Positions 1-64,000 of a DNA stretch of 64,000 nt are shown here, one piece after another. The DNA is from Oscillospiraceae bacterium (GTDB taxonomy: Bacteria > Bacillota > Clostridia > Oscillospirales > Ruminococcaceae). A program made the position numbers and the translations under genes. The first letter of the stretch is position 1. Each line of letters begins with the position of its first letter. The stretch lies in the NCBI GenBank assembly GCA_021201235.1, contig JAJQFI010000016.1, positions 186,001 through 250,000 on the forward strand, in the 5' to 3' direction. Below the pieces are notes generated by a model. It was not told where the DNA came from, ran no database searches, and saw only the letters and a list, made by a program, of their open reading frames with translations.

Positions 1-20
1 GGTGTCCCGGAGCTCGATAT

Positions 21-680
21 TCAAGGGTTCGTGCATTTCATTCTCTTCTTTCTTATGTGTCTTCTGACCAAAGTCCCGATTCCGAGACCGGCGAGGGAGA
101 TTATAGCACCGATGAGCCACAATGTCAAGTTCGGGAGATTGAAGTTGCCGAATGCGATGGTGTTGGCGAGCTTGAAGGTGGCGTATTCGGCGAGGGTGTA
201 CATGATGCCGAAGATGACTGCCGACAACCATTTCCACCTGCCCCAATAGTCGTTTATGCCGATGAGAATGGAGAGCACGAAAGTAGTGACTGGCAGGACA
301 AGACCGATAACAATCAGATAGTATCCCATAGCATCCGAACCGCTGATTATGCACCAGAAGAGTATCATTGCGATTGCGTAAATCACCAAGCATGTTGCGA
401 TGATTATGAGCTTGCCGATATTACGCTTGCTTTTTACGGTGTCGGTGCTTTCTTCGAGGTATTCGAGGTATTCAGTCACAGGAGATTCCTCCTTTAAAAG
501 ATGGTCGAGGGTGACGTGATAGAGGTCACTCATTTTGACAACACTTATTATGTCGGGGTAGGTTTTCCCGTTCTCCCAGTTTGAGACGGTCTGCCTGCTG
601 ACGCCAAGGGCTCCCGCCGCTTGCTCCTGAGTAAGTCCCGCCGCCAGTCTTGCGTTTTTGATTTTTGTACCGATGTCCAT
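21..680 (-). CDS. XRE-family regulator with membrane-embedded C-terminal half
   Basis: A 219-residue protein. Residues about 4-60 form a helix-turn-helix of the XRE/Cro type (LTQEQAAGALGVSRQTVSNW). A short linker then leads into four hydrophobic segments at about 92-114, 119-141, 150-170 and 185-206. The layout is that of small membrane-anchored XRE regulators of Clostridia that are thought to sense something at or in the membrane. The ligand and targets cannot be read from the sequence. It starts at ATG with AAGGGAG upstream and has its own promoter (706-734). The stop lies close to the left edge of the window, so a downstream operon partner outside the window is possible. Confidence 0.9.
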   Translation of the reverse strand: MDIGTKIKNARLAAGLTQEQAAGALGVSRQTVSNWENGKTYPDIISVVKMSDLYHVTLDHLLKEESPVTEYLEYLEESTDTVKSKRNIGKLIIIATCLVIYAIAMILFWCIISGSDAMGYYLIVIGLVLPVTTFVLSILIGINDYWGRWKWLSAVIFGIMYTLAEYATFKLANTIAFGNFNLPNLTLWLIGAIISLAGLGIGTLVRRHIRKKRMKCTNP

Positions 681-705
681 GCGAGCACTCCCTTTCTATA
701 GGCTT

Positions 706-734
706 ATTATAAGCGATTTTCGGGACTTTGTCTA
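706..734 (-). promoter_or_regulatory. Sigma-A promoter of the XRE gene
   Basis: On the minus strand, -35 TAGACA (734-729) and -10 TATAAT (711-706) are separated by 17 bases, about 25 bases before the XRE start codon. Confidence 0.75.
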
Positions 735-799
735 TCAATTTGTCTTTACTTTCGGGATTTTTCGGTGTCAAAATGGTTTGACATGGAGGAGTTATATGT

Positions 800-886
800 C
801 TGCGTCCACGGACGCGCATCCACAGGACGCGCCAACAAAAAAACGCCTTTCGGCGTTCGACTTTGTGGCTGCATCCACGGACGCGC
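800..886. repeat. Three copies of a 17-base GC-rich repeat
   Basis: Copies lie at 800-817, 816-832 and 869-886. Each reads roughly GC(A/G)TCCAC(A)GGACGCGC on the plus strand. They sit in the 240-base gap between the XRE promoter and tRNA-Arg, interleaved with two terminators. GCGTCC is also the first six bases of the tRNA-Arg. No gene is seen in this gap. Confidence 0.6.
837..857 (-). terminator. Second terminator behind the tRNA genes
   Basis: On the minus strand, AACGCC-GAAA-GGCGTT is followed directly by a run of T. It stands about 60 bases behind the tRNA-Arg end and backs up the nearer terminator. Confidence 0.75.
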
Positions 887-889
887 ATG

Positions 890-917
890 AAAAAAGCACC
901 TATTCAGGTGCTTTTTT
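890..917 (-). terminator. Terminator of the tRNA transcript
   Basis: On the minus strand, AAGCACC-TGAATA-GGTGCTT is followed by TTTT, beginning three bases after the encoded CCA of tRNA-Arg. Confidence 0.85.
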
Positions 918-919
918 CA

Positions 920-996
920 TGGCGCGTCCTACAGGATTCGAACCTGTGGCCTACGGCTTAGAAGGCAGTTGCTCTATCCAGCTGAGCTAAGGACGC
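920..996 (-). tRNA. tRNA-Arg(UCU)
   Basis: A 77-nt cloverleaf with acceptor GCGTCCT/AGGACGC, D-arm, T-loop GGTTCGAATCC and encoded CCA. The anticodon loop CTTCTAA gives anticodon UCU, reading AGA. The anticodon stem ACTGC/GCCGT has a T-C mismatch in its middle pair, where many relatives would have T-A. It is probably co-transcribed with tRNA-Gly just upstream. Confidence 0.95.
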
Positions 997-1003
997 ATAA
1001 AAA

Positions 1004-1077
<74 letters not shown>

Positions 1078-1098
1078 AGGTTATCCGTCGCCGGGAAC

Positions 1099-1881
1099 TC
1101 ACTTCTCAGCAACGAACGATATTATAGCATAAGAAAAGGCAAATGTCAAGCGTTTTCTTCGGGACTTTTTCAAATTCAGACGTCTTCTTTTTTTGCGCCT
1201 GAGCTTGTCGATTATTTTGTCCTTGAAGATTATCCCCACCAGTCCCAGAACCGCCACAACTGCGAACAATATAATCGCCGCGATAAGGTTGCCGTCGCTA
1301 AGGCTTGCACCGAAAACAGTCGAGAGAATTATCGCAGGAGTCCTTGCGAGCATCGAGAGGAAGAAGAACCGGGACGGCTTTATCTTCGTGAGTGGCACGA
1401 TATAGGTCAGAGCGTCCTTGGGCATGCCCGGAATCAGGAAGAGGATAAAGACGGTCGCCTCAAGCTTCTTATCGTCGTTTAAGAATTCGAACCGCTTGAT
1501 GCCCTTGCCGTCGACGAAGGCTTCAACCACCGGCATGCCGAATTTTCTCACGGTCATGAATACAACAACTGAGCCTAAGAACACTCCCAAAAAGCAGAGA
1601 ACCGTTCCCCAGAAGTTTCCGAAGAGGACTCCGCCGAGGATCTGGATAACTCCGCCCGGGATGAGGGCGACGACGACCTGGAGCATCTGCAAAAGAAGGT
1701 AAACAATAACGCCCAGGACGACATTGCGGTCAACTATAGCCTGAAGGGCTTCCCTGCCCTCGTCGGTTGAAAGCAATTTGACAAGCGGGATTCCGGCTAT
1801 TGTCAGACCCACCATAACTATGACGAGTATGACAACAGCCGCAATTTTGATTGCCTTTTTGTTTTGAAAGATGTTTTTCAT
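1099..1881 (-). CDS. DedA/TVP38 (TMEM64)-family membrane protein
   Basis: A 260-residue integral membrane protein. It carries the family's central region: a re-entrant hydrophobic segment with IPGGVIQILGGVLFG at about 74-88, and the FLIPGMPKDALTYI motif at about 149-162. The family is linked to lipid-carrier or phospholipid translocation in other bacteria; the substrate here is unknown. A basic tail (RRKKRRRLNLKKSRRKR) follows the last membrane helix. The final 15 or so codons overlap the tRNA promoter, so the C-terminus may be less conserved. It is the last gene of the scp-to-pncB run, 8 bases behind the preceding gene. Confidence 0.85.
   Translation of the reverse strand: MKNIFQNKKAIKIAAVVILVIVMVGLTIAGIPLVKLLSTDEGREALQAIVDRNVVLGVIVYLLLQMLQVVVALIPGGVIQILGGVLFGNFWGTVLCFLGVFLGSVVVFMTVRKFGMPVVEAFVDGKGIKRFEFLNDDKKLEATVFILFLIPGMPKDALTYIVPLTKIKPSRFFFLSMLARTPAIILSTVFGASLSDGNLIAAIILFAVVAVLGLVGIIFKDKIIDKLRRKKRRRLNLKKSRRKRLTFAFSYAIISFVAEK
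1121..1149 (-). promoter_or_regulatory. Consensus promoter of the tRNA pair
   Basis: On the minus strand, TTGACA (1149-1144), 17 bases, TATAAT (1126-1121). It lies inside the last codons of the upstream DedA-type gene, about 45 bases before the tRNA-Gly. Confidence 0.85.
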
Positions 1882-1889
1882 AGAAAATC

Positions 1890-2432
1890 CTACCGCCGTT
1901 TTCCGTGTCCGAAAAGCTTGTGCCTCAGCTTCTTCTCATAGATATAGAGAAGCCGGTCAAGGAGTATATCGAACATCGCAAATACAACATTACCTACTGC
2001 CAGCAACAGAATCCAGAACCACGAAAGCTCCCCAATCATATCCGTTTCCGTGATGCCGAAGACGAAGATTATGATGAGATATGCAAGAATCATTGCAATA
2101 TTGAAGGTCGCGAACTTTAGAAGAGTTTTCAGCACCTTCGGCTTTAGCCTCTGTATGTAGACCCGAAGTATCGGATAGTAGCCGAAGAACATGACATACA
2201 TCATCGCCGCTTCCTTGTCGGGGCACATGAACAGTGAAAGGATAGATACCCCGACATAAGCGCAAAGGCTCGTTTTCAAGCCGCATTCGGTATAGAGGAT
2301 ATACATGAGTATTGAGCATATCATCGGGAAAACATACAGAAATATCGGAAGAAATCCGACCGAAAATTCAAGTACAAGGCAGAGTGCCGAAACTATCCCG
2401 CCGAATGCGACGTTGAAAGCTGTCTTTCTCAT
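1890..2432 (-). CDS. Small polytopic membrane protein coupled to pncB, possibly an ECF-type S component
   Basis: A 180-residue protein with about five hydrophobic segments (about 8-30, 32-48, 55-72, 108-130, 138-160). I do not recognise a named family with certainty. The N-terminal pattern (AFGGIVSALCLVLEF), the size and the number of helices resemble ECF-transporter substrate-binding (S) proteins, a group that includes the niacin transporter NiaX. The start codon overlaps the stop of pncB by 4 bases, so the two are translationally coupled. That supports, but does not prove, a role in nicotinate uptake. It could equally be an unrelated Clostridia-specific membrane protein. Confidence 0.65.
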   Translation of the reverse strand: MRKTAFNVAFGGIVSALCLVLEFSVGFLPIFLYVFPMICSILMYILYTECGLKTSLCAYVGVSILSLFMCPDKEAAMMYVMFFGYYPILRVYIQRLKPKVLKTLLKFATFNIAMILAYLIIIFVFGITETDMIGELSWFWILLLAVGNVVFAMFDILLDRLLYIYEKKLRHKLFGHGKRR

Positions 2433-3883
2433 TTTGCGAAGTGGTGCGAGTGCTCGTTAAGAAGCTCCTGCTTGATATCCCAGAGCTTCTGCGAAAGGTC
2501 GACATAGTGTACATGCGGGTTCTCGAAACGAAGTACCGAATCCCACATTGTGGCGATTTCGCGGATGCAGTGGTTTCTGCTCTCGCTTAAAGTCGGCATG
2601 TTGTAAACGCACTCGCCGTTTTTGAAGATTGGTACAAGAAGCTCACGGGCTGTATAGTTCTCAAGGGTTCTGCGCTTCCATGTGTAGTCGGGATCGAAGA
2701 TTTCGAGCGGCTCCATGTCGTTGACCGTCTCATCATGCAGGCAGAGATAGTCCGCAATCGCCTTGCCGTTTTCGTTGTCATAGAGGCGATAGAGCTTCTT
2801 GAAGTGAGGAGTCGTAATCTTCTGGACATTCTCGGAAATCTTTATCTTCGGGATGATGTTGCCGTTCTCGTCTTCAAATGCGACGAGCTTATATACGCCG
2901 TCAAGGACGGACGAAGGCTTCGAGGTGATGAGTCTTTCGCCGACGCCGAAGGAATCGACCTTCGCTCCCTGCAAAAGCATATCACGGATGAGATATTCAT
3001 CAAGGGAGTTCGAAGCCGTAATCTTGCAGTCGGGATATCCGGCATCATCGAGCATCTTTCTCACTTTCTGGGAAAGATAGGTTATATCTCCTGAGTCGAT
3101 TCTTATGCCCTTGGGACGCTTGCCGAGGGGCTTGAGAACTTCATCAAAAGCCTTGATTGCGTTCGGGACGCCGCTCTTGAGAACGTTATAGGTATCTACA
3201 AGAAGCGTTGCGTTGTCGGGATAGACCTCGCAATAAGCCTTGAAGGCATCGTACTCGGTGTCAAACATCTGAACCCACGAGTGAGCCATGGTTCCGGTTG
3301 CCGGGACGCCGAACTCTTCGTCCGTAAGAGCGCATGCCGTTGCCGCCGCTCCGCCGATGTATGCGGCTCTTGCTCCGAGGACTGCCGCATCGGGACCGTG
3401 AGCCCTGCGTGAGCCGAACTCGGCTATAACTCTGCCCTCGGCGGCACGAACAATTCTGTTAGCCTTGGTGGCGATGAGCGACTGGTGGTTGATTGTGAGG
3501 AGCAAAAACGTCTCAAGAAGCTGAGCCTGAATTGCGGGAGCCCTGATTGTCATTATCGGCTCGTTCGGGAATACCACAGTGCCCTCGGGAACCGCCCAGA
3601 CATCGCCAGTGAACTTGAAGCTCTTCAAGTACTCCAAAAAGTCTTCGGAAAACTGGTTCTTGGATCTGAGATATTCGATATCCTTATCGTCAAAGTGCAG
3701 GTTCTTTATGTAGTCGATTGCCTGCTCAAGTCCAGCCGCGATGACATAGCCGCCGTCGCCGGGAACTCTACGATAGAAGAGATCGAAATAGCAGACCCTG
3801 TCCATCAGCCCTTTTTCGAAGTAGCCGTTGCCCATTGTCAGCTCGTAATAGTCAAAAAGCATTGTGTAATTTACGTTGTTCAT
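2429..3883 (-). CDS. pncB: Nicotinate phosphoribosyltransferase
   Basis: A 484-residue cytosolic enzyme converting nicotinate, PRPP and ATP to nicotinate mononucleotide, the entry step of the Preiss-Handler NAD salvage route. Family landmarks are the N-terminal YELTMGNGYF, the FGSRRAHGPDAA segment at about residue 160, GTMAHSWVQMF at about 198 and the phosphate-binding RIDSGDI region at about 264. Length is normal for the long Gram-positive form. ATGA overlaps on both sides with rluB and the small membrane protein indicate one operon. Confidence 0.95.
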   Translation of the reverse strand: MNNVNYTMLFDYYELTMGNGYFEKGLMDRVCYFDLFYRRVPGDGGYVIAAGLEQAIDYIKNLHFDDKDIEYLRSKNQFSEDFLEYLKSFKFTGDVWAVPEGTVVFPNEPIMTIRAPAIQAQLLETFLLLTINHQSLIATKANRIVRAAEGRVIAEFGSRRAHGPDAAVLGARAAYIGGAAATACALTDEEFGVPATGTMAHSWVQMFDTEYDAFKAYCEVYPDNATLLVDTYNVLKSGVPNAIKAFDEVLKPLGKRPKGIRIDSGDITYLSQKVRKMLDDAGYPDCKITASNSLDEYLIRDMLLQGAKVDSFGVGERLITSKPSSVLDGVYKLVAFEDENGNIIPKIKISENVQKITTPHFKKLYRLYDNENGKAIADYLCLHDETVNDMEPLEIFDPDYTWKRRTLENYTARELLVPIFKNGECVYNMPTLSESRNHCIREIATMWDSVLRFENPHVHYVDLSQKLWDIKQELLNEHSHHFAK

Positions 3884-4653
3884 TTTTTCTTGCCTCGATA
3901 TTTATTATTTTGGGAAGACGCGCTTCCCTTTTGAATAGCATTTCTTAATGCCGTAAGCTCCGCCGGTGTCAACTCCCGATAGTCGCCCGGCTTCAGCATT
4001 CCAAGCTTTATAGGTCCGACAGCGGTTCTCTTGAGTCTTGCGACCTCGAGCCCCACTGCGTTGCACATGCGCCTTATCTGGCGGTTTCTGCCCTCACGGA
4101 TGGTTATCTGGAGGACCACCCTGCCCTCTTCCTTCGTGAGCACGAGAACTGTTGCGGGAAGAGTTTTCTTGCCGTCATCGAGGACTACGCCCTCAGAGAG
4201 CTCAACAAGCTGTTCCTCGGTGATGTCCGGTCTGACTGTTACCCGATATGTTTTTGAAATGTGACAGCTCGGGTGCATGATGGCGTTTGCCATCGCACCG
4301 TCGTTTGTGAAGAGAAGAAGCCCTTCGGAATTCATGTCGAGCCTGCCGATGGGATATACTCTTTCTTCAACGCCCTCAAGAAGTTCTGTCACGCATCTTC
4401 TGCCCCTGTCGTCGCTCATCGTCGTGACATAGCCTCGGGGCTTATTCAGCATGATATAGACGTTATTTTTCTTCTCGTCTGTGGGAAGATTGATGCCGTC
4501 TATGCTGATTATATCCTTTCTCGGGTCTGCTTTGTCGCCAAGCTTGCAGGGTCTGCCGTTCACCTTGACCCTGCCCTCGGAAATCATTGCCTCCGCTTTC
4601 CTTCGGGAGGTGACTCCGCAGTCGGAGATGATTTTCTGTATTCTTTCCGTCAT
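3880..4653 (-). CDS. rluB: RsuA/RluB-family pseudouridine synthase
   Basis: A 257-residue protein with an S4 RNA-binding domain (about 3-60, RIQKIISDCGVTSRRKAEAMI) and a catalytic domain with the PIGRLDMNSEGLLLFTND motif, whose Asp attacks the target uridine. It is expected to modify 23S rRNA (RluB) or 16S rRNA (RsuA). Neighbouring scpA/scpB and gene order shared by many Firmicutes favour RluB. A basic C-terminal tail (about 245-257) follows the enzyme domain. It overlaps pncB by 4 bases. Confidence 0.92.
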   Translation of the reverse strand: MTERIQKIISDCGVTSRRKAEAMISEGRVKVNGRPCKLGDKADPRKDIISIDGINLPTDEKKNNVYIMLNKPRGYVTTMSDDRGRRCVTELLEGVEERVYPIGRLDMNSEGLLLFTNDGAMANAIMHPSCHISKTYRVTVRPDITEEQLVELSEGVVLDDGKKTLPATVLVLTKEEGRVVLQITIREGRNRQIRRMCNAVGLEVARLKRTAVGPIKLGMLKPGDYRELTPAELTALRNAIQKGSASSQNNKYRGKKK

Positions 4654-4680
4654 TATATCACCGTCATATTTTTGTATATT

Positions 4681-5568
4681 TCAGCCGATATGCGTTACTG
4701 CTCCTACCATCGAGAAGCAGTAATCATAAAGGTTTGTGTGGTCGTACCAGTCATTTGGGTCGCTTAAGGTCACGCAGATAAGCGTTACCCCGTCACGCTC
4801 GCATGCGGAAACAAGGCATCTTCCCGCCTTATCGGTAAAGCCTGTCTTCACGCCTATAACGCCGTCGCAGGAGCTCAGGAGCTTATTCGAATTTGAAAGC
4901 CAGAAGCTCTCGCCGTCGCCGAACTCAAGGCAGATGGACTTAGTCCCGCAGATTTCTCTGAATGTTTCATTTGAAAGAGCAAGCCTCGTCAGATTCGCCA
5001 TGTCGAGAGCGGTTGAATAATGCTCGTCGGTATAGTCATCAAGTCCCGATGGCGTGACAAAGTGGGTATTCATCAGCCCGAAATTTTCGGCTTTTTCGTT
5101 CATAAGGTCGACAAAGTCTTCAATGCTCCCCGCGACCGCCACTGCGGCGGCATTTGCGGCATCGTTGCCGCTCGGAAGCATCATGCCATACGAGAGTATC
5201 CGCTTTGTGACTACCTTGCCCTCACTTAACCCCATCGACGAGCCCTCGACCTTGATTGCCTCGCTGTCGACCGTGAACCAATCGTCGATGTCGCCCGACT
5301 CGAGTGTCAGAAGAGTTGTCATTATCTTCGTTGTGCTTGCCATCGGGAGCTCAAGATCGGCGTTTTTCTCATAGAGAACTCTGCCGGTTTCATACTCGAC
5401 AACCACCGCCGCCCTTGCCGCAATCTGGGGCTCGGAGCGGACGGATGCCGACAGGACACTTGAACTCGCCTGTGACGAGGCGCTACGCGACCTTATGCAG
5501 ATGCAGGATGCCATCACAACAAGACATACCATACAGACGGCAACCCGCTTGATTGTATATTTATCCAT
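4681..5568 (-). CDS. dacB: D-alanyl-D-alanine carboxypeptidase (low-molecular-weight PBP)
   Basis: A serine peptidase that trims the terminal D-Ala from peptidoglycan stem peptides. Using the ATG at 5568 the protein has 295 residues. It has an N-terminal export signal, the catalytic STTK at 78-81, SGN at 133-135 and KTG at 241-243. The reading frame is open upstream to a TTG at 5604, but the ATG gives a start directly before the signal sequence, so I prefer it. The domain found after the catalytic part in PBP5-like enzymes is absent, as in DacF/DacB-like spore-former versions. Its position between ytfJ and rluB fits a sporulation-related DacB or DacF; the symbol is tentative. Confidence 0.88.
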   Translation of the reverse strand: MDKYTIKRVAVCMVCLVVMASCICIRSRSASSQASSSVLSASVRSEPQIAARAAVVVEYETGRVLYEKNADLELPMASTTKIMTTLLTLESGDIDDWFTVDSEAIKVEGSSMGLSEGKVVTKRILSYGMMLPSGNDAANAAAVAVAGSIEDFVDLMNEKAENFGLMNTHFVTPSGLDDYTDEHYSTALDMANLTRLALSNETFREICGTKSICLEFGDGESFWLSNSNKLLSSCDGVIGVKTGFTDKAGRCLVSACERDGVTLICVTLSDPNDWYDHTNLYDYCFSMVGAVTHIG

Positions 5569-5643
5569 AAACTTTTTCGTATTCCTTTCCGGTTGCGAAA
5601 GCAACTATTTGAGTACGATTAGTTTGTGGACAAGGGGCTCGTT

Positions 5644-6072
5644 TTATTCGCCCGTTTCCTCATCTTCGTTGGTGTCTTCGTAAACAACTTCCATCTTATT
5701 ATGCTTGTCTAAGAAGCTGACGACCTTGTCGATAACGTCAGGGATTGTGGCGAGTGCCGCATTCTCCTTGGGGGCGTTGACGGTGAGCTGAAGGAGCTTT
5801 GTGGAGCCGTCGGGAGCGATTGTGATGAATGCAAGAGGTGTAACGGTTACTCCGCCGCCCATTCCACCGCCAAAGAGGTCCTTTTCGCTCTTGGCGGGAA
5901 TATCCGAGCCGCCGGAGCCGAAGCCGACCGAGACCTTGGAAACGGGGATAATCGTGGTTCCGTTCGGGACGGTTATCGGGCTTCCGACAACGGTGTCGAC
6001 GTCGACGACCTCCTTGATTTTCTCGATTGCAGTCTGGACGAGACCTTCAAGATTGCTTTTCTTTTCGTTCAT
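5644..6072 (-). CDS. ytfJ: GerW/YtfJ-family sporulation protein
   Basis: A 142-residue protein of the YtfJ/GerW family. It shows the characteristic early segment (VDVDTVVGSPITVPNGTTII), the Gly-rich stretch FGSGGSDIPAK and the GGGMGGGVTVTPLAF loop at about 67-83. In Bacillus the family member is a spore protein needed for germination responses. It overlaps the DUF2953 gene by 4 bases, the same pairing as Bacillus ytfI-ytfJ. The acidic C-terminus (EDTNEDEETGE) is not part of the core. Confidence 0.92.
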   Translation of the reverse strand: MNEKKSNLEGLVQTAIEKIKEVVDVDTVVGSPITVPNGTTIIPVSKVSVGFGSGGSDIPAKSEKDLFGGGMGGGVTVTPLAFITIAPDGSTKLLQLTVNAPKENAALATIPDVIDKVVSFLDKHNKMEVVYEDTNEDEETGE

Positions 6073-6839
6073 GTTAATCCTTCTTTCTCGGAATTACTCT
6101 CGGGCTCGGCTTTCGGGAGCTTGTCGAGAGCTGATTTTACTTTAAGGTAGTTTATAAGTATATACACGGCTAACGCCAATATAGACAGGACTCTTGCCTT
6201 TACGAGAAGGCTTCCCTCTGCATCGAAGGTTTTATTTTCATAATCGCACTTGATTTCGGTTTTCTTGATTTTCACACTGAAAAGACAGCATATCAAAGCA
6301 AGCGCGTTATAGAAAACAGCGTTGATTTTGCCGAAATTCGTTCCGGCTGTAGCGGCATCCTCGCCGCCGACGGTCAGGTGAAGCTCCAAATCATTGATTT
6401 TGATGAGCTTCAGAAGCTTTTTGAGTGCCGTTTTGACCTTCGGAAGATAAACTTTTATTACGTTCCACTTGTCAAGAAGAGAACTGCCCGATTTCTTATC
6501 CTCTTCGTACTCTTCCTGCTTCTCCGCAGGTTTCTCCGGTTCGGGTTCAAGCTCAGGCTTTGGCTCCTCCGGAACCTCCGAAATCTCACTTATTACGATT
6601 TCGGGCTTTTCAGGGGCTGGTTTGGGCTCAGGCTTGTCCCCAACAGTCTCCGACTCCTCTTTCGGCTTGTCATTCTCCTTCTTTTCAGAAGTGTCGAGGC
6701 TATAAACCTTCAGCCAAAGATACTTGACCGAGAGCCTGACACTTTTTTTGTCGAAGCTGACGTAAACCCTGATTGAAAACAGTGTGAGTATGAAAATCAG
6801 TAAAAGCAGAGTAAGAAGCACTATGCCTATGATTTTCAA
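6069..6839 (-). CDS. DUF2953 membrane protein (YtfI-like)
   Basis: A 256-residue protein. One N-terminal membrane helix (about 3-26) is followed by a conserved strand-rich part with VYVSFDKKSVRLSVKYLWL. A low-complexity Glu/Pro/Lys linker (about 53-118) follows, then the DUF2953 core, with a second hydrophobic helix near 214-233. The Pro-Glu linker is unusually long. Function is unknown. In spore formers it is the standard neighbour of ytfJ, to which it is translationally coupled here. Confidence 0.85.
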   Translation of the reverse strand: MKIIGIVLLTLLLLIFILTLFSIRVYVSFDKKSVRLSVKYLWLKVYSLDTSEKKENDKPKEESETVGDKPEPKPAPEKPEIVISEISEVPEEPKPELEPEPEKPAEKQEEYEEDKKSGSSLLDKWNVIKVYLPKVKTALKKLLKLIKINDLELHLTVGGEDAATAGTNFGKINAVFYNALALICCLFSVKIKKTEIKCDYENKTFDAEGSLLVKARVLSILALAVYILINYLKVKSALDKLPKAEPESNSEKEGLT

Positions 6840-6880
6840 TATCGTAAGAAATATTACTATAGCACTTCGCCTCCAGTCGA

Positions 6881-7444
6881 TTATTCTGCTTGCTCGTTCT
6901 CGATTTCATCTATGCTTATCTGCCCTTCGTCCGACGGCAAAGGCGGAAGCTCGCCCAGGTTTGAGATTCCGAAGCATCGGAGGAAATTCTCCGTCGTCTT
7001 GAAAAGAACCGGCTTTCCGGGAATGTCGAGACGTCCAGCTTCGGCGATAAGCTCTTTTTCAAGAAGATTATTGACAACTCCGGAGCTGTCTACTCCTCTT
7101 ACATCATCGATAAAACTACGGGTGACAGGCTGGTTATAGGCAACAATAGTCAGAACCTCGAGAGCCGCCTGAGACAGTGCAGAGCTTCTCTTCGAGCGGA
7201 CAGCCGCAGAGATGTAGGGCGCAAATTCTTTCTTCGTCACGAGTTGCCTTGAAGAATCTAACTTTATCACTTCAAGAGCCGAGCCCGACTCGGAATATCT
7301 GTCGTTGAGAAGATTTATGAAGCTGTCGAGCTCGCTCTGCTCTATTCCTGCGGACAAAGCAAGCTTTTCGTCCTCCACCGGCTCGCCCAAGGCGAATAAT
7401 ATCGCTTCGAGCGCCGAGAGCTTTTCGTTACATTCCACTTTCAT
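6881..7444 (-). CDS. scpB: Segregation and condensation protein B
   Basis: A 187-residue paired winged-helix subunit of the SMC-ScpA-ScpB condensin that loads at parS/origin regions and compacts chromosomes. Landmarks are LEAILFALGEPV at the N-terminus, ALEVLTIVAYNQPVTR at about 93-108 and LLEKELIAEAGR at about 126-137. It overlaps the 3' end of scpA by 17 bases, consistent with co-translation of the two kleisin-complex subunits. Confidence 0.95.
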   Translation of the reverse strand: MKVECNEKLSALEAILFALGEPVEDEKLALSAGIEQSELDSFINLLNDRYSESGSALEVIKLDSSRQLVTKKEFAPYISAAVRSKRSSALSQAALEVLTIVAYNQPVTRSFIDDVRGVDSSGVVNNLLEKELIAEAGRLDIPGKPVLFKTTENFLRCFGISNLGELPPLPSDEGQISIDEIENEQAE

Positions 7445-8165
7445 GCTTCCTCCTGTTGAGAGTTATTTCGGTGTTGTCGTCATTAAGGCTCACTCTGCCC
7501 GACTTGGCGAGCTCCAGAACCGCTAAGAACGCCGCTATCTTTTCCGATTTTCCGTCGATTCCGTCGAGCAGAACCGACACCGGGCAGGTTCCTGACTTGT
7601 AGAGCCTCTTCAGGACGGAAACTATGCCCGTCGAGACAGACACGACACGGTGAGATACAAGCGGTTTGAAGACGGATGCTTCAACCGGTCGCTCACGCAT
7701 CTTCTTGTCGAAAATGCCGATGTAGGCATTCAGAAGTGCCTGCGGGTCACAGTGCCCGACATAGGTTTTCGGAAGCTCGGGGAGCGTCGGCTCGCTTGCG
7801 AAGACCTTGTCGCCGACATATAGCACTGACAGCTTCTCCGCCGCCTGTTTGCAGACGGAATACTGGGTCAGCTTGCCCTCAAGTTCCTGTTTGAGCTCAA
7901 TCGCCTCTTCGTGCTTCGGGAGCAGATAGAGAGTTTTTATTAAGATGAGCCTTGCCGCCATCTCGAGAAAATCTCCGGCATATTCAAAATCATAATCTTC
8001 GATGCCGTCGATATAGTCAAGATACTGGTCAAGGAGTGCCGAAATCTCGATATCGGCGATGCTCAGCTTGTGCTTTGAAATGAGGAAGAGAAGTAAATCA
8101 AGCGGTCCCTCAAAGCCTTCGAGCCTGTATACAACATCGCTTTTGCCTGCTACAGCCGTTCCCAT
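7428..8165 (-). CDS. scpA: Segregation and condensation protein A (kleisin)
   Basis: A 245-residue kleisin that bridges the SMC heads. It has the family N-terminus YRLEGFEGPLDLLLFLISKH, the ISALLDQYLDYI helix and the FLEMAARLILIKT segment. Length is typical. It starts 3 bases after the site-2 protease gene and runs into scpB. Confidence 0.95.
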   Translation of the reverse strand: MGTAVAGKSDVVYRLEGFEGPLDLLLFLISKHKLSIADIEISALLDQYLDYIDGIEDYDFEYAGDFLEMAARLILIKTLYLLPKHEEAIELKQELEGKLTQYSVCKQAAEKLSVLYVGDKVFASEPTLPELPKTYVGHCDPQALLNAYIGIFDKKMRERPVEASVFKPLVSHRVVSVSTGIVSVLKRLYKSGTCPVSVLLDGIDGKSEKIAAFLAVLELAKSGRVSLNDDNTEITLNRRKHESGM

Positions 8166-8168
8166 ATG

Positions 8169-8867
8169 TTAAAATATCGCTTTCATAATCAGTTCTACCC
8201 AGAAGAAGAGGTAGTAAAGTCCCTTATAGAAGATGTTTATAAGCCAGTTCATTGGTGTTGAAAGAACTCCCAAGAAGAGCAAAATCAAAAAACCGATGTA
8301 GATATATCTCTGATATCTTGCAAGCCACGCATTGACTTTATATGGGGCGTATGCACTCAGAATCCGGGAACCGTCAAGAGGCGGGATAGGAATCAGGTTG
8401 AATATCGCGAGCGAAAGATTCACAGTTACGAAATAGTAAACCGCAAGGAAGACGTAATAAAGAATATTATAGGTCGTCTCGGTAATTGCAATGCAAACGG
8501 GAATGTAATTTATGATTCTTAAGAAGAACATTCCTATTGCGGCGCATAGAAGGTTTGAAAGAGGTCCTGCGGCGGCTGTTATAGCGGTTCCCTTTTTGTA
8601 ATCACGGAAGTTTCTCGGATTGACGGGAACCGGCTTTGCCCAACCGAAGCCAAAAAGCAGAAGAAAGATTGCGCCGAAAATATCGAGATGTGACAACGGG
8701 TTCAGCGTCATTCTGCCGTTCATATATGCGGTTTCGTCGCCCATCTTGTGGGCGGCATAGGCATGGGCATATTCGTGGACAGGGAGAATTGTAAATATGA
8801 TAAGCAGTCTGATTCCGACAAGAATTATAAGCTGCTGAGGGTCGTTAAGGTAAGAGAGTATTGACAC
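8169..8867 (-). CDS. Site-2 protease family zinc metalloprotease (M50)
   Basis: A 232-residue membrane protein with the metal-binding HEYAH motif at about 27-31, the conserved GRMTLNPLSHLD loop, AAGPLSNLL and the second-motif region NLIPIPPLDGS, whose Asp completes the zinc site. The start is GTG, nine bases behind AAAGGAG. This compact type commonly precedes scpA in Clostridia. Its substrate is not known, and no PDZ domain or anti-sigma partner is present. It is the first gene of the ten-gene leftward run. Confidence 0.92.
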   Translation of the reverse strand: MSILSYLNDPQQLIILVGIRLLIIFTILPVHEYAHAYAAHKMGDETAYMNGRMTLNPLSHLDIFGAIFLLLFGFGWAKPVPVNPRNFRDYKKGTAITAAAGPLSNLLCAAIGMFFLRIINYIPVCIAITETTYNILYYVFLAVYYFVTVNLSLAIFNLIPIPPLDGSRILSAYAPYKVNAWLARYQRYIYIGFLILLFLGVLSTPMNWLINIFYKGLYYLFFWVELIMKAIF

Positions 8868-8919
8868 CTGATCTGGCTCCTTTTCGTTATTTTGCGGTCG
8901 TCAAAATTCACGCAGTCTA

Positions 8920-8948
8920 ATCATACACCATTTATGTGAAAATTTCAA
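8920..8948 (-). promoter_or_regulatory. Promoter of the S2P-scpAB-pncB operon
   Basis: On the minus strand, TTGAAA (8948-8943), 17 bases, TATGAT (8925-8920). It stands about 50 bases before the GTG start. The 311-base gap 8868-9179 carries this promoter and the divergent rpmB promoter; I see no gene in it. Confidence 0.75.
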
Positions 8949-9060
8949 GTAATCTTTGCCCACATTAATGCTTTCGGCGTGAAAATTTAAGAGTTTTGAC
9001 ACATTCGGACAACAAATCGGTCGGTTTTTGCGGCTACGAAAAAAATATTTCAAAAAACAC

Positions 9061-9089
9061 TTGCATTTGTCGCGGAAATTTGATATGAT
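9061..9089 (+). promoter_or_regulatory. Promoter of rpmB
   Basis: TTGCAT (9061-9066), 17 bases, TATGAT (9084-9089). An untranslated leader of about 85 bases follows before the AAGGAGGTG ribosome site. Confidence 0.75.
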
Positions 9090-9179
9090 AGATGACGTTG
9101 AATTATGACTATAACTACGCTGATTGAGTCGGCACGTCTTGTGGCTCTCTCAGAAGCTTGAAGAAGGAGGTGCAGCCCA

Positions 9180-9365
9180 ATGGCAAAGTGTGAAATTTGC
9201 GGTAAGGGTGTTACTTTCGGAAATAAGGTATCTCACTCTATGAGAAGCACCAACAGAACTTGGAAGCCGAACATCATGAGAGTAAAGGCTATCAAGAACG
9301 GTACTCCCTGCCATATGTATGTCTGCTCGAGGTGCTTAAGATCCGGAAAAGTAACCAGAGCTTAA
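9180..9365 (+). CDS. rpmB: 50S ribosomal protein L28
   Basis: A 61-residue ribosomal protein in the zinc-binding (C+) form. CEIC near residue 4 and CSRC near residue 51 provide four cysteines, with the conserved GNKVSHSMRSTNRTWKPN segment between them. Complete length. It stands alone in a monocistronic unit with its own promoter and terminator, as is common for rpmB in Firmicutes. Confidence 0.97.
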   Translation: MAKCEICGKGVTFGNKVSHSMRSTNRTWKPNIMRVKAIKNGTPCHMYVCSRCLRSGKVTRA

Positions 9366-9393
9366 TACACGCAAAACATGCAAAATCAAAATC

Positions 9394-9424
9394 AGTCGAC
9401 CTTTTTGGGGTCGGCTGTTTTTTT
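9394..9424 (+). terminator. Terminator of rpmB
   Basis: The stem AGTCGACC/GGTCGGCT with a T-rich loop is followed by seven T. It touches the stop of the convergent rsmA. Confidence 0.85.
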
Positions 9425-10277
9425 ATCTGTATAACGCATCTGAAAGAGCTATAAGCTCGTCCATGCTGAGCTGTTCGGGTCTTGAATTGAGGGCTATCCC
9501 CGCTTCGTTCATTACTTCCGAGACGATTGCCTTATCCATCCCGAGAGAGCCGCAGATAGCGTTGAGAGTGGTTTTTCTTCTCTGGGTGAACATGCCTCTG
9601 ACCATTCTGAAGAAGAAATCCTCGCTCTTAACTTCCGGAAGAGTCTTTCGCATGTTGAATCTGACAACACAGCTATCGACGTTCGGGCTCGGCATGAAAC
9701 AGCCTCTTGAAACGTTAAAGAGAACCTTGCCCTCGGAATAATAGCTTGCCGCGACCGTTACGGCTCCCGCTTCACGGGTTCCGACAGGCGCACATAGACG
9801 GACGCCCGCCTCTTTCTGGACGAGAGCGGTTATGGATTCTATCGGAAGTCTCGACTCGAAAAGCTTCATCAGAATCGGCGAGGTGATATAGTACGGCAAG
9901 TTCGAACAGGCGGCAACTTTGAGCCCCTGAAATTCGTCTTCTATCAGCTTGTTTAAATCGAGCTTCAAAACATCGGCTTCGATTACTTTTACATTATGGC
10001 AATCCGCAAGGGTTTCATGCAGAACCTCGATAAGGCGATGGTCGACCTCGATAGCGACAACTTTGTCGGCACGCTTCGATAGCTCAACCGTCAGGACACC
10101 CATTCCGGCACCGATTTCGATTATGCCATATCCTTCACGGGCATTCCCCGCCTCCGCGATTCTGGGGCAGACGGTCGGGTCGATAAGAAAGTTCTGCCCT
10201 AATCTTTTCGAGAAGGTGAAGCCGTGGCGGCTGAGGATTTCTTTTATTACGGTTGGGTTTGAAAGATCTCTGGTCAT
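9423..10277 (-). CDS. rsmA: 16S rRNA (adenine1518/1519-N6)-dimethyltransferase
   Basis: A 284-residue KsgA/RsmA enzyme that dimethylates two adjacent adenines in helix 45 of 16S rRNA using S-adenosylmethionine. It shows LGQNFLID at about 27-34, the SAM site IEIGAGMGVLT at about 53-63 and the catalytic NLPYYITSPIL at about 125-135. The length is normal. It follows trkH by 19 bases and is probably read from the trkAH promoter. Confidence 0.96.
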   Translation of the reverse strand: MTRDLSNPTVIKEILSRHGFTFSKRLGQNFLIDPTVCPRIAEAGNAREGYGIIEIGAGMGVLTVELSKRADKVVAIEVDHRLIEVLHETLADCHNVKVIEADVLKLDLNKLIEDEFQGLKVAACSNLPYYITSPILMKLFESRLPIESITALVQKEAGVRLCAPVGTREAGAVTVAASYYSEGKVLFNVSRGCFMPSPNVDSCVVRFNMRKTLPEVKSEDFFFRMVRGMFTQRRKTTLNAICGSLGMDKAIVSEVMNEAGIALNSRPEQLSMDELIALSDALYR

Positions 10278-10296
10278 ATTGTCTCCGGTTGGTTTA

Positions 10297-11748
10297 TTAT
10301 GCGTTGCTCTTTCTCTTCCAGAGCGAAGGCATCAGGATGAAGAGAAGAGGATATATTTCAAGTCTGCCTAAAAGCATAGTTATAGATAAAACGATTTTCG
10401 AGAAGGCTGAATAACCGGCATAGCTACCCATAGGTCCCACCTCAGCAAAGCCGGGACCGATATTGTTGAAGCAGGCGATGACAGAGGACGCTTTTGCCTC
10501 AAAGCTCAGTGGTTCAAACGAAATAGCAAGAAACGCCGCTATCATGATGAAGACATACAGTGAGAAGTAGATGCCGATGCCCTTGATGGTGCCGTCGTCG
10601 AGTGTTTTGCCGTCCAATTTTACGGCTCCGACCGAGTGCGGGTGAATCATCCTGTAGAGCTCACGCTTGACGGATTTGAAGAGGGTTACGACTCGGGAAA
10701 TCTTGAGTCCGCCTGCAGTGGAGCCTGCACAGCCGCCTATAAGCATGAGAACCAAGAGCACAGCCTTTGCCACGGGCGACCAGAGATTGAAATCAGCCGT
10801 CGCAAAGCCGGTGGTCGAAAGAATCGACATTACCTGAAACGCCGCCGTTCTTATGGTCTCGCCCAGACCATCATACAAAGGATATATGGAGATGGAAACC
10901 ACTGTAATCGCAACTATGATTATGCCGAAGTATGTCCAGAGCTCTTCAGATTTGAATGCCGCCTTGAACTTGCGCATAAGCAGGAGGAAATAGACATTGA
11001 AGTTCGTTGCGAAGAGGACGAGGAAAATAGTGATTACCCACTGGATATACGGGCTGTAGCTTGCAAGGCTGTCGGACATGATGCCGAAGCCGCCGGTACC
11101 GGCACTGCCGAAGGCATAGATACAGCTTTCATAGAGGCTTAAGCCACCGAGGCTGAGGAAGCCTATTTCAAGAACCGTAAGCCCGACATATATAAGATAC
11201 AAAATCTTTGCCGTCTGACGGACACGGGGAACGAGCTTTCCGACAATCGGTCCGGGCATTTCGGCACGGAGGATGTGCATGGAGCGGTCTGTCGATGTGG
11301 GAGATACCGCCATTACCAGGACCAGAACTCCCATGCCGCCGACCCAGTGGGTAAAGCTTCGCCAGAACATGATGCCGTGGCTCATGCCGTCGTAGCTCGT
11401 GAGAATTGATGCACCGGTCGTTGTGAAGCCGCTGACCGTTTCGAAGAAAGCGTCGACGAAATTCGGAATTTCCCCGCTGATCACGAACGGAAGACAACCG
11501 ACCAGAGAAAGCAATACCCAGGAAAGAGCCGTTATTATGAAGCCCTCTTTTGAATAGATAACCTTATTCGACGGCTTGAAAATAAGAACCATAGCCCCGC
11601 CGAGGACGAGAGCTATGAGTATTGACGCTATAAATGTGAAAGCGCATGTTTCCATATAGATTGCGGAAACAATAAGAGGCAGAAGCATTAAAACTGCTTC
11701 CACCAAAACCATCTGTCCCGCTACATAGAAAACCATTCTGCGATTCAT
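10297..11748 (-). CDS. trkH: Potassium uptake protein, TrkH/KtrB family
   Basis: A 483-residue K+-translocating subunit. It has the four-fold MPM repeat architecture with selectivity-filter-type segments (SGFTTTGAS at about 105-113, SAGTGGFG near 215-222, LSTTGFAT near 306-313 and NNIGPGFAEVGP near 428-439). It forms a channel with the TrkA/KtrA ring encoded just upstream. That partner gene is interrupted by a stop codon in this sequence (see 11835-13193), so regulated uptake may be impaired if the stop is real. Confidence 0.94.
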   Translation of the reverse strand: MNRRMVFYVAGQMVLVEAVLMLLPLIVSAIYMETCAFTFIASILIALVLGGAMVLIFKPSNKVIYSKEGFIITALSWVLLSLVGCLPFVISGEIPNFVDAFFETVSGFTTTGASILTSYDGMSHGIMFWRSFTHWVGGMGVLVLVMAVSPTSTDRSMHILRAEMPGPIVGKLVPRVRQTAKILYLIYVGLTVLEIGFLSLGGLSLYESCIYAFGSAGTGGFGIMSDSLASYSPYIQWVITIFLVLFATNFNVYFLLLMRKFKAAFKSEELWTYFGIIIVAITVVSISIYPLYDGLGETIRTAAFQVMSILSTTGFATADFNLWSPVAKAVLLVLMLIGGCAGSTAGGLKISRVVTLFKSVKRELYRMIHPHSVGAVKLDGKTLDDGTIKGIGIYFSLYVFIMIAAFLAISFEPLSFEAKASSVIACFNNIGPGFAEVGPMGSYAGYSAFSKIVLSITMLLGRLEIYPLLFILMPSLWKRKSNA

Positions 11749-11770
11749 ATAAAACCTCTCCCGGGGAAGA

Positions 11771-11816
11771 ACCTCTCAGTCAGCTTCGCTGACAGCTCCC
11801 CTTATCAAGGGGAGCC
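11771..11816. repeat. Interspersed palindromic repeat between trkA and trkH
   Basis: Contains two adjacent dyads, TCAGC-TTC-GCTGA and CTCCCCTT-AT-CAAGGGGAG, in the 86-base gap. I recall similar palindromic units scattered through genomes of gut Clostridia, but I cannot check copy number. No other copy was noticed in this window. It could form a processing or stability hairpin in the trkAH mRNA. Confidence 0.6.
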
Positions 11817-11834
11817 ATATTGTGCCCAATCAAA

Positions 11835-13193
11835 CTATGCTAAAATATCTACTAAATCTCCAAGACCCAAATTTCCGGAGATGACCACTACTCTGTCGCC
11901 GACGGATATCACGTCGTTGCCGGACGGGATTATCGTCTTTCTGCCACGCATGATACCGGCAATAAGGATTCTCTTCTTGAGCTCGAGGCTCTTAAGTGGG
12001 ATTCCGGTGAGCTTTGATTCGGAATTCACCAAAAACTCGAGGGCTTCGACCTTGCCGTCCATCAGCTTATAGAGCGTTTCGACGGATGAGCCGACGCTGT
12101 TCTCGAGGGCTCTGGCGTATTTTACGACTACGGATGAGGTTATGTCCTTCGGTGAAACTACACACTCGACGCCTATCTTGGTCGCCATCTCGACAAGCTC
12201 GTCTCTATTGACCTTGGCGATTACCTTCGGGACATTCTGCATAGATGCAAAAATCGCCGTCAGGATGTTCTCTTCGTCAAAGCCGGTGAGCGAGACGAAC
12301 GCATCGGAGCTTTCGATTCCCTCCTCAAGGAGGAGCTCCTGTTGCATGCCATCGCCGTAGATAATCGACGTGTTCGGAAGAATTCCGGCGAGCTCTTCGC
12401 AACGAGCCTTGTTTTTATCTATAATCTTGGCATAACCGCCGCTTCAGTTTATCAGTGCGGCAAGATAGAAAGCAATTTTGCTTCCGCCGAGAATCATCGT
12501 GTGCTTTGCCTTTTTCTTAAGAACGCCGAGCATCTTAAGTAGCTTCGACATTTCGGGAAGAGATGCCGTGATGCCGATTTTATCCCCTGCCTTAAGCTCG
12601 AATGCACCGCCGGGGATATAGACGCTTCCGCTTCTCTGGACACAGCAGACGAGGAAGTTGGCATTATATTTTTCACGCATCTTTATAAGATTCATTCCGC
12701 CGAGCTCGCTGCCCTGCGGGATGATTATTTCAATCATTTCGAGATTTCTCTTTGAAAAGCTTTCGATTCTGACCGCCGAAGGGAACTTCAGAATATTATA
12801 CATTTCCTGAGCCGTCAGGAGCTCGGGATTGAGTGCAAGCGAAAGCTCAAGATTCTTTCTTAAGAAACCAAGGCTGTTGTCGTTATACTCGGGGTTTCTG
12901 ATACGGGCGATGGTGTCCTCGGCGCCCATCTTCTTTGCAAGAAAGCATGCAAGCATGTTCTGCTCATCGGAATCCATGCAGGCGACGAATATGTCGGCTT
13001 TCTCGACGTTCGCCTCGACAAGGGTTTCATAATCGGAAGCGTTACCGATAACGCCCATGACATCGTGGACGTTGGTTATAAGGTTTATTACGTCTGCATC
13101 AATATCGACCGTAACGACGTCGTGACCCTCAGCCGCCAATGCCGCAACAATCTCCATTTCGATTTTTCCGCATCCCGCAACAGTAATTTTCAT
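11835..13193 (-). pseudogene. trkA: Potassium regulatory subunit TrkA, interrupted by an in-frame TGA
   Basis: A two-repeat NAD-binding TrkA protein (RCK-N, RCK-C, RCK-N, RCK-C), about 452 codons. The first half (13193 to 12444) ends at TGA (12444-12446) in the middle of the second Rossmann fold, right after MILGGSKIAFYLAALIN. The same frame continues with SGGYAKIIDKNKARCEEL and runs through the second RCK-C domain to a TAG at 11835. There is no frameshift, only one stop. A restart at the ATG at 12347 would lack the nucleotide-binding core. The product gates TrkH in response to NAD(H) in other bacteria. Either this is a nonsense allele or the base is miscalled. Confidence 0.85.
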
Positions 13194-13213
13194 TTTGCTC
13201 GATATTCCCTTCC

Positions 13214-13230
13214 CCGCCGAGGCTCGGCGG
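13214..13230 (-). promoter_or_regulatory. Perfect inverted repeat in the trkA leader
   Basis: CCGCCGAGGCTCGGCGG forms a 7-bp hairpin with a 3-base loop, between the promoter and the GAAGGG ribosome site of trkA. It has no T-run, so it is not a terminator. It may be an mRNA stabiliser or a protein site. Confidence 0.5.
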
Positions 13231-13241
13231 ATTTCAACACT

Positions 13242-13270
13242 ATTTTATCACCTTTTCACACAGTTTGCAA
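13242..13270 (-). promoter_or_regulatory. Promoter of trkA-trkH-rsmA
   Basis: On the minus strand, TTGCAA (13270-13265), 17 bases, TAAAAT (13247-13242). Confidence 0.7.
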
Positions 13271-13301
13271 CTGTTATTTCAAAGCTGTGGTCATATGCAA
13301 C

Positions 13302-13329
13302 AAAATCCCCACCGATTGGTGAGGATTTT
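13302..13329 (-). terminator. Terminator of the glg operon
   Basis: The hairpin AAAATCC...GGATTTT with inner TCACC/GGTGG lies 15 bases behind the glgA stop. The T-run is short (TTTT). Confidence 0.7.
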
Positions 13330-13344
13330 ATTATAGGTTTTAGC

Positions 13345-14766
13345 TTAAATGTCGCCAACAAGCTCTCTGTAGAGACCCATGTAAAGCTCAGCCGAACGAG
13401 CCCAGCTGAAATCTTCACGCATTGCGTGAGAAGTGAGCTTACCCCACTGCATTCTCTGATCGTAATAGGCTCTTGCGCGAACCGTTGCGTCGAGCATGTC
13501 GTGAGCGTTGTAGGTCTTGAATGTAAATCCGTTGCCGCCGGGACCGCCGCAGTCGACGATAGAGTCCTTCAGTCCTCCGGTTTCACGGACTATCGGGATG
13601 GTTCCGTAGCGAAGAGCTACCATCTGAGCCAAGCCGCAAGGCTCGCTCTGGGACGGCATCAGGAACATATCGGCACCGGCATAAATTCTGTGTGCAACAT
13701 CCGGGATGAAGCCGATCTTGACTCCCACTCTGTCGGGATATCTGTATGCCATCTCACGGAAGAAGTCTTCATACTGCTTCTCGCCTGAGCCGAGAATTAC
13801 GAACTTGTAGCCGAGGTGAACCATGTCCTCGAAAACTCTCTTTATGAGGTCGACGCCCTTGTGGGAGACGAGTCTTGTGACGATACCCATTACAGGCTCC
13901 TTGCCGTCGGGAAGACCGAATTCCTCAAGAACCGACTTCTTGCAGACAGCCTTGCCGGACTTATCGTTTACGCTGTAGTTAGCCGCAAGCGCCGGGTCGG
14001 TTTCGGGGTTATAGACATCCTGGTCGATTCCGTTCAGGAAGCCGGTAAGCTTGTACTGCTTGCTCCAGAGAACGGGGTCGAGACCATGCGAGAAGTAGGG
14101 GTTGAGGATTTCCCACGCATAGGTCGGGGAAACGGTTGTAATCTTGTCCGAAACTTCGAATGCGCCCTTCATGAAGTTACAGCAGTTGTCATACTCAAGG
14201 ATTCCTCTTGCATAATCGGGGATTCCGAGGAGGTCGGAGCAGAGCTCCATGCCGTACTTGCCCTGATACTGGATATTGTGGATGGTGAACACCGTCTTGA
14301 TATTGCCCATCCCCTCTTCGCCTTTATAGAAGAGATTGTAGTAAACGGGAGTCAAAGCTGTCTGCCAGTCGTTGCAGTTGAGGATATCCGGCTTGAAGTC
14401 GATATGCTTGATGAGCTCAAGAATCGCTCTTGTGAAGAATGCGAATCTTTCTGCATCGTCATAATGACCGTAGATTGTGCCACGTTTGAAGTAGTACTCG
14501 TTATCAAGAAGATAATATGTAACTCCCGAGGAAACGCCCTTGAAGACGCCGCAATACTGGCTTCTCCACGATACGGGGACGAAGAAGTTTGTCACATACT
14601 CGAGGCTGTCACGAAGCTCCTGCTTGATGGTGCCGTAGAGAGGAAGAACCACTCTGCAGTCCTGTCCCGCTTCGCAAAGTGCCTTGGGAAGCGAGCCCGC
14701 AACATCGGCGAGACCGCCGGATGCCATATATGGGAGCGCTTCACTTGCACAGTATAGAATTTTCAC
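13345..14766 (-). CDS. glgA: Glycogen synthase
   Basis: A GT5 ADP-glucose alpha-1,4-glucosyltransferase of about 473 residues that elongates glycogen. It has the ADP-glucose loop SGGLADVAGSLPKAL near the N-terminus (usual form KTGGLADV), GFLNGID at about 232-238, and the C-terminal SQSEPCGLAQMVALRYGT with the conserved catalytic glutamate. The frame is open to a TTG at 14796 that overlaps glgD. The GTG at 14766, nine bases behind GAAGGGAAG, places the start directly at VKILYCASEALPY, so I prefer it. Last gene of glgB-C-D-A. Confidence 0.95.
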   Translation of the reverse strand: MKILYCASEALPYMASGGLADVAGSLPKALCEAGQDCRVVLPLYGTIKQELRDSLEYVTNFFVPVSWRSQYCGVFKGVSSGVTYYLLDNEYYFKRGTIYGHYDDAERFAFFTRAILELIKHIDFKPDILNCNDWQTALTPVYYNLFYKGEEGMGNIKTVFTIHNIQYQGKYGMELCSDLLGIPDYARGILEYDNCCNFMKGAFEVSDKITTVSPTYAWEILNPYFSHGLDPVLWSKQYKLTGFLNGIDQDVYNPETDPALAANYSVNDKSGKAVCKKSVLEEFGLPDGKEPVMGIVTRLVSHKGVDLIKRVFEDMVHLGYKFVILGSGEKQYEDFFREMAYRYPDRVGVKIGFIPDVAHRIYAGADMFLMPSQSEPCGLAQMVALRYGTIPIVRETGGLKDSIVDCGGPGGNGFTFKTYNAHDMLDATVRARAYYDQRMQWGKLTSHAMREDFSWARSAELYMGLYRELVGDI

Positions 14767-14792
14767 TGAATCACACTTCCCTTCGAGGTTAA

Positions 14793-15920
14793 TCAAAGAA
14801 CACGCTTCTTGCCGATATAGAGAGGACTTCCGACAGCGGATGAGATTCTGAGCTCGTCGCCGATTACAACGTCCTTATCGGTAATGATGTTGGAGATGAT
14901 GGTTGATTTTCCAATTGAGGTGTCCTGCATGAGGATGCAGTTCTTGACAACTGCGCCCTTGGCAACCTTTACGCCTCTGAAGAGGATTGAATCCTCGACA
15001 ACACCGTCGATAATACAGCCGTCGGCAACGAGAGAATTGTTGACCGAGCTGTCAAGACCGTACTTCGAAGGTGCGTCGTCGCGAACCTTGGTGTAGATGG
15101 GTCTCTTCTTCAGGATGAGCTTGCCGAGGTTATCGGGGTCGAGGAGCTTCATGTTCTCGGTGAAGTAGCTTTCGAAATCGTGGATTCTGCTGTAGTAGCC
15201 GGTATATTCGTGAACACGGATGTTAAGCTTGCCAGCCTTAGCCTGCAAAACGTCACGATCGAATACGTTCTTTCCTCTCGGCGTAAGATCCATAACGAGG
15301 CTCTCCAAGAGTGCTGTCGAAAGTATGTTGATATTAAGACCCAAGGTGTACTTTCCTGCCTTGGCGGCGTTAAGGATTGTCTCCTTGACTCTGCCGGTGG
15401 CATCTGTCTCGAAAGCGACGGCGTCGGCGGTTTCGGAAGCGGAATAGTTGCCGGTGGAGGCAACACAGGTGATGTCGGCACCGGTTTCGATATGCTCTTC
15501 GATAATCTTCGAGTAATCGGCATTGAGAACGACGTTGCCGTCGGCGAGTATTACATACTCACAGCCGGTCTTCTTGATGTAGCCGAGAGTGCCTCTTAAA
15601 GCTTCAAGCTTTCCGACATACAAGCCGGAGTCGATATTTCCGTAAGGCGGAAGGATTGTAAGACCGCCGTAGGAACGGGCGAGGTCCCAATATCTTGCCG
15701 AACCGATATGGTCAAGAAGCGACTCATAGTTTGACTTTGTGATGATTCCGACGGTCGACATTCCGGAATTGACCATGCTCGAAAGCTGGAAGTCGATAAG
15801 ACGGAATCTTCCGCCGAAGGGCACGGATGCCATCGTGCGGTTTGATGCAAGCTCGGGCAAAGCCTCATCATGGGAATTTGCGAAGATAATGCCCAATACA
15901 TTTGTCATATTATAGCTCAT
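14793..15920 (-). CDS. glgD: Glucose-1-phosphate adenylyltransferase subunit GlgD
   Basis: A 375-residue partner of GlgC. It has the nucleotidyltransferase fold (about 8-240) and the left-handed beta-helix with hexapeptide repeats (about 285-360). The pyrophosphorylase signature is degenerate (FANSHDEALPELASNR instead of the GGxGxRL loop). This is typical of GlgD, which in Firmicutes raises the activity of GlgC in the mixed enzyme rather than being fully active alone. Start ATG with AAGGAGG upstream, 13 bases behind glgC. Confidence 0.95.
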   Translation of the reverse strand: MSYNMTNVLGIIFANSHDEALPELASNRTMASVPFGGRFRLIDFQLSSMVNSGMSTVGIITKSNYESLLDHIGSARYWDLARSYGGLTILPPYGNIDSGLYVGKLEALRGTLGYIKKTGCEYVILADGNVVLNADYSKIIEEHIETGADITCVASTGNYSASETADAVAFETDATGRVKETILNAAKAGKYTLGLNINILSTALLESLVMDLTPRGKNVFDRDVLQAKAGKLNIRVHEYTGYYSRIHDFESYFTENMKLLDPDNLGKLILKKRPIYTKVRDDAPSKYGLDSSVNNSLVADGCIIDGVVEDSILFRGVKVAKGAVVKNCILMQDTSIGKSTIISNIITDKDVVIGDELRISSAVGSPLYIGKKRVL

Positions 15921-15933
15921 TTCGGCTTCCTCC

Positions 15934-17136
15934 TTACATATCGGCAGAGATTATCTCTTTGGGCTTGACAACGGAGCCCGAGCTTACGGTTACGTCATGA
16001 CCGACGACCGCTACGCCCCACTCGTCCTTGTTCTCTACCGTTTCGGGTCTTGCGCCGATATGCGCACCCGACTCGATAACACTTGACTCGCCGACAATCG
16101 AATACTCGACTATTGCGCCCTTCTTAACGGTTGCGCCGGGCATGAGAATCGAATCGGTTACGACTGCGCCCTCTTCGATGGTGACGCCGCCGGAAATCAT
16201 TGAGAACTCAACCGCACCGTCGATAACACAGCCGGTGGTTACCATTGAATTCTGAATCTTTGCGTTCTTGCCAATAATATGAGGTGCACGGGAGTCGTTG
16301 TTCGAGTAAATCTTCCAGCTCGGGTCATAGAGGTCGAGAGACACGGTCGGGCTGAGAAGGTCCATATTTGCTTCCCAAAGGCTGTCTATCGTTCCGACAT
16401 CCTTCCAGTAGTCCTCGAATCTATAGGCATAAAGCCTTTCCTTGTTCTCAAGGAGTGCGGGAATGATGTTCTTGCCGAAGTCCTTGGTGGCGGTTTCGTC
16501 CATCTCGTTTTCGGTCAGGTACTTCTTGAGGGTCGGATATGAGAATATGTAGATACCCATGGATGCGAGCGTACTCTCGGGAACCTTGGGCTTTTCCACG
16601 AACTTGGTGATTGCGTTGTCCTCGTCGACCGACATGATTCCGAAGCGGGATGCCTCCTCATATTCAACGTCGAGTACTGCGATTGTGCAGACGGCGTTCT
16701 TTTCCTTGTGGAAATTGAGCATTTTCGAGTAATCCATCTTATAGATGTGGTCGCCCGAAAGGATTACGACATACTCGGGATCGTATCTGTCGATAAACGA
16801 CAGGTTCTGGTAGATGGCATTGGCTGTGCCTTCATACCACTGTGCACCGGAGCTTGATTGATAGGGCGGCAGGATATGCATGCCTCCGTGGATTCGGTCA
16901 AGGTTCCATGCCTGTCCGTTGCCGATATAGTCGTTCAGAACGAGCGGCTGATACTGGGTCAGAACACCCACTGTGTCGATACCGGAATTGACACAGTTTG
17001 ACAGCGGGAAATCGATGATTCTGTACTTGCCTCCATAGGGTACGGCGGGCTTGGCTACGTTCTTTGTCAGTGCGTACAGTCTTGATCCCTGTCCGCCTGC
17101 CAAAAGCATCGCAACGCATTCTTTTTTGTTGTACAT
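15934..17136 (-). CDS. glgC: Glucose-1-phosphate adenylyltransferase
   Basis: A 400-residue enzyme making ADP-glucose from glucose-1-phosphate and ATP, the committed step of glycogen synthesis. Landmarks are [14 protein letters not shown] at about 11-24, [12 protein letters not shown] at about 100-111 and the [12 protein letters not shown] catalytic segment at about 125-136. A C-terminal beta-helix with repeated I-x-x-x-x-V turns follows. Start ATG behind AGGAAG, 35 bases after glgB. Confidence 0.97.
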
Positions 17137-17171
17137 TACACTCTTCCTTTCAGATTTTGATTGAAAACGCT

Positions 17172-19124
17172 CTATTTTTTGTCAGCATTCTCCGGCGACT
17201 GTTCCTCTATCGCCTTGGTGGCTTTTCTGCCACCGTATTTTCTGACTTTGAAATACATTACCGACATCGGAGGGATATCGACGGCTATCGACTGCTCCAT
17301 TCCGTGGGACGGAATATTTTCCGACTTGACGGTGCCGTTAAGATAGGGAGAACCGTTCTTTGATGCCGAGTTCATAACCTCGGTGTAGGTTCCTCTGTAG
17401 GGTACGCCGAAGCGATAGCCCTTTCTCTCGACGGGAACGAAGTTGCAGACGACCACAATTTCCTTCCCCGCCTTGTCGATTCTTCTGAACACGATTACGC
17501 TCTGCTCGTTGTCGTCAGCCGAAATCCAGCTGAAGCCCTTCCACGAGTAATCCTCCTGCCACATCGGCGGGTTATCAAGATAGAATTGATTCAGATTCTT
17601 AACATAGCTTTGGAAATCACGGTGAGCCTCGAACTTCTCGGGCATGAACCACTCGAGCTCATTGGAGTAGTCCCACTCGCGGAACTGCGCAAACTCGCTT
17701 CCCATGAAGAGAAGCTTCTTGCCGGGGTGAGCCATCATATATCCTAAGAACGCTCTGTCGTTTGCAAGCTTTGAGTCGGAATCACCCGGCATCTTGTCGA
17801 CAAGTGAGTGCTTGCCGTGGACGACCTCGTCATGCGAAATCGGCAAGATAAAGTTCTCGGAAAACGCATAGAAGAACGAGAACGTGAGCTTGTCGTGGTT
17901 GAACTTGCGGAAATATGGGTCGAGGGACATATAGTGCATCATGTCGTTCATCCAGCCCATGTTCCACTTGAAGTTGAAGCCCAAGCCGTTCATATCGACC
18001 GGCTTTGTGACGTTTGCCCAGGCTGTCGACTCTTCGGCAATCATTATGGCGTTCGGGCATCTTGAGAAGACTGCGGTATTGAGCATCTGCAGAAATTCCG
18101 CTGCTTCGAGATTCTCGTGTCCGCCGAACTTATTTGGTCTCCACTCGCCGCCCTGTCTGTCATAGTCGAGATAGAGCATCGACGCAACCGCATCGACTCT
18201 CAGACCGTCGACATGATACTTTTCAAGCCAGAAGAGGGCGCTTGAAATCAGGAAGGAGCGGACCTCAGGACGACCGAAGTCGAAGACTCTTGTTCCCCAA
18301 GCCTTGTGCTCCATCTTGAGGGGGTCGGCATATTCATAGCAGGGCGAGCCGTCGAACTCAAAGAGTCCTGCGCCGTCCTTCGGGAAATGAGCCGGAACCC
18401 AGTCAAGGATAACGGCGATTCCCGCCTGATGGAATTTTTCAATCATCTTCATGAAGCCCTCGGGAGTGCCAAAGCGGGAGGTTGGAGCGAAGTAGCCCAT
18501 AACCTGATAGCCCCACGAGCCCTCATAAGGATACTCGGTAAGCGGCATAAACTCGATGTGAGTATAGTTCATCTCTTTCAGATAAGGGATGAGCTCATCC
18601 GCCGCTTTTTCGTAGCTGTAGACGTTGCCGTCGGGATATTTCTTCCACGAGCCGAGTTTGACTTCATAAATGTTCATCGGCTTGTCGTAGGGAGTTGAGC
18701 GCTTGCGCTTGTTCATCCAAGCGGTGTCGCCCCACTTGTAGTCACCGATATCGAAAATCTTCGTTGCTGTTCCCGGAGGCGTTTCCATGTGGACGCCATA
18801 AGGGTCGGCTTTCATTCTTCTTGAACCGTCTGCGCCTTCGACAAAATACTTATAGGTCGAATATGTATCGAGTGCCTGCGCCGTGCATTCCCAGATGCCG
18901 CCGGTGATTTTGTGGCACGGGTTGACATTTTCATCCCATCCGTTAAAGTCACCAACGAGCGAGACACGCTTGGCGCGAGGAGCCCAGACACGGAAAATAT
19001 AGCCGCCTTCGTCCCTTTTGTGTGCGCCCAAGAAGTCGGCGCAATCGTAGTTTTTGCCGTCAAGGAAGCTTGCGACTGCAGCATCCACGTCATAGACCAT
19101 CTCCGCCTGTTTAACGCTGTTCAT
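17172..19124 (-). CDS. glgB: 1,4-alpha-glucan branching enzyme
   Basis: A 650-residue GH13 enzyme that makes the alpha-1,6 branches of glycogen. It has a CBM48-like N-terminal domain ([20 protein letters not shown] at about 44-63) and a TIM barrel with [16 protein letters not shown] (nucleophile Asp), AEESTAW (acid Glu) and [12 protein letters not shown] (transition-state His-Asp). A short charged tail (about 630-650) is outside the family core. First gene of the glg operon. Confidence 0.97.
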
Positions 19125-19183
19125 ATCTATACCCCTTCTTTCTTAAAGTGAAAAAGTTGTGGAAAACTAATATTTTTGCATTC

Positions 19184-19214
19184 AGCGAGACGGCACTAAT
19201 TCCGTTTACTCGCT
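19184..19214 (-). promoter_or_regulatory. Leader stem-loop upstream of glgB
   Basis: AGCGAG and CTCGCT pair across a 19-base loop that itself contains CGG/CCG. It lies in the 95-base untranslated leader. No T-run follows, so it is not a terminator. Confidence 0.4.
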
Positions 19215-19223
19215 TATGGATTC

Positions 19224-19252
19224 ATTATACCAAGCTTTGACGGATATTGCAA
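19224..19252 (-). promoter_or_regulatory. Promoter of glgBCDA
   Basis: On the minus strand, TTGCAA (19252-19247), 17 bases, TATAAT (19229-19224). Confidence 0.8.
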
Positions 19253-19322
19253 GGAGTTTAGACCAATTTGACGTTTTTAACATTTTTCAACGGTTTTTTT
19301 TGTGCAAACTTTACAAAAGATT

Positions 19323-20981
19323 TTATCGTATTTTTAATATTCTGATTGAGGCTACTGTAATATCGTCGCAATAATTTTCTTTCTGACTTTTGTGTGCTTC
19401 GCTTACCACCAGAGCCGCCAGATCATCGGTTGACAGGTTGGCGGAATCAAGTGAAAGCTCCGCCAGCTTCTCTATTCCCAAGCCGTCTGCGCCGTCGGTC
19501 ATCATGAGGATCGAAAGCTCATCCGACGGAGCTATGCGGGTGCTCGTGAGGCTGATTTCCTCGAGGATTCCTATCGGATAGCCGCCCTGCGGTATCGGAG
19601 TGATGCCGCCGTCACGGAGAATATAGCTCTTCCCCGCCCCACATTTTATTACGTTCACCTCGCCGGTCATAAGGTTCGCCGAGAGTATATCGAGAGTCGC
19701 AAAGGACTCGTCCGGCTGACAGGAGCGGACATATTCGGACGAAAGACGGAGCGACGATTCGAGGGAGTAGCCCGCCTCGGTTAGGTTCTTGAAAGCTCTG
19801 ATAAGGTTTTTTGCAACGGTTCTCGCGTTGCTTCCGGTGCCCATGCCGTCGGAGAGGATGAGATAGCTGTAGACTCCATGATTCCAGACTTCGGCGCAGT
19901 CGCCGCAGATGCCGTTGCCAAGCTCTTTCGAGCTTGCGGACATCTGGCAGATTCCGGTGTCGAAGTGCCACTTGGGCTTGGGAGTGAGAGTGTAGCGGAT
20001 ATGGCTTTTATTCTCACTTCTGAAAAGCTCGACGTCGCTCCCCATCCCGGCTTTTTCGGCGGCTGAAATAATGGCGTTTTCGGATATCCGTGCGCTTTTC
20101 GGAAAGTAGAGCTCGACGGCACCGTCGGGAATCGGGACAGCCGTAACTTCGGCAGAGATTCTTTTCGAAAGGATTTCGGACAAACGGGAGACTTTCGAGT
20201 TTGTCTTCTCAGGCGCAAGCGATTTTCCGAGGTCGCCTTCCGTGAGCGCGAGGAGCTCAACCATGTTTTCGAAGTCGTGTTCGCTCGACCCCGGTGTCAC
20301 GAACTTTGGAAAACGTGTGAGGGCGCTCCCGAGAAAGCTGAGTCTTAAGGATGCAGAACGGGCGGCTGGCGAGAGATCTTCATTCTTGCGGGTGAGCTTG
20401 TACACACAAATAACGCAGACAAGAAAGCTCAGTATCTCGCCGAGGTGGTAGGATGAGGCTATCACCACAGCGAAGGCGAAGAGTGCAAGAAGTTGGGGCT
20501 TGGTTGCTGCTCGGACACCGGATTTGAAAACGGTTGTCGTGAGATATGTACAGGTGCAAAGTACTGCGCCGACTGAGATGATTCTTATGTAGTAGGCAAA
20601 GCTTGCTTCCGCAGTGGCACCTGCGAATACAGCACAGCCGAGATATGACACTGCCGCAACTATTGAGACTATGATCGGATAACGCCTGCGGCTTGTCCCT
20701 TCAAAGAGTAATCGGGTCAGAAGGACGATTATCGCAGAAGTGAGAGATGCCACCTTGCCTGCCGTGATTTCCGTGAATATCGCAGTTATCAACGTTCCCA
20801 ACAGTGCAGAGAAGCCGCAGACGGGCGGCAGGGCGGCAATCAATGCGGCGCATAGCACCGAGTCTTCTCCCAAAACCTCCGAGCCTGCGAGAACGGCTCC
20901 CGCAAGAAAGCTGAGAATTGGCTTTGCGACTTTGATTATATTCGTTTTCGGGACGGCTTTTACTGATTCCATGAGCTTCAT
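19323..20981 (-). CDS. spoIIE: Stage II sporulation protein E (PP2C phosphatase)
   Basis: A membrane-anchored serine phosphatase that dephosphorylates SpoIIAA to release sigma-F in the forespore. About 552 residues with ATG at 20981, seven bases behind GAAAGGAAG; an in-frame ATG six codons upstream lacks such a site. The N-terminal half has about 7-9 hydrophobic helices (about 20-210). A linker (about 215-330) follows, then the PP2C domain with SDGMGTGSNAR at about 380-390, TDGADGL and the terminal DDITV motif. It is shorter than the Bacillus protein (about 830), mainly through a compact membrane region. Confidence 0.93.
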   Translation of the reverse strand: MKLMESVKAVPKTNIIKVAKPILSFLAGAVLAGSEVLGEDSVLCAALIAALPPVCGFSALLGTLITAIFTEITAGKVASLTSAIIVLLTRLLFEGTSRRRYPIIVSIVAAVSYLGCAVFAGATAEASFAYYIRIISVGAVLCTCTYLTTTVFKSGVRAATKPQLLALFAFAVVIASSYHLGEILSFLVCVICVYKLTRKNEDLSPAARSASLRLSFLGSALTRFPKFVTPGSSEHDFENMVELLALTEGDLGKSLAPEKTNSKVSRLSEILSKRISAEVTAVPIPDGAVELYFPKSARISENAIISAAEKAGMGSDVELFRSENKSHIRYTLTPKPKWHFDTGICQMSASSKELGNGICGDCAEVWNHGVYSYLILSDGMGTGSNARTVAKNLIRAFKNLTEAGYSLESSLRLSSEYVRSCQPDESFATLDILSANLMTGEVNVIKCGAGKSYILRDGGITPIPQGGYPIGILEEISLTSTRIAPSDELSILMMTDGADGLGIEKLAELSLDSANLSTDDLAALVVSEAHKSQKENYCDDITVASIRILKIR

Positions 20982-21011
20982 ACTAAAACTTCCTTTCATT
21001 TGGTCGGAACA

Positions 21012-21045
21012 ATTTTAGCTTATGGTAAGCAAGAAGTCTGTCGAA
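21012..21045 (-). promoter_or_regulatory. Candidate Spo0A-activated spoIIE promoter
   Basis: On the minus strand, -35-like TCGACA (21044-21039) and -10 TAAAAT (21017-21012) are 21 bases apart. This is the abnormal spacing known for Bacillus spoIIE/spoIIG promoters. A consensus Spo0A box, TGTCGAA on the plus strand (21039-21045), covers the -35 element. Confidence 0.65.
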
Positions 21046-21078
21046 AAGAAAAATCCCCATCGTGTATGGCAGGGATTT
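21046..21078 (-). terminator. Terminator of cotJABC
   Basis: On the minus strand, AAATCCC...GGGATTT is followed by TTCTTTTC, 13 bases behind the cotJC stop and immediately upstream of the spoIIE promoter. Confidence 0.75.
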
Positions 21079-21090
21079 CGTGCGAAAAGT

Positions 21091-21687
21091 TTACTTGTCG
21101 AAGCTCGGGTTGAAGGCGTAGAAGTTTTTCGAATCAAGCTGGTCGGTCACGAGGCGCATCGCTTCGCCGAAGCGTTGGAAGTGGACTATCTCACGCTGAC
21201 GGAGGAACTTGATTACATCTCTTACATCAGGGTCGTCGACGAGCCTTAAGATATTGTCATAGGTCAGGCGAGCCTTCTGCTCAGCCGCCAGGTCTTCAGA
21301 CAGGTTGGCAATCGGGTCGCCGGTCGACTGGAAGAGCTCCGCCGAGAAGGGCGTTCCGGAAGCGGCTATCGGATATAGCCCGGTCGTGTGGTCGACGAAG
21401 TAGGTGTCGAAGCCGGACTCCTTGATTTCCTTCGGGGTGAGGTTCTTGGTGAGCTGATAGATGATGGCGCAGATCATCTTCATGTGGCCAAGCTCCTCAG
21501 TGCCGATGTCATTGAGGATTGCCTTGACCTCAGGGCAGGGTGCGGTGTACCTTTGGGAGAGATAGCGCATCGAGGCGTTGAGCTCGCCGTCCGGTCCGCC
21601 GAACTGCGAAATGATTATCTTCGCCGCCGCAGGGTCGGGGTTCGCTATCTTGACGGGATATTGCAGTTTCTTTTCATATTGCCACAT
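21091..21687 (-). CDS. cotJC: Spore coat protein CotJC (manganese catalase family)
   Basis: A 198-residue di-metal ferritin-like protein. It has metal ligands in DIGTEELGHM at about 65-74 and in the second half around LAAEQKARLTYD and REIVHFQRFGEA. The family includes manganese catalases; CotJC is a coat component in Bacillus and Clostridium spores. The N-terminus MWQYEKKLQYPVKI is diagnostic of CotJC. Start behind GGAGGTG, 3 bases after cotJB. The operon order is cotJA-B-C. Confidence 0.96.
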   Translation of the reverse strand: MWQYEKKLQYPVKIANPDPAAAKIIISQFGGPDGELNASMRYLSQRYTAPCPEVKAILNDIGTEELGHMKMICAIIYQLTKNLTPKEIKESGFDTYFVDHTTGLYPIAASGTPFSAELFQSTGDPIANLSEDLAAEQKARLTYDNILRLVDDPDVRDVIKFLRQREIVHFQRFGEAMRLVTDQLDSKNFYAFNPSFDK

Positions 21688-21690
21688 ATC

Positions 21691-21951
21691 TCACACCTCC
21701 TCGTTTGCGGAAAGTTCCCAAGGCCACGGAGCCTTGACCCACTGCCAGCATTCGTCGTTCGCACTCGAATCGGCGGTCAGAGGTCCATAGGTAGCCTCGT
21801 AGTCGGCTTTTGCTTCTTCATAAAGCTTCTTGTACTTGTTGTAGTATGCAAGAGCATCGGCGCAGTTCGGATGAGAGTCGAGGAAAAGCTGTGCCTCCAA
21901 GACTGCGAACGAGTACTGCTGTACATACTTCAAAGGATTAGTATTACTCAT
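21691..21951 (-). CDS. cotJB: Spore coat protein CotJB
   Basis: An 86-residue protein with LKYVQQYSFAVLEAQLFLDSHP at the N-terminus, split as YVQQYSFAVLEAQ and LFLDSHP, then ALAYYNKYKKLYEEAKADYEATYGPLT and the WQWVKAPWPWE tail (the last part is the family hallmark). It is small, Tyr-rich and located in the spore coat in Bacillus. It overlaps cotJA by 4 bases. Confidence 0.95.
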   Translation of the reverse strand: MSNTNPLKYVQQYSFAVLEAQLFLDSHPNCADALAYYNKYKKLYEEAKADYEATYGPLTADSSANDECWQWVKAPWPWELSANEEV

Positions 21952-22175
21952 ATCGTTCTCTCCCCTATAAACGGCTTGTCAAGCTCTTCAAAGATGGTGC
22001 CCCGAGGCAGTCCGACCTGCGGCTCATAGACCTTCTGCCAGGACTGATAAGGCACATAGAGCATTCCGATGGGCGTGCTTGCGGGCAAAGACGTCGTCGG
22101 CTGTTTGCAGTCAAGAGACGGGCTGTCGGAAGCGTCACAGCTATCGGTTGCGCTGAGTATATTCGTAAGTTTCAT
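21948..22175 (-). CDS. cotJA: Spore coat associated protein CotJA
   Basis: A 75-residue protein; I place the start at the ATG at 22175 behind AGGAG. The longer open frame reaches 22280 but crosses the promoter. The C-terminal half has the family pattern (GMLYVPYQSWQKVYEP, then PRGTIFEELDKPF). It is required in Bacillus for CotJC incorporation into the coat. The N-terminal 30 residues are Ser/Thr/Asp-rich and weakly conserved. Confidence 0.92.
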   Translation of the reverse strand: MKLTNILSATDSCDASDSPSLDCKQPTTSLPASTPIGMLYVPYQSWQKVYEPQVGLPRGTIFEELDKPFIGERTI

Positions 22176-22226
22176 CTTGTATCTCCTTATTCTTATTGAA
22201 GCCCACCCAAAGGCGAGCCTCTGTTT

Positions 22227-22234
22227 ATAGTATG
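22227..22234 (-). promoter_or_regulatory. Sigma-E-like -10 element of cotJABC
   Basis: CATACTAT on the minus strand closely matches the sigma-E -10 consensus CATACANT, about 50 bases before the cotJA start. The -35 region (around ATCA, 13 bases upstream) is a weaker match. Sigma-E control of cotJ is known in Bacillus. Confidence 0.6.
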
Positions 22235-22278
22235 AGACAAGGTGAAATGATGTTACTGAGATGCGCTTTTGCAAGCGC

Positions 22279-22314
22279 AAAAAAGCCGCCCGAGCCGTCC
22301 GCCCGGGTGGGCGG
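22279..22314 (-). terminator. Terminator behind the M56 sensor genes
   Basis: On the minus strand, CCGCCC can pair with either of two GGGCGG segments, the second followed by CTTTTTT. A further palindrome TGCGCTT-TTGC-AAGCGCA (22262-22279) follows. Such a choice of pairings is compatible with attenuation but may only be a strong terminator. Confidence 0.7.
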
Positions 22315-22358
22315 TGGTGGGTGGCAAAACGTGAAGGAAGTATCAGTTTAAGAGGTAC

Positions 22359-22388
22359 GTTCCGGCACGGGTCGCCCCATGCCGGAAC
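22359..22388. promoter_or_regulatory. Strong hairpin without T-run
   Basis: GTTCCGGCA and TGCCGGAAC form a perfect 9-bp stem with a 12-base loop in the 272-base gap 22281-22552. There is no gene there. Role unknown. Confidence 0.45.
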
Positions 22389-22552
22389 CTGCGGTATAAG
22401 ATATATTTCTCCTTTTGGGGGCTTTCACTATTAAAGACGCTTTTTTAAGCCGAAAGGTTACACGATTTTTCAAGAAAAATCGCAACTTTGTGAAAATCAA
22501 CGGGATTCAGGCTTTTTAAAAGTCTCAAATTGTGCGGATTGACATATAGAAA

Positions 22553-24205
22553 TCATCTGAGAAGCAGATATACATCTTCTTCATCTTCGGGCACAAGGTA
22601 TATCATACTGATATTAACGGTGTCGTGATCGGAAGCGACATATGTATGCAACGAATATGTGACTCCTTCCGTATCAACATCTACCTCTGCGCTTTCAGAA
22701 TCTGAAACAGTTTCACCTGAATTAGAATAATATTTCGTCATCGAAATAGTCTCATATATCGGGTAGTAGGAAGTATAGCTGTCAAGATAGAAGGTATAGC
22801 TATTCTCGGTTTCACTCTCCTCGGATGGTTCCTCAGAAGACAAAACTGTGGATTCATCCGTACTATCTTCGATTTCCTGCGCATCGGAAGCGGACACTTC
22901 AATGTCAACTATAATAAACTCATAGCCTTCCGCCGCCTGTCCGGTGCCGTCGATTACCATACACTCGTCGCCATCTTTGAGCTTTCCGACATTGTTGCCG
23001 TCGGCGTTATAAAGTACGCCATCCGAGAAGTACATGCCATCAGGCAATGTATCGGTGTGCTCGATGCCGCTGAATTCGCTGTCATCAGTTCGTGTAGAAA
23101 TGAGGTTATTAATTGAGATTTTCAGCGCCGAACTTTCGCCGATATCGGTGATATTTGCCTCATCATCGGCAGTTTCTTCAACTTCGGTTTCTGTTGTTGC
23201 TTCTGTTGTTGTCGATGCTTCGGTTGTCTGCTCCGTGGTGCTTACTGCTCCACAACCGACGAGCGCCGTGCAGAGAAGAGTTATGCAGAGTATCATTGCC
23301 AGTACTGATGACGGCGTGAGTTTTCGATATTTCATTATCGCCACTATCCTTTCTTCTGAGGTTCGCATCGCAAACGCCGTGGTGGCGGGAGCGTAGCCTC
23401 TTCTTTGGTCTTCGAGGTCTATGAGCGTCAACGCGTAGTCTGCCCGGCAGTCTCCGGAACACTGGCGAAGCAAGGCTTCATCGCACCGTAGCTCGATATC
23501 TCTCGATAAAAATTTATTCATCACCCACACAAGGGGATTGAACCAGTGGATGCACACCGCCGCACTCGAGATGCCTTTCAGCAGGTTGTCAAGCTTGCGG
23601 ATGTGGATGTATTCGTGCATGAGGACGTATTTCAGTTGCTTTTGGTCGGACAAGTCCATGCTCATCGGCAAGAGAATTACGGAGTGAATTATGCCGTAGG
23701 TCAGGGGCGTTGTGGTCTTATCGCTTAGCTTGACAGTTACCGTTCGGCGAAGCTTATTCGAGCTCTGAAATGCGGAGATAAAATCTGATTCCAAGTTCTC
23801 GGAACGGTTGAAGCGGCGGATGCTCAGGATATACGAGAGCACAAGCACAACGGCGCAGACGACCGCTCCGATAAGCCAGATGATGCCGAATAGGTCTGCC
23901 CGCTCGGCGGTCTCGGCTGTGGGCTCGGTTGAGGGGTTATAGCTGTTGAGGGTTATAACTTCCCTGACTTCGGTCTCTTCCGTGGGTGTAACAGCTTCGA
24001 GAGTATAAACTTCGGGAGCTTCGGAGGCAGTCTCAGCCGCAGTCGTCCCGAAAAAGCTCACGGGGACCAATAGCCGCAGGAGCACCACCGCCCACATGAC
24101 GATAAACGCCGTTTTCGGCAGGCGGTTCAGGAAGATTGCCCGCAGGAGCAGGACTAAAAGTATCAGCACACCGCCAGTCAGGGTCATTTCAAGTAGGGTT
24201 GCCAT
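22553..24205 (-). CDS. M56 (BlaR1/MecR1-type) membrane metallopeptidase sensor, second copy
   Basis: A 550-residue protein. N-terminal helices lie at about 6-26 and 33-52, then an extracytoplasmic Thr/Glu-rich loop (about 53-104) and a helix at about 108-130. The cytoplasmic peptidase domain has HEYIH at 197-201, and a fourth helix (about 302-322) follows. An acidic Ser/Thr/Glu ectodomain of about 220 residues ends the protein. In the BlaR1 family a signal at the ectodomain activates the peptidase to cleave the BlaI repressor. This ectodomain is not a penicillin-binding domain, so the signal is unknown. Residues about 110-270 are nearly identical to the sister gene at 24784, indicating a recent tandem duplication. 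Confidence 0.88.
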   Translation of the reverse strand: MATLLEMTLTGGVLILLVLLLRAIFLNRLPKTAFIVMWAVVLLRLLVPVSFFGTTAAETASEAPEVYTLEAVTPTEETEVREVITLNSYNPSTEPTAETAERADLFGIIWLIGAVVCAVVLVLSYILSIRRFNRSENLESDFISAFQSSNKLRRTVTVKLSDKTTTPLTYGIIHSVILLPMSMDLSDQKQLKYVLMHEYIHIRKLDNLLKGISSAAVCIHWFNPLVWVMNKFLSRDIELRCDEALLRQCSGDCRADYALTLIDLEDQRRGYAPATTAFAMRTSEERIVAIMKYRKLTPSSVLAMILCITLLCTALVGCGAVSTTEQTTEASTTTEATTETEVEETADDEANITDIGESSALKISINNLISTRTDDSEFSGIEHTDTLPDGMYFSDGVLYNADGNNVGKLKDGDECMVIDGTGQAAEGYEFIIVDIEVSASDAQEIEDSTDESTVLSSEEPSEESETENSYTFYLDSYTSYYPIYETISMTKYYSNSGETVSDSESAEVDVDTEGVTYSLHTYVASDHDTVNISMIYLVPEDEEDVYLLLR

Positions 24206-24219
24206 AAATTTTTTCTCCT

Positions 24220-24765
24220 TTATTCTTGACTACTAACACGCCAGCCGTCGTCGGTGAGGGTCATAACGAGGGTATATTCCCTTGCGGATTTTCCCCAGAC
24301 ATCAGGGTTTGTGATTTTGACTTTTGCTGTGCCGTCTGCATTTTCCAAGACTTCATAGACATAGTCATCAGTCAGAACGTAGGCTCCCGCAAAACCGGTG
24401 CAATATAGCTTGCCATCAATATCAGCGTATGATTCATCACTGAGGGCATATTCAGCTTTTTCGCCGCTATAAACAGAGTAGATATATGCTTCCCATTCAT
24501 CCCAGGTTTCAAAGCCTTCCTTAACGACAGGAAACCAATCGTATTTACCGTCTATCGAATTTTCCCAGTCGTAAGTCGGAGGTTCAACTGAAAGATATTT
24601 GCCAATCTGGATATCACCATCTATAAGGGCGACTATCTCTTCGTCGGTGATGGTGCCGTCTTCGACGATTACTTCTTCGTCGTCGATAACTTCTTCAGTT
24701 GCTCCGCAGGAGCAGAGGGTCAGGAGCAGGGTGAGGCACAAGAGGATGCAAAACAGTTTCTTCAT
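24220..24765 (-). CDS. Lipoprotein with an IseA-like domain
   Basis: A 181-residue secreted protein with a lipobox ending at Cys20 (LTLCSC) and a short acidic linker, then a domain of about 140 residues (TDEEIVALIDGD to DDGWRVSSQE). The spacing of DWFPVV, TWDEWEAYI, ADIDGKLY and the final TDDGWR resembles IseA-type proteins. In Bacillus IseA inhibits cell-wall DL-endopeptidases. The same domain forms the C-terminus of the neighbouring M56 sensor (24784-26214). It lies between the two sensors, 15 and 18 bases from them, so it is surely co-transcribed. The family assignment is by eye. Confidence 0.75.
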   Translation of the reverse strand: MKKLFCILLCLTLLLTLCSCGATEEVIDDEEVIVEDGTITDEEIVALIDGDIQIGKYLSVEPPTYDWENSIDGKYDWFPVVKEGFETWDEWEAYIYSVYSGEKAEYALSDESYADIDGKLYCTGFAGAYVLTDDYVYEVLENADGTAKVKITNPDVWGKSAREYTLVMTLTDDGWRVSSQE

Positions 24766-24783
24766 AATGATTCCTTCTTTCTT

Positions 24784-26214
24784 TTAGTAGTCGTCGCCGA
24801 TGCGCCAGCCGTTCTCTGTTAGCGAGAAGGTCAGGACGCTGTGGAAGGAGTTCTCCCCTGTCAGACTCGGGTTGTCGATGCTGATGAGGGCTCTACCGTC
24901 GGCGTTCTTAAGAATTTCGTAGGTGTATTCGTCGGTGTAGGGATAGTCGCCGTTCGGGCTGACGGTGTTGCGGTTATAGGCGACGCCGTCGACATCAAGA
25001 TAGCCCGACCATTCGCCGCTGTCTTCATATGCCGACATCTCTCCGCAGAAAATAGAACAGGCGTAATACACTATTTCTCCCCAAGTGTCGAATTCTTCGT
25101 CCAGAACACGGTAATAGGTCGTTCCTGCTACAGTATAACTGTCAGTCTGGTCGACATTTGGAGCCGAGAACTTCGCGAAGTATACCCAGTCGAAATAGTC
25201 GTCAAGAAGCGAGACTATTTCCGCATTGGTTATTTCGTCAGAGGGAGTTTTAGTGCCTATCTGTCCTGTGAAGGCAAGGGCGACTATTACTGTAATCAGG
25301 ACTGCGGCAATCGCTATGCTACAGACAGAAGCGGGCTTGAACTTCATAATCGCAGTAACGCGCTCCTCGAAGGGCTCTTTTGCGAAGGCAGTTCCGAAAG
25401 CATAACCGCGGCGCTTGTCTTCAAGGTCAATAAGAGTGAGGGCATAATCGGCTCTGCAGTCGCCTTGGCACTGCTTCAGAAGTGCTTCATCGCACCTAAG
25501 CTCAATATCTCTCGAGAGAAATCTGTTCATAACCCACACAAGTGGGTTGAACCAATGGATGCACACCGCCGCGCTCGAGATGCCCTTGAGGAGATTGTCA
25601 AGCTTGCGGATGTGGATGTATTCGTGCAGGAGGACATAGCGGAGTTGTTTCTCGTCGCTCAAGTCCATGCTTGCCGGCAATAGAATCACCGGGTGAAGTA
25701 TACCATAGGTCAGGGGCGTGGTGGTCTTGTCACTTAGCTTGACCGTAACGGTGCGCCTTAGCTTGTTGGAGCTTTGAAATGCGGAGATAAAATCGCTTTC
25801 CAGATTCTCGGATTTGTTGAAACGACGGATATTGAGTATGTACAGCGTTGCGAGGACTATGGCGCAAATTATTGCACCGGTGAGCCAGACTATGCGGAAG
25901 ACGCTTGCCTGCTTCGATGCTTCGGCGATGGCGGCGACATCCTCGAAGGTATAGGACTCTTTAGTCGTTGTAATGTTCGGAGAAGCTTCTGCGGTCTCTT
26001 CGACGAAGATGCTCTCAACTGCGGAAGCGTCGACCTCGGTTGAGCTGAAAAGCCCCACGAAGCTGACGGGAATCAGAAGGCGAAGAAGCACCACCGCCCA
26101 CATTACAATAAATGCGGTTTTCGGAAGACGATTAAGAAATATCACACGGGTGAGAAGGACGAGAAGAATCATTATCCCGCCCGACAGGGTCATTTCAAGA
26201 AGAGTGAGAGTCAC
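24784..26214 (-). CDS. M56 sensor with an IseA-like ectodomain, first copy
   Basis: A 476-residue protein. GTG start six bases behind GGAG, just after the blaI stop. Helices lie at about 6-26, 33-52 and 107-129, the peptidase domain has HEYIH at 197-201, and the last helix is at about 296-316. The outside domain (325-476) matches the lipoprotein encoded next: TNAEIVSLLDDY, TWGEIVYYACSIF, YLDVDGVAY and the end LTENGWRIGDDY. A sensor carrying the same fold as a secreted cell-wall factor suggests it monitors the same target. Proteolysis of the BlaI repressor would then release transcription. Function is inferred. Confidence 0.87.
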   Translation of the reverse strand: MTLTLLEMTLSGGIMILLVLLTRVIFLNRLPKTAFIVMWAVVLLRLLIPVSFVGLFSSTEVDASAVESIFVEETAEASPNITTTKESYTFEDVAAIAEASKQASVFRIVWLTGAIICAIVLATLYILNIRRFNKSENLESDFISAFQSSNKLRRTVTVKLSDKTTTPLTYGILHPVILLPASMDLSDEKQLRYVLLHEYIHIRKLDNLLKGISSAAVCIHWFNPLVWVMNRFLSRDIELRCDEALLKQCQGDCRADYALTLIDLEDKRRGYAFGTAFAKEPFEERVTAIMKFKPASVCSIAIAAVLITVIVALAFTGQIGTKTPSDEITNAEIVSLLDDYFDWVYFAKFSAPNVDQTDSYTVAGTTYYRVLDEEFDTWGEIVYYACSIFCGEMSAYEDSGEWSGYLDVDGVAYNRNTVSPNGDYPYTDEYTYEILKNADGRALISIDNPSLTGENSFHSVLTFSLTENGWRIGDDY

Positions 26215-26217
26215 TGC

Positions 26218-26574
26218 TTACTCCATTTCCGCGACAATCCGGCGGAGCTTTGCGATTTGTTCGTCGCTGAGGGTGTCTTTTCCCAAGAGTGCCGCAAAGA
26301 GGCTGTTCTTCGAGCCGTCGTAGAGCTTATTTACGAGGTCCTCGGTCATGTCAGCCTGAGCCTCTTCCTTCGAAATTCTGGCGTGGCAGATGAACTTCGG
26401 GTCTTCTCGCTCGATAGCGCCCTTTTCGATGCACTTGTGGATGATGGTATAGGTGGTGTTGACATGCCAGCCGACAGTTTCAGCAAGAACATCTGCAATA
26501 TGCTTGGCGGAGCAGTCGCCGTCATGCCAGATGACGTTCATAACCTTGAGCTCGGCGTCGGTAAGTTTGATCAT
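26218..26574 (-). CDS. BlaI/MecI-family repressor
   Basis: A 118-residue winged-helix repressor (LTDAELKVMNVIWHDGDCSAKHIAD at the N-terminus, in family style LTDAELKVMNVIW then SAKHIADVLAE). A C-terminal dimerisation part carries the region cut by M56 peptidases. First gene of the sensor operon. Its promoter carries two dyads typical of self-regulation (26606-26641). Confidence 0.9.
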   Translation of the reverse strand: MIKLTDAELKVMNVIWHDGDCSAKHIADVLAETVGWHVNTTYTIIHKCIEKGAIEREDPKFICHARISKEEAQADMTEDLVNKLYDGSKNSLFAALLGKDTLSDEQIAKLRRIVAEME

Positions 26575-26605
26575 AGTAATTTCTCCTTCGATTTATTCTA
26601 AAGTT

Positions 26606-26654
26606 GTAGTATGCTCTACGCTTATATTCTACACTATTAGTATGAGATTGTCAA
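26606..26654 (-). promoter_or_regulatory. Promoter and candidate BlaI operators
   Basis: On the minus strand, TTGACA (26654-26649), 17 bases, TAGAAT (26631-26626). A dyad ACTA-A-TAGT (26633-26641) sits in the spacer, and GTAG-n6-CTAC (26606-26619) lies just behind the -10. Both are near TACTA/TAGTA-type BlaI half sites. Confidence 0.65.
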
Positions 26655-26685
26655 TACTAAATTTTTAGTTTTTCGTATTTTTCCG

Positions 26686-26714
26686 AAAAAAAGAAGCCCG
26701 AAAGGCTCGGGCTT
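26686..26714 (-). terminator. Terminator of radC
   Basis: AAGCCCGA-GCCTT-TCGGGCTT followed by CTTTTTTT on the minus strand, 18 bases behind the stop. Confidence 0.85.
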
Positions 26715-26731
26715 GGGGCTTAAAAGGTATT

Positions 26732-27436
26732 TCAGCGGAGCATCTGCTCGATTTCCTCGGCAATGATGCAGGATGTGCCGTCGTTGCCGACAACGACGTG
26801 CTCCATGAGGGTTATCCCCTCCTGCTTGAGCATCGCTTTTAGCTGTATGGTTGAAGCTCTGTCAAGGTCGGAGGGCTTGCTGATATCCACCGGGTGATTA
26901 TGCCCGATGGCGCAAACTTTGCAGCCGGAATCTTTGACGAACTTTATGATGTTCTGAGGATTGAAAACAACCTTGGTGGCGCTCCCCTCTCCCAGAAGAT
27001 AGGCATGTCTTAAGTACATCTCATCATCGAAGCAGACGAGCCACGCCTGCTCGACAGGACAGCGGGAAAGCTTGTCGCGGAAGTATCTGCACAGGTCGTC
27101 GGGCGAATTATATTTCATCTCCTCGGGAGTCTGGTACTGGCGCATTTCGTCCTCGGCAAGGCGCTCGCAAAGCTGATGGACAAAGTCAAGGAACAAAACC
27201 GCGCTGTCGCCGAAGCCGTTGACCTCGCGAAGCTCCTCGGGCGTTGCCGAAAGAACGGAACGAAGACTTCCGAATGTATCGACAAGCCGGCACGCAAGCG
27301 GATAGGTGTCGGACCTCGGAATGACGTAGAATAAAAGCATCTCAAGAGCTCTTGCGTCTGTAAGGGCGGTTATGCCGTCGGAAGCGAAGATGTCCTTGAG
27401 CCTCTGGCGGTGCCCCGCGTGAATATTTTCTGCCAT
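26732..27436 (-). CDS. radC: RadC-family JAB/MPN protein
   Basis: A 234-residue protein. The N-terminal helix-hairpin-helix part (LSATPEELREVNGFGDSAV) is followed by a JAB1/MPN-like metalloprotein domain with AIGHNHPVDISKPSDLD at about 158-174 (the H-x-H-x-S-x-D metal motif is HNHPVDISKPSD). Despite the name, a repair role is not supported in other bacteria; its function is unknown. Monocistronic, ATG behind GGGGG. Confidence 0.9.
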   Translation of the reverse strand: MAENIHAGHRQRLKDIFASDGITALTDARALEMLLFYVIPRSDTYPLACRLVDTFGSLRSVLSATPEELREVNGFGDSAVLFLDFVHQLCERLAEDEMRQYQTPEEMKYNSPDDLCRYFRDKLSRCPVEQAWLVCFDDEMYLRHAYLLGEGSATKVVFNPQNIIKFVKDSGCKVCAIGHNHPVDISKPSDLDRASTIQLKAMLKQEGITLMEHVVVGNDGTSCIIAEEIEQMLR

Positions 27437-27510
27437 GTTTAATCCCCCGTTTCTATTCTCAATTATAAAGCATTTCCCGGGTTTTGTCTACTATTTTTTG
27501 TTCACGACTA

Positions 27511-27539
27511 TTGAAAGAGCGCAAACGTTGTTGTATAAT
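27511..27539 (+). promoter_or_regulatory. Promoter of uxaC
   Basis: TTGAAA (27511-27516), 17 bases, TATAAT (27534-27539). The spacer contains AACGTT, a core seen in many LacI-family operators; a repressor site there is a guess. Confidence 0.8.
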
Positions 27540-27569
27540 AATCTAAAAAAGATACGGAGGATTTCCTAT

Positions 27570-28973
27570 ATGTATACATTCATGAACGAGGATTTCATGC
27601 TTCATTCCGAAACGGCGAAGCATCTTTATCACACTTACGCTGAAAATATGCCGATTATCGACTATCACTGCCACATCAGCCCCAAGGAGATTTACGAGGA
27701 TAAGCGTTTTGACAGCATAACCGAGATATGGCTCGGCGGCGACCACTATAAATGGCGTATGATTCGCTCGAACGGCATTCCCGAAAGTGAAATCACCGGC
27801 GATGCAGACGATTACACAAAGTTCTTAAGATTCGCCGAGGCTCTTCCGAAGGCTATCGGCAACCCGATGTATCACTGGACACACCTTGAGCTGAAGCGTT
27901 ACTTCGGCTATGACGGTATTCTCAACGCCGAGACCGCTCCTGAAGTCTACAAGCTCTGCAACGAGAAGCTTAAAGAGCCCGAGATGAGCGCAAGAGGGAT
28001 TATCTCCCGCTCGAACGTTAAGATGATTGGCACCACCGACGACCCGATTGACAGCCTTGAGTGGCACGAGAAGATTGCGGCTGACAGTAACTTTGAAACA
28101 AAGGTCTGCCCGTCGTTCCGTCCCGACAAAGCAGTCAACATCGAAAAAGCGGGCTTCTGCGAATATATCCATGCCCTTGCCGAGGCTTCGGGAGTTGACA
28201 TAAAGACTGTCGAAGACGTCAAGAAGGCTCTGGGGCTGAGATTAGACCACTTTATCGCCCACGGTTGCCTTGCCACAGACCACGGAATCGACTATATGGT
28301 CTACTCCCCCGCCACAGATGACGAAGTAGAGGCTATTTTCGAAAAAGTCATGAACGGCGGAAAGGCGACTATGGAAGAGGCTGACAAGTACAAGACCGCT
28401 ATTCTTCTCTACTTAGGCGAGCAGTATGCCGAGAAGAATATCGTCATGCAGCTCCACTTCGGGGTTCAGAGAAGCGCTAACACCCGACTCTTCAATTCCA
28501 TCGGTGCCGACACCGGCTTCGACTGCATTCTTACGAAGGACAACTCAAAAGAGCTTGCGGGGTTCCTGAATGCTCTTGATTTGAACAATAAGCTCCCGAA
28601 GACTATCGTTTATTCCCTCAATCCGGGCGACAACGCGATGATTGACACCATCATCGGAAGCTTCCAGGGCACCGAAGCCGCCGGCAAGATTCAACACGGT
28701 GCGGCTTGGTGGTTCCAGGACTCGAAGGTAGGCATGGACGCCCACATGCGCTCTCTGGCAAGCCTGTCGCTCCTAGGCAACTTCGTCGGAATGCTCACCG
28801 ACTCAAGAAGCTTCCTGTCCTACACCCGTCACGAGTATTTCAGAAGAATCCTCTGCGACATAGTCGGCGACTGGGTCGAAAGCGGAGAATACCCGAACGA
28901 CGAGAAGGCTCTGAAGGGTATCATCGAGGGCATAAGCTATAAGAACGCCGCTAAGTATTTTGGGATGGAGTAA
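27570..28973 (+). CDS. uxaC: Glucuronate/galacturonate isomerase
   Basis: A 467-residue enzyme of uronate catabolism (glucuronate to fructuronate, galacturonate to tagaturonate), amidohydrolase fold. The N-terminal metal-binding IDYHCHISPKEI (about 30-41), the mid-chain MQLHFGVQR and the C-terminal MLTDSRSFLSYTRHEYFRRILC are diagnostic. The start is the ATG at 27570 behind GGAGG, not the earlier in-frame ATG at 27435, which precedes the promoter. It stands alone, with no uxuA/uxuB neighbours; an AraC regulator lies downstream. Confidence 0.95.
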   Translation: MYTFMNEDFMLHSETAKHLYHTYAENMPIIDYHCHISPKEIYEDKRFDSITEIWLGGDHYKWRMIRSNGIPESEITGDADDYTKFLRFAEALPKAIGNPMYHWTHLELKRYFGYDGILNAETAPEVYKLCNEKLKEPEMSARGIISRSNVKMIGTTDDPIDSLEWHEKIAADSNFETKVCPSFRPDKAVNIEKAGFCEYIHALAEASGVDIKTVEDVKKALGLRLDHFIAHGCLATDHGIDYMVYSPATDDEVEAIFEKVMNGGKATMEEADKYKTAILLYLGEQYAEKNIVMQLHFGVQRSANTRLFNSIGADTGFDCILTKDNSKELAGFLNALDLNNKLPKTIVYSLNPGDNAMIDTIIGSFQGTEAAGKIQHGAAWWFQDSKVGMDAHMRSLASLSLLGNFVGMLTDSRSFLSYTRHEYFRRILCDIVGDWVESGEYPNDEKALKGIIEGISYKNAAKYFGME

Positions 28974-29029
28974 GCGAAGATTCTTCCAAAAGAATTGGAC
29001 GAATATTAAAATTATTTTGGCGAGCTCAC

Positions 29030-29058
29030 TTGAAAGTCGGAAGCAAGTATGCTATAAT
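29030..29058 (+). promoter_or_regulatory. Promoter of the first AraC gene
   Basis: TTGAAA (29030-29035), 17 bases, TATAAT (29053-29058); ribosome site AAGGAG at 29082. Confidence 0.8.
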
Positions 29059-29097
29059 GGAGCTTGATTTGATTCCGTAATAAGGAGCGATTATATT

Positions 29098-29973
29098 ATG
29101 AAGGACACAGCGGATTTTAAGTATGAGGAATGGAACGAACAGGTCGCAAAATACGGCATCTTCGCTTACTGTAGCGAAAATGTGCGCACAAACGGACACC
29201 TTCACAGTCAGGTTGAGCTTGACATAGTCGAAAGCGGAGAGGTCAGGTTCTTGGTCGACGGCAGGGAGCTTACCATCGGCGCAGGCAACGGGATTCTTAT
29301 CTGCCCGCACACCATTCACACGATGGAATATACAGTTTCCGGCTCGACGAGCACGTTTATTTTCGGGACCGACTTTCTTCTCGATTTCATGTCGTTCTTT
29401 GAGAGCACAAAGACGCCGTTCGTAATTCTCGACAAGGAAAGATGCCCGGCTTTTGCCCTGGCACAGATTCCGTATTTACTCGAGTTTTCCCACAGCTATA
29501 ACGTCGGTAAAATGGTCGTGAAGGGACTTCTGTCGGTGCTTCTTTCGGGAATGATGCCGGCTTACTCGGGCGGCGAGTTCGAGGAAAGAGAGGACAGGCT
29601 CTCGAGCTATCAGGTCTGCAGAAGGTTGCTCGCGTATGTCGACGAGAACATCACCTCCGACCTGTCTCTCAAGAGCATTGCGAAGGCTCTCAATATTGTC
29701 CCCTGCTATGTTTCGAGCGTCTTCTCGAAGAACTTCAACATGACCCTGAACCACTACATAGGCACCAAGAGAATCGCGATGGCGAAGACGATGCTCATTT
29801 CCACGCTCAAGCCGATGTCGGAGATTGCTTATGAATGCGGATTTTCGAGCGTCAGGAGCTTCAACAGACGGTTCAAGGAGCTCGAGGGCATGCCGCCGAC
29901 ACAGTACCGCGAATCGTTCATGAATCCGGTGAAAAAGGCTAAGGAAGACGAAGGCGAAAAGTCAGCCGAATGA
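29098..29973 (+). CDS. AraC-family regulator (cupin plus double helix-turn-helix)
   Basis: A 291-residue protein. The N-terminal cupin-like ligand domain (about 25-110, HLHSQVELDIVESGEVRFLV split as HLHSQVELDIVE and SGEVRFLVDG) is followed by two AraC helix-turn-helix units in the last 100 residues (LSLKSIAKALNIVPCYVSSVF, in parts LSLKSIAKALNI and YVSSVFSKNF; then MSEIAYECGFSSVRSFNRRFK). Such proteins usually sense a sugar or sugar derivative. Its position behind uxaC suggests, but does not show, a link to uronate or plant-polysaccharide use. The Lys/Glu-rich tail is unusual but short. Confidence 0.9.
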   Translation: MKDTADFKYEEWNEQVAKYGIFAYCSENVRTNGHLHSQVELDIVESGEVRFLVDGRELTIGAGNGILICPHTIHTMEYTVSGSTSTFIFGTDFLLDFMSFFESTKTPFVILDKERCPAFALAQIPYLLEFSHSYNVGKMVVKGLLSVLLSGMMPAYSGGEFEEREDRLSSYQVCRRLLAYVDENITSDLSLKSIAKALNIVPCYVSSVFSKNFNMTLNHYIGTKRIAMAKTMLISTLKPMSEIAYECGFSSVRSFNRRFKELEGMPPTQYRESFMNPVKKAKEDEGEKSAE

Positions 29974-29989
29974 ACGAAACCAAGACAAA

Positions 29990-30030
29990 AAGCAAAGCAG
30001 CCCTTTTGGGACTGCCTTGCTTTCTCTTTT
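29990..30030 (+). terminator. Terminator of the first AraC gene
   Basis: A long stem AAGCAAAGCAG-CCC pairs with GGG-ACTGCCTTGCTT (one mismatch, one bulge), followed by TCTCTTTT. Confidence 0.8.
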
Positions 30031-30171
30031 GAACGGGGAAACACCAAAATATATTGTTGAATTCCGAGTAAATGTTTTACAAGTATCAATTTATCACTTT
30101 TGAGCGCGCTATGCAAGTCGATTCTTTAGTACTGAAAGTCAAAAATTCATCAAAAATACAGAGGTAAAAAT

Positions 30172-31458
30172 ATGCTTTGCTCTCTTGAAAAAATATGGAA
30201 ATACTTTAACGGCGAGCCGCTTCTTCGGGATATCAATTTCACGATAAACGAGGGCGAGCGAATCGGTCTTGTCGGTCGGAACGGTTGCGGAAAGACTACC
30301 CTTCTTTCAATCATCACGGGAAACCTTGGCTATGACCCGTCGCCCGAAAACGACGGCAGGATGAGCTTTTCCGGCAACTGCCGCATAGGATACCTCGAGC
30401 AAGGCGTCGGGCTTTCAGCGGAATGCTCTGTTTCGGAAGAAATGCGGAAGCCGTTTGCGGAGCTCGACCGGGAGCACGAGAGAATGGCAGAGCTCGAGAA
30501 TGCGCTTTCCGGCAGTCTTTCGGATAGTGAGCGAGAAAAAGCCGAAGCCGAATACTCGAGCATCAGCACGCACTTCGAGAACAACGAGGGCTATCTTATC
30601 GACGTGAAGATTAAAACGGTCTTAAACGGCATGGGATTTTCGGGGCTGGATTTATCGAGGTCGGTCAATTTCCTTTCGGGCGGCGAAAGAACAAGGCTGT
30701 CACTTGCTAAGCTACTTTTGGAGTCGCCGTCGCTTCTTATACTCGACGAGCCGACGAACCATCTTGACTTAGACACAATGACATGGCTCGAGGATTATTT
30801 GCTCGATTACAAAGGCGCGATTTTTGTAGTTTCGCATAACAGATATTTCTTGGACAAAGTCTGCACAAGAATCTGTGAGATTGAGGACGGCAGGCTCAAA
30901 TCATACAGCGGAAATTACAGCTTTTATGTCAAGCAGAAGCGGGAGGACAACCTCCGGCAGGAAAAGCTCTACGAAGCCGAGCAGGAAAAGATAAAAGAGC
31001 TTCAATTCTTCATCGACAAGAACCGTGTCAGCGCTACGAGCGCAAAGGCGGCGAAGTCGAAACAGCACATGCTCGACAGGATTGCCGACAGGATTGTCGA
31101 AATCCGTGACGGCAAGGCTTATGAATACAAGGGCAACTATGACGATTATCTGAAAGCTCGGGAGCTTGAAAAGGCAGAAGAGGAAAAAGCGGCTGTCCCC
31201 TCACCCGCTCCGGCTGAAAAGAAGCAATACAGAACCAAATCCCAGCGTGCAGAGGACGTTAGAAAGAAGCAGGAGCTTGCGGATTTGGAGAAGAGCATTG
31301 CGAATCTTGAGAAGGAAATTGCCGACACGGAAGAGCTTATCTGCACTCCCGAAATCGCCGCAGACTATCAGAAGATGACCGAGCTGTGCCAGTCTCTTGA
31401 TGACAGAAAAAACGAACTCAGCGAGCTTATGGACAGATGGGTTGAAATTCAGGAATGA
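30172..31458 (+). CDS. ABC-F-type ATPase lacking its second ATPase domain
   Basis: A 428-residue soluble protein. The first ATPase is complete: Walker A GRNGCGKTT at 35-43, a signature LSGGERTR near 168, and LDEPTNHLDLD near 190. The interdomain linker follows, ending in SATSAKAAKSKQHMLDRI near 290-300. Here a normal ABC-F protein (about 600-640 residues) would begin its second ATPase. Instead the sequence jumps to ADRIVEIRDGKAYEYKGNYDDYL, which belongs after the second ATPase, then a coiled C-terminal extension. About 200 residues are missing in frame. ABC-F proteins act on ribosomes and need two nucleotide sites, so this product is probably inactive or altered, unless the gap is an assembly collapse. 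Confidence 0.85.
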   Translation: MLCSLEKIWKYFNGEPLLRDINFTINEGERIGLVGRNGCGKTTLLSIITGNLGYDPSPENDGRMSFSGNCRIGYLEQGVGLSAECSVSEEMRKPFAELDREHERMAELENALSGSLSDSEREKAEAEYSSISTHFENNEGYLIDVKIKTVLNGMGFSGLDLSRSVNFLSGGERTRLSLAKLLLESPSLLILDEPTNHLDLDTMTWLEDYLLDYKGAIFVVSHNRYFLDKVCTRICEIEDGRLKSYSGNYSFYVKQKREDNLRQEKLYEAEQEKIKELQFFIDKNRVSATSAKAAKSKQHMLDRIADRIVEIRDGKAYEYKGNYDDYLKARELEKAEEEKAAVPSPAPAEKKQYRTKSQRAEDVRKKQELADLEKSIANLEKEIADTEELICTPEIAADYQKMTELCQSLDDRKNELSELMDRWVEIQE

Positions 31459-31566
31459 CGTAATACAATATTTTCACATTTCAACCTAAGGCTGAACCAA
31501 TTTATAAAATGGCTTGTTTTGCGGGGTTAGACAAAGTTTTTTCTGAAAAAAGTCCATGAAAACGTA

Positions 31567-31595
31567 TTGACTTTTGTCGAAAATAGTGATATCCT
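31567..31595 (+). promoter_or_regulatory. Promoter of the second AraC gene with an embedded Spo0A box
   Basis: TTGACT (31567-31572), 17 bases, TATCCT (31590-31595). The spacer contains TTTTGTCGAAAATA, with the Spo0A box TGTCGAA at 31575-31581, a position expected to give repression. Confidence 0.65.
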
Positions 31596-31641
31596 ATATG
31601 TTACGATCAAAAATATGAATTTGCATTTGGAGGTATAAGCA

Positions 31642-32532
31642 TTGCAGGAATTTTATTTTGCACTATTAGGTGACGAGGTCAATTTGCCGCTTTATGTGAC
31701 GGGTGTCGGCTCGACAGACCCCGAAAGGCATTGCGTCAGACCTACCGGACATGTTTACAATCAGGTTATATATACAGCCAAGGGTGAGGGCGTCCTCACA
31801 ATCGACGGCGAGGAATATAGAATTCCCGAAAACTCCGGATTCTTCCTTCCCGCTCACTATCCTCACGATTATCTCGCAAAGGAAGGCGTTGACTGGGAAA
31901 CTCACTGGGTTTTCTTCTCTGGTGCCGCTTGCGAGCCGATTCTTGAAAGTCTTGGACTCTCAAAGCCTGTTGTTTTCAGAACCGGCGACCTTTCTTCCGT
32001 AGAAAGAATCTGGGAGAAGATGCTCAAGACCATCCACTCGACAAAAATTCACTCGGGGCATCACAATTCTTCGCTCATCTATTCCTTCCTTATCGAGCTC
32101 AACAAGGTCATCTCCTGCCCTGCTTCTCCGAGGGAGAATCACCGCATGGATCAGATCAAGCTCATCATGGACTATATCGACCAGAACTACATGAAGGACA
32201 TTACGCTTAACGACATGGCGAAGGTCGTCAACCTTTCTCCGCAGTATATCTGCCGCATCTTCCGCGAAACGCTCAATATGAGACCGTTCGAGCACCTGAC
32301 AAAGAAGAGAATTTTCGAGGCGAAGAACCTTCTCATGGACACGAAGCTTTCCATCAACAGCATCTCCAAGGCCGTCGGCTACAACGATTGCAGTTACTTC
32401 TGCGCCGTCTTCAAGAGACAGGAGAAGATTTCGCCTGCCGAGTATCGTTACTTATACGCCGATAAGAATTCCGGCAAAAGTACAACCGATCAGGACCCCG
32501 ACAACAAGAGGATTCCGCCGGATACGCTCTGA
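31642..32532 (+). CDS. AraC-family regulator
   Basis: A 296-residue protein with TTG start, eight bases behind GGAGG. The N-terminal cupin (YTAKGEGVLTIDGEEYRIPE, about 48-67) and HYPHDY are typical of sugar-sensing AraC proteins. The C-terminal double helix-turn-helix (ITLNDMAKVVNLSPQYICRI, then SISKAVGYNDCSYFCAVFKR) is complete. The target is unknown. The neighbouring genes (ABC-F and hydrogenase) have no obvious sugar link. Confidence 0.9.
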   Translation: MQEFYFALLGDEVNLPLYVTGVGSTDPERHCVRPTGHVYNQVIYTAKGEGVLTIDGEEYRIPENSGFFLPAHYPHDYLAKEGVDWETHWVFFSGAACEPILESLGLSKPVVFRTGDLSSVERIWEKMLKTIHSTKIHSGHHNSSLIYSFLIELNKVISCPASPRENHRMDQIKLIMDYIDQNYMKDITLNDMAKVVNLSPQYICRIFRETLNMRPFEHLTKKRIFEAKNLLMDTKLSINSISKAVGYNDCSYFCAVFKRQEKISPAEYRYLYADKNSGKSTTDQDPDNKRIPPDTL

Positions 32533-32544
32533 ACTTAATAAAAA

Positions 32545-32583
32545 TAAATCCCGTGCTACTTTTAAGTAACACGGGAATTTTTT
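32545..32583. terminator. Bidirectional terminator between AraC and hydA
   Basis: TCCCGTG and CACGGGA with inner ACTT/AAGT pairs, flanked by an A-rich left side and TTTTTT on the right, between convergent genes. Confidence 0.85.
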
Positions 32584-32596
32584 ATGCTTGTATGAG

Positions 32597-34381
32597 TCAG
32601 TGAACAACGTCTTCGTCATAGACCGAGGCTTCGGGCATATCCCAAGCGTGGTGGTCGGTATGAAGAAGGTGGTGCGACTTTTCTCCGCAGGGCTCGCCGA
32701 GGTAATCGGCATAGATTGCCTTGATTTCAGGGTTCTCGTGGGAGAAGCGGAGGGTGTTGGCACTGTCGTAGTTATAGAGAACTTGTCCACGTTCAGCGGC
32801 ACGCTCTTCGTTATAGTGAATCGGCTGTCCGCCGCCTCCGACGCATCCACCCGGGCACGCCATGACTTCGACGAACTGGTATTCAACCTCGCCACGACGG
32901 ATGGCACGGATGAGTCTGCGGGCGTTTCCGAGACCATTTACGACCGCCGCCTTAACGGTGATTCCGGCTACGTTATATTCAGCCTCTGTCCAGGGCTTGT
33001 TGCTTCCGAGAGCACGAACCGCCTTGAATGTCTTGTCAGCGTTCGGGTTCTCGCCTGTGAGGATATAGTAGCAGGTTCTGAGAGCCGCTTCCATAACGCC
33101 GCCGGTGGTTCCGAAGATAACTGCGGCACCGGTGCCGGTTCCGAGAGGTGAATCGAAATCTTCCTCGGGAAGAGCCGCAACGTCAATCTGGTCAGCCTTA
33201 ATCATGCGGCACATCTCACGGGTAGTGAGCGAGAAGTCAACGTCCTTGCAACCCTCTGCGGCATCGTTGATGCTCGGGATGTCGAGCTCCGCCTTCTTTG
33301 CGGTGCACGGCATGATAGAGACGCAGACGATGTTTTCGGGGGCAACGCCAAGCTTCTCTGCAAAGTAGGACTTGGTGACTGCGCCGAACATCTGCTGAGG
33401 AGATTTTGCGGTTGAAAGTTGGTCGACCATGTCGGGGTACTGGCTCTTTAAGAACCTGACCCAACCGGGACAGCAGGATGTGAACATCGGGAACTTCTTG
33501 CCCTCCGGGTGCTTGATTCTCTCAAGGAACTCGGTGCCCTCCTCCATGATGGTGAGGTCGGCGGAGAAGTTGGTGTCGAAGACATAGTCAAATCCGACGC
33601 GTCTCAATGCCGCGGCAAGACGCTTTTCTGTGGCGACTTCGGGAGAAAGTCCGAACTCCTCGCCCCATGCGGCTCTTACGGCAGGTGCAACCTGAACGAC
33701 TGTAATCTTGTCCTTGTCGTCCATTACGCCGTTTACGCCGATGATGGCTTCCGTGTCGTCACGGGTGTGAAGCGCGTTAGTCGGGCAATGAGTGATACAC
33801 TGACCGCAGAAAGCGCAATCGGCTTCCTCGAGACTGCGGTGGTTGGAAACGCCGACGGTTGTGTGGGCGCCGGTTCCGACCATGTCCCAGATTCCGAGGG
33901 ACTGAACCTTCTGGCAGACGGAAACGCAACGATAGCACTTGATGCACTTGCTCTCATCACGGATTATTGGGAGCTTGTCGTTCCACTTGTCTTCGGGATA
34001 TTCGGTCTTGAAGCTGAGAGAATCGCTTATACGGAGAGTCGAAGCGACGTTCTGGAGCTGGCAGTTATTGTTACGGAAGCAGGAAGGACAGTTGACTCTG
34101 TGCTGTGAAAGAAGGAGCTCGATGTTGGTCTTCCTTGCTTCTCTTACTCTTGTTGTATCTGTATGGATTACCATGCCCTCGCTGACGACGTTGTCGCAGG
34201 CGGTTACGAGGTGGTCGATTCCCTCGACCTCGACGATGCAGGCACGGCAGGCACCGATTTCGTTTATGCCCTTGAGGAAGCAGAGTGTGGGGATATTGAT
34301 GCCGGCAACCTTGGCGGCATCAAGTATCGACGTTCCTTCCTCAACCTGAACGGGGGTGTTGTTGATTGTTACGTTTACCAC
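32597..34381 (-). CDS. hydA: [FeFe] hydrogenase catalytic subunit
   Basis: A protein of about 594 residues that makes or uses H2. In order: [2Fe-2S] domain (CFLKGINEIGACRACIVEVEG in parts, about 33-53), the His-Cys3 segment HRVNCPSCFRNNNC, two [4Fe-4S] motifs (CIKCYRCVSVC and CAFCGQCITHCP), and the H-cluster domain with TSCCPGW, MPCTAKKAE and EVMACPGGCVGGGGQP. This fits the NAD(P)H-linked multi-subunit type. The start is GTG at 34381, behind GGAGGGAG. It overlaps the stop of the upstream subunit by a few bases; the longer open frame to 34438 lies wholly inside that gene. Confidence 0.96.
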   Translation of the reverse strand: MVNVTINNTPVQVEEGTSILDAAKVAGINIPTLCFLKGINEIGACRACIVEVEGIDHLVTACDNVVSEGMVIHTDTTRVREARKTNIELLLSQHRVNCPSCFRNNNCQLQNVASTLRISDSLSFKTEYPEDKWNDKLPIIRDESKCIKCYRCVSVCQKVQSLGIWDMVGTGAHTTVGVSNHRSLEEADCAFCGQCITHCPTNALHTRDDTEAIIGVNGVMDDKDKITVVQVAPAVRAAWGEEFGLSPEVATEKRLAAALRRVGFDYVFDTNFSADLTIMEEGTEFLERIKHPEGKKFPMFTSCCPGWVRFLKSQYPDMVDQLSTAKSPQQMFGAVTKSYFAEKLGVAPENIVCVSIMPCTAKKAELDIPSINDAAEGCKDVDFSLTTREMCRMIKADQIDVAALPEEDFDSPLGTGTGAAVIFGTTGGVMEAALRTCYYILTGENPNADKTFKAVRALGSNKPWTEAEYNVAGITVKAAVVNGLGNARRLIRAIRRGEVEYQFVEVMACPGGCVGGGGQPIHYNEERAAERGQVLYNYDSANTLRFSHENPEIKAIYADYLGEPCGEKSHHLLHTDHHAWDMPEASVYDEDVVH

Positions 34382-36210
34382 TGTTTCTTTCTCCCTCCCT
34401 TGAAGATTCCGCAACCGAAGTGGTCGCAACGGAGGCATCTTGATGCTTCCTGCATTGATTCCTTTTCGGTCATCTTGATTTCCATCAGCTCGAAGTCGTT
34501 TCTGCGCTCACCGGGCTCACGCTCGGACATGTTGATTCTGCCGCAGTACGGACGATCTGTAAGATTCGGGTCGGGAATTTCGACGTCGGTGGTGATCGTA
34601 TGGTTATAACCGAGGTAGTAGTCGATATTTGCGGCGGCAACCTTTCCGGCAGCGATAGCTCTTATAGCTGTCTTAGGACCGGTTACGCAGTCGCCTCCGG
34701 CAAATACGCCGGGAGCATTCTCGACCTCTGTCCAGTCGTCGCCCTTGATGACGCCTCTGACAACCGGGATTCCGGAGGATTCGAGCTTATAGAAGTCGAT
34801 TCCCTGTCCGATTGCAACGAGAACTACGTCGCAGGGGATTCTCTTGTCCTCGAGTCCCGAAGGAGAAGGATTCATTCTGCCGCCCTTTATGAGACCGGGC
34901 ATATAGGGAGTAGCCCAGAGAGCCGCAACCTTGCCTTCTTCATCGGTCTCTATCTTGAGAGGAGCGTGGAGGTCAACCATGATTGCACCTTCTGCGATTG
35001 CACCGTCGACTTCTTCGGGAAGAGCTGTCATGTCCTCCTTACGGCGACGATAGACGATTGAAACGCTTTCGGCACCGCATCTGATAGCGGAACGTGTGCA
35101 GTCCATGGCGACATTGCCGCCACCGATTACGCAGACCTTCTTGCCGGTGAGGTCAGGGATATTTCCGTCGCCGATTCCGCCAAGGAAGGAAACCGCAGAC
35201 CAGACGCCCTCGGCGTCCTCGCCCTCGATTCCGACCTTCTTGTCGGTGTGTGCGCCGATTGCGATATATACGGCATCATACTCCTCGCGGAGCTTTTCCA
35301 TTGTGTATTCGCCCTCGCCGACCTTTGTGTTGAGCTTGACCTCAACGCCGGTCGAGAGGATGCAGTCGATATCGCTCTGGAGCCGCTCACGGGGAAGTCT
35401 GTATGCGGGGATGCCATAGATAAGCATTCCGCCGAGCTTCGAGTGCGCCTCGAAAACGGTGCACTGGTGACCCATAAGCTGAAGATAATAAGCACATGAA
35501 AGACCAGAGGGTCCGCCGCCGACGATTGCAACGCGCTTTCCTGTGGACGGAGCGCACTCGGGTGCGGGAACAACCCCTGCTCCCTCAACAGCCGCACGCT
35601 TTAAGCCACGGATATTGACAGGCGCATCAAGAAGGGTCCTGCGGCATCTTGTTTCACAGGGATGCTCGCAAATAAGGGCACAAGCGGTCGGGAACGGGTT
35701 GTCCTTTCTGATGAGCTTGACGGCATCGGCATATCTTCCCTCGCCTACGAGAGCGATATAGCCCGGGATGTCGACACCTGCGGGGCAGTTGCCGACGCAA
35801 GGAATGCTCATCGGAGTTCCGGCGAAGCAGTGGTGCTTCTCGATATGGGATATGTAGTCCTCGCGGAAACCGTCGAGTCCTTTAAGAACCATCTTTGCCG
35901 CCTCGAATCCTATGGCACAGTCAGCCGATTCGGCGATTACATGTGCCAGTTTCTCGATTTTTGAAAGAGTGGAGTCGTCTCCCCTTCCGTTGAGGACATC
36001 CTCCAATAAATTACCCAACTGTGCAAGTCCCACTCTGCATGGTACGCACTTGCCACAGGTCTGGGCGTGGCACATTCTTAAAAAAGCCAGTGTCAGGTCG
36101 ACGGGACAGACATCCGAAGAACTTGCGGCAATACGCCGCTCCATGTCCTTATAAATGCCCTCGACAACCGTCTCCGCACGACTTTCAGTCATTAGTGCAA
36201 GTCTTGACAA
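34375..36210 (-). CDS. Hydrogenase-associated NAD(P)H oxidoreductase: NuoF-type Fe-S tail fused to a GltD-like flavoprotein
   Basis: About 611 residues with the TTG at 36210 (nine bases behind AGGAAG) as start. Residues about 35-100 carry the NuoF C-terminal [4Fe-4S] motif TCGKCVPCRVGLAQL without the NuoF FMN domain. Residues about 115-600 are a GltD/NfnB-like flavoprotein: CVGNCPAGVDIPGYI and CEHPCETRCRR for Fe-S, two Rossmann motifs VAIVGGGPSGLSCAY and VCVIGGGNVAMDC, and FAGGDCVTGPKTAIRA for FAD. It is translationally coupled to hydA, so it most likely passes NAD(P)H electrons to the hydrogenase. No separate HydB/HydC-like genes are present. Confidence 0.88.
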   Translation of the reverse strand: MSRLALMTESRAETVVEGIYKDMERRIAASSSDVCPVDLTLAFLRMCHAQTCGKCVPCRVGLAQLGNLLEDVLNGRGDDSTLSKIEKLAHVIAESADCAIGFEAAKMVLKGLDGFREDYISHIEKHHCFAGTPMSIPCVGNCPAGVDIPGYIALVGEGRYADAVKLIRKDNPFPTACALICEHPCETRCRRTLLDAPVNIRGLKRAAVEGAGVVPAPECAPSTGKRVAIVGGGPSGLSCAYYLQLMGHQCTVFEAHSKLGGMLIYGIPAYRLPRERLQSDIDCILSTGVEVKLNTKVGEGEYTMEKLREEYDAVYIAIGAHTDKKVGIEGEDAEGVWSAVSFLGGIGDGNIPDLTGKKVCVIGGGNVAMDCTRSAIRCGAESVSIVYRRRKEDMTALPEEVDGAIAEGAIMVDLHAPLKIETDEEGKVAALWATPYMPGLIKGGRMNPSPSGLEDKRIPCDVVLVAIGQGIDFYKLESSGIPVVRGVIKGDDWTEVENAPGVFAGGDCVTGPKTAIRAIAAGKVAAANIDYYLGYNHTITTDVEIPDPNLTDRPYCGRINMSEREPGERRNDFELMEIKMTEKESMQEASRCLRCDHFGCGIFKGGRKKQW

Positions 36211-36238
36211 GCTATCACGCTTCCTTTCATACAAACAT

Positions 36239-36277
36239 TTCGACAAATATTATAACACTATTTTTAAATATTTGCAA
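36239..36277 (-). promoter_or_regulatory. Hydrogenase promoter with a Spo0A box at the start site
   Basis: On the minus strand, TTGCAA (36277-36272), 17 bases, TATAAT (36254-36249). ATTTGTCGAAATG, containing TGTCGAA (36245-36239), follows directly. Confidence 0.7.
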
Positions 36278-36319
36278 GGGCAGTACTGCAAATTGACGAA
36301 ATAATTTGTAAAAGATAGG

Positions 36320-36348
36320 TTGACAGATTGGACGACAGATGATATAAT
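36320..36348 (+). promoter_or_regulatory. Promoter of the HigBA-like pair
   Basis: Perfect TTGACA (36320-36325), 17 bases, TATAAT (36343-36348), divergent from the hydrogenase promoter. Confidence 0.85.
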
Positions 36349-36387
36349 GATATGGGATAAAACAAATAAGCGAGGATGGCAGGACGG

Positions 36388-36738
36388 ATGGACATAATAT
36401 TCTACAAGACAACAGACGGCGAAGAACCGGTGAAGGAGTTTATATCAAACTTGGAGCCGAAAATGCGAGCGAGGGTTTACCGAAGCATCGACCTTCTTTC
36501 GGAATTCGGGCACATGCTGAGAGAGCCTGATTCAAAATCCCTCGGAGATGGAATTTTTGAACTCAGAATAAAACAAGGCAGTGACATCTCAAGAGTTTTG
36601 TATTTCTTCTACATCGGAGACAAAGCAGTACTGACAAATGGCTTTGTGAAGAAAACGCAGAAAACACCGGCAAATGTAATTGAACGAGCCAAGAAATACC
36701 GTGCAGATTTTTTAGACAGAGAGGAGAATCTGAAATGA
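36388..36738 (+). CDS. HigB-like (RelE superfamily, Gp49-type) toxin
   Basis: About 116 residues from the ATG at 36388 (an ATG four codons earlier has the ribosome-like GAGG too close). Family pattern: DGEEPVKEFISNL, KSLGDGIFELRIKQGSDISRVLYFF and VLTNGFVKKTQKTPANVIERAKKYRADF. HigB toxins cut mRNA on the ribosome. Toxin-first order and the 4-base overlap with the XRE antitoxin are as in HigBA loci. Confidence 0.9.
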   Translation: MDIIFYKTTDGEEPVKEFISNLEPKMRARVYRSIDLLSEFGHMLREPDSKSLGDGIFELRIKQGSDISRVLYFFYIGDKAVLTNGFVKKTQKTPANVIERAKKYRADFLDREENLK

Positions 36739-37031
36739 GTGAATATACAAACTACAAAGACTTTTTAGCCGAACAGCTTGAAGACCCCGAAATCAAAGCG
36801 GAGTATGACGCTCTTGAATCAGAGTTTGAAATTAAGAGAGCCTTGATAAAAGCCCGTAGCGTTTCAGGCATCACACAGCAGGAGCTTTCAAAGAGAACCG
36901 GCATAAATCAAAGCGACATCAGTAAGCTTGAGCAAGGCAAGGGCAACCCTTCCCTGAAAACACTTCAAAGGCTTGCAGAAGGGCTTGGAATGAGAATGGA
37001 AATCAAGTTTGTACCCGTTGACAGGGCATAA
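36735..37031 (+). CDS. HigA-like XRE antitoxin
   Basis: A 98-residue protein with a Cro/C1 helix-turn-helix in the C-terminal half (SGITQQELSKRTGINQSDIS, about 45-64). The N-terminal part (YNDFL-like TNYKDFLAEQLEDPEIKAEYD) fits toxin-binding HigA proteins. It overlaps the toxin gene by ATGA and is expected to repress its own promoter with the toxin. Confidence 0.9.
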   Translation: MSEYTNYKDFLAEQLEDPEIKAEYDALESEFEIKRALIKARSVSGITQQELSKRTGINQSDISKLEQGKGNPSLKTLQRLAEGLGMRMEIKFVPVDRA

Positions 37032-37038
37032 CAAACGA

Positions 37039-37073
37039 GCCGCATAGCTGTATACGCAGTTATGCGGTTTTTA
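37039..37073 (+). terminator. Terminator of the HigBA-like pair
   Basis: CCGCATA...TATGCGG followed by TTTTTATT. Confidence 0.8.
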
Positions 37074-37145
37074 TTGTCGCCAATAATACACAAATTCACT
37101 CTTACTGTAAAAATTTTTCTTTCGGTGAAACTTTTTGCCCGAAAA

Positions 37146-37173
37146 TTGACACTATTTAGGTGACGGTTGAAAT
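37146..37173 (+). promoter_or_regulatory. Candidate promoter of the peptide-ABC unit
   Basis: TTGACA (37146-37151), 16 bases, TGAAAT (37168-37173). The -10 is weak, so an activator may be needed. A TTTCAG...CTGAAA hairpin then leads into the ribosome site of the peptide gene. Confidence 0.45.
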
Positions 37174-37209
37174 TTTTCAGCCGAGCGAAAACTGAAAGGA
37201 GTCTTTTTA

Positions 37210-37281
37210 ATGAAAAAAGCAGTATTAATCAGAACAAGTTCGTCTTCTTCGAAAACACATCCGGGTGCTTCTCACCATTAG
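37210..37281 (+). CDS. 23-residue Ser-rich peptide upstream of an ABC exporter
   Basis: ATG at 37210 follows AAAGGAG (37195-37201) at an ideal 8-base distance. The product begins MKKAVLIRT, has a run of five Ser, and ends KTHPGASHH before TAG. It is too short for usual gene callers. The next gene (37393) is a complete ABC exporter in the same orientation with no terminator between. The layout is that of a secreted or modified peptide with its exporter, but no maturase, protease domain or recognised leader motif is visible. I do not recognise the family. It could alternatively be a regulatory leader peptide. The strong ribosome site is the main evidence. Confidence 0.6.
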   Translation: MKKAVLIRTSSSSSKTHPGASHH

Positions 37282-37392
37282 CTATCCCGAATGATGTGTG
37301 ATTAGCCCCCTTAAAAACAGGTCTTATGGTGGTTTGCCAAGTGAACGCAAGCTGTCAACTCGGGAATCTGTTTATGAAAGGACTAATTCGAA

Positions 37393-39174
37393 ATGAAATT
37401 TTTTAACGAACTCAGAAAAACCGCAAACCTCACCCGCTACGCCCTTGTTAATATCATCGGCGGTATCAGAGCCCTGCCCTATATCATGCTGACGCTTCTC
37501 AAGTCGGTCGTAAATGCGGCGGCGCTCGTGTCCTACACCCTCCTCCCCGGCTTCATCATCAACTACCTGATGGCAGGAGAAATCAGAACCGTGGTCATTC
37601 TGGCGGCAACCTTAGTGGCAACGCCGTTTGTGCAGAATTCCGCGAATGCACTGATTACGACTATCGCAGATAATCACAGACATGAGCTGTTTACCGATGC
37701 GGAAGTAGCGTTTGACGACTACAGCTGTCACATTGATTATGAATACTTCGAATCGCCGAAGGTTCTCGACATAAGGAGTCGTGCCTCAAGAGCTCAGGAT
37801 GACGTTTTTGGAGTCGTCGACTGCCTGAACTCGATTCTTTCTTCTGTCATAAGCTTTGTAGTCATTCTGTCGGTAGTCGCCTACATAAATCCGCTGATGG
37901 TTGTGTTCATCCTCGTCATCGTGCTCTTAAACTCGATTCTCACAAAGAGACTGAATGTCAAGAATCACGAAACAGCTTTGAAGCAGGATCATTATTGGAG
38001 AGTTTACTGGGGCGCGAGCTATCAGCTTGAAAACCCGAACTATGCTAAGGAGATAAGACTCTTTGACATCAGCGACATGCTACTTGGCAATCTCCGGAAC
38101 GTCATGAAAACAGGAAACGCTCTTGAGCACGAGAAGACTGTCAACTGGAGCAAGACCACAGTCCTGCAAGCGATTGTCAACATCGTCAAGGACGGAGTTA
38201 TCTATGGGTACTCGATTATCTCGGTGCTCCTGGGCAGGATGGCTATCGGTACTATGTCCATCTATATCAGTGCGGCAAATCAGTTCTCAAGCAACATCGG
38301 AAGCATCGTTAATTCTTATCTGAGCCTGTCGAGGCTCTGCATGGAGGTCGAGGAGTATAAGAAATTCTTCGAGCTTTCGCAGAAACAGCAGTCCTCCGGC
38401 ACCCGTATGCCGAGCTTCGGGAAAAACTCAACTATCGAGTTCAGGAATGTCTCGTTCAAGTATCCGGGAAGCGAGAACTATGCTCTTAAGAACATGAATC
38501 TCACCATCCGTGGCGACGAGAGACTCTGCATCGTCGGAGAGAACGGCTCGGGCAAGTCAACCTTCATCAAGCTTCTTTCGAGACTGTACTTCCCCACTGA
38601 GGGCGAAATTCTCCTTGATGGCGTGAACATCAACGAGTATGATTACAGGGAGTATCAGAATATGTTCTCGGCGGCGTTCCAGGACTTCGAAAAGTTCTAT
38701 CTGCCGCTCTCGAAGAATATCGCGCTCGATAAAGATGTTGACGAGGCAAAGCTTGACAACGTCTGCGAAAGAATCGGGCTTACCGATTTTGTCAGGAAGC
38801 TTCCGCACGGCTACGATTCCGCTATCGACAAGTGGGTTGACGAGGACGGAGTCAACCCCTCCGGCGGCGAGCTCCAGAGAATCTCGATTGCAAGGGCTGT
38901 CTACAGCGACAGGGACATCTATATCCTTGATGAGCCTACTGCCGCGCTCGACCCGAATGCGGAATATGAGATTTACACCCAGTTCCACAACATCATCACC
39001 GACAAGTGCGCTGTTCTTATCACCCACAGACTTTCGGCGGTTCAGTTAGCCGATAAGGTTGCTGTGTTCGAGAACGGGCATGTCGAAGAGTACGGCACGC
39101 ACGATGATCTCTATGCCAGAAAAGGCATCTATACAGAGATGTTTGATAAACAGGCTGAGTTCTATAGGAAATAA
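37393..39174 (+). CDS. ABC exporter (fused membrane and ATPase domains)
   Basis: A 593-residue half-transporter. About six membrane helices lie in residues 25-320. The ATPase domain (about 350-590) has Walker A GENGSGKST, NPSGGELQR as the signature (Asn-Pro before SGG where Leu is usual), ILDEPTAALDP and the HRLSAVQLADKV H-loop. No C39 peptidase domain is present, so any peptide cargo would not be cleaved by this protein in the LanT/ComA manner. Start ATG behind AAAGGA. It probably exports the product of the 23-residue gene, working as a homodimer. A lipid or drug substrate is possible. Confidence 0.9.
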   Translation: MKFFNELRKTANLTRYALVNIIGGIRALPYIMLTLLKSVVNAAALVSYTLLPGFIINYLMAGEIRTVVILAATLVATPFVQNSANALITTIADNHRHELFTDAEVAFDDYSCHIDYEYFESPKVLDIRSRASRAQDDVFGVVDCLNSILSSVISFVVILSVVAYINPLMVVFILVIVLLNSILTKRLNVKNHETALKQDHYWRVYWGASYQLENPNYAKEIRLFDISDMLLGNLRNVMKTGNALEHEKTVNWSKTTVLQAIVNIVKDGVIYGYSIISVLLGRMAIGTMSIYISAANQFSSNIGSIVNSYLSLSRLCMEVEEYKKFFELSQKQQSSGTRMPSFGKNSTIEFRNVSFKYPGSENYALKNMNLTIRGDERLCIVGENGSGKSTFIKLLSRLYFPTEGEILLDGVNINEYDYREYQNMFSAAFQDFEKFYLPLSKNIALDKDVDEAKLDNVCERIGLTDFVRKLPHGYDSAIDKWVDEDGVNPSGGELQRISIARAVYSDRDIYILDEPTAALDPNAEYEIYTQFHNIITDKCAVLITHRLSAVQLADKVAVFENGHVEEYGTHDDLYARKGIYTEMFDKQAEFYRK

Positions 39175-39177
39175 ATC

Positions 39178-39206
39178 TTGACATAGCGAAAGCTATGTGA
39201 TATAAT
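39178..39206 (+). promoter_or_regulatory. Promoter of the Crp-importer operon with an operator dyad
   Basis: TTGACA (39178-39183), 17 bases, TATAAT (39201-39206). The spacer is filled by the perfect dyad ACATAGC-GAAA-GCTATGT (39181-39198), well placed for a repressor, plausibly the Crp/Fnr protein encoded next. Confidence 0.75.
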
Positions 39207-39250
39207 CACCTCGTATTTGTATCATTTGAGACAAAAACGGGGTGATTTTT

Positions 39251-39904
39251 TTGACTGGGAAGAAGATTGCGGATATCTTAAGCTCGACTTTTCTTTTTGA
39301 GGGAGTTTCTGATGAGGAGATTCTTGAGATTACTCGTGAGTTTTCCTGCGATGAGAGAAGCTACCCGAAGGGCGAAGTTATCTTTTCGCCGGAGAAGTTC
39401 GAGAGGGTCTTGGGAGTTGTGCTTTCCGGGAGGATTGCCGTTACAAAGGGCAGGCTTTCGGTGAGCGAGCTGTCGCGAGGGAGCCTCTTCGGGGCGGCGG
39501 CGCTCTTCAATAACGAGCCGGAATACGCCTCTACCCTTACGGCGAAAACCGCCGCAACGGTGCTCTACTTCAGTCAGGAATCAGTCTTGACGCTCATCAA
39601 CCGCGACGAGAGAATCAGGATGAACTATATCCGGTATCTTTCTGCCCGGATTCGGTTCCTGTCCGAGAAGGTCGACACCTTAGGAGAAATCAGCAGTGAA
39701 AAAAGACTTGCAAGGTTTCTCCTGAAGAACGCCGACGACAGAGGATATGTCAGCGGCTGTAACTTCTCCGAAATTGCCGGTAGGCTTGGAATCGGGAGGG
39801 CTTCGCTCTACCGTGAGCTTGCAAAGCTTGAGGAAGCGGGAGTCATCCGAAAAGACAGGAACGGCGTTGAAATCTTAGACCCCGAAAAATTGTCTCAGCC
39901 ATAA
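39251..39904 (+). CDS. Crp/Fnr-family regulator
   Basis: About 217 residues. The TTG at 39251 sits at a proper distance behind GGGGTG; a GTG three codons earlier is the alternative. An N-terminal cyclic-nucleotide-binding-like barrel (about 10-125) precedes the C-terminal Crp helix-turn-helix (NFSEIAGRLGIGRASLYREL, about 178-197). No CxxC/Cys cluster for an Fe-S centre is seen at the N-terminus, so it is not a classical oxygen-sensing Fnr. It is probably autoregulated and controls the importer behind it. Confidence 0.9.
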   Translation: MTGKKIADILSSTFLFEGVSDEEILEITREFSCDERSYPKGEVIFSPEKFERVLGVVLSGRIAVTKGRLSVSELSRGSLFGAAALFNNEPEYASTLTAKTAATVLYFSQESVLTLINRDERIRMNYIRYLSARIRFLSEKVDTLGEISSEKRLARFLLKNADDRGYVSGCNFSEIAGRLGIGRASLYRELAKLEEAGVIRKDRNGVEILDPEKLSQP

Positions 39905-39919
39905 AGAAAGGAAATCGTC

Positions 39920-40894
39920 ATGACTAAATTCAAGAAAATTATCGCACTTGTAACCGCACTTATGCTTGCTCTTGCCCTCTGCGGGTGTTCAAGCGAGGAG
40001 GTCGGAACTGAGATCAATATCGCTGTTCTGTCCGGTCCCACCGGAATCGGCGCCGTTTACCTTATGGAAGCAAACGATGCCGGCGAAACCACCAACACAT
40101 ATAACTTCACCGTCAGCTCAGCGAACGACGACGTTGTCGCCGGTCTCACAAGCGGTGAATATGACATTGCGGCTGTTGCCACGAACGTTGCGGCGAATCT
40201 TTACAACAAGACCGACGGAGCTATCCAGATTTGCGCTCTCAACACCTACGGCGTGCTCTATATCCTCGAGAACGGCGACTCAATCCAGAGCGTTGAAGAC
40301 CTTCGGGGCAAGACCATCTATGCCACCGGTCAGGGTGCAAACCCCGAATATGTCCTTGACTATATCCTCACCCAGAACGGCATCGACCCGGAAAATGACG
40401 TGACTATCGAGTTTATGGATTCGGACGCACTTGTCACACTGATGGCAACGGGCGAGGCTGAAATCTGCATGCTCCCCGTTCCCGCTGTCACAAGCGTTAT
40501 GATCCAGAATTCCGACCTGAGAATCGCTCTTGACCTGACCGAGGAGTGGAACAATGTAACCGACGAAGGCGAGCTCACGATGGGATGTATCGTCGTAAGA
40601 ACCGAATTTGCCGAAGAGAATCCAGAAGCGGTTGAGGCGTTTCTTGAGGAGTACGCCGAGTCGATTGAAAACGTACAGGCTAATGTCGAGCATGCCGCAG
40701 AGCTCTGCGAAACCTATGGAATCGTTGCGAAAGCGGCTGTTGCCCAGAAGGCTATCCCCGACTGTAACCTTTGCTGTATCACCGGCGATGAGATAAGAAC
40801 CACTATTGAGCCCTATTATACTGTACTTTACAATGCTAACGCCTCGTCCATAGGCGGAGCTATCCCCGATGAAGACTTCTACTTTGCGAAATAA
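39920..40894 (+). CDS. Substrate-binding lipoprotein of an SsuA/TauA/NMT1-type importer
   Basis: A 324-residue protein with a signal sequence and lipobox ending at Cys23 (LALCGC). The periplasmic-binding fold has the family pattern GEYDIAAVATNVAANLYNK, EDLRGKTIYATGQGANPEYVLDYIL in parts, and TGEAEICMLPVPAVT. Relatives bind sulfonates, taurine, nitrate, bicarbonate or thiamine precursors. The ligand cannot be told from sequence. The 3' end overlaps the permease gene by 26 bases. Confidence 0.9.
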   Translation: MTKFKKIIALVTALMLALALCGCSSEEVGTEINIAVLSGPTGIGAVYLMEANDAGETTNTYNFTVSSANDDVVAGLTSGEYDIAAVATNVAANLYNKTDGAIQICALNTYGVLYILENGDSIQSVEDLRGKTIYATGQGANPEYVLDYILTQNGIDPENDVTIEFMDSDALVTLMATGEAEICMLPVPAVTSVMIQNSDLRIALDLTEEWNNVTDEGELTMGCIVVRTEFAEENPEAVEAFLEEYAESIENVQANVEHAAELCETYGIVAKAAVAQKAIPDCNLCCITGDEIRTTIEPYYTVLYNANASSIGGAIPDEDFYFAK

Positions 40895-41639
40895 TCGGGT
40901 TTTAAGAATACTCCTCCCGACCGTCTTCTGGCTTTTGGTCTGGCAGATTGCCGCCACGGTCGTCGGGCAGGAGCTTCTGATCCCCACACCGATTGCAGTT
41001 CTGAAGCGGTTCTGCGAGCTTGTTGTCACATCCGATTTCTGGATTGCCGCAGGGATGAGCTTACTCAGGATTTTTGTTGGGGCATTCATAGGCGGTTTGC
41101 TTGGAATTATCTTGGCGGCTTTAACCTGTAGATTCTCGATAGTCGACATGATAGTCTCCCCTGCCCTTCGGGTCATCAGGGCAATTCCCGTGGCGAGCTT
41201 TATAATCTTGGTTCTCCTCTGGGTGAGAAAAGGTGCAGTTCCGGCTGTTATTTCCGGGCTGATGGTTATGCCGGTCATGTGGGAAAGCGTCACGGTCGGC
41301 ATCAGGTCTGTCGACCCACAGCTTCTTGAGATGGCGGATTGCTACGGTATGAGTTGGACGGCGAAAATCAGACGGATATATCTGCCGTCGGTGAAGCCGA
41401 ATCTCATCGGCGGAATCCGCAACTGCGTCGGGCTGGCGTGGAAATCGGGAGTTGCGGCGGAGGTGCTTTGCCTTCCGAAGAACGCCGTCGGCTCACAGGT
41501 CTACTATTCGAAGATTTACCTCGAGACGCCGTCGCTTTTTGCGTGGACGATAACGGTTGTGCTTCTTTCACTGATACTCGAAAAGCTCATTTTTCTCATT
41601 CTGAGAGACAAGAAAGCCGGTGACAGTCCTGAAAATTGA
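40869..41639 (+). CDS. Permease of the SsuC/TauC-type importer
   Basis: A 256-residue BPD-type permease. About six helices, with the EAA-like loop EMADCYGMSWTAKIRRIYLPSVKPNLIGG (in parts EMADCYGMSWTAKI and RRIYLPSVKPNL) that docks on the ATPase. The start is ATG at 40869 inside the lipoprotein gene; a TTG five codons later is possible. Confidence 0.92.
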   Translation: MKTSTLRNNRVLRILLPTVFWLLVWQIAATVVGQELLIPTPIAVLKRFCELVVTSDFWIAAGMSLLRIFVGAFIGGLLGIILAALTCRFSIVDMIVSPALRVIRAIPVASFIILVLLWVRKGAVPAVISGLMVMPVMWESVTVGIRSVDPQLLEMADCYGMSWTAKIRRIYLPSVKPNLIGGIRNCVGLAWKSGVAAEVLCLPKNAVGSQVYYSKIYLETPSLFAWTITVVLLSLILEKLIFLILRDKKAGDSPEN

Positions 41640-42189
41640 GAATCTTACATTTTGCTACAGCGAAAAGCCAGTTTTCGAGAGCTTCTCGCTCGACCTGCCC
41701 GACAGCGGCATCACCGCGATTTCCGGGGAATCCGGTCGCGGAAAGACGACGCTTCTCCGGCTCATTGCCGGGCTCGAAAAGCCGCAGAGCGGCACTCTTG
41801 AAGCTCCGAAGCCCGAAGACATCGCTGTCATGTTTCAGGAGAACAGGCTTCTCCCCTGCCTCAATGTTTCGGGACAGCTTGAGGCGGTGCTTCCAAAGAA
41901 TACCGATGTTGCAAAATATCTCGAAGCCGTTGAGCTTGAAGCCGAGGCGCACACTGCGATTGACAAGCTATCGGGAGGCATGAAGCGAAGAGTTTCTCTT
42001 GCGAGGTGCCTCGCATTTGCGGAAGTCTTCGAAAAAAAGTTAATCCTGCTCGACGAGCCGTTCACAGGAATTGACCCCGAAAGAGTGCACAGGATTATGG
42101 AGTTCATACGAAACCTTTCTATTCCCGTTATCTATTCGGCACATGACAGAGAAGCACTGGAGCTTGCTGATATTACGATATCTATATGA
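41620..42189 (+). CDS. ATPase of the SsuB/TauB-type importer
   Basis: A 189-residue compact ATPase with GTG start overlapping the permease. Walker A SGESGRGKTT at about 37-46, Q-loop MFQENRLLPCLNV, signature LSGGMKRRVSLARC, Walker B LILLDEPFTGID and switch His in SAHDREALELAD. It is shorter than typical SsuB (about 250) because the Q-loop-to-signature region and C-terminus are trimmed; all motifs are intact. Confidence 0.92.
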   Translation: MTVLKIENLTFCYSEKPVFESFSLDLPDSGITAISGESGRGKTTLLRLIAGLEKPQSGTLEAPKPEDIAVMFQENRLLPCLNVSGQLEAVLPKNTDVAKYLEAVELEAEAHTAIDKLSGGMKRRVSLARCLAFAEVFEKKLILLDEPFTGIDPERVHRIMEFIRNLSIPVIYSAHDREALELADITISI

Positions 42190-42226
42190 AAAATCCCTCC
42201 CGCAGGAAAGCCCACGGGAGGGTTTT
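42190..42226. terminator. Bidirectional terminator between the importer and SDR genes
   Basis: CCCTCCCG and CGGGAGGG with a 12-base loop, A-rich on the left and TTTTG on the right. Confidence 0.85.
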
Positions 42227-42244
42227 GTATTTCTTTGCGAAAAA

Positions 42245-43018
42245 TCAAAGAGAAGTGTAGCCGCCGTCGACGGGAAGAACTGCACCGTTGACATAGGTGG
42301 AAGCGGGAGAAGCGAAGAAGATTGCGGCAGTGTCAAGCTCGCCATCAACGCCGTAACGCGCTTCGGGAATCATGGTGTGAGCGTAGTTCTGGAAGAATTC
42401 GCTCTGGAGGGTCTCCTTGGTAAGAGGAGTCTCGAAGTAGCCGGGGCAGATGGTGTTGACGGTGATGCCCTTGTCGCCCCACTCGCAAGCGAGAGCTCTT
42501 GTAAGGTTTACAACGCCGCCCTTAGCCGCATGATAGGGAGCCGCAGGAGCAATCTTGTTTCCTACGAGACCGTACATGGAAGCGATGTTGATGATTCTGC
42601 CATAGCCTGCGGGAATCATTGCGTTCTTGGCAACTTCACGAGCCATCTTGAAGGTTCCGACGAGGTCGATATTGATTTCGTTCAGGAGAACTTCGTCTGT
42701 GATGTCCTCAGCGGGAGCAACTCCGCCGGTGCCTGCATTGTTGATAAGGATGTCGATGCGTCCGAACTTGTCCATTGCAGCCTTTACAGCAGCCTGAACC
42801 TGCTCGGTAGAAGTGATGTCGCAAGCGACAGCCAAAGTCTCTACACCGTATTCCTTGGTGAGATCAGCGGCTACTTCGTCGATGAGCTTCTGTCTGCGAG
42901 CCAGAACGACGATATTGCATCCCTGATTGGCAAGAGCCTTAGCCATCTGGACACCGAGTCCTGTTGAGCAACCGGTAACTATAGCGACGTTGCCGGTGAG
43001 GTCAAAATAATTTTTCAT
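42245..43018 (-). CDS. Short-chain dehydrogenase (gluconate 5-dehydrogenase/KduD-like)
   Basis: A 257-residue SDR. Cofactor motif TGCSTGLG at about 15-22, NNAGTGG near 91-97, catalytic Ser in IASMYG and Y-x-x-x-K as YHAAK near 160-164, then PGYFETPLT. Closest by eye to gluconate 5-dehydrogenase and 2-deoxy-gluconate 3-dehydrogenase. Either would fit sugar-acid metabolism, but substrate choice is not determinable here. Start behind AAAGGAG. Confidence 0.88.
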   Translation of the reverse strand: MKNYFDLTGNVAIVTGCSTGLGVQMAKALANQGCNIVVLARRQKLIDEVAADLTKEYGVETLAVACDITSTEQVQAAVKAAMDKFGRIDILINNAGTGGVAPAEDITDEVLLNEINIDLVGTFKMAREVAKNAMIPAGYGRIINIASMYGLVGNKIAPAAPYHAAKGGVVNLTRALACEWGDKGITVNTICPGYFETPLTKETLQSEFFQNYAHTMIPEARYGVDGELDTAAIFFASPASTYVNGAVLPVDGGYTSL

Positions 43019-43052
43019 TTCCCATGTCTCCTTTGAGATATATTTTCTTTTG

Positions 43053-43069
43053 ACAAACTTTTAGTTTGT
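43053..43069. promoter_or_regulatory. Dyad upstream of the SDR gene
   Basis: ACAAACT-TTT-AGTTTGT, a 7-bp inverted repeat 35 bases before the SDR start, between a likely promoter (TATACT near 43085) and the ribosome site. Confidence 0.4.
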
Positions 43070-43141
43070 TCGTGCTAACAGTATAGCATACTTTGCGACT
43101 GTTTTTAAGAGCGAAAAGTAAAATTTATGTCAAAGATTTCC

Positions 43142-45478
43142 CTAAATTTCGAAGACATACGACCCATAGCTATGTGGGAGTTTATCTGAAAGATTGTCCT
43201 CCGAAAAGGGTTTGAAATCGGCATAGCTTTTACTCGGGTCGAGCGAAATTTCAAGAGTGTTATCGCCCGCCTCGAGATACATCTTCACATGCAAAATCCG
43301 GTTGAACTCATCGAAATAGGCGGTGCTGTTTTCGCTCAGAGTGACTGAAGTGTAACGGTTCACCCAATTTACGCCTTCGCCGTTGAGGCGGATATCCGCG
43401 GGAGCCTTCGGCATGTGGATATGGGCGATGAACTCGCGAAGCGGGAACTTGTCGTTATCCGGGCTAAGGCTGATTCTAAGGCTGTCAACTGCCTCCTCGC
43501 ATGTGATTTCGGTGACGGTGTATTCACCGGAAAGGTAATTTTCGGTTATGCCATCATCGGCATAGATTTTTGCCGTCGACCTGCCGGAGGGATAAACCTC
43601 GGCTTCAAGCCTGCCGAAATCGAGCTCCCTTGTATTCATGATGTCGTCAGTCATCGGGATAACTGCACCTGCTTTCACGAAAACAGGAATGCGGTTCTGC
43701 GGAGCATAAACCTCGTATTCCCTGCCGCCTTCGTAGACATAGCCGTAATCGAAATCGTACCACTTGCCTTCGGGAAGGTAAACGGTGCGCTTGTTCTTCT
43801 GCGGCTCGATAACCGGAGCTATCAGCATGTTCTCGCCAAAGAGATACTCGTCGGTGATTGTATAGGCTTTCTCGTCGTCCGGATAGTGCCAGAAGAGCGG
43901 GCGCATAATCGGCGTGCCGGTCAGGTAGTTCTCATAGTAGAGAGAATATACATACGGAATCAGGCGATAACGGAGCTTGATATAGTGGCTCATGCCGTCA
44001 AAGGTGAGCTTGTTGTATCTGAACGGCACTGCTTCGCCACCGGCGTGGTGAGAGCGGAAAATCGGCGTGAAGCAACCGAACTGCATCCATCTTTCATAGA
44101 GCTCGGCGTGCTCGGTCTTATCGTTATGGTAGAGATTATACGGGCAGTCGTCGTTATTCGTCGGCGAGATGAAGCCGCCTGTGTCGCATGTCCACATTGA
44201 TATGCCGCTCATCTGGGTATTGAGAGCTTCAGGAACATGCGCCCGAAGAGTGCCGTATTCCGAATAAATGTCGCCCGTCCAGAGGGTCGTGGGCTCGCGC
44301 TGGATGCCCGCCGTGCCGGTTCTTGTCAGGACGAAACTGCGCTTGTTCGGCGAATGAGACTTGGCGATATTATGGTAGGTCTTGGTGACGGAGTTACTGA
44401 ATATATTGTGAATTTCCGAACGACTGCCGGCGTGATAGGCGGTGTTTTCTGCATCGCCTTCCGGCTCGGTGAGGTCGAGCCACCAACCCTCGATGCCATC
44501 GTCCATGATGCGCTTAATCTGAGGAGAAAGCCACGCCTCAATATCTGGATTGGTGAAATCCATAAGCTGACCGCTGTAGTGCCCGCAAATAACGGGATTT
44601 CCTTCTATATCGTAAGCTAAAATTCCGGCTTCTTTTGCGCTTTCGAAAGTGTCGCTGTCGCTCTTGAGCATCGGTCCGGAGTTCGAAGCCATGAAATGGA
44701 TTCCGTCATTCTCGAGGTAACCCTTTATCTTCTCGGGGCTCTTGCCTTCCCATCTGTCCGCCCACTTGTAGTTATTGAAATACTGCGCCCAATCGAAGTC
44801 GAAGACGATTGAATCGAGAGGAATTCCGAGACGCTTATATGTGGCGATAACGTCGTCAACCTCCTCCCAGTTCCAGAAGGAGCACTTGCTCTGCATGTAA
44901 CCGAGGACCCACAGCGGCGGGAGCTTGGGACGACCGGTGATTTCAGAAAACTTGCAGACTACCTCGGGAATATTCTCGCCGAGAATCAGATAAATCTTGC
45001 AGGCTCCGTCGGGAGCTGTGATAATCAGCTTATCAGTGACGGTGCACCCGATGTCGACTGTGAGATTTGATGTGTTGTCAAGATAGATTCCATAGCCGCG
45101 ACTGCTGACGATGAACGGAATCGGATAGTCGGCGGTAACAGAGTTATTGCTTATCCTCTGACCCGTGACCATGTCTCGGATTGTTCCTCTGCGGTCGAGT
45201 GCACCAAACTCTTTGTCATTGTCCTCGCCCAAGCCATGGATGTGCTCGTTTTCGTAGAGCCTGAGGCGAAGTTCAAAGCCATTATCATGCTTTGAGTATT
45301 CGAACATTTCGGATATGAGCCTGCCGATTCCGGAAAAATCCCCTTCTATTTCGGGGAGAGGAAGTATTGCGCCCGAGTCGGGGTGAGTTCTGCCGTCGGG
45401 GATTTCAATCGAAAAGAGATTTTTTTGGTGGACGCGAAGCTGTGCGGGATAATCGGAAATGCTGATAGAATAGGGCAT
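43142..45478 (-). CDS. GH31 alpha-glucosidase/alpha-xylosidase-type enzyme
   Basis: A 778-residue protein without a signal peptide, hence cytosolic. N-terminal beta-sandwich with the GLGE-like HIHGLGEDND near 84-93. The catalytic barrel has PPLWVLGYMQSKCSF, the nucleophile segment WWLDLTEPEGD near residue 333, and FRSHHAGGEAVPFRY. C-terminal beta domains follow. It hydrolyses alpha-linked glucosides or xylosides; which one is not visible. Monocistronic. Confidence 0.93.
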   Translation of the reverse strand: MPYSISISDYPAQLRVHQKNLFSIEIPDGRTHPDSGAILPLPEIEGDFSGIGRLISEMFEYSKHDNGFELRLRLYENEHIHGLGEDNDKEFGALDRRGTIRDMVTGQRISNNSVTADYPIPFIVSSRGYGIYLDNTSNLTVDIGCTVTDKLIITAPDGACKIYLILGENIPEVVCKFSEITGRPKLPPLWVLGYMQSKCSFWNWEEVDDVIATYKRLGIPLDSIVFDFDWAQYFNNYKWADRWEGKSPEKIKGYLENDGIHFMASNSGPMLKSDSDTFESAKEAGILAYDIEGNPVICGHYSGQLMDFTNPDIEAWLSPQIKRIMDDGIEGWWLDLTEPEGDAENTAYHAGSRSEIHNIFSNSVTKTYHNIAKSHSPNKRSFVLTRTGTAGIQREPTTLWTGDIYSEYGTLRAHVPEALNTQMSGISMWTCDTGGFISPTNNDDCPYNLYHNDKTEHAELYERWMQFGCFTPIFRSHHAGGEAVPFRYNKLTFDGMSHYIKLRYRLIPYVYSLYYENYLTGTPIMRPLFWHYPDDEKAYTITDEYLFGENMLIAPVIEPQKNKRTVYLPEGKWYDFDYGYVYEGGREYEVYAPQNRIPVFVKAGAVIPMTDDIMNTRELDFGRLEAEVYPSGRSTAKIYADDGITENYLSGEYTVTEITCEEAVDSLRISLSPDNDKFPLREFIAHIHMPKAPADIRLNGEGVNWVNRYTSVTLSENSTAYFDEFNRILHVKMYLEAGDNTLEISLDPSKSYADFKPFSEDNLSDKLPHSYGSYVFEI

Positions 45479-45520
45479 GTTGATTCCTCCGGTTTATGAT
45501 TTTATGTCTGTTATAAGAAC

Positions 45521-45542
45521 GGGCGGATATGTGTCCGCCCGG
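45521..45542 (-). terminator. Probable terminator of tdk
   Basis: CGGGCGG-n8-CCGCCCG followed on the minus strand by TTCTTAT; the T-run is weak. Confidence 0.55.
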
Positions 45543-45549
45543 TAAGTAT

Positions 45550-46113
45550 TTATGGTTTAAGTTTTTTCTCTCTGTGATGCTTGCGGCAGAGAGCGATATA
45601 ATTATCATTTGCGCCGAGAACTACCTGGTCGCCTTCTGTGACCATGCCGTGCTCGTTAAACCTGGCGTTGCAGGTTGCGGCTTTTCCGCACCAGCAAACG
45701 GTCTTTATCTCCTCGATGACATCAGCCCACGCAAGAAGCCACATGCTCCCCGGGAAGAGATTTCTCTGGAAGTCGGTCCGGAGTCCATAGCAGATTACCG
45801 GAACTTCCAGATCATCAACGATATGGACGAATAGCTCGACCTGCTCTTTTGTGCAGAACTGGGCTTCGTCGACGATGACGCAATCGTAAGACTTGATTTC
45901 ATCCTCGGGCATAGCCGCAAGATTTTCGACGAAATCGCACTTCTGATTGAGACCGATTCGGGATGCCATCACGCCCTCGCCGTCGCGATTGTCAAGCTTC
46001 GGCTTGACGAGGAGAGCGCGCTTGCCCCTTTCATAATAGTTATACGCTACCATAAGGGCGTTGGCGGTTTTCGAACTGCCCATCGCACCGTAGCGGAAAT
46101 AAAGCTTTGCCAT
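45550..46113 (-). CDS. tdk: Thymidine kinase
   Basis: A 187-residue class II thymidine kinase for deoxythymidine salvage. P-loop GAMGSSKT at about 9-16, DEAQF (about 83-87) as the Walker B/catalytic region, CWCGKAATCNARF as half of the structural zinc site and CRKHH near the end. Start behind AGGGGAG, 13 bases after the HlyD-type gene, with which it seems to share a transcript. Confidence 0.95.
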   Translation of the reverse strand: MAKLYFRYGAMGSSKTANALMVAYNYYERGKRALLVKPKLDNRDGEGVMASRIGLNQKCDFVENLAAMPEDEIKSYDCVIVDEAQFCTKEQVELFVHIVDDLEVPVICYGLRTDFQRNLFPGSMWLLAWADVIEEIKTVCWCGKAATCNARFNEHGMVTEGDQVVLGANDNYIALCRKHHREKKLKP

Positions 46114-46126
46114 ACTTCTCCCCTGT

Positions 46127-47131
46127 TTACAGAATTATAGTCTCAGTGCCGTCGAGTCCGGAAAGAATCTCGGTTTTGTCGCCGGAAATAATGCCGATGG
46201 TGACCTCCATCTGGACTTTGGTTCCCGATATCAGGACGTTCACGGCATAGCCGTCCGAGGTTTCAAAGACCGCATCGGTCGGGACGATTACTGCGTCATC
46301 TCTTCTTAGGGTCGTGAAGGTGACCTGAATTGTTCCGAAGTCCTCGAAATCGACGTCCTCGTCGGGCTGTATAACATAGCTTGTGATGGTGTTTGATTCG
46401 CCACTGAAACGGTCGTATGAAGTTGTCGTTATGGTGTCGATAACTTTGCCGGTGGTTACCACGAGGGTTCCCTGCGCTATATCTACTTTCGTACCAAAGC
46501 TGACGTTTGAAAGCTCGCTTCTTGAATCGGTTACGGTGAGATATACTTTTGAAGAATCCACAATAGTGCAGACTGTAGAGTTTGCTGAGACGGTTGCGCC
46601 GACCCAGTAGTTGCCGACGGAAGTTATCTTGCCGTCGCAGGGAGCGGTTATCATGAGATAGTCGAGGCGCTTGACGAGGTTGTCGTAATTAGCCTGCTCG
46701 ATAGCGAGGTCAATCGCCGCAAGTGCGGCTTCGTCCTCATCGCCGGCGGCTACGAGAGCATCATAGGTGGATTGCGCAGAATCAAGAACAACCTTCTGCA
46801 CTTCAATCTCGTCGTCAAGCTCGTCTGAGCTCAGGCGGACAAGAACGTCGCCCTCGCTGACCGTCTGGTCTTCATGGACGTTGAACTCGGTGATGGTTCC
46901 GCCGACAAGCGAGAAGGAAAGATTGGTATAGTAGGGCGTATCGACGGTGCCGTCGAGGGTAACGGTCTCCAGAATCGTTCCGACATAGGCATCGGCGGTG
47001 TTATAGTTGACAGAGCCGGTGTTGATGGGGATATAGATTTCATCATCGACGGTTGCTTCGTCTCCGCAGGCGCAGAGAAGAGAGCACACGAGTACGGCGG
47101 ATGTCAGAACGGCAAAAATTCTTTTTTTCAT
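46127..47131 (-). CDS. HlyD/RND-adaptor-like lipoprotein
   Basis: About 334 residues with ATG at 47131 behind GGAAGGA (the frame is open to 47173). Lipobox ends at Cys22 (LCAC). A biotinyl-lipoyl-like half (HEDQTVSEGDVLVRLSSDEL), a coiled hairpin (QKVVLDSAQSTYDALVAAG and on), the second half MITAPCDGKITSVGNYWVG and a C-terminal beta barrel follow. In Gram-positives such adaptors serve MacB-like ABC exporters, but no transporter gene adjoins. The neighbour is thymidine kinase. Confidence 0.87.
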   Translation of the reverse strand: MKKRIFAVLTSAVLVCSLLCACGDEATVDDEIYIPINTGSVNYNTADAYVGTILETVTLDGTVDTPYYTNLSFSLVGGTITEFNVHEDQTVSEGDVLVRLSSDELDDEIEVQKVVLDSAQSTYDALVAAGDEDEAALAAIDLAIEQANYDNLVKRLDYLMITAPCDGKITSVGNYWVGATVSANSTVCTIVDSSKVYLTVTDSRSELSNVSFGTKVDIAQGTLVVTTGKVIDTITTTSYDRFSGESNTITSYVIQPDEDVDFEDFGTIQVTFTTLRRDDAVIVPTDAVFETSDGYAVNVLISGTKVQMEVTIGIISGDKTEILSGLDGTETIIL

Positions 47132-47188
47132 AGCTAAGATTCCTTCCGAAAAAACGCAAAGGGCTGACAGCACAATTTCACTTATACT

Positions 47189-47217
47189 ATGATAGCAGAT
47201 TTTTCGGGAAATTACAA
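47189..47217 (-). promoter_or_regulatory. Promoter of the HlyD-tdk unit
   Basis: On the minus strand, TTGTAA (47217-47212), 17 bases, TATCAT (47194-47189). Confidence 0.65.
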
Positions 47218-47251
47218 TAGCAAAGTTTCGGGTATGAGAAATTTTCGGACA

Positions 47252-47282
47252 AAATAAAGTCCCCTCGGATTCCGAAGGGACT
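47252..47282 (-). terminator. Terminator of the PadR-HAAS-DUF4097 operon
   Basis: AGTCCCTTCGG and CCGAGGGGACT pair, followed by TTATTTTG on the minus strand. Confidence 0.8.
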
Positions 47283-47298
47283 ACATAAACTTTTCCAA

Positions 47299-48360
47299 TC
47301 AGTTTGTGATGGTGATGTTGCCGGAGGTGGTTTCGACATCTATCTTTAAATTGCCGGTGCCGACGGTGGTTCTGCCTTCGCCCTTGAGAGAGCTACCGCT
47401 TGCAGTGACAGTGCCGGAGGTGGTTTCATACTCAAGAGTGTAACCGGTGCCGGACGGAAGGGCTATTGTTGCACTGCCGGAAGTGATTTCGATATCAAGC
47501 TCCTGAGAGATAGTGCATGAGCTGATAGAGATTGCACCGGAGGTGGCGTCTGCGCTCATTTCGGTGGCGGTGATGCCCTTTATGGTGGAATTACCGGAGG
47601 TGGTCTCGACACTTAAATCTCTGATAGTAAGAGTTCCCTGTGCGTCGGAGATTACTATGTCCGCCGAGGTTGCTTCGATAGAGAGCTCATCAAGGCTCAT
47701 GCTTGTCGGAATATAGACTGTCAGGTCTTTCGAAATCCCCGCAGAGGAGAAGTTCTTGCCTGAATTGAAGTTAATCTTGAGCTCGCCGTATTTATTGACG
47801 GTGTAGTAGAGAACATTGGAAGAGCTGATTGTTGATGAGCTGGTCTCGCTTACCTGAATAGTGGTACCGCTATACGGGATGACAGTTACGCTTCCCGAAT
47901 ACCAGTCGATTTCGATGTCGGTGATGCCGGAGGTGTCCATCATGAAGTCGCCGGTTGCGGATGAATAGTTGCTGTTTGAAGATGAAGTTGCATTTGATGT
48001 AGTGGGTGCTGTGGTTGTGGTTGCGGCTGTGGTGGTCTGGGCTGTTGTAGTGGTTGCCGCCGCTGATGTTGTGGCTTCGGTGGTAGTTTCAGGCTCTGCA
48101 GTGGTTGCCGCTGTAGTGGTGGTGACCTCGGGAGTTTCCGCATTTGCCGCTGTGGTTACTGCGGGTTCATCGGTGTCGCCGTTTGCGCTTTCTTCATCGT
48201 AAGAATCCGCTACATCGACTTCATCTGTGATGTTCGCCGTGGTGTCCTGAGCCTTGAGGCTCGCGTTTATCTGGATGAGTACTACGAGTATTCCCAAAAG
48301 AAGTACTGCGGCTACAGCTCCGGCGATTATTTTGATGATAGAGTTGGTTTTGTTAGTCAT
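47299..48360 (-). CDS. DUF4097-family beta-repeat protein, membrane anchored
   Basis: A 353-residue protein. A membrane helix at about 8-30, a Thr/Ala/Pro/Glu-rich linker (about 65-130), then a right-handed beta-type domain in which segments like VETTSGNSTIKG, ADATSGAISISS, EITSGSATIALP and VETTSGNITITN recur about every 20-25 residues. This is the DUF4097 (adhesin-like) fold that commonly ends PadR/HAAS operons. Role unknown; an envelope-located partner of the HAAS protein is likely. Confidence 0.9.
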   Translation of the reverse strand: MTNKTNSIIKIIAGAVAAVLLLGILVVLIQINASLKAQDTTANITDEVDVADSYDEESANGDTDEPAVTTAANAETPEVTTTTAATTAEPETTTEATTSAAATTTTAQTTTAATTTTAPTTSNATSSSNSNYSSATGDFMMDTSGITDIEIDWYSGSVTVIPYSGTTIQVSETSSSTISSSNVLYYTVNKYGELKINFNSGKNFSSAGISKDLTVYIPTSMSLDELSIEATSADIVISDAQGTLTIRDLSVETTSGNSTIKGITATEMSADATSGAISISSCTISQELDIEITSGSATIALPSGTGYTLEYETTSGTVTASGSSLKGEGRTTVGTGNLKIDVETTSGNITITN

Positions 48361-48373
48361 GTTAGTGCTCCTT

Positions 48374-49345
48374 TCATTTCTTTGAGTTATAGAGTTCGAA
48401 TATTGCGTCCAGAACGTAGGTTAATGCCGCACCTATCAGGAATATTACCCATGTGACAGTCCATGCGCCGGTGATTATACTTATCACGATGTATATCGCA
48501 AGGATGAGGCACCACATTATTATTTTCACGAGCTTTTCAGCCGAAGTTGCGGGATTGTTTGCTTTTTCCGATTCGGCTTTTTCCTTCTGATAGGTTTCGA
48601 TTTCAATCGGCTTCCCGACGTAAGCCCGGCAGATGAATGCCCCGACTGCCGCCACCAGCATCACAAGCATCATGATGACTCCGAGGCTCAAAAGCCAGTC
48701 GATTCTGAGCTCGTCTTGCAAATCACTGCAGATTGCCACGGGAACGAGGCAGGATATCACAAGACCGACGCCGACCGCCAGGAATTTAGCCCTTTGCCTG
48801 GTACTCTCCTCTTTCTCGGGATTACCGTAGAACTCGGCAAGCTTTTTGAAGCAGGTGCTGTAGATTATGAGACCGGTTGCGATTGCGGCTAAAACGAGAA
48901 AGACTGATACTCCGAAGGATTCAATCTCTATCCTGCCGATTTCGAGCTCTTCGAATTCCGCCGGGAAGATTATGCCTATGAAGTAGAGGACGATGCCCGC
49001 TATGACATAAGTCCAACGAAGCTTTGAGTACTTTTCCGAAACCTCATCCGGGATTGACTTTTTCTCGGAATAGCTCGATACTATCGGGTCGGGCTTCGAA
49101 ACCGCTGATTCAACTTTTATCAATTCTCCGCTGTCTTCCGAATATTCTTCTATAAGCTCGTCGACATCACCGATGCCGGATATTGCGGAGCGGTAAGCAG
49201 AATCTTCATCCATGCCGCCGGCAAGCAAATCTTCGTATTTTTCGAGCGTGTTGCCGAGGATTTCTTCCTTCAGGTCCCGGGTCTGCGGAGTGTTTGGAGC
49301 TTTCCAAAAGAGCTCTTCTATATACGCTTCAATTTTATCTCTCAT
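48374..49345 (-). CDS. HAAS (DUF1700-type) signalling-domain membrane protein
   Basis: A 323-residue protein. N-terminal HAAS-like domain (about 1-75, with LKEEILGNTLEKYEDLLAGG and SAISGIGDVDELI). A linker and about seven hydrophobic helices follow (about 112-310). Family members pair with PadR regulators and are thought to convey envelope stress. Overlaps padR by 4 bases. Confidence 0.85.
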   Translation of the reverse strand: MRDKIEAYIEELFWKAPNTPQTRDLKEEILGNTLEKYEDLLAGGMDEDSAYRSAISGIGDVDELIEEYSEDSGELIKVESAVSKPDPIVSSYSEKKSIPDEVSEKYSKLRWTYVIAGIVLYFIGIIFPAEFEELEIGRIEIESFGVSVFLVLAAIATGLIIYSTCFKKLAEFYGNPEKEESTRQRAKFLAVGVGLVISCLVPVAICSDLQDELRIDWLLSLGVIMMLVMLVAAVGAFICRAYVGKPIEIETYQKEKAESEKANNPATSAEKLVKIIMWCLILAIYIVISIITGAWTVTWVIFLIGAALTYVLDAIFELYNSKK

Positions 49346-49707
49346 AGCTGTGCCTCCTCGTCTTTTTCGAAACCCTCTCCGCTGACGGACAAGATTTTAT
49401 CCATGATGTTTTTGGCTTCGACCCACTCGTCGGTCATCCGATAATACGCTTCCCTGCCGAGCGGGGTTATGTGGTAGTATTTCCTTCTGGCTCCTGTTTC
49501 GCTGTCGCCCCAGTATGAAGTGATATAGCCGCTGTCGAGGAGCTTTTTGAAAGCGGTGTAGAGCGTGGCTTCGTTCAGCTCGTACATCCCGGACGATTTT
49601 CTTAATATGCTCTTGTTGATTTCGTAACCGTAGCTGTCGCCCTGCATTAGGTTCGCAAGGATTACGGCATTAACTCGCCCTCTTATAAGTTCAGATGCTA
49701 CCGACAA
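49342..49707 (-). CDS. PadR-family regulator
   Basis: A 121-residue winged-helix protein (MQGDSYGYEINKSILRKSSG, about 21-40, and LNEATLYTAFKKLLDSGYI). TTG start at the right distance behind GGAGGCGG. First gene of the operon, with a strong promoter and a palindrome over the -35, so likely autorepressed. Confidence 0.93.
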   Translation of the reverse strand: MSVASELIRGRVNAVILANLMQGDSYGYEINKSILRKSSGMYELNEATLYTAFKKLLDSGYITSYWGDSETGARRKYYHITPLGREAYYRMTDEWVEAKNIMDKILSVSGEGFEKDEEAQL

Positions 49708-49738
49708 TTTATCCGCCTCCTTTACTCTTTCTGCTTAC

Positions 49739-49771
49739 ATTATATCACATGTTACCTTGTCTGTCAAGGTA
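49739..49771 (-). promoter_or_regulatory. padR promoter and candidate PadR operator
   Basis: On the minus strand, TTGACA (49767-49762), 17 bases, TATAAT (49744-49739). TACCTTGTCTGTCAAGGTA (49753-49771) is a perfect 7-5-7 dyad over the -35. Confidence 0.75.
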
Positions 49772-49885
49772 TTTTAGAAAAATTTTTATGTAAGATTTTT
49801 AGATACCTCAGCGAAGCTCAAAACAGGCATTATTTTTTTAATGCGTTTCCGAGAAAACTCAAACAAGTCCTGCAAAAAATGCTCA

Positions 49886-49936
49886 TTGACATTTGGCTTG
49901 CTATCGGCTATTATAAGCTTAAAATTACGCTTATAA
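49886..49936 (+). promoter_or_regulatory. GH9 promoter with a dyad at the start site
   Basis: TTGACA (49886-49891), 17 bases, TATTAT (49909-49914), overlapped by TTATAAGC-n10-GCTTATAA (49911-49936), a likely operator. Confidence 0.65.
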
Positions 49937-49948
49937 GTAGGTAACGCT

Positions 49949-51541
49949 ATGAATACTATTCACATAAATCAGGCGGGATATCTCCCGGAAAGTGAGAAAA
50001 TCGCCGTTCTCCCCTTTCAGGCGGAGACTTTCAAAGTGATTGACGCCGACGGCAACGTCGCTTTCGAAGGCAAATGCACAAGGTTCGGGTTTGATGAGAA
50101 CTCGGGAGATACGGTCTGCAAGGCTGATTTTTCGGGGCTTAAAGCCGACGGCGAATACAGGGTTGTTGCGGGAGATGCGGCTTCCCCGCCGTTCAGAATC
50201 GGCGAACATGCACTTGACAAGACGCTTCGTGATTTAGTTCGTGCATACTATTATTTCAGGTGCGGATGCGAACTGAAGCCGGAAAATGCGAAAAAGTTCA
50301 CACATGGGGCTTGCCACACTTCTCCGGCATCAGAATGGTTTGACCATACCGTTAAGAAAGACGTTTCGGGCGGGTGGCACGATGCCGGGGATTACGCGCC
50401 GGGAGCGTGTGCGGCGGCACAGCTTCTGTATGCCTATATTCTTTATCCAAACGCGCTTAAAAGTCTCGACCTGAATATTCCCGAAAGCGGAAACGGGATG
50501 CCGGATTTCTTGTTGGAAGTGAAGTATGAGCTCGACTGGCTGATGAAGATGCAGAAGTCGGACGGTGCGGTTTACCACAAGGTCTCGACCGCTCAGCATG
50601 CACGGTTTGTGATGCCGGAAAAGGACACGGGAACGCTCTATCTCCTGCCGATATCGTCGATGGCAACTGCCGATCTGGCGGCGGTCTGTGTGCTTGGATA
50701 TCGGGTTTATAAAGAATTTGACGCTAGATATGCTGAAAAATTGCTTGATGCGGCGAAGCTTTCGCTTGAGTGGCTCGACGAGAATCCACAGTTTATAGGT
50801 TTCCGGAACCCCGAGGGTTGCGGAACGGGCGACTACGGCGAGGGCGGCGACAAGGACAACCGCTTCTGGGCTTATTCAGAGATGTTTGCGGCGACGGGAG
50901 ACGAAAAGTATCTTGAAAAAGCGAAAGAGCTTCTTGTTTACGACTTCCCAAGAACCGAGTTCGGTGTCGGGTCTATCGGAGGGCTCGGGGCTCTTGCATA
51001 TCTCACAAGCGGAAGAGCTTCCGAAAACGACAAGCTCGCCAAGGCGTTCAAATCCATGTTTATAAGTCAGGCACAACGGCTCAGGTGGCTCGCCGACCGT
51101 AGCGGCTATATGGCGGCGATGGACGAGCGGGACTACGGCTGGGGCAGCAATATGGGGCTCATGAAGCACGGGATGATTTTTGCCGTGTGCGATACGCTAT
51201 GCGGCGCCCATGAGTTCGGCGTCTATGCCAAGAGGCAGTTTGACGTCCTGATGGGTGTGAATGCCGTCGGGATGAGCTATGTTTCCGGTAACGGCGAAAG
51301 GGCTATCGGGCATCCGCATCTACGTCCTGCGGCGGCGGACGGAATCGACGAGTGCATCCCCGGATTTGTGAGCGGTGGAGCGAACCGCTGACCGGTTGAA
51401 GGGATTGCCGAAAAGTACATTCCGAAGGGCACACCGCCGATGAAGAGCTTTGCGGACGTCCAGGATCTCTACTCCGTAAACGAAGTCACGATATATTGGA
51501 ACTCGCCCGCAGTGTTCGTGGCGGCGTATCTCTTGAACTGA
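49949..51541 (+). pseudogene. GH9 glycosidase interrupted by an in-frame TGA
   Basis: Intact length would be about 530 codons. It has no signal peptide, so it is a cytosolic GH9, likely acting on cello- or other beta-glucan oligosaccharides. An N-terminal Ig-like cellulase domain (about 3-90) is followed by the (alpha/alpha)6 barrel with the catalytic Asp pair GGWHDAGDY at about 141-149 and GHPHLR near 451. A TGA at 51389-51391 follows FVSGGANR. In the same frame 49 further codons include KGTPPMKSFAD and VNEVTIYWNSPAVF, where the Glu is the general acid, then a TGA at 51539. The truncated product would lack that Glu and be inactive. Confidence 0.87.
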
Positions 51542-51545
51542 CAAT

Positions 51546-51588
51546 AAAAATCCCACAGGCTGAAATCCTCGGCTTGTGGGACTTTTTT
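51546..51588. terminator. Bidirectional terminator between GH9 and the rRNA methylase
   Basis: TCCCACAGGCTGA and CGGCTTGTGGGA form a long stem, flanked by AAAAA and TTTTTTA, between convergent genes. Confidence 0.85.
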
Positions 51589-52417
51589 ATTTGTTCTTTG
51601 GTCTTGTTTCCCAGAATGCAAGTGCCGCCGCTGACGCTACGTTAAGCGAATCGACGCCGTTCTGCATCGGGATTTTGACGGTGTAATCACAGCTTGCTAT
51701 TGTGTGCTTGGCAAGACCGTCGCCCTCGGTTCCTAAGACAAGCGCGAGCTTCGGCTCGGACTTCAGAATGGGGTTATCGACGCTGATTGAATCGTCCGAG
51801 AGCGCCATGGCGGCGGATTTGAAGCCGAGGTTTCTCAGGAGCTCTGCGCCGTGACTGTGCCAATCGGCGAAGTCTTCGCCAATCTGTGCCCAAGGAACCT
51901 GGAACACCGTCCCCATACTGACTCTTATCGCTCTTCTGCAAAGAGGGTCACAGCAGGATGGGGTTATCAGAACCGCATCTATTCCCAGAGCCGCCGCCGA
52001 GCGGAAGATTGCGCCGATGTTTGTCGAGTCGGCGATGTCCTCAAGGACGGCGATTCTTGAAGCGTTCTTTGTCACTTCTTCGGGAGTTTTCGGCAAGGGT
52101 CTCCGGAAGGCGCACAGTACGCCACGGGTGAGCTCGTAGCCGGTGAGACTGCTCAGAAGTTCACGGTCGGCTGTATAGACGGGAATATCGCCACTTCTGG
52201 CGATCACTTCCCTTGCGTCGCCGTTTATATGCCGCTCCTCGGTGAGCATCGACAGGGGCTCATATCCGCAGTCAAGAGCCGTCCCGATAACCTTCGGGCT
52301 TTCGACAATGAATATGCCCTTTTCGAGCTCCAAGCGATTGCGAAGCTGGGCTTGGGTGAGGCTGGTGTAGATTTTGAGGTCGGGGTCGTCAAGGGTGGTG
52401 ACTTTTATTATTGGCAT
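51587..52417 (-). CDS. TrmH/SpoU-family RNA 2'-O-methyltransferase
   Basis: About 276 residues from the ATG at 52417, eight bases behind GGAG; six more codons are open upstream. An N-terminal substrate-binding domain (LTQAQLRNRLELEKGIFIVE) precedes the knotted SPOUT domain with LEDIADSTNIGAIFRSAAALG, LVLGTEGDGL and MQNGVDSLNVASAAALAFWE. Methylates rRNA or tRNA; the exact base is unknown. It follows the toxin gene by 14 bases and is probably read from the same promoter. Confidence 0.92.
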   Translation of the reverse strand: MPIIKVTTLDDPDLKIYTSLTQAQLRNRLELEKGIFIVESPKVIGTALDCGYEPLSMLTEERHINGDAREVIARSGDIPVYTADRELLSSLTGYELTRGVLCAFRRPLPKTPEEVTKNASRIAVLEDIADSTNIGAIFRSAAALGIDAVLITPSCCDPLCRRAIRVSMGTVFQVPWAQIGEDFADWHSHGAELLRNLGFKSAAMALSDDSISVDNPILKSEPKLALVLGTEGDGLAKHTIASCDYTVKIPMQNGVDSLNVASAAALAFWETRPKNK

Positions 52418-52431
52418 ATGCTTGGCTCCAA

Positions 52432-52764
52432 TCAAAGATCCTGATTTATTGCAAACAGATTCTCATAATCCTGTCGCAAATAAAAAATGCCGTCCACATA
52501 TGCAACCTGTCCAATGGTTCGATATATCATGACATACTGATGATTTCTAAAATAAATTGCTTTATATCCGTGACTTTTCAACCTTTCATCCTTGCAATAC
52601 GCCAGACTTCCGGCGACAACAGAAAGCCTCTTACCGGTTTCTATTGCATCATCATAAACGCTTTTAGCTGCAACATCGTTTAGCAGAACCGTACGAATAT
52701 AGCAAACATAGTCACTTAGTTGAGATTTTGCTTCAGGAGAAATAATAACTTTAAACGTATCCAT
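52432..52764 (-). CDS. RelE/ParE-type toxin
   Basis: A 110-residue protein with VIISPEAKSQLSDYVCYI near the N-terminus, SVVAGSLAYCKDERLKSHGYKAIY in the middle and the YRTIGQVAYVDGIFYLRQDYENLF end typical of ParE/RelE folds. It overlaps the antitoxin gene by 14 bases. Confidence 0.88.
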   Translation of the reverse strand: MDTFKVIISPEAKSQLSDYVCYIRTVLLNDVAAKSVYDDAIETGKRLSVVAGSLAYCKDERLKSHGYKAIYFRNHQYVMIYRTIGQVAYVDGIFYLRQDYENLFAINQDL

Positions 52765-52993
52765 TTTCGACGCCTATCTCCCTCATTGCCTCATCAAACG
52801 GGATTCCCATTCCGGAGTCGTTTTGCTCACGCCCGACGGCTAATTCAGCCAAAATCTCATCTGACGAGAGCGGAATATACGGGTTCGGCGTAGCATCAAC
52901 GGTATAAATGAGCTTGACATAGTCAAGAACCTTCACACGGCTTTCTTCCGACATAGCCTGCATCATGGAAACGGTCTGTTCAATCGTACTCAT
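52751..52993 (-). CDS. Antitoxin of the RelE/ParE pair
   Basis: An 80-residue acidic protein. N-terminal helical part (SEESRVKVLDYVKLIY), then an extended C-terminus with GMGIPFDEAMREIGVENGY that would bind the toxin. It is not clearly RelB, Phd or ParD by eye. Start behind AGGAGG, directly ahead of the toxin. Confidence 0.82.
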   Translation of the reverse strand: MSTIEQTVSMMQAMSEESRVKVLDYVKLIYTVDATPNPYIPLSSDEILAELAVGREQNDSGMGIPFDEAMREIGVENGYV

Positions 52994-53024
52994 GAGAAAA
53001 CCTCCTTTTTAAACTCACACATAT

Positions 53025-53053
53025 ATTATACACCGCTCATCCCTAAAACGCAA
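53025..53053 (-). promoter_or_regulatory. Promoter of the second toxin-antitoxin pair
   Basis: On the minus strand, TTGCGT (53053-53048), 17 bases, TATAAT (53030-53025). Confidence 0.75.
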
Positions 53054-53085
53054 GGACGCATTTCGGAATAAGCGGTGTTTTTTAA

Positions 53086-55318
53086 TCAAACAGTCTGAGA
53101 AGCGGTGGCGGGTGTAGTGACACTCGCCTTCTTCATCTTCGTTGTCTGTCTCTGTGCCATGACGAGGGAGTAGTAGACGCCTTGCTTGTGCATCAGCTCG
53201 TCGTGGGTGCCCATTTCGGCGAGTCTGCCCTTGTTAAGGACGATAAGCTGGTCGGCATGGGAAAGGGTCGAGAGGCGGTGGGCTATCGCTATCGTCGTTC
53301 TGCCCTTGCGGAGCTCGTTCAAGCCCTCCTGAATCTGGCGCTCGGTCTCGGTGTCGAGTGAGGCGGTTGCTTCGTCAAGGATTATAATCTTCGGGTCGTG
53401 GAGAATCGCTCGGGCAATCGCTATTCTCTGGCGTTCGGGTGTAGCCCTTGCTTCCGACACGGGTGTTGTAGCCGTCGGGGAGCTTTGTTATGAACTCATG
53501 GGCATGAGCAACCTTTGCCGCCTGAACAACCTCTTCAAAAGTGGCGTCAGGCTTGGCATAGGTGATGTTGTCGAGGACGCTGCCCTCAAAGAGGTAGGTC
53601 TCCTGCAGAACGACGCCGACCTGCGAGCGAAGGCTCTGCTGGGAGATGTCCTTGATGTTGACGCCGTCAATTCTGATTTCGCCTTGGGTTACGTCGTAAA
53701 GTCTCAGAATCAAGTTTATCATAGTGGACTTTCCGACGCCGGAATGTCCTACAATGCCGTACATCTTGCCCTTTTCGAGCTTGCAGTTGATATCCTTGAG
53801 AACGGGGTTATATACCTTATAACCGAAGTAGACATGGTCGAATTCGATGTCACCCTTGATATCGAGGTCGACACATTCGGAGCTGTCGCGGACGTCGGTC
53901 TCCTCCTCTAAGATTTCGAAGACCTTCGAGGCGCTGACGGAAACGTCTGCTATCGACTTCGGCAACTGCATGAGCCAACGAAGCGGAGTGTAGAGCATGC
54001 TGACGTATGAGGTGAACTGGGTGAGCTCGCCGAGGGTCATAGATCCCCACTGGGGCATGAGTCCCAAGACCATTTTTGCGCCGAAGAAGACGACGAAGTA
54101 GTTACCGATTACAAGAATAAGGTCGGAGATTGGGTTCAGAAGATTCCAGACGACCTCCGCCTTGGAAGCGGCTTTTGCCCATGCTCCGGAAGCCTTTTCG
54201 TATTTCTCGGCTTCGTTTTTCTCGGTTCCGCAGGACTTGACAACACGGATGCCGTTCAGGGTGTCATGAAGAAGCCTTGAATGAGCATTTGAGAACCGCC
54301 ACGAACGGCTGAAATAGGTGTGCATTATGTTGCCGATTTTCTTGACAAGAATAACAACGAACGGAAGCGGGAGCACAACCATCAGGGCAAGCCGCCAGTT
54401 CATGACGAACAGGATTATCGCGACGATGACGAGCGACAGAACCCTGACGACGGCGTTCTTGCCGTTATCGGTGATGAAGTTCTGGATTTTGTTCGCGTCG
54501 TTTGAGACACGGGAGATAAGCTCACCTGCAGTCTTCTTGGAAACGGAGGACATCGAGAGATCTAGTGTCTTGTCGAAAACGTCCTGCCGGAGATCCTGAC
54601 CCAAGTTCAAAGAAACATAATAGCTGTTCTTGAGGTTGATGCGGTCAAGTATTGTCGTGATTATAACCGTCACAAAGAGAGACGCACAGAGAAGCGCGAA
54701 GCCGCTCATGCTGAAATCACTTGCAGACTGAGTCCCCTCCTGTACGGGAATGACATAGTTGTCTACGAGAAGGCGGTTTATGTAGGGCTTTATAACCTCG
54801 ATGATTTCGGTGATAATTGTGCAGAGGATTGCTATTCCGAAAGCCTTTTTGTAAGGACCGATGCTCTTGAAAATCTTCATGAAAACCTTGACCTTTGAAG
54901 CGCAGTAGGGGCACTCGGTGTAGCCGTCGAGCGGAAGCCCGCATTTCGGGCACTTCGGCTCGTCGATGGTGCTCTTCTCGATGAAATCACCGGTCGTGAT
55001 GTAGTGATTCAGAAGCTTGCAAAGCTCGGCAAAGGCGATGAAGTTGTCCTGAGTGAAGGAGCAGATGCACTTGTCGTCGATGTCGTCGTGACGGGCGACC
55101 ATCATCGAGCATCCGACAAGCTGTTCGCAGGCATACTCTTCATATTTCTTTATCGGAAAGCTCTCCTTAATTTCGGAGCCGATATAGACGAATATATCCT
55201 CGTGGGTGACGCAGATATGCCCATCGACCTTCTGAGCCTTGTCATACAGGTTAAAGGGAAGGGAGAAAACGAAGTCGTCAAGACTCTTCCCTTCCGGTGC
55301 GGAGATTAACAGGTTCGT
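53086..55318 (-). pseudogene. Zinc-ribbon ABC exporter A, damaged at start codon and signature motif
   Basis: In order: an N-terminal domain (VDGHICVTHEDIFVYIGSE), a zinc ribbon CPKCGLPLDGYTECPYC, six membrane helices and an ATPase with GHSGVGKST and LQETYLFEGS. Two lesions. First, ACG (55318) stands seven bases behind AGGGGG exactly where ATG is expected; the first true ATG is 71 codons further on (55105). Second, after [10 protein letters not shown] the frame shifts at 53436/53437. Relative to exporter B, 11 bases (those for LSGG) are missing, and the rest ([31 protein letters not shown]) is in another frame to 53086. An ATPase without signature cannot work. Confidence 0.85.
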
Positions 55319-55332
55319 ATAAAATCCCCCTT

Positions 55333-55875
55333 TTAGATATAAATCTCGAGAACAGACAAGCTCTTCTTGTCAAGCTTATTTATGTCGTTACAGCAGTATT
55401 TGTTGCCGTCGACGTCGTTGGCATAAAGATACTTGTCAGTGAACATGCGGAAGTTTGAGTACCAGTCGCGGATGCAGATGGTCTTTCTTCCGGCGGTGGT
55501 GTCGATGTCGACGAAGATGAAGCCACGGGAGTTGTCCTTGATGGAATAAACCTTCGTTATCTCGGGCATGAAGTATTTGTATTCAAGATACTCGTCGACG
55601 AGCTTGTACTGCTCGCTTGATAGCTCCTTCATGTCCTTGATTACGCCGATTTCCTTGAATTCCTTATCTTCGTTATCATAGGCGACGCTTATGTAGGTGG
55701 TGGCGGAGTAGAACGGCATCAGCCTTGTAAGCCTGACGTTGAAATACTCCTGTCCCTCATATTTAAGTGAGATGAACCCCGCATCGTCGCGGTAAAAGTC
55801 GAGCTTTGAGCAATCCAAAAGCTCCAATCTGTCCACTTCGAACTTTTCGGGGACATATTCTGTATTGTTAGCCAT
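55333..55875 (-). CDS. DUF1854-family protein
   Basis: A 180-residue soluble protein. The order of segments matches DUF1854: FYRDDAGFISLKYEGQEYFNVRLTRLMPFY in parts (LKYEGQEYF, VRLTRLMPFYS), EFKEIGVIKDMKEL, EYKYFMPEITKVYSI, then the terminal YANDVDGNKYCCNDINKLDKKS pattern (DGNKY...LDKKS). Function is unknown. I recall DUF1854 genes lying next to ABC exporters in other phyla, in some cases with cyanophycin-related genes, none of which are here. Intact, unlike its two neighbours, 17 bases from exporter B and 14 from exporter A. Confidence 0.85.
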   Translation of the reverse strand: MANNTEYVPEKFEVDRLELLDCSKLDFYRDDAGFISLKYEGQEYFNVRLTRLMPFYSATTYISVAYDNEDKEFKEIGVIKDMKELSSEQYKLVDEYLEYKYFMPEITKVYSIKDNSRGFIFVDIDTTAGRKTICIRDWYSNFRMFTDKYLYANDVDGNKYCCNDINKLDKKSLSVLEIYI

Positions 55876-55892
55876 TTTTCATATTTCCTTTC

Positions 55893-58421
55893 TCAGTCTT
55901 CGATGAACTTGAGGGCGTCGGCTTGGAGCTTATAGAGCTCGAAGTATTTGCCCTTTTCGCGGATGAGCTTGTCGTGTGTTCCCATTTCCTTGACCTCACC
56001 GTTTTCTATGACACAGAGCATATCGGCGTCGCGAAGAGTCGAGAGTCTGTGGGCGATTGATATAATCGTTCTTCCCTCTTTCAGGCTGTCGATTGCAACC
56101 TGAATCTTGCGCTCGGTTCTTGTATCCATCGAGGCTGTAGCCTCATCAAGGATAAGAATATCGGGGTCTTGGATTATGGCACGGGCTATCGAAATTCTCT
56201 GCTTCTCGCCGCCTGAGAGAGTCACTCCGCCAGAGCCGATTTTGGTGTTGTAGCCGTCGGGAAGCTTCGTGATGAACTCATGGGCGTTTGCCGACTTCGC
56301 CGCCTCGATGACCTCTTCCATGGTGGCGTTGGGTCGGGCGTAGCGGATATTATCCGCAACGGAGCCGACGAAGATATAGGTTTCCTGGGAAACGATTCCT
56401 ATGCAACGGCGCAAATCCTCGGTCGCTATCTTCTTTATAGGCACGCCGTTTATAAGAATCTCACCTGAAGTGACGTCATAAAGCCTTGCCATAAGATTTA
56501 TAATAGTGGACTTGCCCGCTCCGGTCTTGCCGACGATGCCAAACATGTGACCGGCTGTAACCTTGAAGGAAACATTCTTAAGGATTCTGTGTCCTGCTTC
56601 GTACTCGAAGAAGACGTTTCTGAATTCGATATCGCCGTCAAGGTGTTCGAGCCGAACGGGGTTCGGGTCTTCGACGACGGTCGGCTTTGACTCGAGGATT
56701 TCAAACATTCTCGAAGCCGCATCGACGCACCGAGCCCACCTGTCGCCTATCCACATGAAGAAGTCGATAGGGTCATAGAGCATGCCGGTGTAGGAGATAA
56801 GTCCGGTCAGTACACCATAAGTAAACACTGTTCCGCCGACCTCGACCTGCATGACAATGAGGAAGCAACCGAGGCAGAAGAGCCCGATGCTGAACAGGTT
56901 ATAACAGCCCCAGACAAGCGGATTGGTGTTGGTAATCTTGTTATTGATTCGCTCGTTGACCTCGTAGGCGTCCTGGTTCTTTTTTCTGTAGCGGTCGCGT
57001 TCCTTCTGCTCTTTTGCGAAGGATTTTACTACTCGCTGACCGTTCATAACATCCGAAAGAACCGAGTTGAGGCTTCTCATTGCAACGTCAAGCTTACGAT
57101 AGAGCTTTCTCTGCTTCTTATAAAGGTAGTTGTCGGCGAAGAGAAGGACGAACAAAAGGAGTATAAGTCCGACCGTCAGAATCGGGCTGAGCATCATCAT
57201 GATGGCACCGATGCCGACAATCTTTACGATATTTGCAATTCCGTAAGGAACGATATCAACAAAGAAGCTGTAGACATTGTTGCTGTCACGGTCGACTCTC
57301 GACATAAGAGAACCGGTTTGCTTGCTCGTGAAGAACTGGAGCGACAGATTGTTCATCGAGGCGTAAATCTTCGAGCGAAGAGTATGCGTTACATGAGGAA
57401 CAACCTTAGCCGTTACGATTCCCGAGAAAAGACCCGTCAGCTTGCTTAAGATGTTTGTGAAGAGCATGAGTAATACTATCAGGAGAACCTGACCGTAGAA
57501 CCTTCCGGTTTCGCTCAGAACGTCGTCATAGAGCATCTTTGAGCTGAACCATGGCGTGATTATCGCCATGACGTTCGACAAAAGTATTGACAGCATTATA
57601 AACGTAATCTCAACCTTGAAATCCTTGAACAGCCCCATGAGCTTCATGAATATCGAGCGTTTGTCGACGCAACGTGGGCATACAGGACGGTTGGGGTTCG
57701 GATAGGGCTGATGGCATATCGGGCAGACGGTGTTCTTCTGGTCAAGAAGGGTGTCGTCTATCTCCTCGTGCCTGTGGGTCATATTGAGTCTCTCGCAGAA
57801 GCGCTCGAACTTCTCGCAGTAGCCGATTGAGAATCTTGCAATCAAGATATTCTCGCGGTCGTGCTCATACTCGCTCGGAGACCAACCGAAGCTCGGTCCG
57901 CCGAAGCCGCCTTCGGGAGGAGGTCCGCCCGGTCCACCGGGTCCACCGGGAGGAGGTCCGTTATCGGGACGAGAGCCCATCGGCGGGTGTCCGTGATGTC
58001 CGCCATGAGGCATTTCGGAGAAATCTTCGACTTTGCCTTCACGGAGCATGCCGATAACAAGCCTTGCGGTGTTCTGGTGGCGGTCGACATACATATTCTT
58101 AATCTTTGCGATTTCGTATTCCTTGAAATCCTCCACACGGTATGAGACCATCTCCCTTATCGGGGAAGCCTTGAAGAACTTCTTAATGCCGGGGACGCCG
58201 CGCATCTTCTCCGCAAGCTTCTCCTTCGAAGTAGCCTACTTGTACTCCTCATAGCCGCTGATTATGTAGAGCTCCTTGTCGTCGAAAGTGACATAGACGT
58301 CGAAATATTTTCCCTCGCCGTCCAGGTCAGCCTTTACGCAATAGAGAAGCTTTTCAGTATTGACGCCACGCTTATAGAGCTCGTCTGCGACAAGCTCGGG
58401 CAATGCGTCAAAATGCTTCAT
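55893..58421 (-). pseudogene. Zinc-ribbon ABC exporter B, interrupted by an in-frame TAG
   Basis: Reading from ATG at 58421, the N-terminal domain (LLYCVKADLDGEGKYFDVYV, DDKELYIISGYEEYK) stops at TAG 58236-58238. The same frame continues ATSKEKLAEKMRGVPGIKKF to the end. A restart at the ATG at 58205 would give a 770-residue protein missing the first domain. Next come a His/Gly/Pro-rich linker (PHGGHHGHPPM and runs of GP), the zinc ribbon CPICHQPYPNPNRPVCPRC, six helices and a complete ATPase ([28 protein letters not shown]). With A it would form a heterodimer. The stop may be a mutation or a miscall. Confidence 0.85.
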
Positions 58422-58486
58422 AAAATTACCTTCCTGTTATATCCTGAATGTCCAATAACAGACATACTTGTTAAGCCAATCTATAA

Positions 58487-58521
58487 TAAAACAGCCCTCG
58501 ATACCATAAAGTATCGAAGGC
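58487..58521 (-). terminator. Terminator behind the small transcript
   Basis: GCCTTCGATAC and GTATCGAGGGC pair, followed by TGTTTTATT on the minus strand, between the short ORF and exporter B. Partial read-through would feed exporter B. Confidence 0.75.
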
Positions 58522-58527
58522 ACTTAT

Positions 58528-58656
58528 TCATCCGCTAAAGCCGTAGCATCGGTCTTCAAGGAATCGGGATTGCACTTTTCCGGTACTTGATTGTATCCGT
58601 AGATGTATTGACTTGTAATCATGCTGACTGTAAGCATACAGATTGTCAAAACGCAT
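58528..58656 (-). CDS. Short ORF with its own promoter ahead of the exporter locus
   Basis: ATG at 58656 stands exactly eight bases behind AAAGGAG (58671-58665), giving 42 residues that begin MRFDNLYAYS and end DRCYGFSG. In another frame, from TTG at 58649 to TAA at 58524, the product would have a hydrophobic start (LTICMLTVSMITSQYIYGYN) and an acidic end, more like a secreted peptide. A one-base difference near the start would join the strong ribosome site to that frame. Promoter (58707-58735) and terminator (58487-58521) enclose it, so a small RNA or a peptide is produced. Which frame is real is unresolved. Confidence 0.5.
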   Translation of the reverse strand: MRFDNLYAYSQHDYKSIHLRIQSSTGKVQSRFLEDRCYGFSG

Positions 58657-58706
58657 TGTTCCCGCTCCTTTCGTAGTAGTTGAGATGTAAGCCTCACAAG
58701 TTCATT

Positions 58707-58735
58707 ATTATACACCGTGCAAACATTGTTGTCAA
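58707..58735 (-). promoter_or_regulatory. Consensus promoter of the small transcript
   Basis: On the minus strand, TTGACA (58735-58730), 17 bases, TATAAT (58712-58707), both perfect. Divergent from the lrp promoter 54 bases away. Confidence 0.85.
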
Positions 58736-58788
58736 GGACTTTTGAGATAAAATCGCCGTTTTTATCCGCTTTTTCGTGTGGTGCATGA

Positions 58789-58817
58789 TTGACTTATCCA
58801 TTACAATATGATAAACT
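58789..58817 (+). promoter_or_regulatory. Promoter of the lrp-aminotransferase-ispE operon
   Basis: TTGACT (58789-58794), 17 bases, TAAACT (58812-58817). Confidence 0.65.
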
Positions 58818-58855
58818 GATATCTGTATATTAATTTTTGCAAAGGCAGTGATACT

Positions 58856-59329
58856 ATGACTAAGCTATTAAGTTTACTTAAAACAAACGCACGTCTTTCG
58901 AACAAGGAACTTGCTACTCTCCTCGGCAGAACAGAAGAAGAGGTCGCAAAGGATATAGCGGAGCTCGAAAGAACCGGCGTTATAAAGGGTTATTCCACCA
59001 TTATGGAAGACGACATCGTCAACAAGGACAGCGTTTCGGCATATATCGAGCTTTCCGTAACTCCGAAGGCTCAGGTCGGTTACGACGAAATTGCGGGATA
59101 TATCTCGCAATACGAAGAGGTCGAGAGCGTTTCCCTCATGTCCGGAGGCTATGACCTTGCCGTAACCGTCAGATGCAAGAATATAAGGGACGTTTCGAAC
59201 TTCGTGGCGCAGAGGCTTGCGACCATCGACGGAGTCGTCTCCACTTCCACACATTTCTTCTTGCAGAAGTATAAGGAGAACGGCATACTCCTTGCTGATT
59301 TTGAGCGCGACGAAAGAGGGCAAGACTGA
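58856..59329 (+). CDS. Lrp/AsnC-family regulator
   Basis: A 157-residue protein. N-terminal winged helix (LLKTNARLSNKELATLLGRT, VIKGYSTIMEDD) and C-terminal RAM ligand domain (VESVSLMSGGYDLAVTV). Family members respond to amino acids. The stop overlaps the start of an aminotransferase gene, so it probably regulates that pathway. Confidence 0.93.
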   Translation: MTKLLSLLKTNARLSNKELATLLGRTEEEVAKDIAELERTGVIKGYSTIMEDDIVNKDSVSAYIELSVTPKAQVGYDEIAGYISQYEEVESVSLMSGGYDLAVTVRCKNIRDVSNFVAQRLATIDGVVSTSTHFFLQKYKENGILLADFERDERGQD

Positions 59330-60507
59330 TGGACTACGAAAAGCTCATCGGCAAGACTGCCGCTGAGATTAAGCCGTCCGGCATAAGAAAGTATTTTGAC
59401 GTCGCCTCCACGATGGACGACGTTATTTCCCTCGGCGTCGGCGAGCCGGACTTCCACACTCCGTGGCAGATAAGGCGCGAAGCTATCGTTGCTCTTGAGC
59501 GTGGCAAGACCTTCTACACTGCCAACGCTGGACTGATGAACTTAAGGAAAGCCATCAGTGAATACACCGAGAAGCACACCGGCATCAGCTACGACCCGGC
59601 AAGCGAGATTATCGTCACCGTCGGCGGCTCGGAGGCTATCGACCTGACTATCCGTGCGATTGTCGAGCAGGGCGACGAGGTCATCATCTCCGAGCCTTCG
59701 TTTGTATGCTACAAGCCGATTGTCGAGCTCACAGGTGGCAAGCCCGTAATTATAGAAACGAAAGCCGAGGATAATTTCAAATTGACAGCTGACGAGCTCA
59801 AGGCGGCTATTACCCCGAAAACCAAGCTTCTTATTCTCCCCTATCCGAACAACCCGACGGGGGCTATTATGGAAAAAGAGGATCTCGAGAAGATTGCGGA
59901 AGTATTGAAGGACACGAATATTGCCGTTCTGACGGATGAAATCTACAGCGAGCTCACCTATGGCAAGAAGCACTTTTCCATCATCTCGCTTGAGGGCATG
60001 AAGGAAAGAACAATCTATGTAAACGGATTCTCTAAAGCATTTGCGATGACCGGTTGGAGACTCGGATATATGTGCGCCCCGCATGAGATTACCATGCAGG
60101 CTTTGAAGATTCACCAGTTCGGAATCATGTCCTCCCCGACCATAAGCCAGTATGCCGCCATCGAGGCTCTGACGAACTCCGAAAACGACGTTAAGCACAT
60201 GGTTTCGGAATACGATATAAGAAGAAGATATCTCGTGAATGCTTTCAACGAGCTCGGGCTCGACTGCTTCACTCCCGAGGGTGCGTTCTATGTCTTTCCT
60301 TCCATCAAGTCGACAGGAATGACGAGCGATGAGTTCTGCGACAAGCTTCTTCGCAGCAAGCGCGTTGCGGTGATCCCGGGAAATGCTTTCGGAGATTGCG
60401 GCGAGGGCTACATAAGGGTTTCCTATGCCTATTCCCTCCGACACCTGATGGAAGCGATTTCGAGGATAAAAGAGTTTCTTGAAGAACTGAGGAGCGGAAA
60501 TGCTTAA
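59329..60507 (+). CDS. Class I/II pyridoxal-phosphate aminotransferase
   Basis: A 392-residue enzyme. Substrate-entry motif LGVGEPDFHTPWQIR, LPYPNNPTGA, DEIYSELTY and the PLP-binding Lys in NGFSKAFAMTGWRLGY near residue 235. Best fits the PatA/AspB-like subgroup acting on aspartate, aromatic or N-acetyl-diaminopimelate-type substrates. The Lrp-aminotransferase pair is common in Clostridia. Confidence 0.93.
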   Translation: MDYEKLIGKTAAEIKPSGIRKYFDVASTMDDVISLGVGEPDFHTPWQIRREAIVALERGKTFYTANAGLMNLRKAISEYTEKHTGISYDPASEIIVTVGGSEAIDLTIRAIVEQGDEVIISEPSFVCYKPIVELTGGKPVIIETKAEDNFKLTADELKAAITPKTKLLILPYPNNPTGAIMEKEDLEKIAEVLKDTNIAVLTDEIYSELTYGKKHFSIISLEGMKERTIYVNGFSKAFAMTGWRLGYMCAPHEITMQALKIHQFGIMSSPTISQYAAIEALTNSENDVKHMVSEYDIRRRYLVNAFNELGLDCFTPEGAFYVFPSIKSTGMTSDEFCDKLLRSKRVAVIPGNAFGDCGEGYIRVSYAYSLRHLMEAISRIKEFLEELRSGNA

Positions 60508-61357
60508 AGCTAAAGCCTTCGCCAAGATAAATCTCACTCTCGATATCACAGGGATTCTTGAGAACGGCTACCATTCTATAGCTTCCGTCATGCAGACGAT
60601 TTCGCTCTATGACGAGATTTCGGTTGAGAAGAACCAAGTCGGCGAAATTCGGCTTTTTAGTGGCGGTGGAGCTTTTGCCGAGGGCATGCCTCTTGACGAA
60701 AAAAACACCTGCCACAAGGCGGCAAGAGTGTTCTTGGAGCATATTGGATCTCGTGACGGCGTCGATATACATATTAAGAAGAATATCCCCTCTCAGGCGG
60801 GCTTGGGCGGCGGCTCTTCCGATGCCGCAACAGTCCTGAGGCTTCTGAACAGGCTTTATGATGCGAATCTTGGCTATGATAAGCTCCGCAAGCTTGCCGC
60901 AAAAGTTGGTGCTGATGTGCCGTTTCTCGTGACTGGTGGATGTGCGCTTTGCGAAGGCATGGGCGAGATAATAACGCCAATTGAAAACGGTTTGACTGGG
61001 TATGTGCTTCTTATGAAGCCTGACTTCGGGATTTCTACTCCGGAGGCTTACCGGCTGTTTGACGAAAAGAAGCTTCCATATGGTCATTCATCTGAAGCCG
61101 TTGTAAACAGCAAGAGTTTCCACGGGCTTCTCTCGAACGATCTGGAAAAGGCAGTAGCGAATCCGGAGATTATGTGGCTTAAAGAAGAGATTGTCAGGCT
61201 AGGCGCTTCAGACAGCCTCATGACCGGAAGCGGCTCCTGCGTTTACGGGCTTTTTGAGTATAGGAGAGTGGCAGAGCACGTCGGAAGGCTTATCAAGGAA
61301 TATCCGACCATAGGAGTTTACGAACCTGTTTCATCAGAAGAAGTGACTGTTTTATGA
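60500..61357 (+). CDS. ispE: 4-diphosphocytidyl-2-C-methyl-D-erythritol kinase
   Basis: A 285-residue GHMP kinase of the MEP isoprenoid pathway. AFAKINLTLDI at the N-terminus, the ATP loop IPSQAGLGGGSSDAATVLR at about 94-112 and MTGSGSCVYGLF near 242-253. It overlaps the aminotransferase by 8 bases and the radical SAM gene by 4. Confidence 0.96.
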   Translation: MLKAKAFAKINLTLDITGILENGYHSIASVMQTISLYDEISVEKNQVGEIRLFSGGGAFAEGMPLDEKNTCHKAARVFLEHIGSRDGVDIHIKKNIPSQAGLGGGSSDAATVLRLLNRLYDANLGYDKLRKLAAKVGADVPFLVTGGCALCEGMGEIITPIENGLTGYVLLMKPDFGISTPEAYRLFDEKKLPYGHSSEAVVNSKSFHGLLSNDLEKAVANPEIMWLKEEIVRLGASDSLMTGSGSCVYGLFEYRRVAEHVGRLIKEYPTIGVYEPVSSEEVTVL

Positions 61358-62256
61358 TTGGTTACGAAAAATGCGAGCTTTGCCCGAGACGGTGCCGGGT
61401 AAATCGGCAGGAAGCCGTTGGCTTCTGCGGGCAGAGCGACAAGATAAGAATTGCAAGAGCAGCTCTCCACCTTTGGGAAGAGCCGTGTATTTCCATTGGC
61501 AACGGTTCGGGAGCGGTCTTCTTCTCCGGCTGTACCCTTCGGTGCTGTTTCTGCCAGAATCACGAGATTTCGCACGAGGGCAAGGGCTATACTGTCTCTA
61601 CGGATGAACTTGCGGAGATTTTTCTTAAGCTTCAGGATGAGGGTGCTGAGAATATAAACCTCGTCAGTCCGACGCCGTTTGTGCCGTCGATTATTGAGGC
61701 ACTCGGTATGGTTCGGGATAAGCTTCATATTCCCGTAGTTTATAACTGCGGAGGATTCGAAAGCGTCGAGACCATCAAGGCGCTTGAGGGCTATGTCGAT
61801 ATCTATCTGCCGGATGTGAAGTACTTTTCGGATGAGTATGCGAAAGAGTTCTCCGGCTGTCCCGATGGTTATTTCGAAACGGCGATTTCGGCTGTCAGAG
61901 AGATGCAAAAGCAGGTCGGCAAGCCCAAATTCGATGAAAACGGCAAGCTTTTAAAAGGCGTGATAGTCCGTCACATGGTGCTCCCTACCCTTCGGAAGGA
62001 TTCAATGGCGGTACTTAAGGCTCTTCGGGAGAATTTCAAACCGGATGAGATACTTTTAAGCCTGATGTGCCAGTATGTGCCGATGTATCGGGCGACGACC
62101 GAGGAGAGATTCAGAAAAATCAACCGTCGTGTGTCGACGTTTGAATATAACAGCGTACTTGATTATGCCCGGGAGCTCGGGTTTGAGGGGTACTCGCAGG
62201 AGAGAAGCTCTTCCGACGAGTGCTTCGTGCCGGAGTTTTTTGGAAATCGCCAATAA
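61354..62256 (+). CDS. Radical SAM protein (PflA-like, COG1313 type)
   Basis: A 300-residue protein. An N-terminal Cys motif CELCPRRCRVNR precedes the radical SAM cluster CTLRCCFC (C-x3-C-x2-C) at about 64-71. The barrel carries SPTPFVPSIIEAL, VYNCGGFES and DIYLPDVKYFSDEYA. Such proteins resemble glycyl-radical activating enzymes, but no glycyl-radical enzyme is nearby. Its substrate is unknown. Confidence 0.92.
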   Translation: MIGYEKCELCPRRCRVNRQEAVGFCGQSDKIRIARAALHLWEEPCISIGNGSGAVFFSGCTLRCCFCQNHEISHEGKGYTVSTDELAEIFLKLQDEGAENINLVSPTPFVPSIIEALGMVRDKLHIPVVYNCGGFESVETIKALEGYVDIYLPDVKYFSDEYAKEFSGCPDGYFETAISAVREMQKQVGKPKFDENGKLLKGVIVRHMVLPTLRKDSMAVLKALRENFKPDEILLSLMCQYVPMYRATTEERFRKINRRVSTFEYNSVLDYARELGFEGYSQERSSSDECFVPEFFGNRQ

Positions 62257-62257
62257 A

Positions 62258-62287
62258 ATAACGACCGCTTACCAAAACGGTCGTTTA
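62258..62287 (+). terminator. Terminator of the lrp-ispE operon
   Basis: AACGACCG...CGGTCGTT followed by TAAG; the stem is good, the T-run short. Confidence 0.65.
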
Positions 62288-62363
62288 AGCATCACTAAAA
62301 TGTTTAAATTTGTTATTAGCAAAAGTAATAATATATGCTACACTATGTTTGATGCTAATTGAC

Positions 62364-62450
62364 ATGGTGAAATCTCTATCCGAGGAACAAGTAAGATATG
62401 TTCTTCAATGGATAAAAGACAACTATGATTCTGACAACGGGAAGGACTAA
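62364..62450 (+). CDS. Possible 28-residue protein or remnant
   Basis: ATG at 62364 to TAA at 62450 encodes MVKSLSEEQVRYV, then LQWIKDNYDSDNGKD. The LSEEQVRYVLQWIK helix resembles short linker or antitoxin segments of larger proteins. No clear ribosome site is present. It is followed by a hairpin (62437-62465). It may be the end of a decayed gene. Confidence 0.3.
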   Translation: MVKSLSEEQVRYVLQWIKDNYDSDNGKD

Positions 62451-62465
62451 TCCTCCCGCTTTTAT
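62437..62465. terminator. Terminator between the short ORF and the OB-fold gene
   Basis: CGGGAAGGA-CTAA-TCCTCCCG (one bulge) followed by CTTTTATTT; it serves the plus strand and perhaps the convergent gene. Confidence 0.65.
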
Positions 62466-62971
62466 TTGTGCGTGTATGTGAAATATTTTATCTCGATGTT
62501 CGGAGAATCAGAACCGAGAAGGTTTCTTATTGGTGCGGAAGTGTAATAGCCGTCGCTAACGTTATATTCTTCTTCACCGACATATACGCCGTAAAGCGTT
62601 ATCTCGTCACCTTGTTTTATGCCGGACAAAGTGCTACTGCTGACGGTAAAAAGCCCGTAAATGCGGTCGTCGGAAGCCGCTCCATATGGGTATATTTCCA
62701 TGACAACATCGGAGCTGTCGGACTTGCTTCTGCCGTACTCAATAACCGTTCCTGTTATCTTTACTTTCTGATAAAGATAAGTCGATGTGTTGTGCAACAA
62801 TTTTGCACGGGTGACTTCTGTACACGAATCCATGTACTCCTGTTTTGCTCTTAATTCTTTCTCAGCGCTTGAGCCTCCTGAAAACGCAACTACTAATACT
62901 GACAATATAAGAATTGCAACGATAAATACAACAAAGAACCCATAAACCAACTTCTGCTTAGTGTTCTGCAT
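62462..62971 (-). CDS. Membrane-anchored OB-fold (tRNA-anti-like) protein
   Basis: A 169-residue protein. One membrane helix (about 8-31), then an outside OB-like domain (YLYQKVKITGTVIEYGRS, IKQGDEITLYGVYVGEEE) typical of tRNA_anti-like exported proteins. Function unknown. It lies 11 bases behind an XRE gene and is probably co-transcribed. Confidence 0.75.
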   Translation of the reverse strand: MQNTKQKLVYGFFVVFIVAILILSVLVVAFSGGSSAEKELRAKQEYMDSCTEVTRAKLLHNTSTYLYQKVKITGTVIEYGRSKSDSSDVVMEIYPYGAASDDRIYGLFTVSSSTLSGIKQGDEITLYGVYVGEEEYNVSDGYYTSAPIRNLLGSDSPNIEIKYFTYTHK

Positions 62972-62982
62972 ATCAATCCCTC

Positions 62983-63384
62983 CTATTTATTACCCGACAA
63001 TTTCATAACCGATTCAAGCATATTGTAGAACTCGTGGCATTGTTTGCCGTCAAATCCTCGTATATACTCTATGACCTCTTCAACAACTACTTTCTGGTCG
63101 TCCCTCAGCCCTGCAAGCACATCTTGCGGGGCTTTTTCTGGTTCTTTAACTATTTGCACATTGGAAGCGGTTGATTGACTGCCATTTGTTAGCTCTTCCA
63201 CGCTCATGTTAAGGCACTCAGCAACTCGATTTAAATTTCTGAGAGACGGGAATCTCTGCCCTGTGTTCCATTGAGAGAGCGAAGCGAAAGATACACCGCT
63301 CTTTTGTGAGAACTCTGTTTTGGACATTCCTATTTCTTCTAACCGCTTGTATATGCGCTGTACTATCTCATGCGATGTATACAT
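62983..63384 (-). CDS. XRE-family regulator
   Basis: A 133-residue protein. Helix-turn-helix at about 8-62 (MSKTEFSQKSGVSFASLSQW, RFPSLRNLNRVAECLNMSVEEL). The C-terminal part may be a dimerisation helix. Start behind GAGGGG. The divergent promoter region contains the 10-bp palindrome AAGTATACTT (63474-63483), a possible operator. Confidence 0.88.
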   Translation of the reverse strand: MYTSHEIVQRIYKRLEEIGMSKTEFSQKSGVSFASLSQWNTGQRFPSLRNLNRVAECLNMSVEELTNGSQSTASNVQIVKEPEKAPQDVLAGLRDDQKVVVEEVIEYIRGFDGKQCHEFYNMLESVMKLSGNK

Positions 63385-63453
63385 TTAAATTCCCCTCACA
63401 AAATTTAATTTGCAAAAAAAGAAGTGTAGGCGTGAAAACTGTGCTTATAGTGT

Positions 63454-63482
63454 TTGACATTTATTATCACATGAAGTATACT
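63454..63482 (+). promoter_or_regulatory. Promoter reading toward the right-end ABC gene
   Basis: TTGACA (63454-63459), 17 bases, TATACT (63477-63482). The palindrome AAGTATACTT overlaps the -10. A second -10-like TATAAT at 63569 and a Spo0A box TGTCGAA at 63549-63555 lie nearer the gene. Confidence 0.6.
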
Positions 63483-63614
63483 TAATTTGATAGCACATGC
63501 GCATCAACCTATGTTCCATTTGTACTTACTTATATTCTAAATACTTTTTGTCGAAATGTCAAGAAGATTATAATATTTTTAAAAAATAAGCGACCTTTGT
63601 AAGGAGTGACAACC

Positions 63615-64000
63615 ATGAAAACCGTATTTGAAACCATCAGAAAATATCTGCCTAGTGCTAAAAAGCAGTTTGCGGCGGTTATCGTTTATGTATTGGCGAT
63701 AACGGCGCTTGAGGCAACCCTTACGGTACTTATGAGCAGGATTATTTCGGAAGCGGAAATCAGAGGGACGATGGCGTTTCTTTTGTTGGCGCTCGGGGGA
63801 TTTCTCCTGCTTCTCTTGCTTGATTGCCTGCTCTCGATAGGAAAATACCGGGCGCAGGGCAGGCTCGGCGGGGCGTTCTTAGAAGCGATGCGGACGGACA
63901 TGTACAGAGCCGTTGAGAAGGCGGACTATCAATCGCTCATCTCAATCGGCAAGGACAAGCTGAAGCACATTTTCTATTCGGATGTCCTTGACGTGTTCCG
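63615..64000 (+). CDS. ABC transporter, membrane-domain part (runs off the window)
   Basis: 128 codons are visible from ATG at 63615, eight bases behind AAGGAG. Two hydrophobic helices (about 20-42 and 55-77) and the charged loop GRLGGAFLEAMRTDMYRAVE, DYQSLISIGKDKLKHIFYSD resemble the start of a fused ABC exporter. The 3' part is outside the window, so the ATPase cannot be confirmed. Confidence 0.75.
   Translation, partial: MKTVFETIRKYLPSAKKQFAAVIVYVLAITALEATLTVLMSRIISEAEIRGTMAFLLLALGGFLLLLLLDCLLSIGKYRAQGRLGGAFLEAMRTDMYRAVEKADYQSLISIGKDKLKHIFYSDVLDVF

Follow-up and report, generated by a model that had tools for sequence, protein, structure and literature searches.

A conserved short reading frame ahead of an ABC exporter gene in Oscillospiraceae, a probable translation attenuator

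Introduction

Does the 23-codon reading frame that stands directly ahead of an ABC exporter gene in an Oscillospiraceae bacterium encode a peptide to be exported, or does it regulate the exporter? Regulatory upstream open reading frames (uORFs) are often missed by gene callers because they are too short. The frame lies in a stretch of 64,000 nucleotides, all of it referred to here as the window, and a sequence-only reading of this DNA had proposed a peptide-export or signalling cassette. The comparisons and folding predictions described below make it fairly likely that the frame is instead a regulatory uORF which, together with a structured leader RNA, controls translation of the next gene, that of the ABC exporter, in the way of the erm, toiL and bmrB leaders rather than as export cargo.

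The leader reading frame and its distribution

The leader ORF comprises 23 codons and a TAG stop at 37210-37281 on the + strand (MKKAVLIRTSSSSSKTHPGASHH), and is preceded, at a spacing of 8 bases, by the Shine-Dalgarno (SD) sequence AAAGGAG at 37195-37201. The Ser-rich 23-residue frame, its ideal ribosome site and the exporter had all been recognised in the sequence-only reading and were found as placed there, with slight corrections of coordinates; its start coordinate, 37146, lies 64 bases 5′ of the leader ORF. Inspection by eye revealed neither a double-glycine leader nor a hydrophobic stretch in the peptide, and no sigma-70-like promoter was recognised directly 5′ of the leader on the + strand.

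Among the 31 genomes of the genus, 11 carry the leader (E ≤ 6.1e-18), always at one syntenic locus, with the same SD and with the frame open in every case. The remaining genomes show either short, chance-like matches only (8) or no match at all (12). Type 1 leaders, present in eight genomes, follow the pattern MKKAV[LS][IV]xxSSS[SNR]S[KQ]THPG[AT]SHH, and type 2 leaders, present in three (G304, G306 and G308), the pattern MKT[KR][IT]SVK[IV]NISS[LF]NSSTHPG[AV]SHH. The two differ in ORF length by 6 bases, which keeps the reading frame. The THPGxSHH end is constant in all 11, as are Ser10, Ser11 and Ser14 (numbered as in type 1). The occurrence in 11 of 31 genomes at this E value, the frame that is always kept and the type difference of a multiple of three bases place the leader ORF beyond chance and confirm it, on sequence grounds, as a real conserved element adjoining the exporter. 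These 11 leaders come from close kin and amount in effect to two types, so they are not independent sequences; moreover, the seven close exporter loci described below recur among the 11 leader genomes, and the sample is therefore 11 and not 18. The named records of the exporter loci are metagenome-assembled genomes labelled Ruminococcus sp. or Oscillospiraceae bacterium.

Beyond the genus, the leader was not found in the genomes sampled. A search with the peptide in 295 genomes of the order gave 13 matches at E ≤ 1, of which that in its own genome alone was convincing (the other 12 had E ≥ 0.2). At the DNA level, 251 of 396 genomes of the family had some match at E ≤ 1, strong only in the genome of origin and in G302, the next best being of 25 bases (E 5.3e-5). 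A model of the leader RNA, run with stricter filters under which weak matches are lost, hit two of 347 family genomes and one of 295 order genomes, all of its own genus. Pattern scans of viral_contigs for relatives gave no match, and the peptide string THPGASHH does not occur in the literature searched. A comparison of 36200-39400 with Rfam at E ≤ 5 returned rliA (20.2 bits) and salivarius-1 (18.8 bits), both rejected against cut-offs of 50.

The evidence for a short uORF with its own SD is that of sequence and conservation, the SD and the frame being kept in 11 of 11 genomes and the codon tests being mixed. Over the whole leader ORF, amino-acid changes are fewer than expected at random in four of ten type 1 pairs (G000-G309, p 0.003; G000-G303, p 0.008), and the other six, together with all three type 2 pairs, do not fall below 0.05. 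In the last 10 codons, a window picked post hoc, amino-acid changes fall below random placement in six comparisons (p 0.002-0.03). Conservation of the Ser run and of the HH end, with synonymous codon bias, had been suggested as a check of the peptide: the HH end is indeed present in all 11 leaders, and the run of five consecutive Ser only in four (G000, G302, G307 and G301), the others reading SSSNS, SSSRS, SSLNSS or SSFNSS.

The exporter and the neighbouring genes

The presumed regulated gene, at 37393-39174 on the + strand, encodes an ABC exporter of 593 amino acids and has its own SD, AAAGGA, at 37377-37382, which is the same in all 11 leader genomes, including the three loci that lack the exporter. 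Its ATPase is recognised by Pfam as ABC_tran (PF00005, 2.3e-27), with a C-loop SGG motif, and Pfam lists neither an ABC membrane family (E ≤ 0.001) nor a C39 peptidase. MsbA, type I and NHLM exporter families appear, all below cut-off, among the best 25 of 188 NCBIfam families, MsbA being the top match among those listed (232.8 bits; cut-off 602), and these models match the protein from residue 19 on. Since Pfam gives no membrane domain, the assignment of the permease half is based on these below-cutoff NCBIfam matches and on PDB matches that reach there.

A scan of genome_contigs yielded 42 exporter loci. Seven are 88-98% identical to the exporter of the window, and all seven have the peptide directly 5′; the other 35 are 37-63% identical, and the peptide motif was found in none of them. 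Exporter loci lacking the upstream pattern had been named in advance as a refutation, and this is partly borne out, by these distant loci and by the 3 of 11 leader loci that have no exporter. The NPSGG form of the ATPase signature, noted earlier as an oddity, turned out to be ordinary, as 27 of the 30 SGG motifs matched across the 42 loci read PSGGE. Absence of a terminator ahead of the exporter was borne out by a simple scan of 37282-37393, which revealed no terminator-like site.

It is the type 1 leader that stands before the exporter, whose orthologue is present in 8 of the 11 leader genomes, split in one. In that genome (G305, locus L149) the gene consists of a 367-aa N-terminal and a 226-aa C-terminal ORF overlapping by 4 bases, which reflects either a genuine split of the gene or an error of one base in sequencing or assembly.

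Immediately 5′ of the leader, at 36376-37031, lies a pair formed by a RelE/ParE-type toxin (Gp49) and an HTH antitoxin, which comes and goes beside the leader, as it was recognised at some of the 11 loci (toxin cluster at 4, antitoxin cluster at 6). The region 39242-42189 encodes a CRP-family regulator and an SsuABC-like uptake system, and a 12/12 match to a sigma-70 promoter stands ahead of the regulator at 39178-39206. The CRP-family gene is present in exactly the 11 of 31 genus genomes that hold the leader.

Relatives that keep the leader without the exporter

The three genomes with type 2 leaders have no exporter orthologue, and the best relatives elsewhere in those genomes are only 49-50% identical. 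At their loci the same second SD (GAAAGGACTAATTC) precedes a different reading frame, ORF2, of 25-26 codons, which comes directly after the leader and shares the C-terminal end EQEP[LI]LDGLMG (loci L145 in G308, L146 in G304 and L147 in G306). This persistence of leader and second SD before another ORF in 3 of 11 genomes counts for a regulatory role of the leader.

ORF2 was found in only these three of the 31 genus genomes and in none of 297 family genomes; the latter search has no positive control, as the three ORF2 genomes cannot have been among those sampled. Over the whole of ORF2, amino-acid changes are below random between G308 and G304 (p 0.006) and between G308 and G306 (p 0.003), and not between G304 and G306 (p 0.30). 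In its last 11 codons, again a window chosen post hoc, G308 differs from G304 and from G306 by one amino-acid-changing and six synonymous changes each (p 0.0008 in one comparison and printed as 0.0 in the other), and G304 differs from G306 by three synonymous changes and none that alters an amino acid (p 0.04). Because of this pattern of codon changes, mostly synonymous at its end, ORF2 is probably translated. The idea that ORF2 is a fragment of the exporter was discarded, since 11 of 12 alignments did not exceed the best of 30 shuffles and one did (37 against 34).

At L146 (G304), 16 bases from the ORF2 stop match the 3′ end of seven of the eight exporters at 15 of 16 positions, which occurred in 0 of 100 shuffles. 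This remnant of an exporter end, 3′ of the ORF2 stop, suggests that the line of G304 lost its exporter; none was seen after ORF2 in G306 and G308, and the tree of neighbouring proteins is unrooted and in places weakly supported.

Conservation and pairing of the leader RNA

Nucleotide conservation does not end with the leader frame. The 31 bases that follow the stop codon (37282-37312) are all invariant in the seven genomes with a full-length exporter, and 27 of them in all 11; for 37255-37312 the figures are 56 of 58 and 49 of 58, respectively. Within the exporter of the same seven genomes, invariant positions number 66 among the 198 fourfold sites and 1286 among all 1779 sites. A second in-frame TAG occurs 7 codons after the leader stop in all 11 genomes (37282-37305). 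Readthrough of the first stop was considered and rejected, since changes between the two types in this interval alter amino acids (TCC/CCC, TGT/CGT); for the same reason RNA fits the conservation past the stop better than readthrough does, and this stretch is probably RNA-driven.

Six helices with 34 pairs were evaluated in the 11 sequences (10 distinct) against 500 shuffles. Paired cells made up 95.5%, changes on both sides occurred in 8 cells (shuffled mean 2.6) and the helix score was 0.108 (0.071 in shuffles), and no shuffle was as high in any of these three measures. The other two measures are less distinctive: the count of pairs changed on both sides is equalled by 39 of 500 shuffles, and that of pair types by 326 of 500. 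Most of the covariation resides in the variable hairpin P5 (37331-37337 with 37347-37353), which has three covarying pairs. The 5′ hairpin P0 (37164-37170 with 37177-37183), just 5′ of the leader SD, has 2 of 7 pairs changed on both sides in the 11-genome alignment and 81.8% of cells paired.

Hairpin P1 joins 37255-37265, which runs from codon 16 into codon 19 (THPG), to 37286-37289 and 37293-37299, and contains one compensatory pair, which is A-U in six distinct sequences, G-C in three and broken in one (G303). In this pair the synonymous third base of Thr16 (ACA/ACG) covaries with a base past the leader stop. An alternative hairpin, P1′, pairs 37267-37269 and 37272-37280 with 37292-37301 and 37304-37306, and emerges in folds when the P1 arm has its first bases omitted or masked. 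Its 5′ arm consists of the end of the last Ser codon, the two His codons and the first two bases of the stop codon, and it overlaps the 5′ strand of P2; 96.7% of its cells are paired and 9 of its 12 pairs show no variation. The third element, P2/P3, is a clamp over the start of the exporter (37300-37305 with 37383-37388, and 37309-37312 with 37378-37381), which appears in folds and has no variation apart from 3 gaps in one pair. As their pairs hardly vary, P1′ and P2 are not amenable to covariation tests. The constancy of SHH no longer proves a peptide, because P1′ uses the same bases, and that argument was dropped.

According to these predictions, the leader region can form mutually exclusive hairpins (P1, P1′ and P2), one of which covers the exporter start. 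RNAalifold on a longer alignment kept P1 and paired the exporter SD with the leader start region rather than through P2. Another possible pairing, weak and exclusive with P1, would link TCCCGAA (37285-37291) to CTCGGGA (37359-37365); 5 of its 7 pairs are invariant in 11 of 11 genomes, and it has no covariation and is absent from the predicted folds. Taken as a single sequence, the leader of the window is not unusual in fold stability (z -1.45).

Predicted folds with a ribosome on the leader

The likelihood of P2 (GATTAG:CTAATT) was calculated for each codon position of a leader ribosome, with everything up to the first base of the P site plus 15 treated as covered and with codons in type 1 numbering. 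In folds of the downstream RNA only, all 11 leaders give P2 a probability of 0.53-0.89 while the P1 arm is free and of 0.00-0.05 once codon 12 or 13 occupies the P site, a loss attributed to the formation of P1′. It returns by codons 15-17 in 10 of 11 (in G307 only from codon 22), and stands at 0.66-0.89 in every leader when the P site has reached codon 23 or the stop. A second, partial dip is seen in these folds at codons 18-20 in G000, G302, G301 and G300 (0.18-0.41). When four leaders were scanned base by base, the dip spanned at least 3 to 8 hidden arm bases. Shuffling the 45-nt segment of G000 produced such a dip in 2 of 200 cases, with P2 at 0.5 or more at the outset in 169 of 200. The codon in the A site when codon 13 occupies the P site, codon 14, is Ser in 11 of 11.

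When the complete leader is folded and the ribosome footprint masked, P2 does not exceed 0.02 at codons 12-13 in ten leaders, the exception being G303 (0.22-0.25); without a ribosome it is 0.66-0.87 in six leaders only and 0.02-0.28 in the other five, in which its loss accordingly says little.

The consequence for the exporter ribosome site is less uniform. With the downstream RNA only, accessibility of the SD rises from 0.51 to 0.76 in G000, does not move in G303, peaks at codon 17 in G307 and gains modestly in most. With the whole RNA at codons 12-13, it falls in G000 and G302 (from 0.50 and 0.49 to 0.01-0.02), a fall that in G000 stems from new pairing of the SD with the start region of the leader itself; it is low throughout in G307 (0.05 to 0.02), and in the five remaining exporter-type leaders the shift lies between -0.10 and +0.08. 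In the exporter-less leaders it rises, from 0.13 to 0.89 in G308, from 0.02 to 0.71 in G306 and from 0.20 to 0.51 in G304, and is near 0.5 already across several earlier codons. Thus, the change in P2 is well supported in folding and the effect on the exporter ribosome site less so, SD accessibility being a weaker readout than P2.

Proposed mechanism and alternative explanations

On the basis of these models, the leader is probably a new regulatory uORF that acts as a translation attenuator. With the P1 arm free, or with the leader ribosome at the stop codon, GATTAG:CTAATT (P2) would close the exporter start. A ribosome that paused in the Ser-rich stretch, with its P site at codons 12-13, would hide the initial bases of the P1 arm; P1′ would then form and take part of GATTAGC, P2 would be lost and the exporter start would be freed. 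The pause itself is inferred, with a ribosome-binding drug or a shortage of seryl-tRNA as candidate causes, and the predicted direction of the response would be higher expression after the pause.

The cargo explanation, in which the 23-mer would be a secreted peptide (a signal or the precursor of a RiPP) exported by the ABC protein, accounts for the gene order fixed in 8 of 11 genomes and would also be consistent with the scarcity of amino-acid changes in the last 10 codons (six comparisons, p 0.002-0.03, in that post hoc window). It draws further support from distant relatives, as a two-gene cluster, whose larger gene encodes a radical SAM protein according to Pfam at the one locus tested (L056), recurs before 6 of the 35 distant exporters, with Cys-rich short ORFs, detected by eye, directly 5′ of the exporter in some. 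Nevertheless, a cargo peptide would need neither nucleotide conservation that crosses the stop codon nor its agreement with RNA pairing; the SHH-stop codons double as an arm of P1′, so that pairing could explain their constancy; and the leader is kept in three of 11 genomes that have no exporter. The earlier statement that there is no maturation enzyme or C39 domain agrees with the scan of seven window proteins at 36376-42189 (Pfam: 4 of the 7), a stretch that begins after the two large genes at 32597-36246, and a missing modification enzyme, like the missing double-glycine leader or hydrophobic stretch, speaks against cargo. As regards a RiPP or bacteriocin precursor, no maturation family is found among those seven proteins and the exporter orthologue is missing in 3 of 11 leader genomes. 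Cargo is consequently unlikely, and conservation past the stop, RNA pairing and the three leaders without exporter also count against the peptide-export or signalling cassette first proposed. The six distant loci behind the two-gene cluster (L056, L069, L070, L071, L082 and L085), some with a Cys-rich ORF, are candidate RiPP loci in their own right.

A second possibility is that the leader is a structured cis-acting RNA in which the small ORF is incidental and goes untranslated. The strong RNA conservation, last residues that may be dictated by the RNA, and codon tests in which six of ten type 1 and all three type 2 pairs do not reach significance would suit it; the invariant SD, the frame open in 11 of 11, the in-frame 6-base difference, the deficit of amino-acid changes in four of the ten type 1 pairs and the lack of an Rfam family at cut-off do not, and it appears quite improbable. 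Transcription attenuation like that of BmrB, in which the leader ribosome would govern a terminator rather than the exporter ribosome site, is matched by a gene order as in bmrB-bmrCD (in the portion of PMC4191407 consulted), but a simple consensus scan recognised no terminator-like stem with a T run between leader and exporter, and the exporter start takes part in the alternative helices, which renders it very improbable.

Relation to known leaders and significance

Translation attenuation by the leader has its closest counterparts in systems already described. In leaders of the ermC type one stem-loop hides the downstream ribosome site, and the gene behind encodes a resistance methylase, whereas here it encodes an ABC exporter. 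As far as the consulted part of PMC4191407 describes them, translation of ermC-type leader peptides chooses between stem-loops, as proposed here; in the same part, bmrB of the Bacillus subtilis bmrCD operon resembles the present leader in having alternative stem-loops immediately ahead of genes for ABC transport, and differs in its length of 53 aa, its intrinsic terminator, its action on transcription and the two exporter genes that follow it, against one here. In Escherichia coli, stalled ribosomes on the toiL leader of topAI-yjhQ have been proposed to free an occluded downstream ribosome site (PMC12121999, in the part consulted). That leader is likewise a short uORF with RNA structure over the downstream ribosome site, but has toxin-antitoxin genes behind it, and its stalling and regulation have been studied by experiment, while here they are predicted from sequence (same part of PMC12121999).

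Of most interest in this locus family are the relatives that lack the exporter and have the conserved ORF2; they constitute a natural experiment, in which three relatives keep the leader with another short ORF behind it. It is possible, though rather doubtful, that the leader serves as a portable control cassette, which uses its Ser-rich stretch to sense translation and, in one species group, drives the ORF2 micropeptide instead of the exporter; were this true, the same sensor would have swapped its output gene, with the two ribosome sites and the RNA switch retained. The uORF gives a prediction of an RNA switch in Clostridia known here from metagenome assemblies alone, and, should the ribosome pause in the Ser-rich stretch, the leader would respond to the availability of serine or to a ribosome-binding drug and tie that signal to an ABC exporter.
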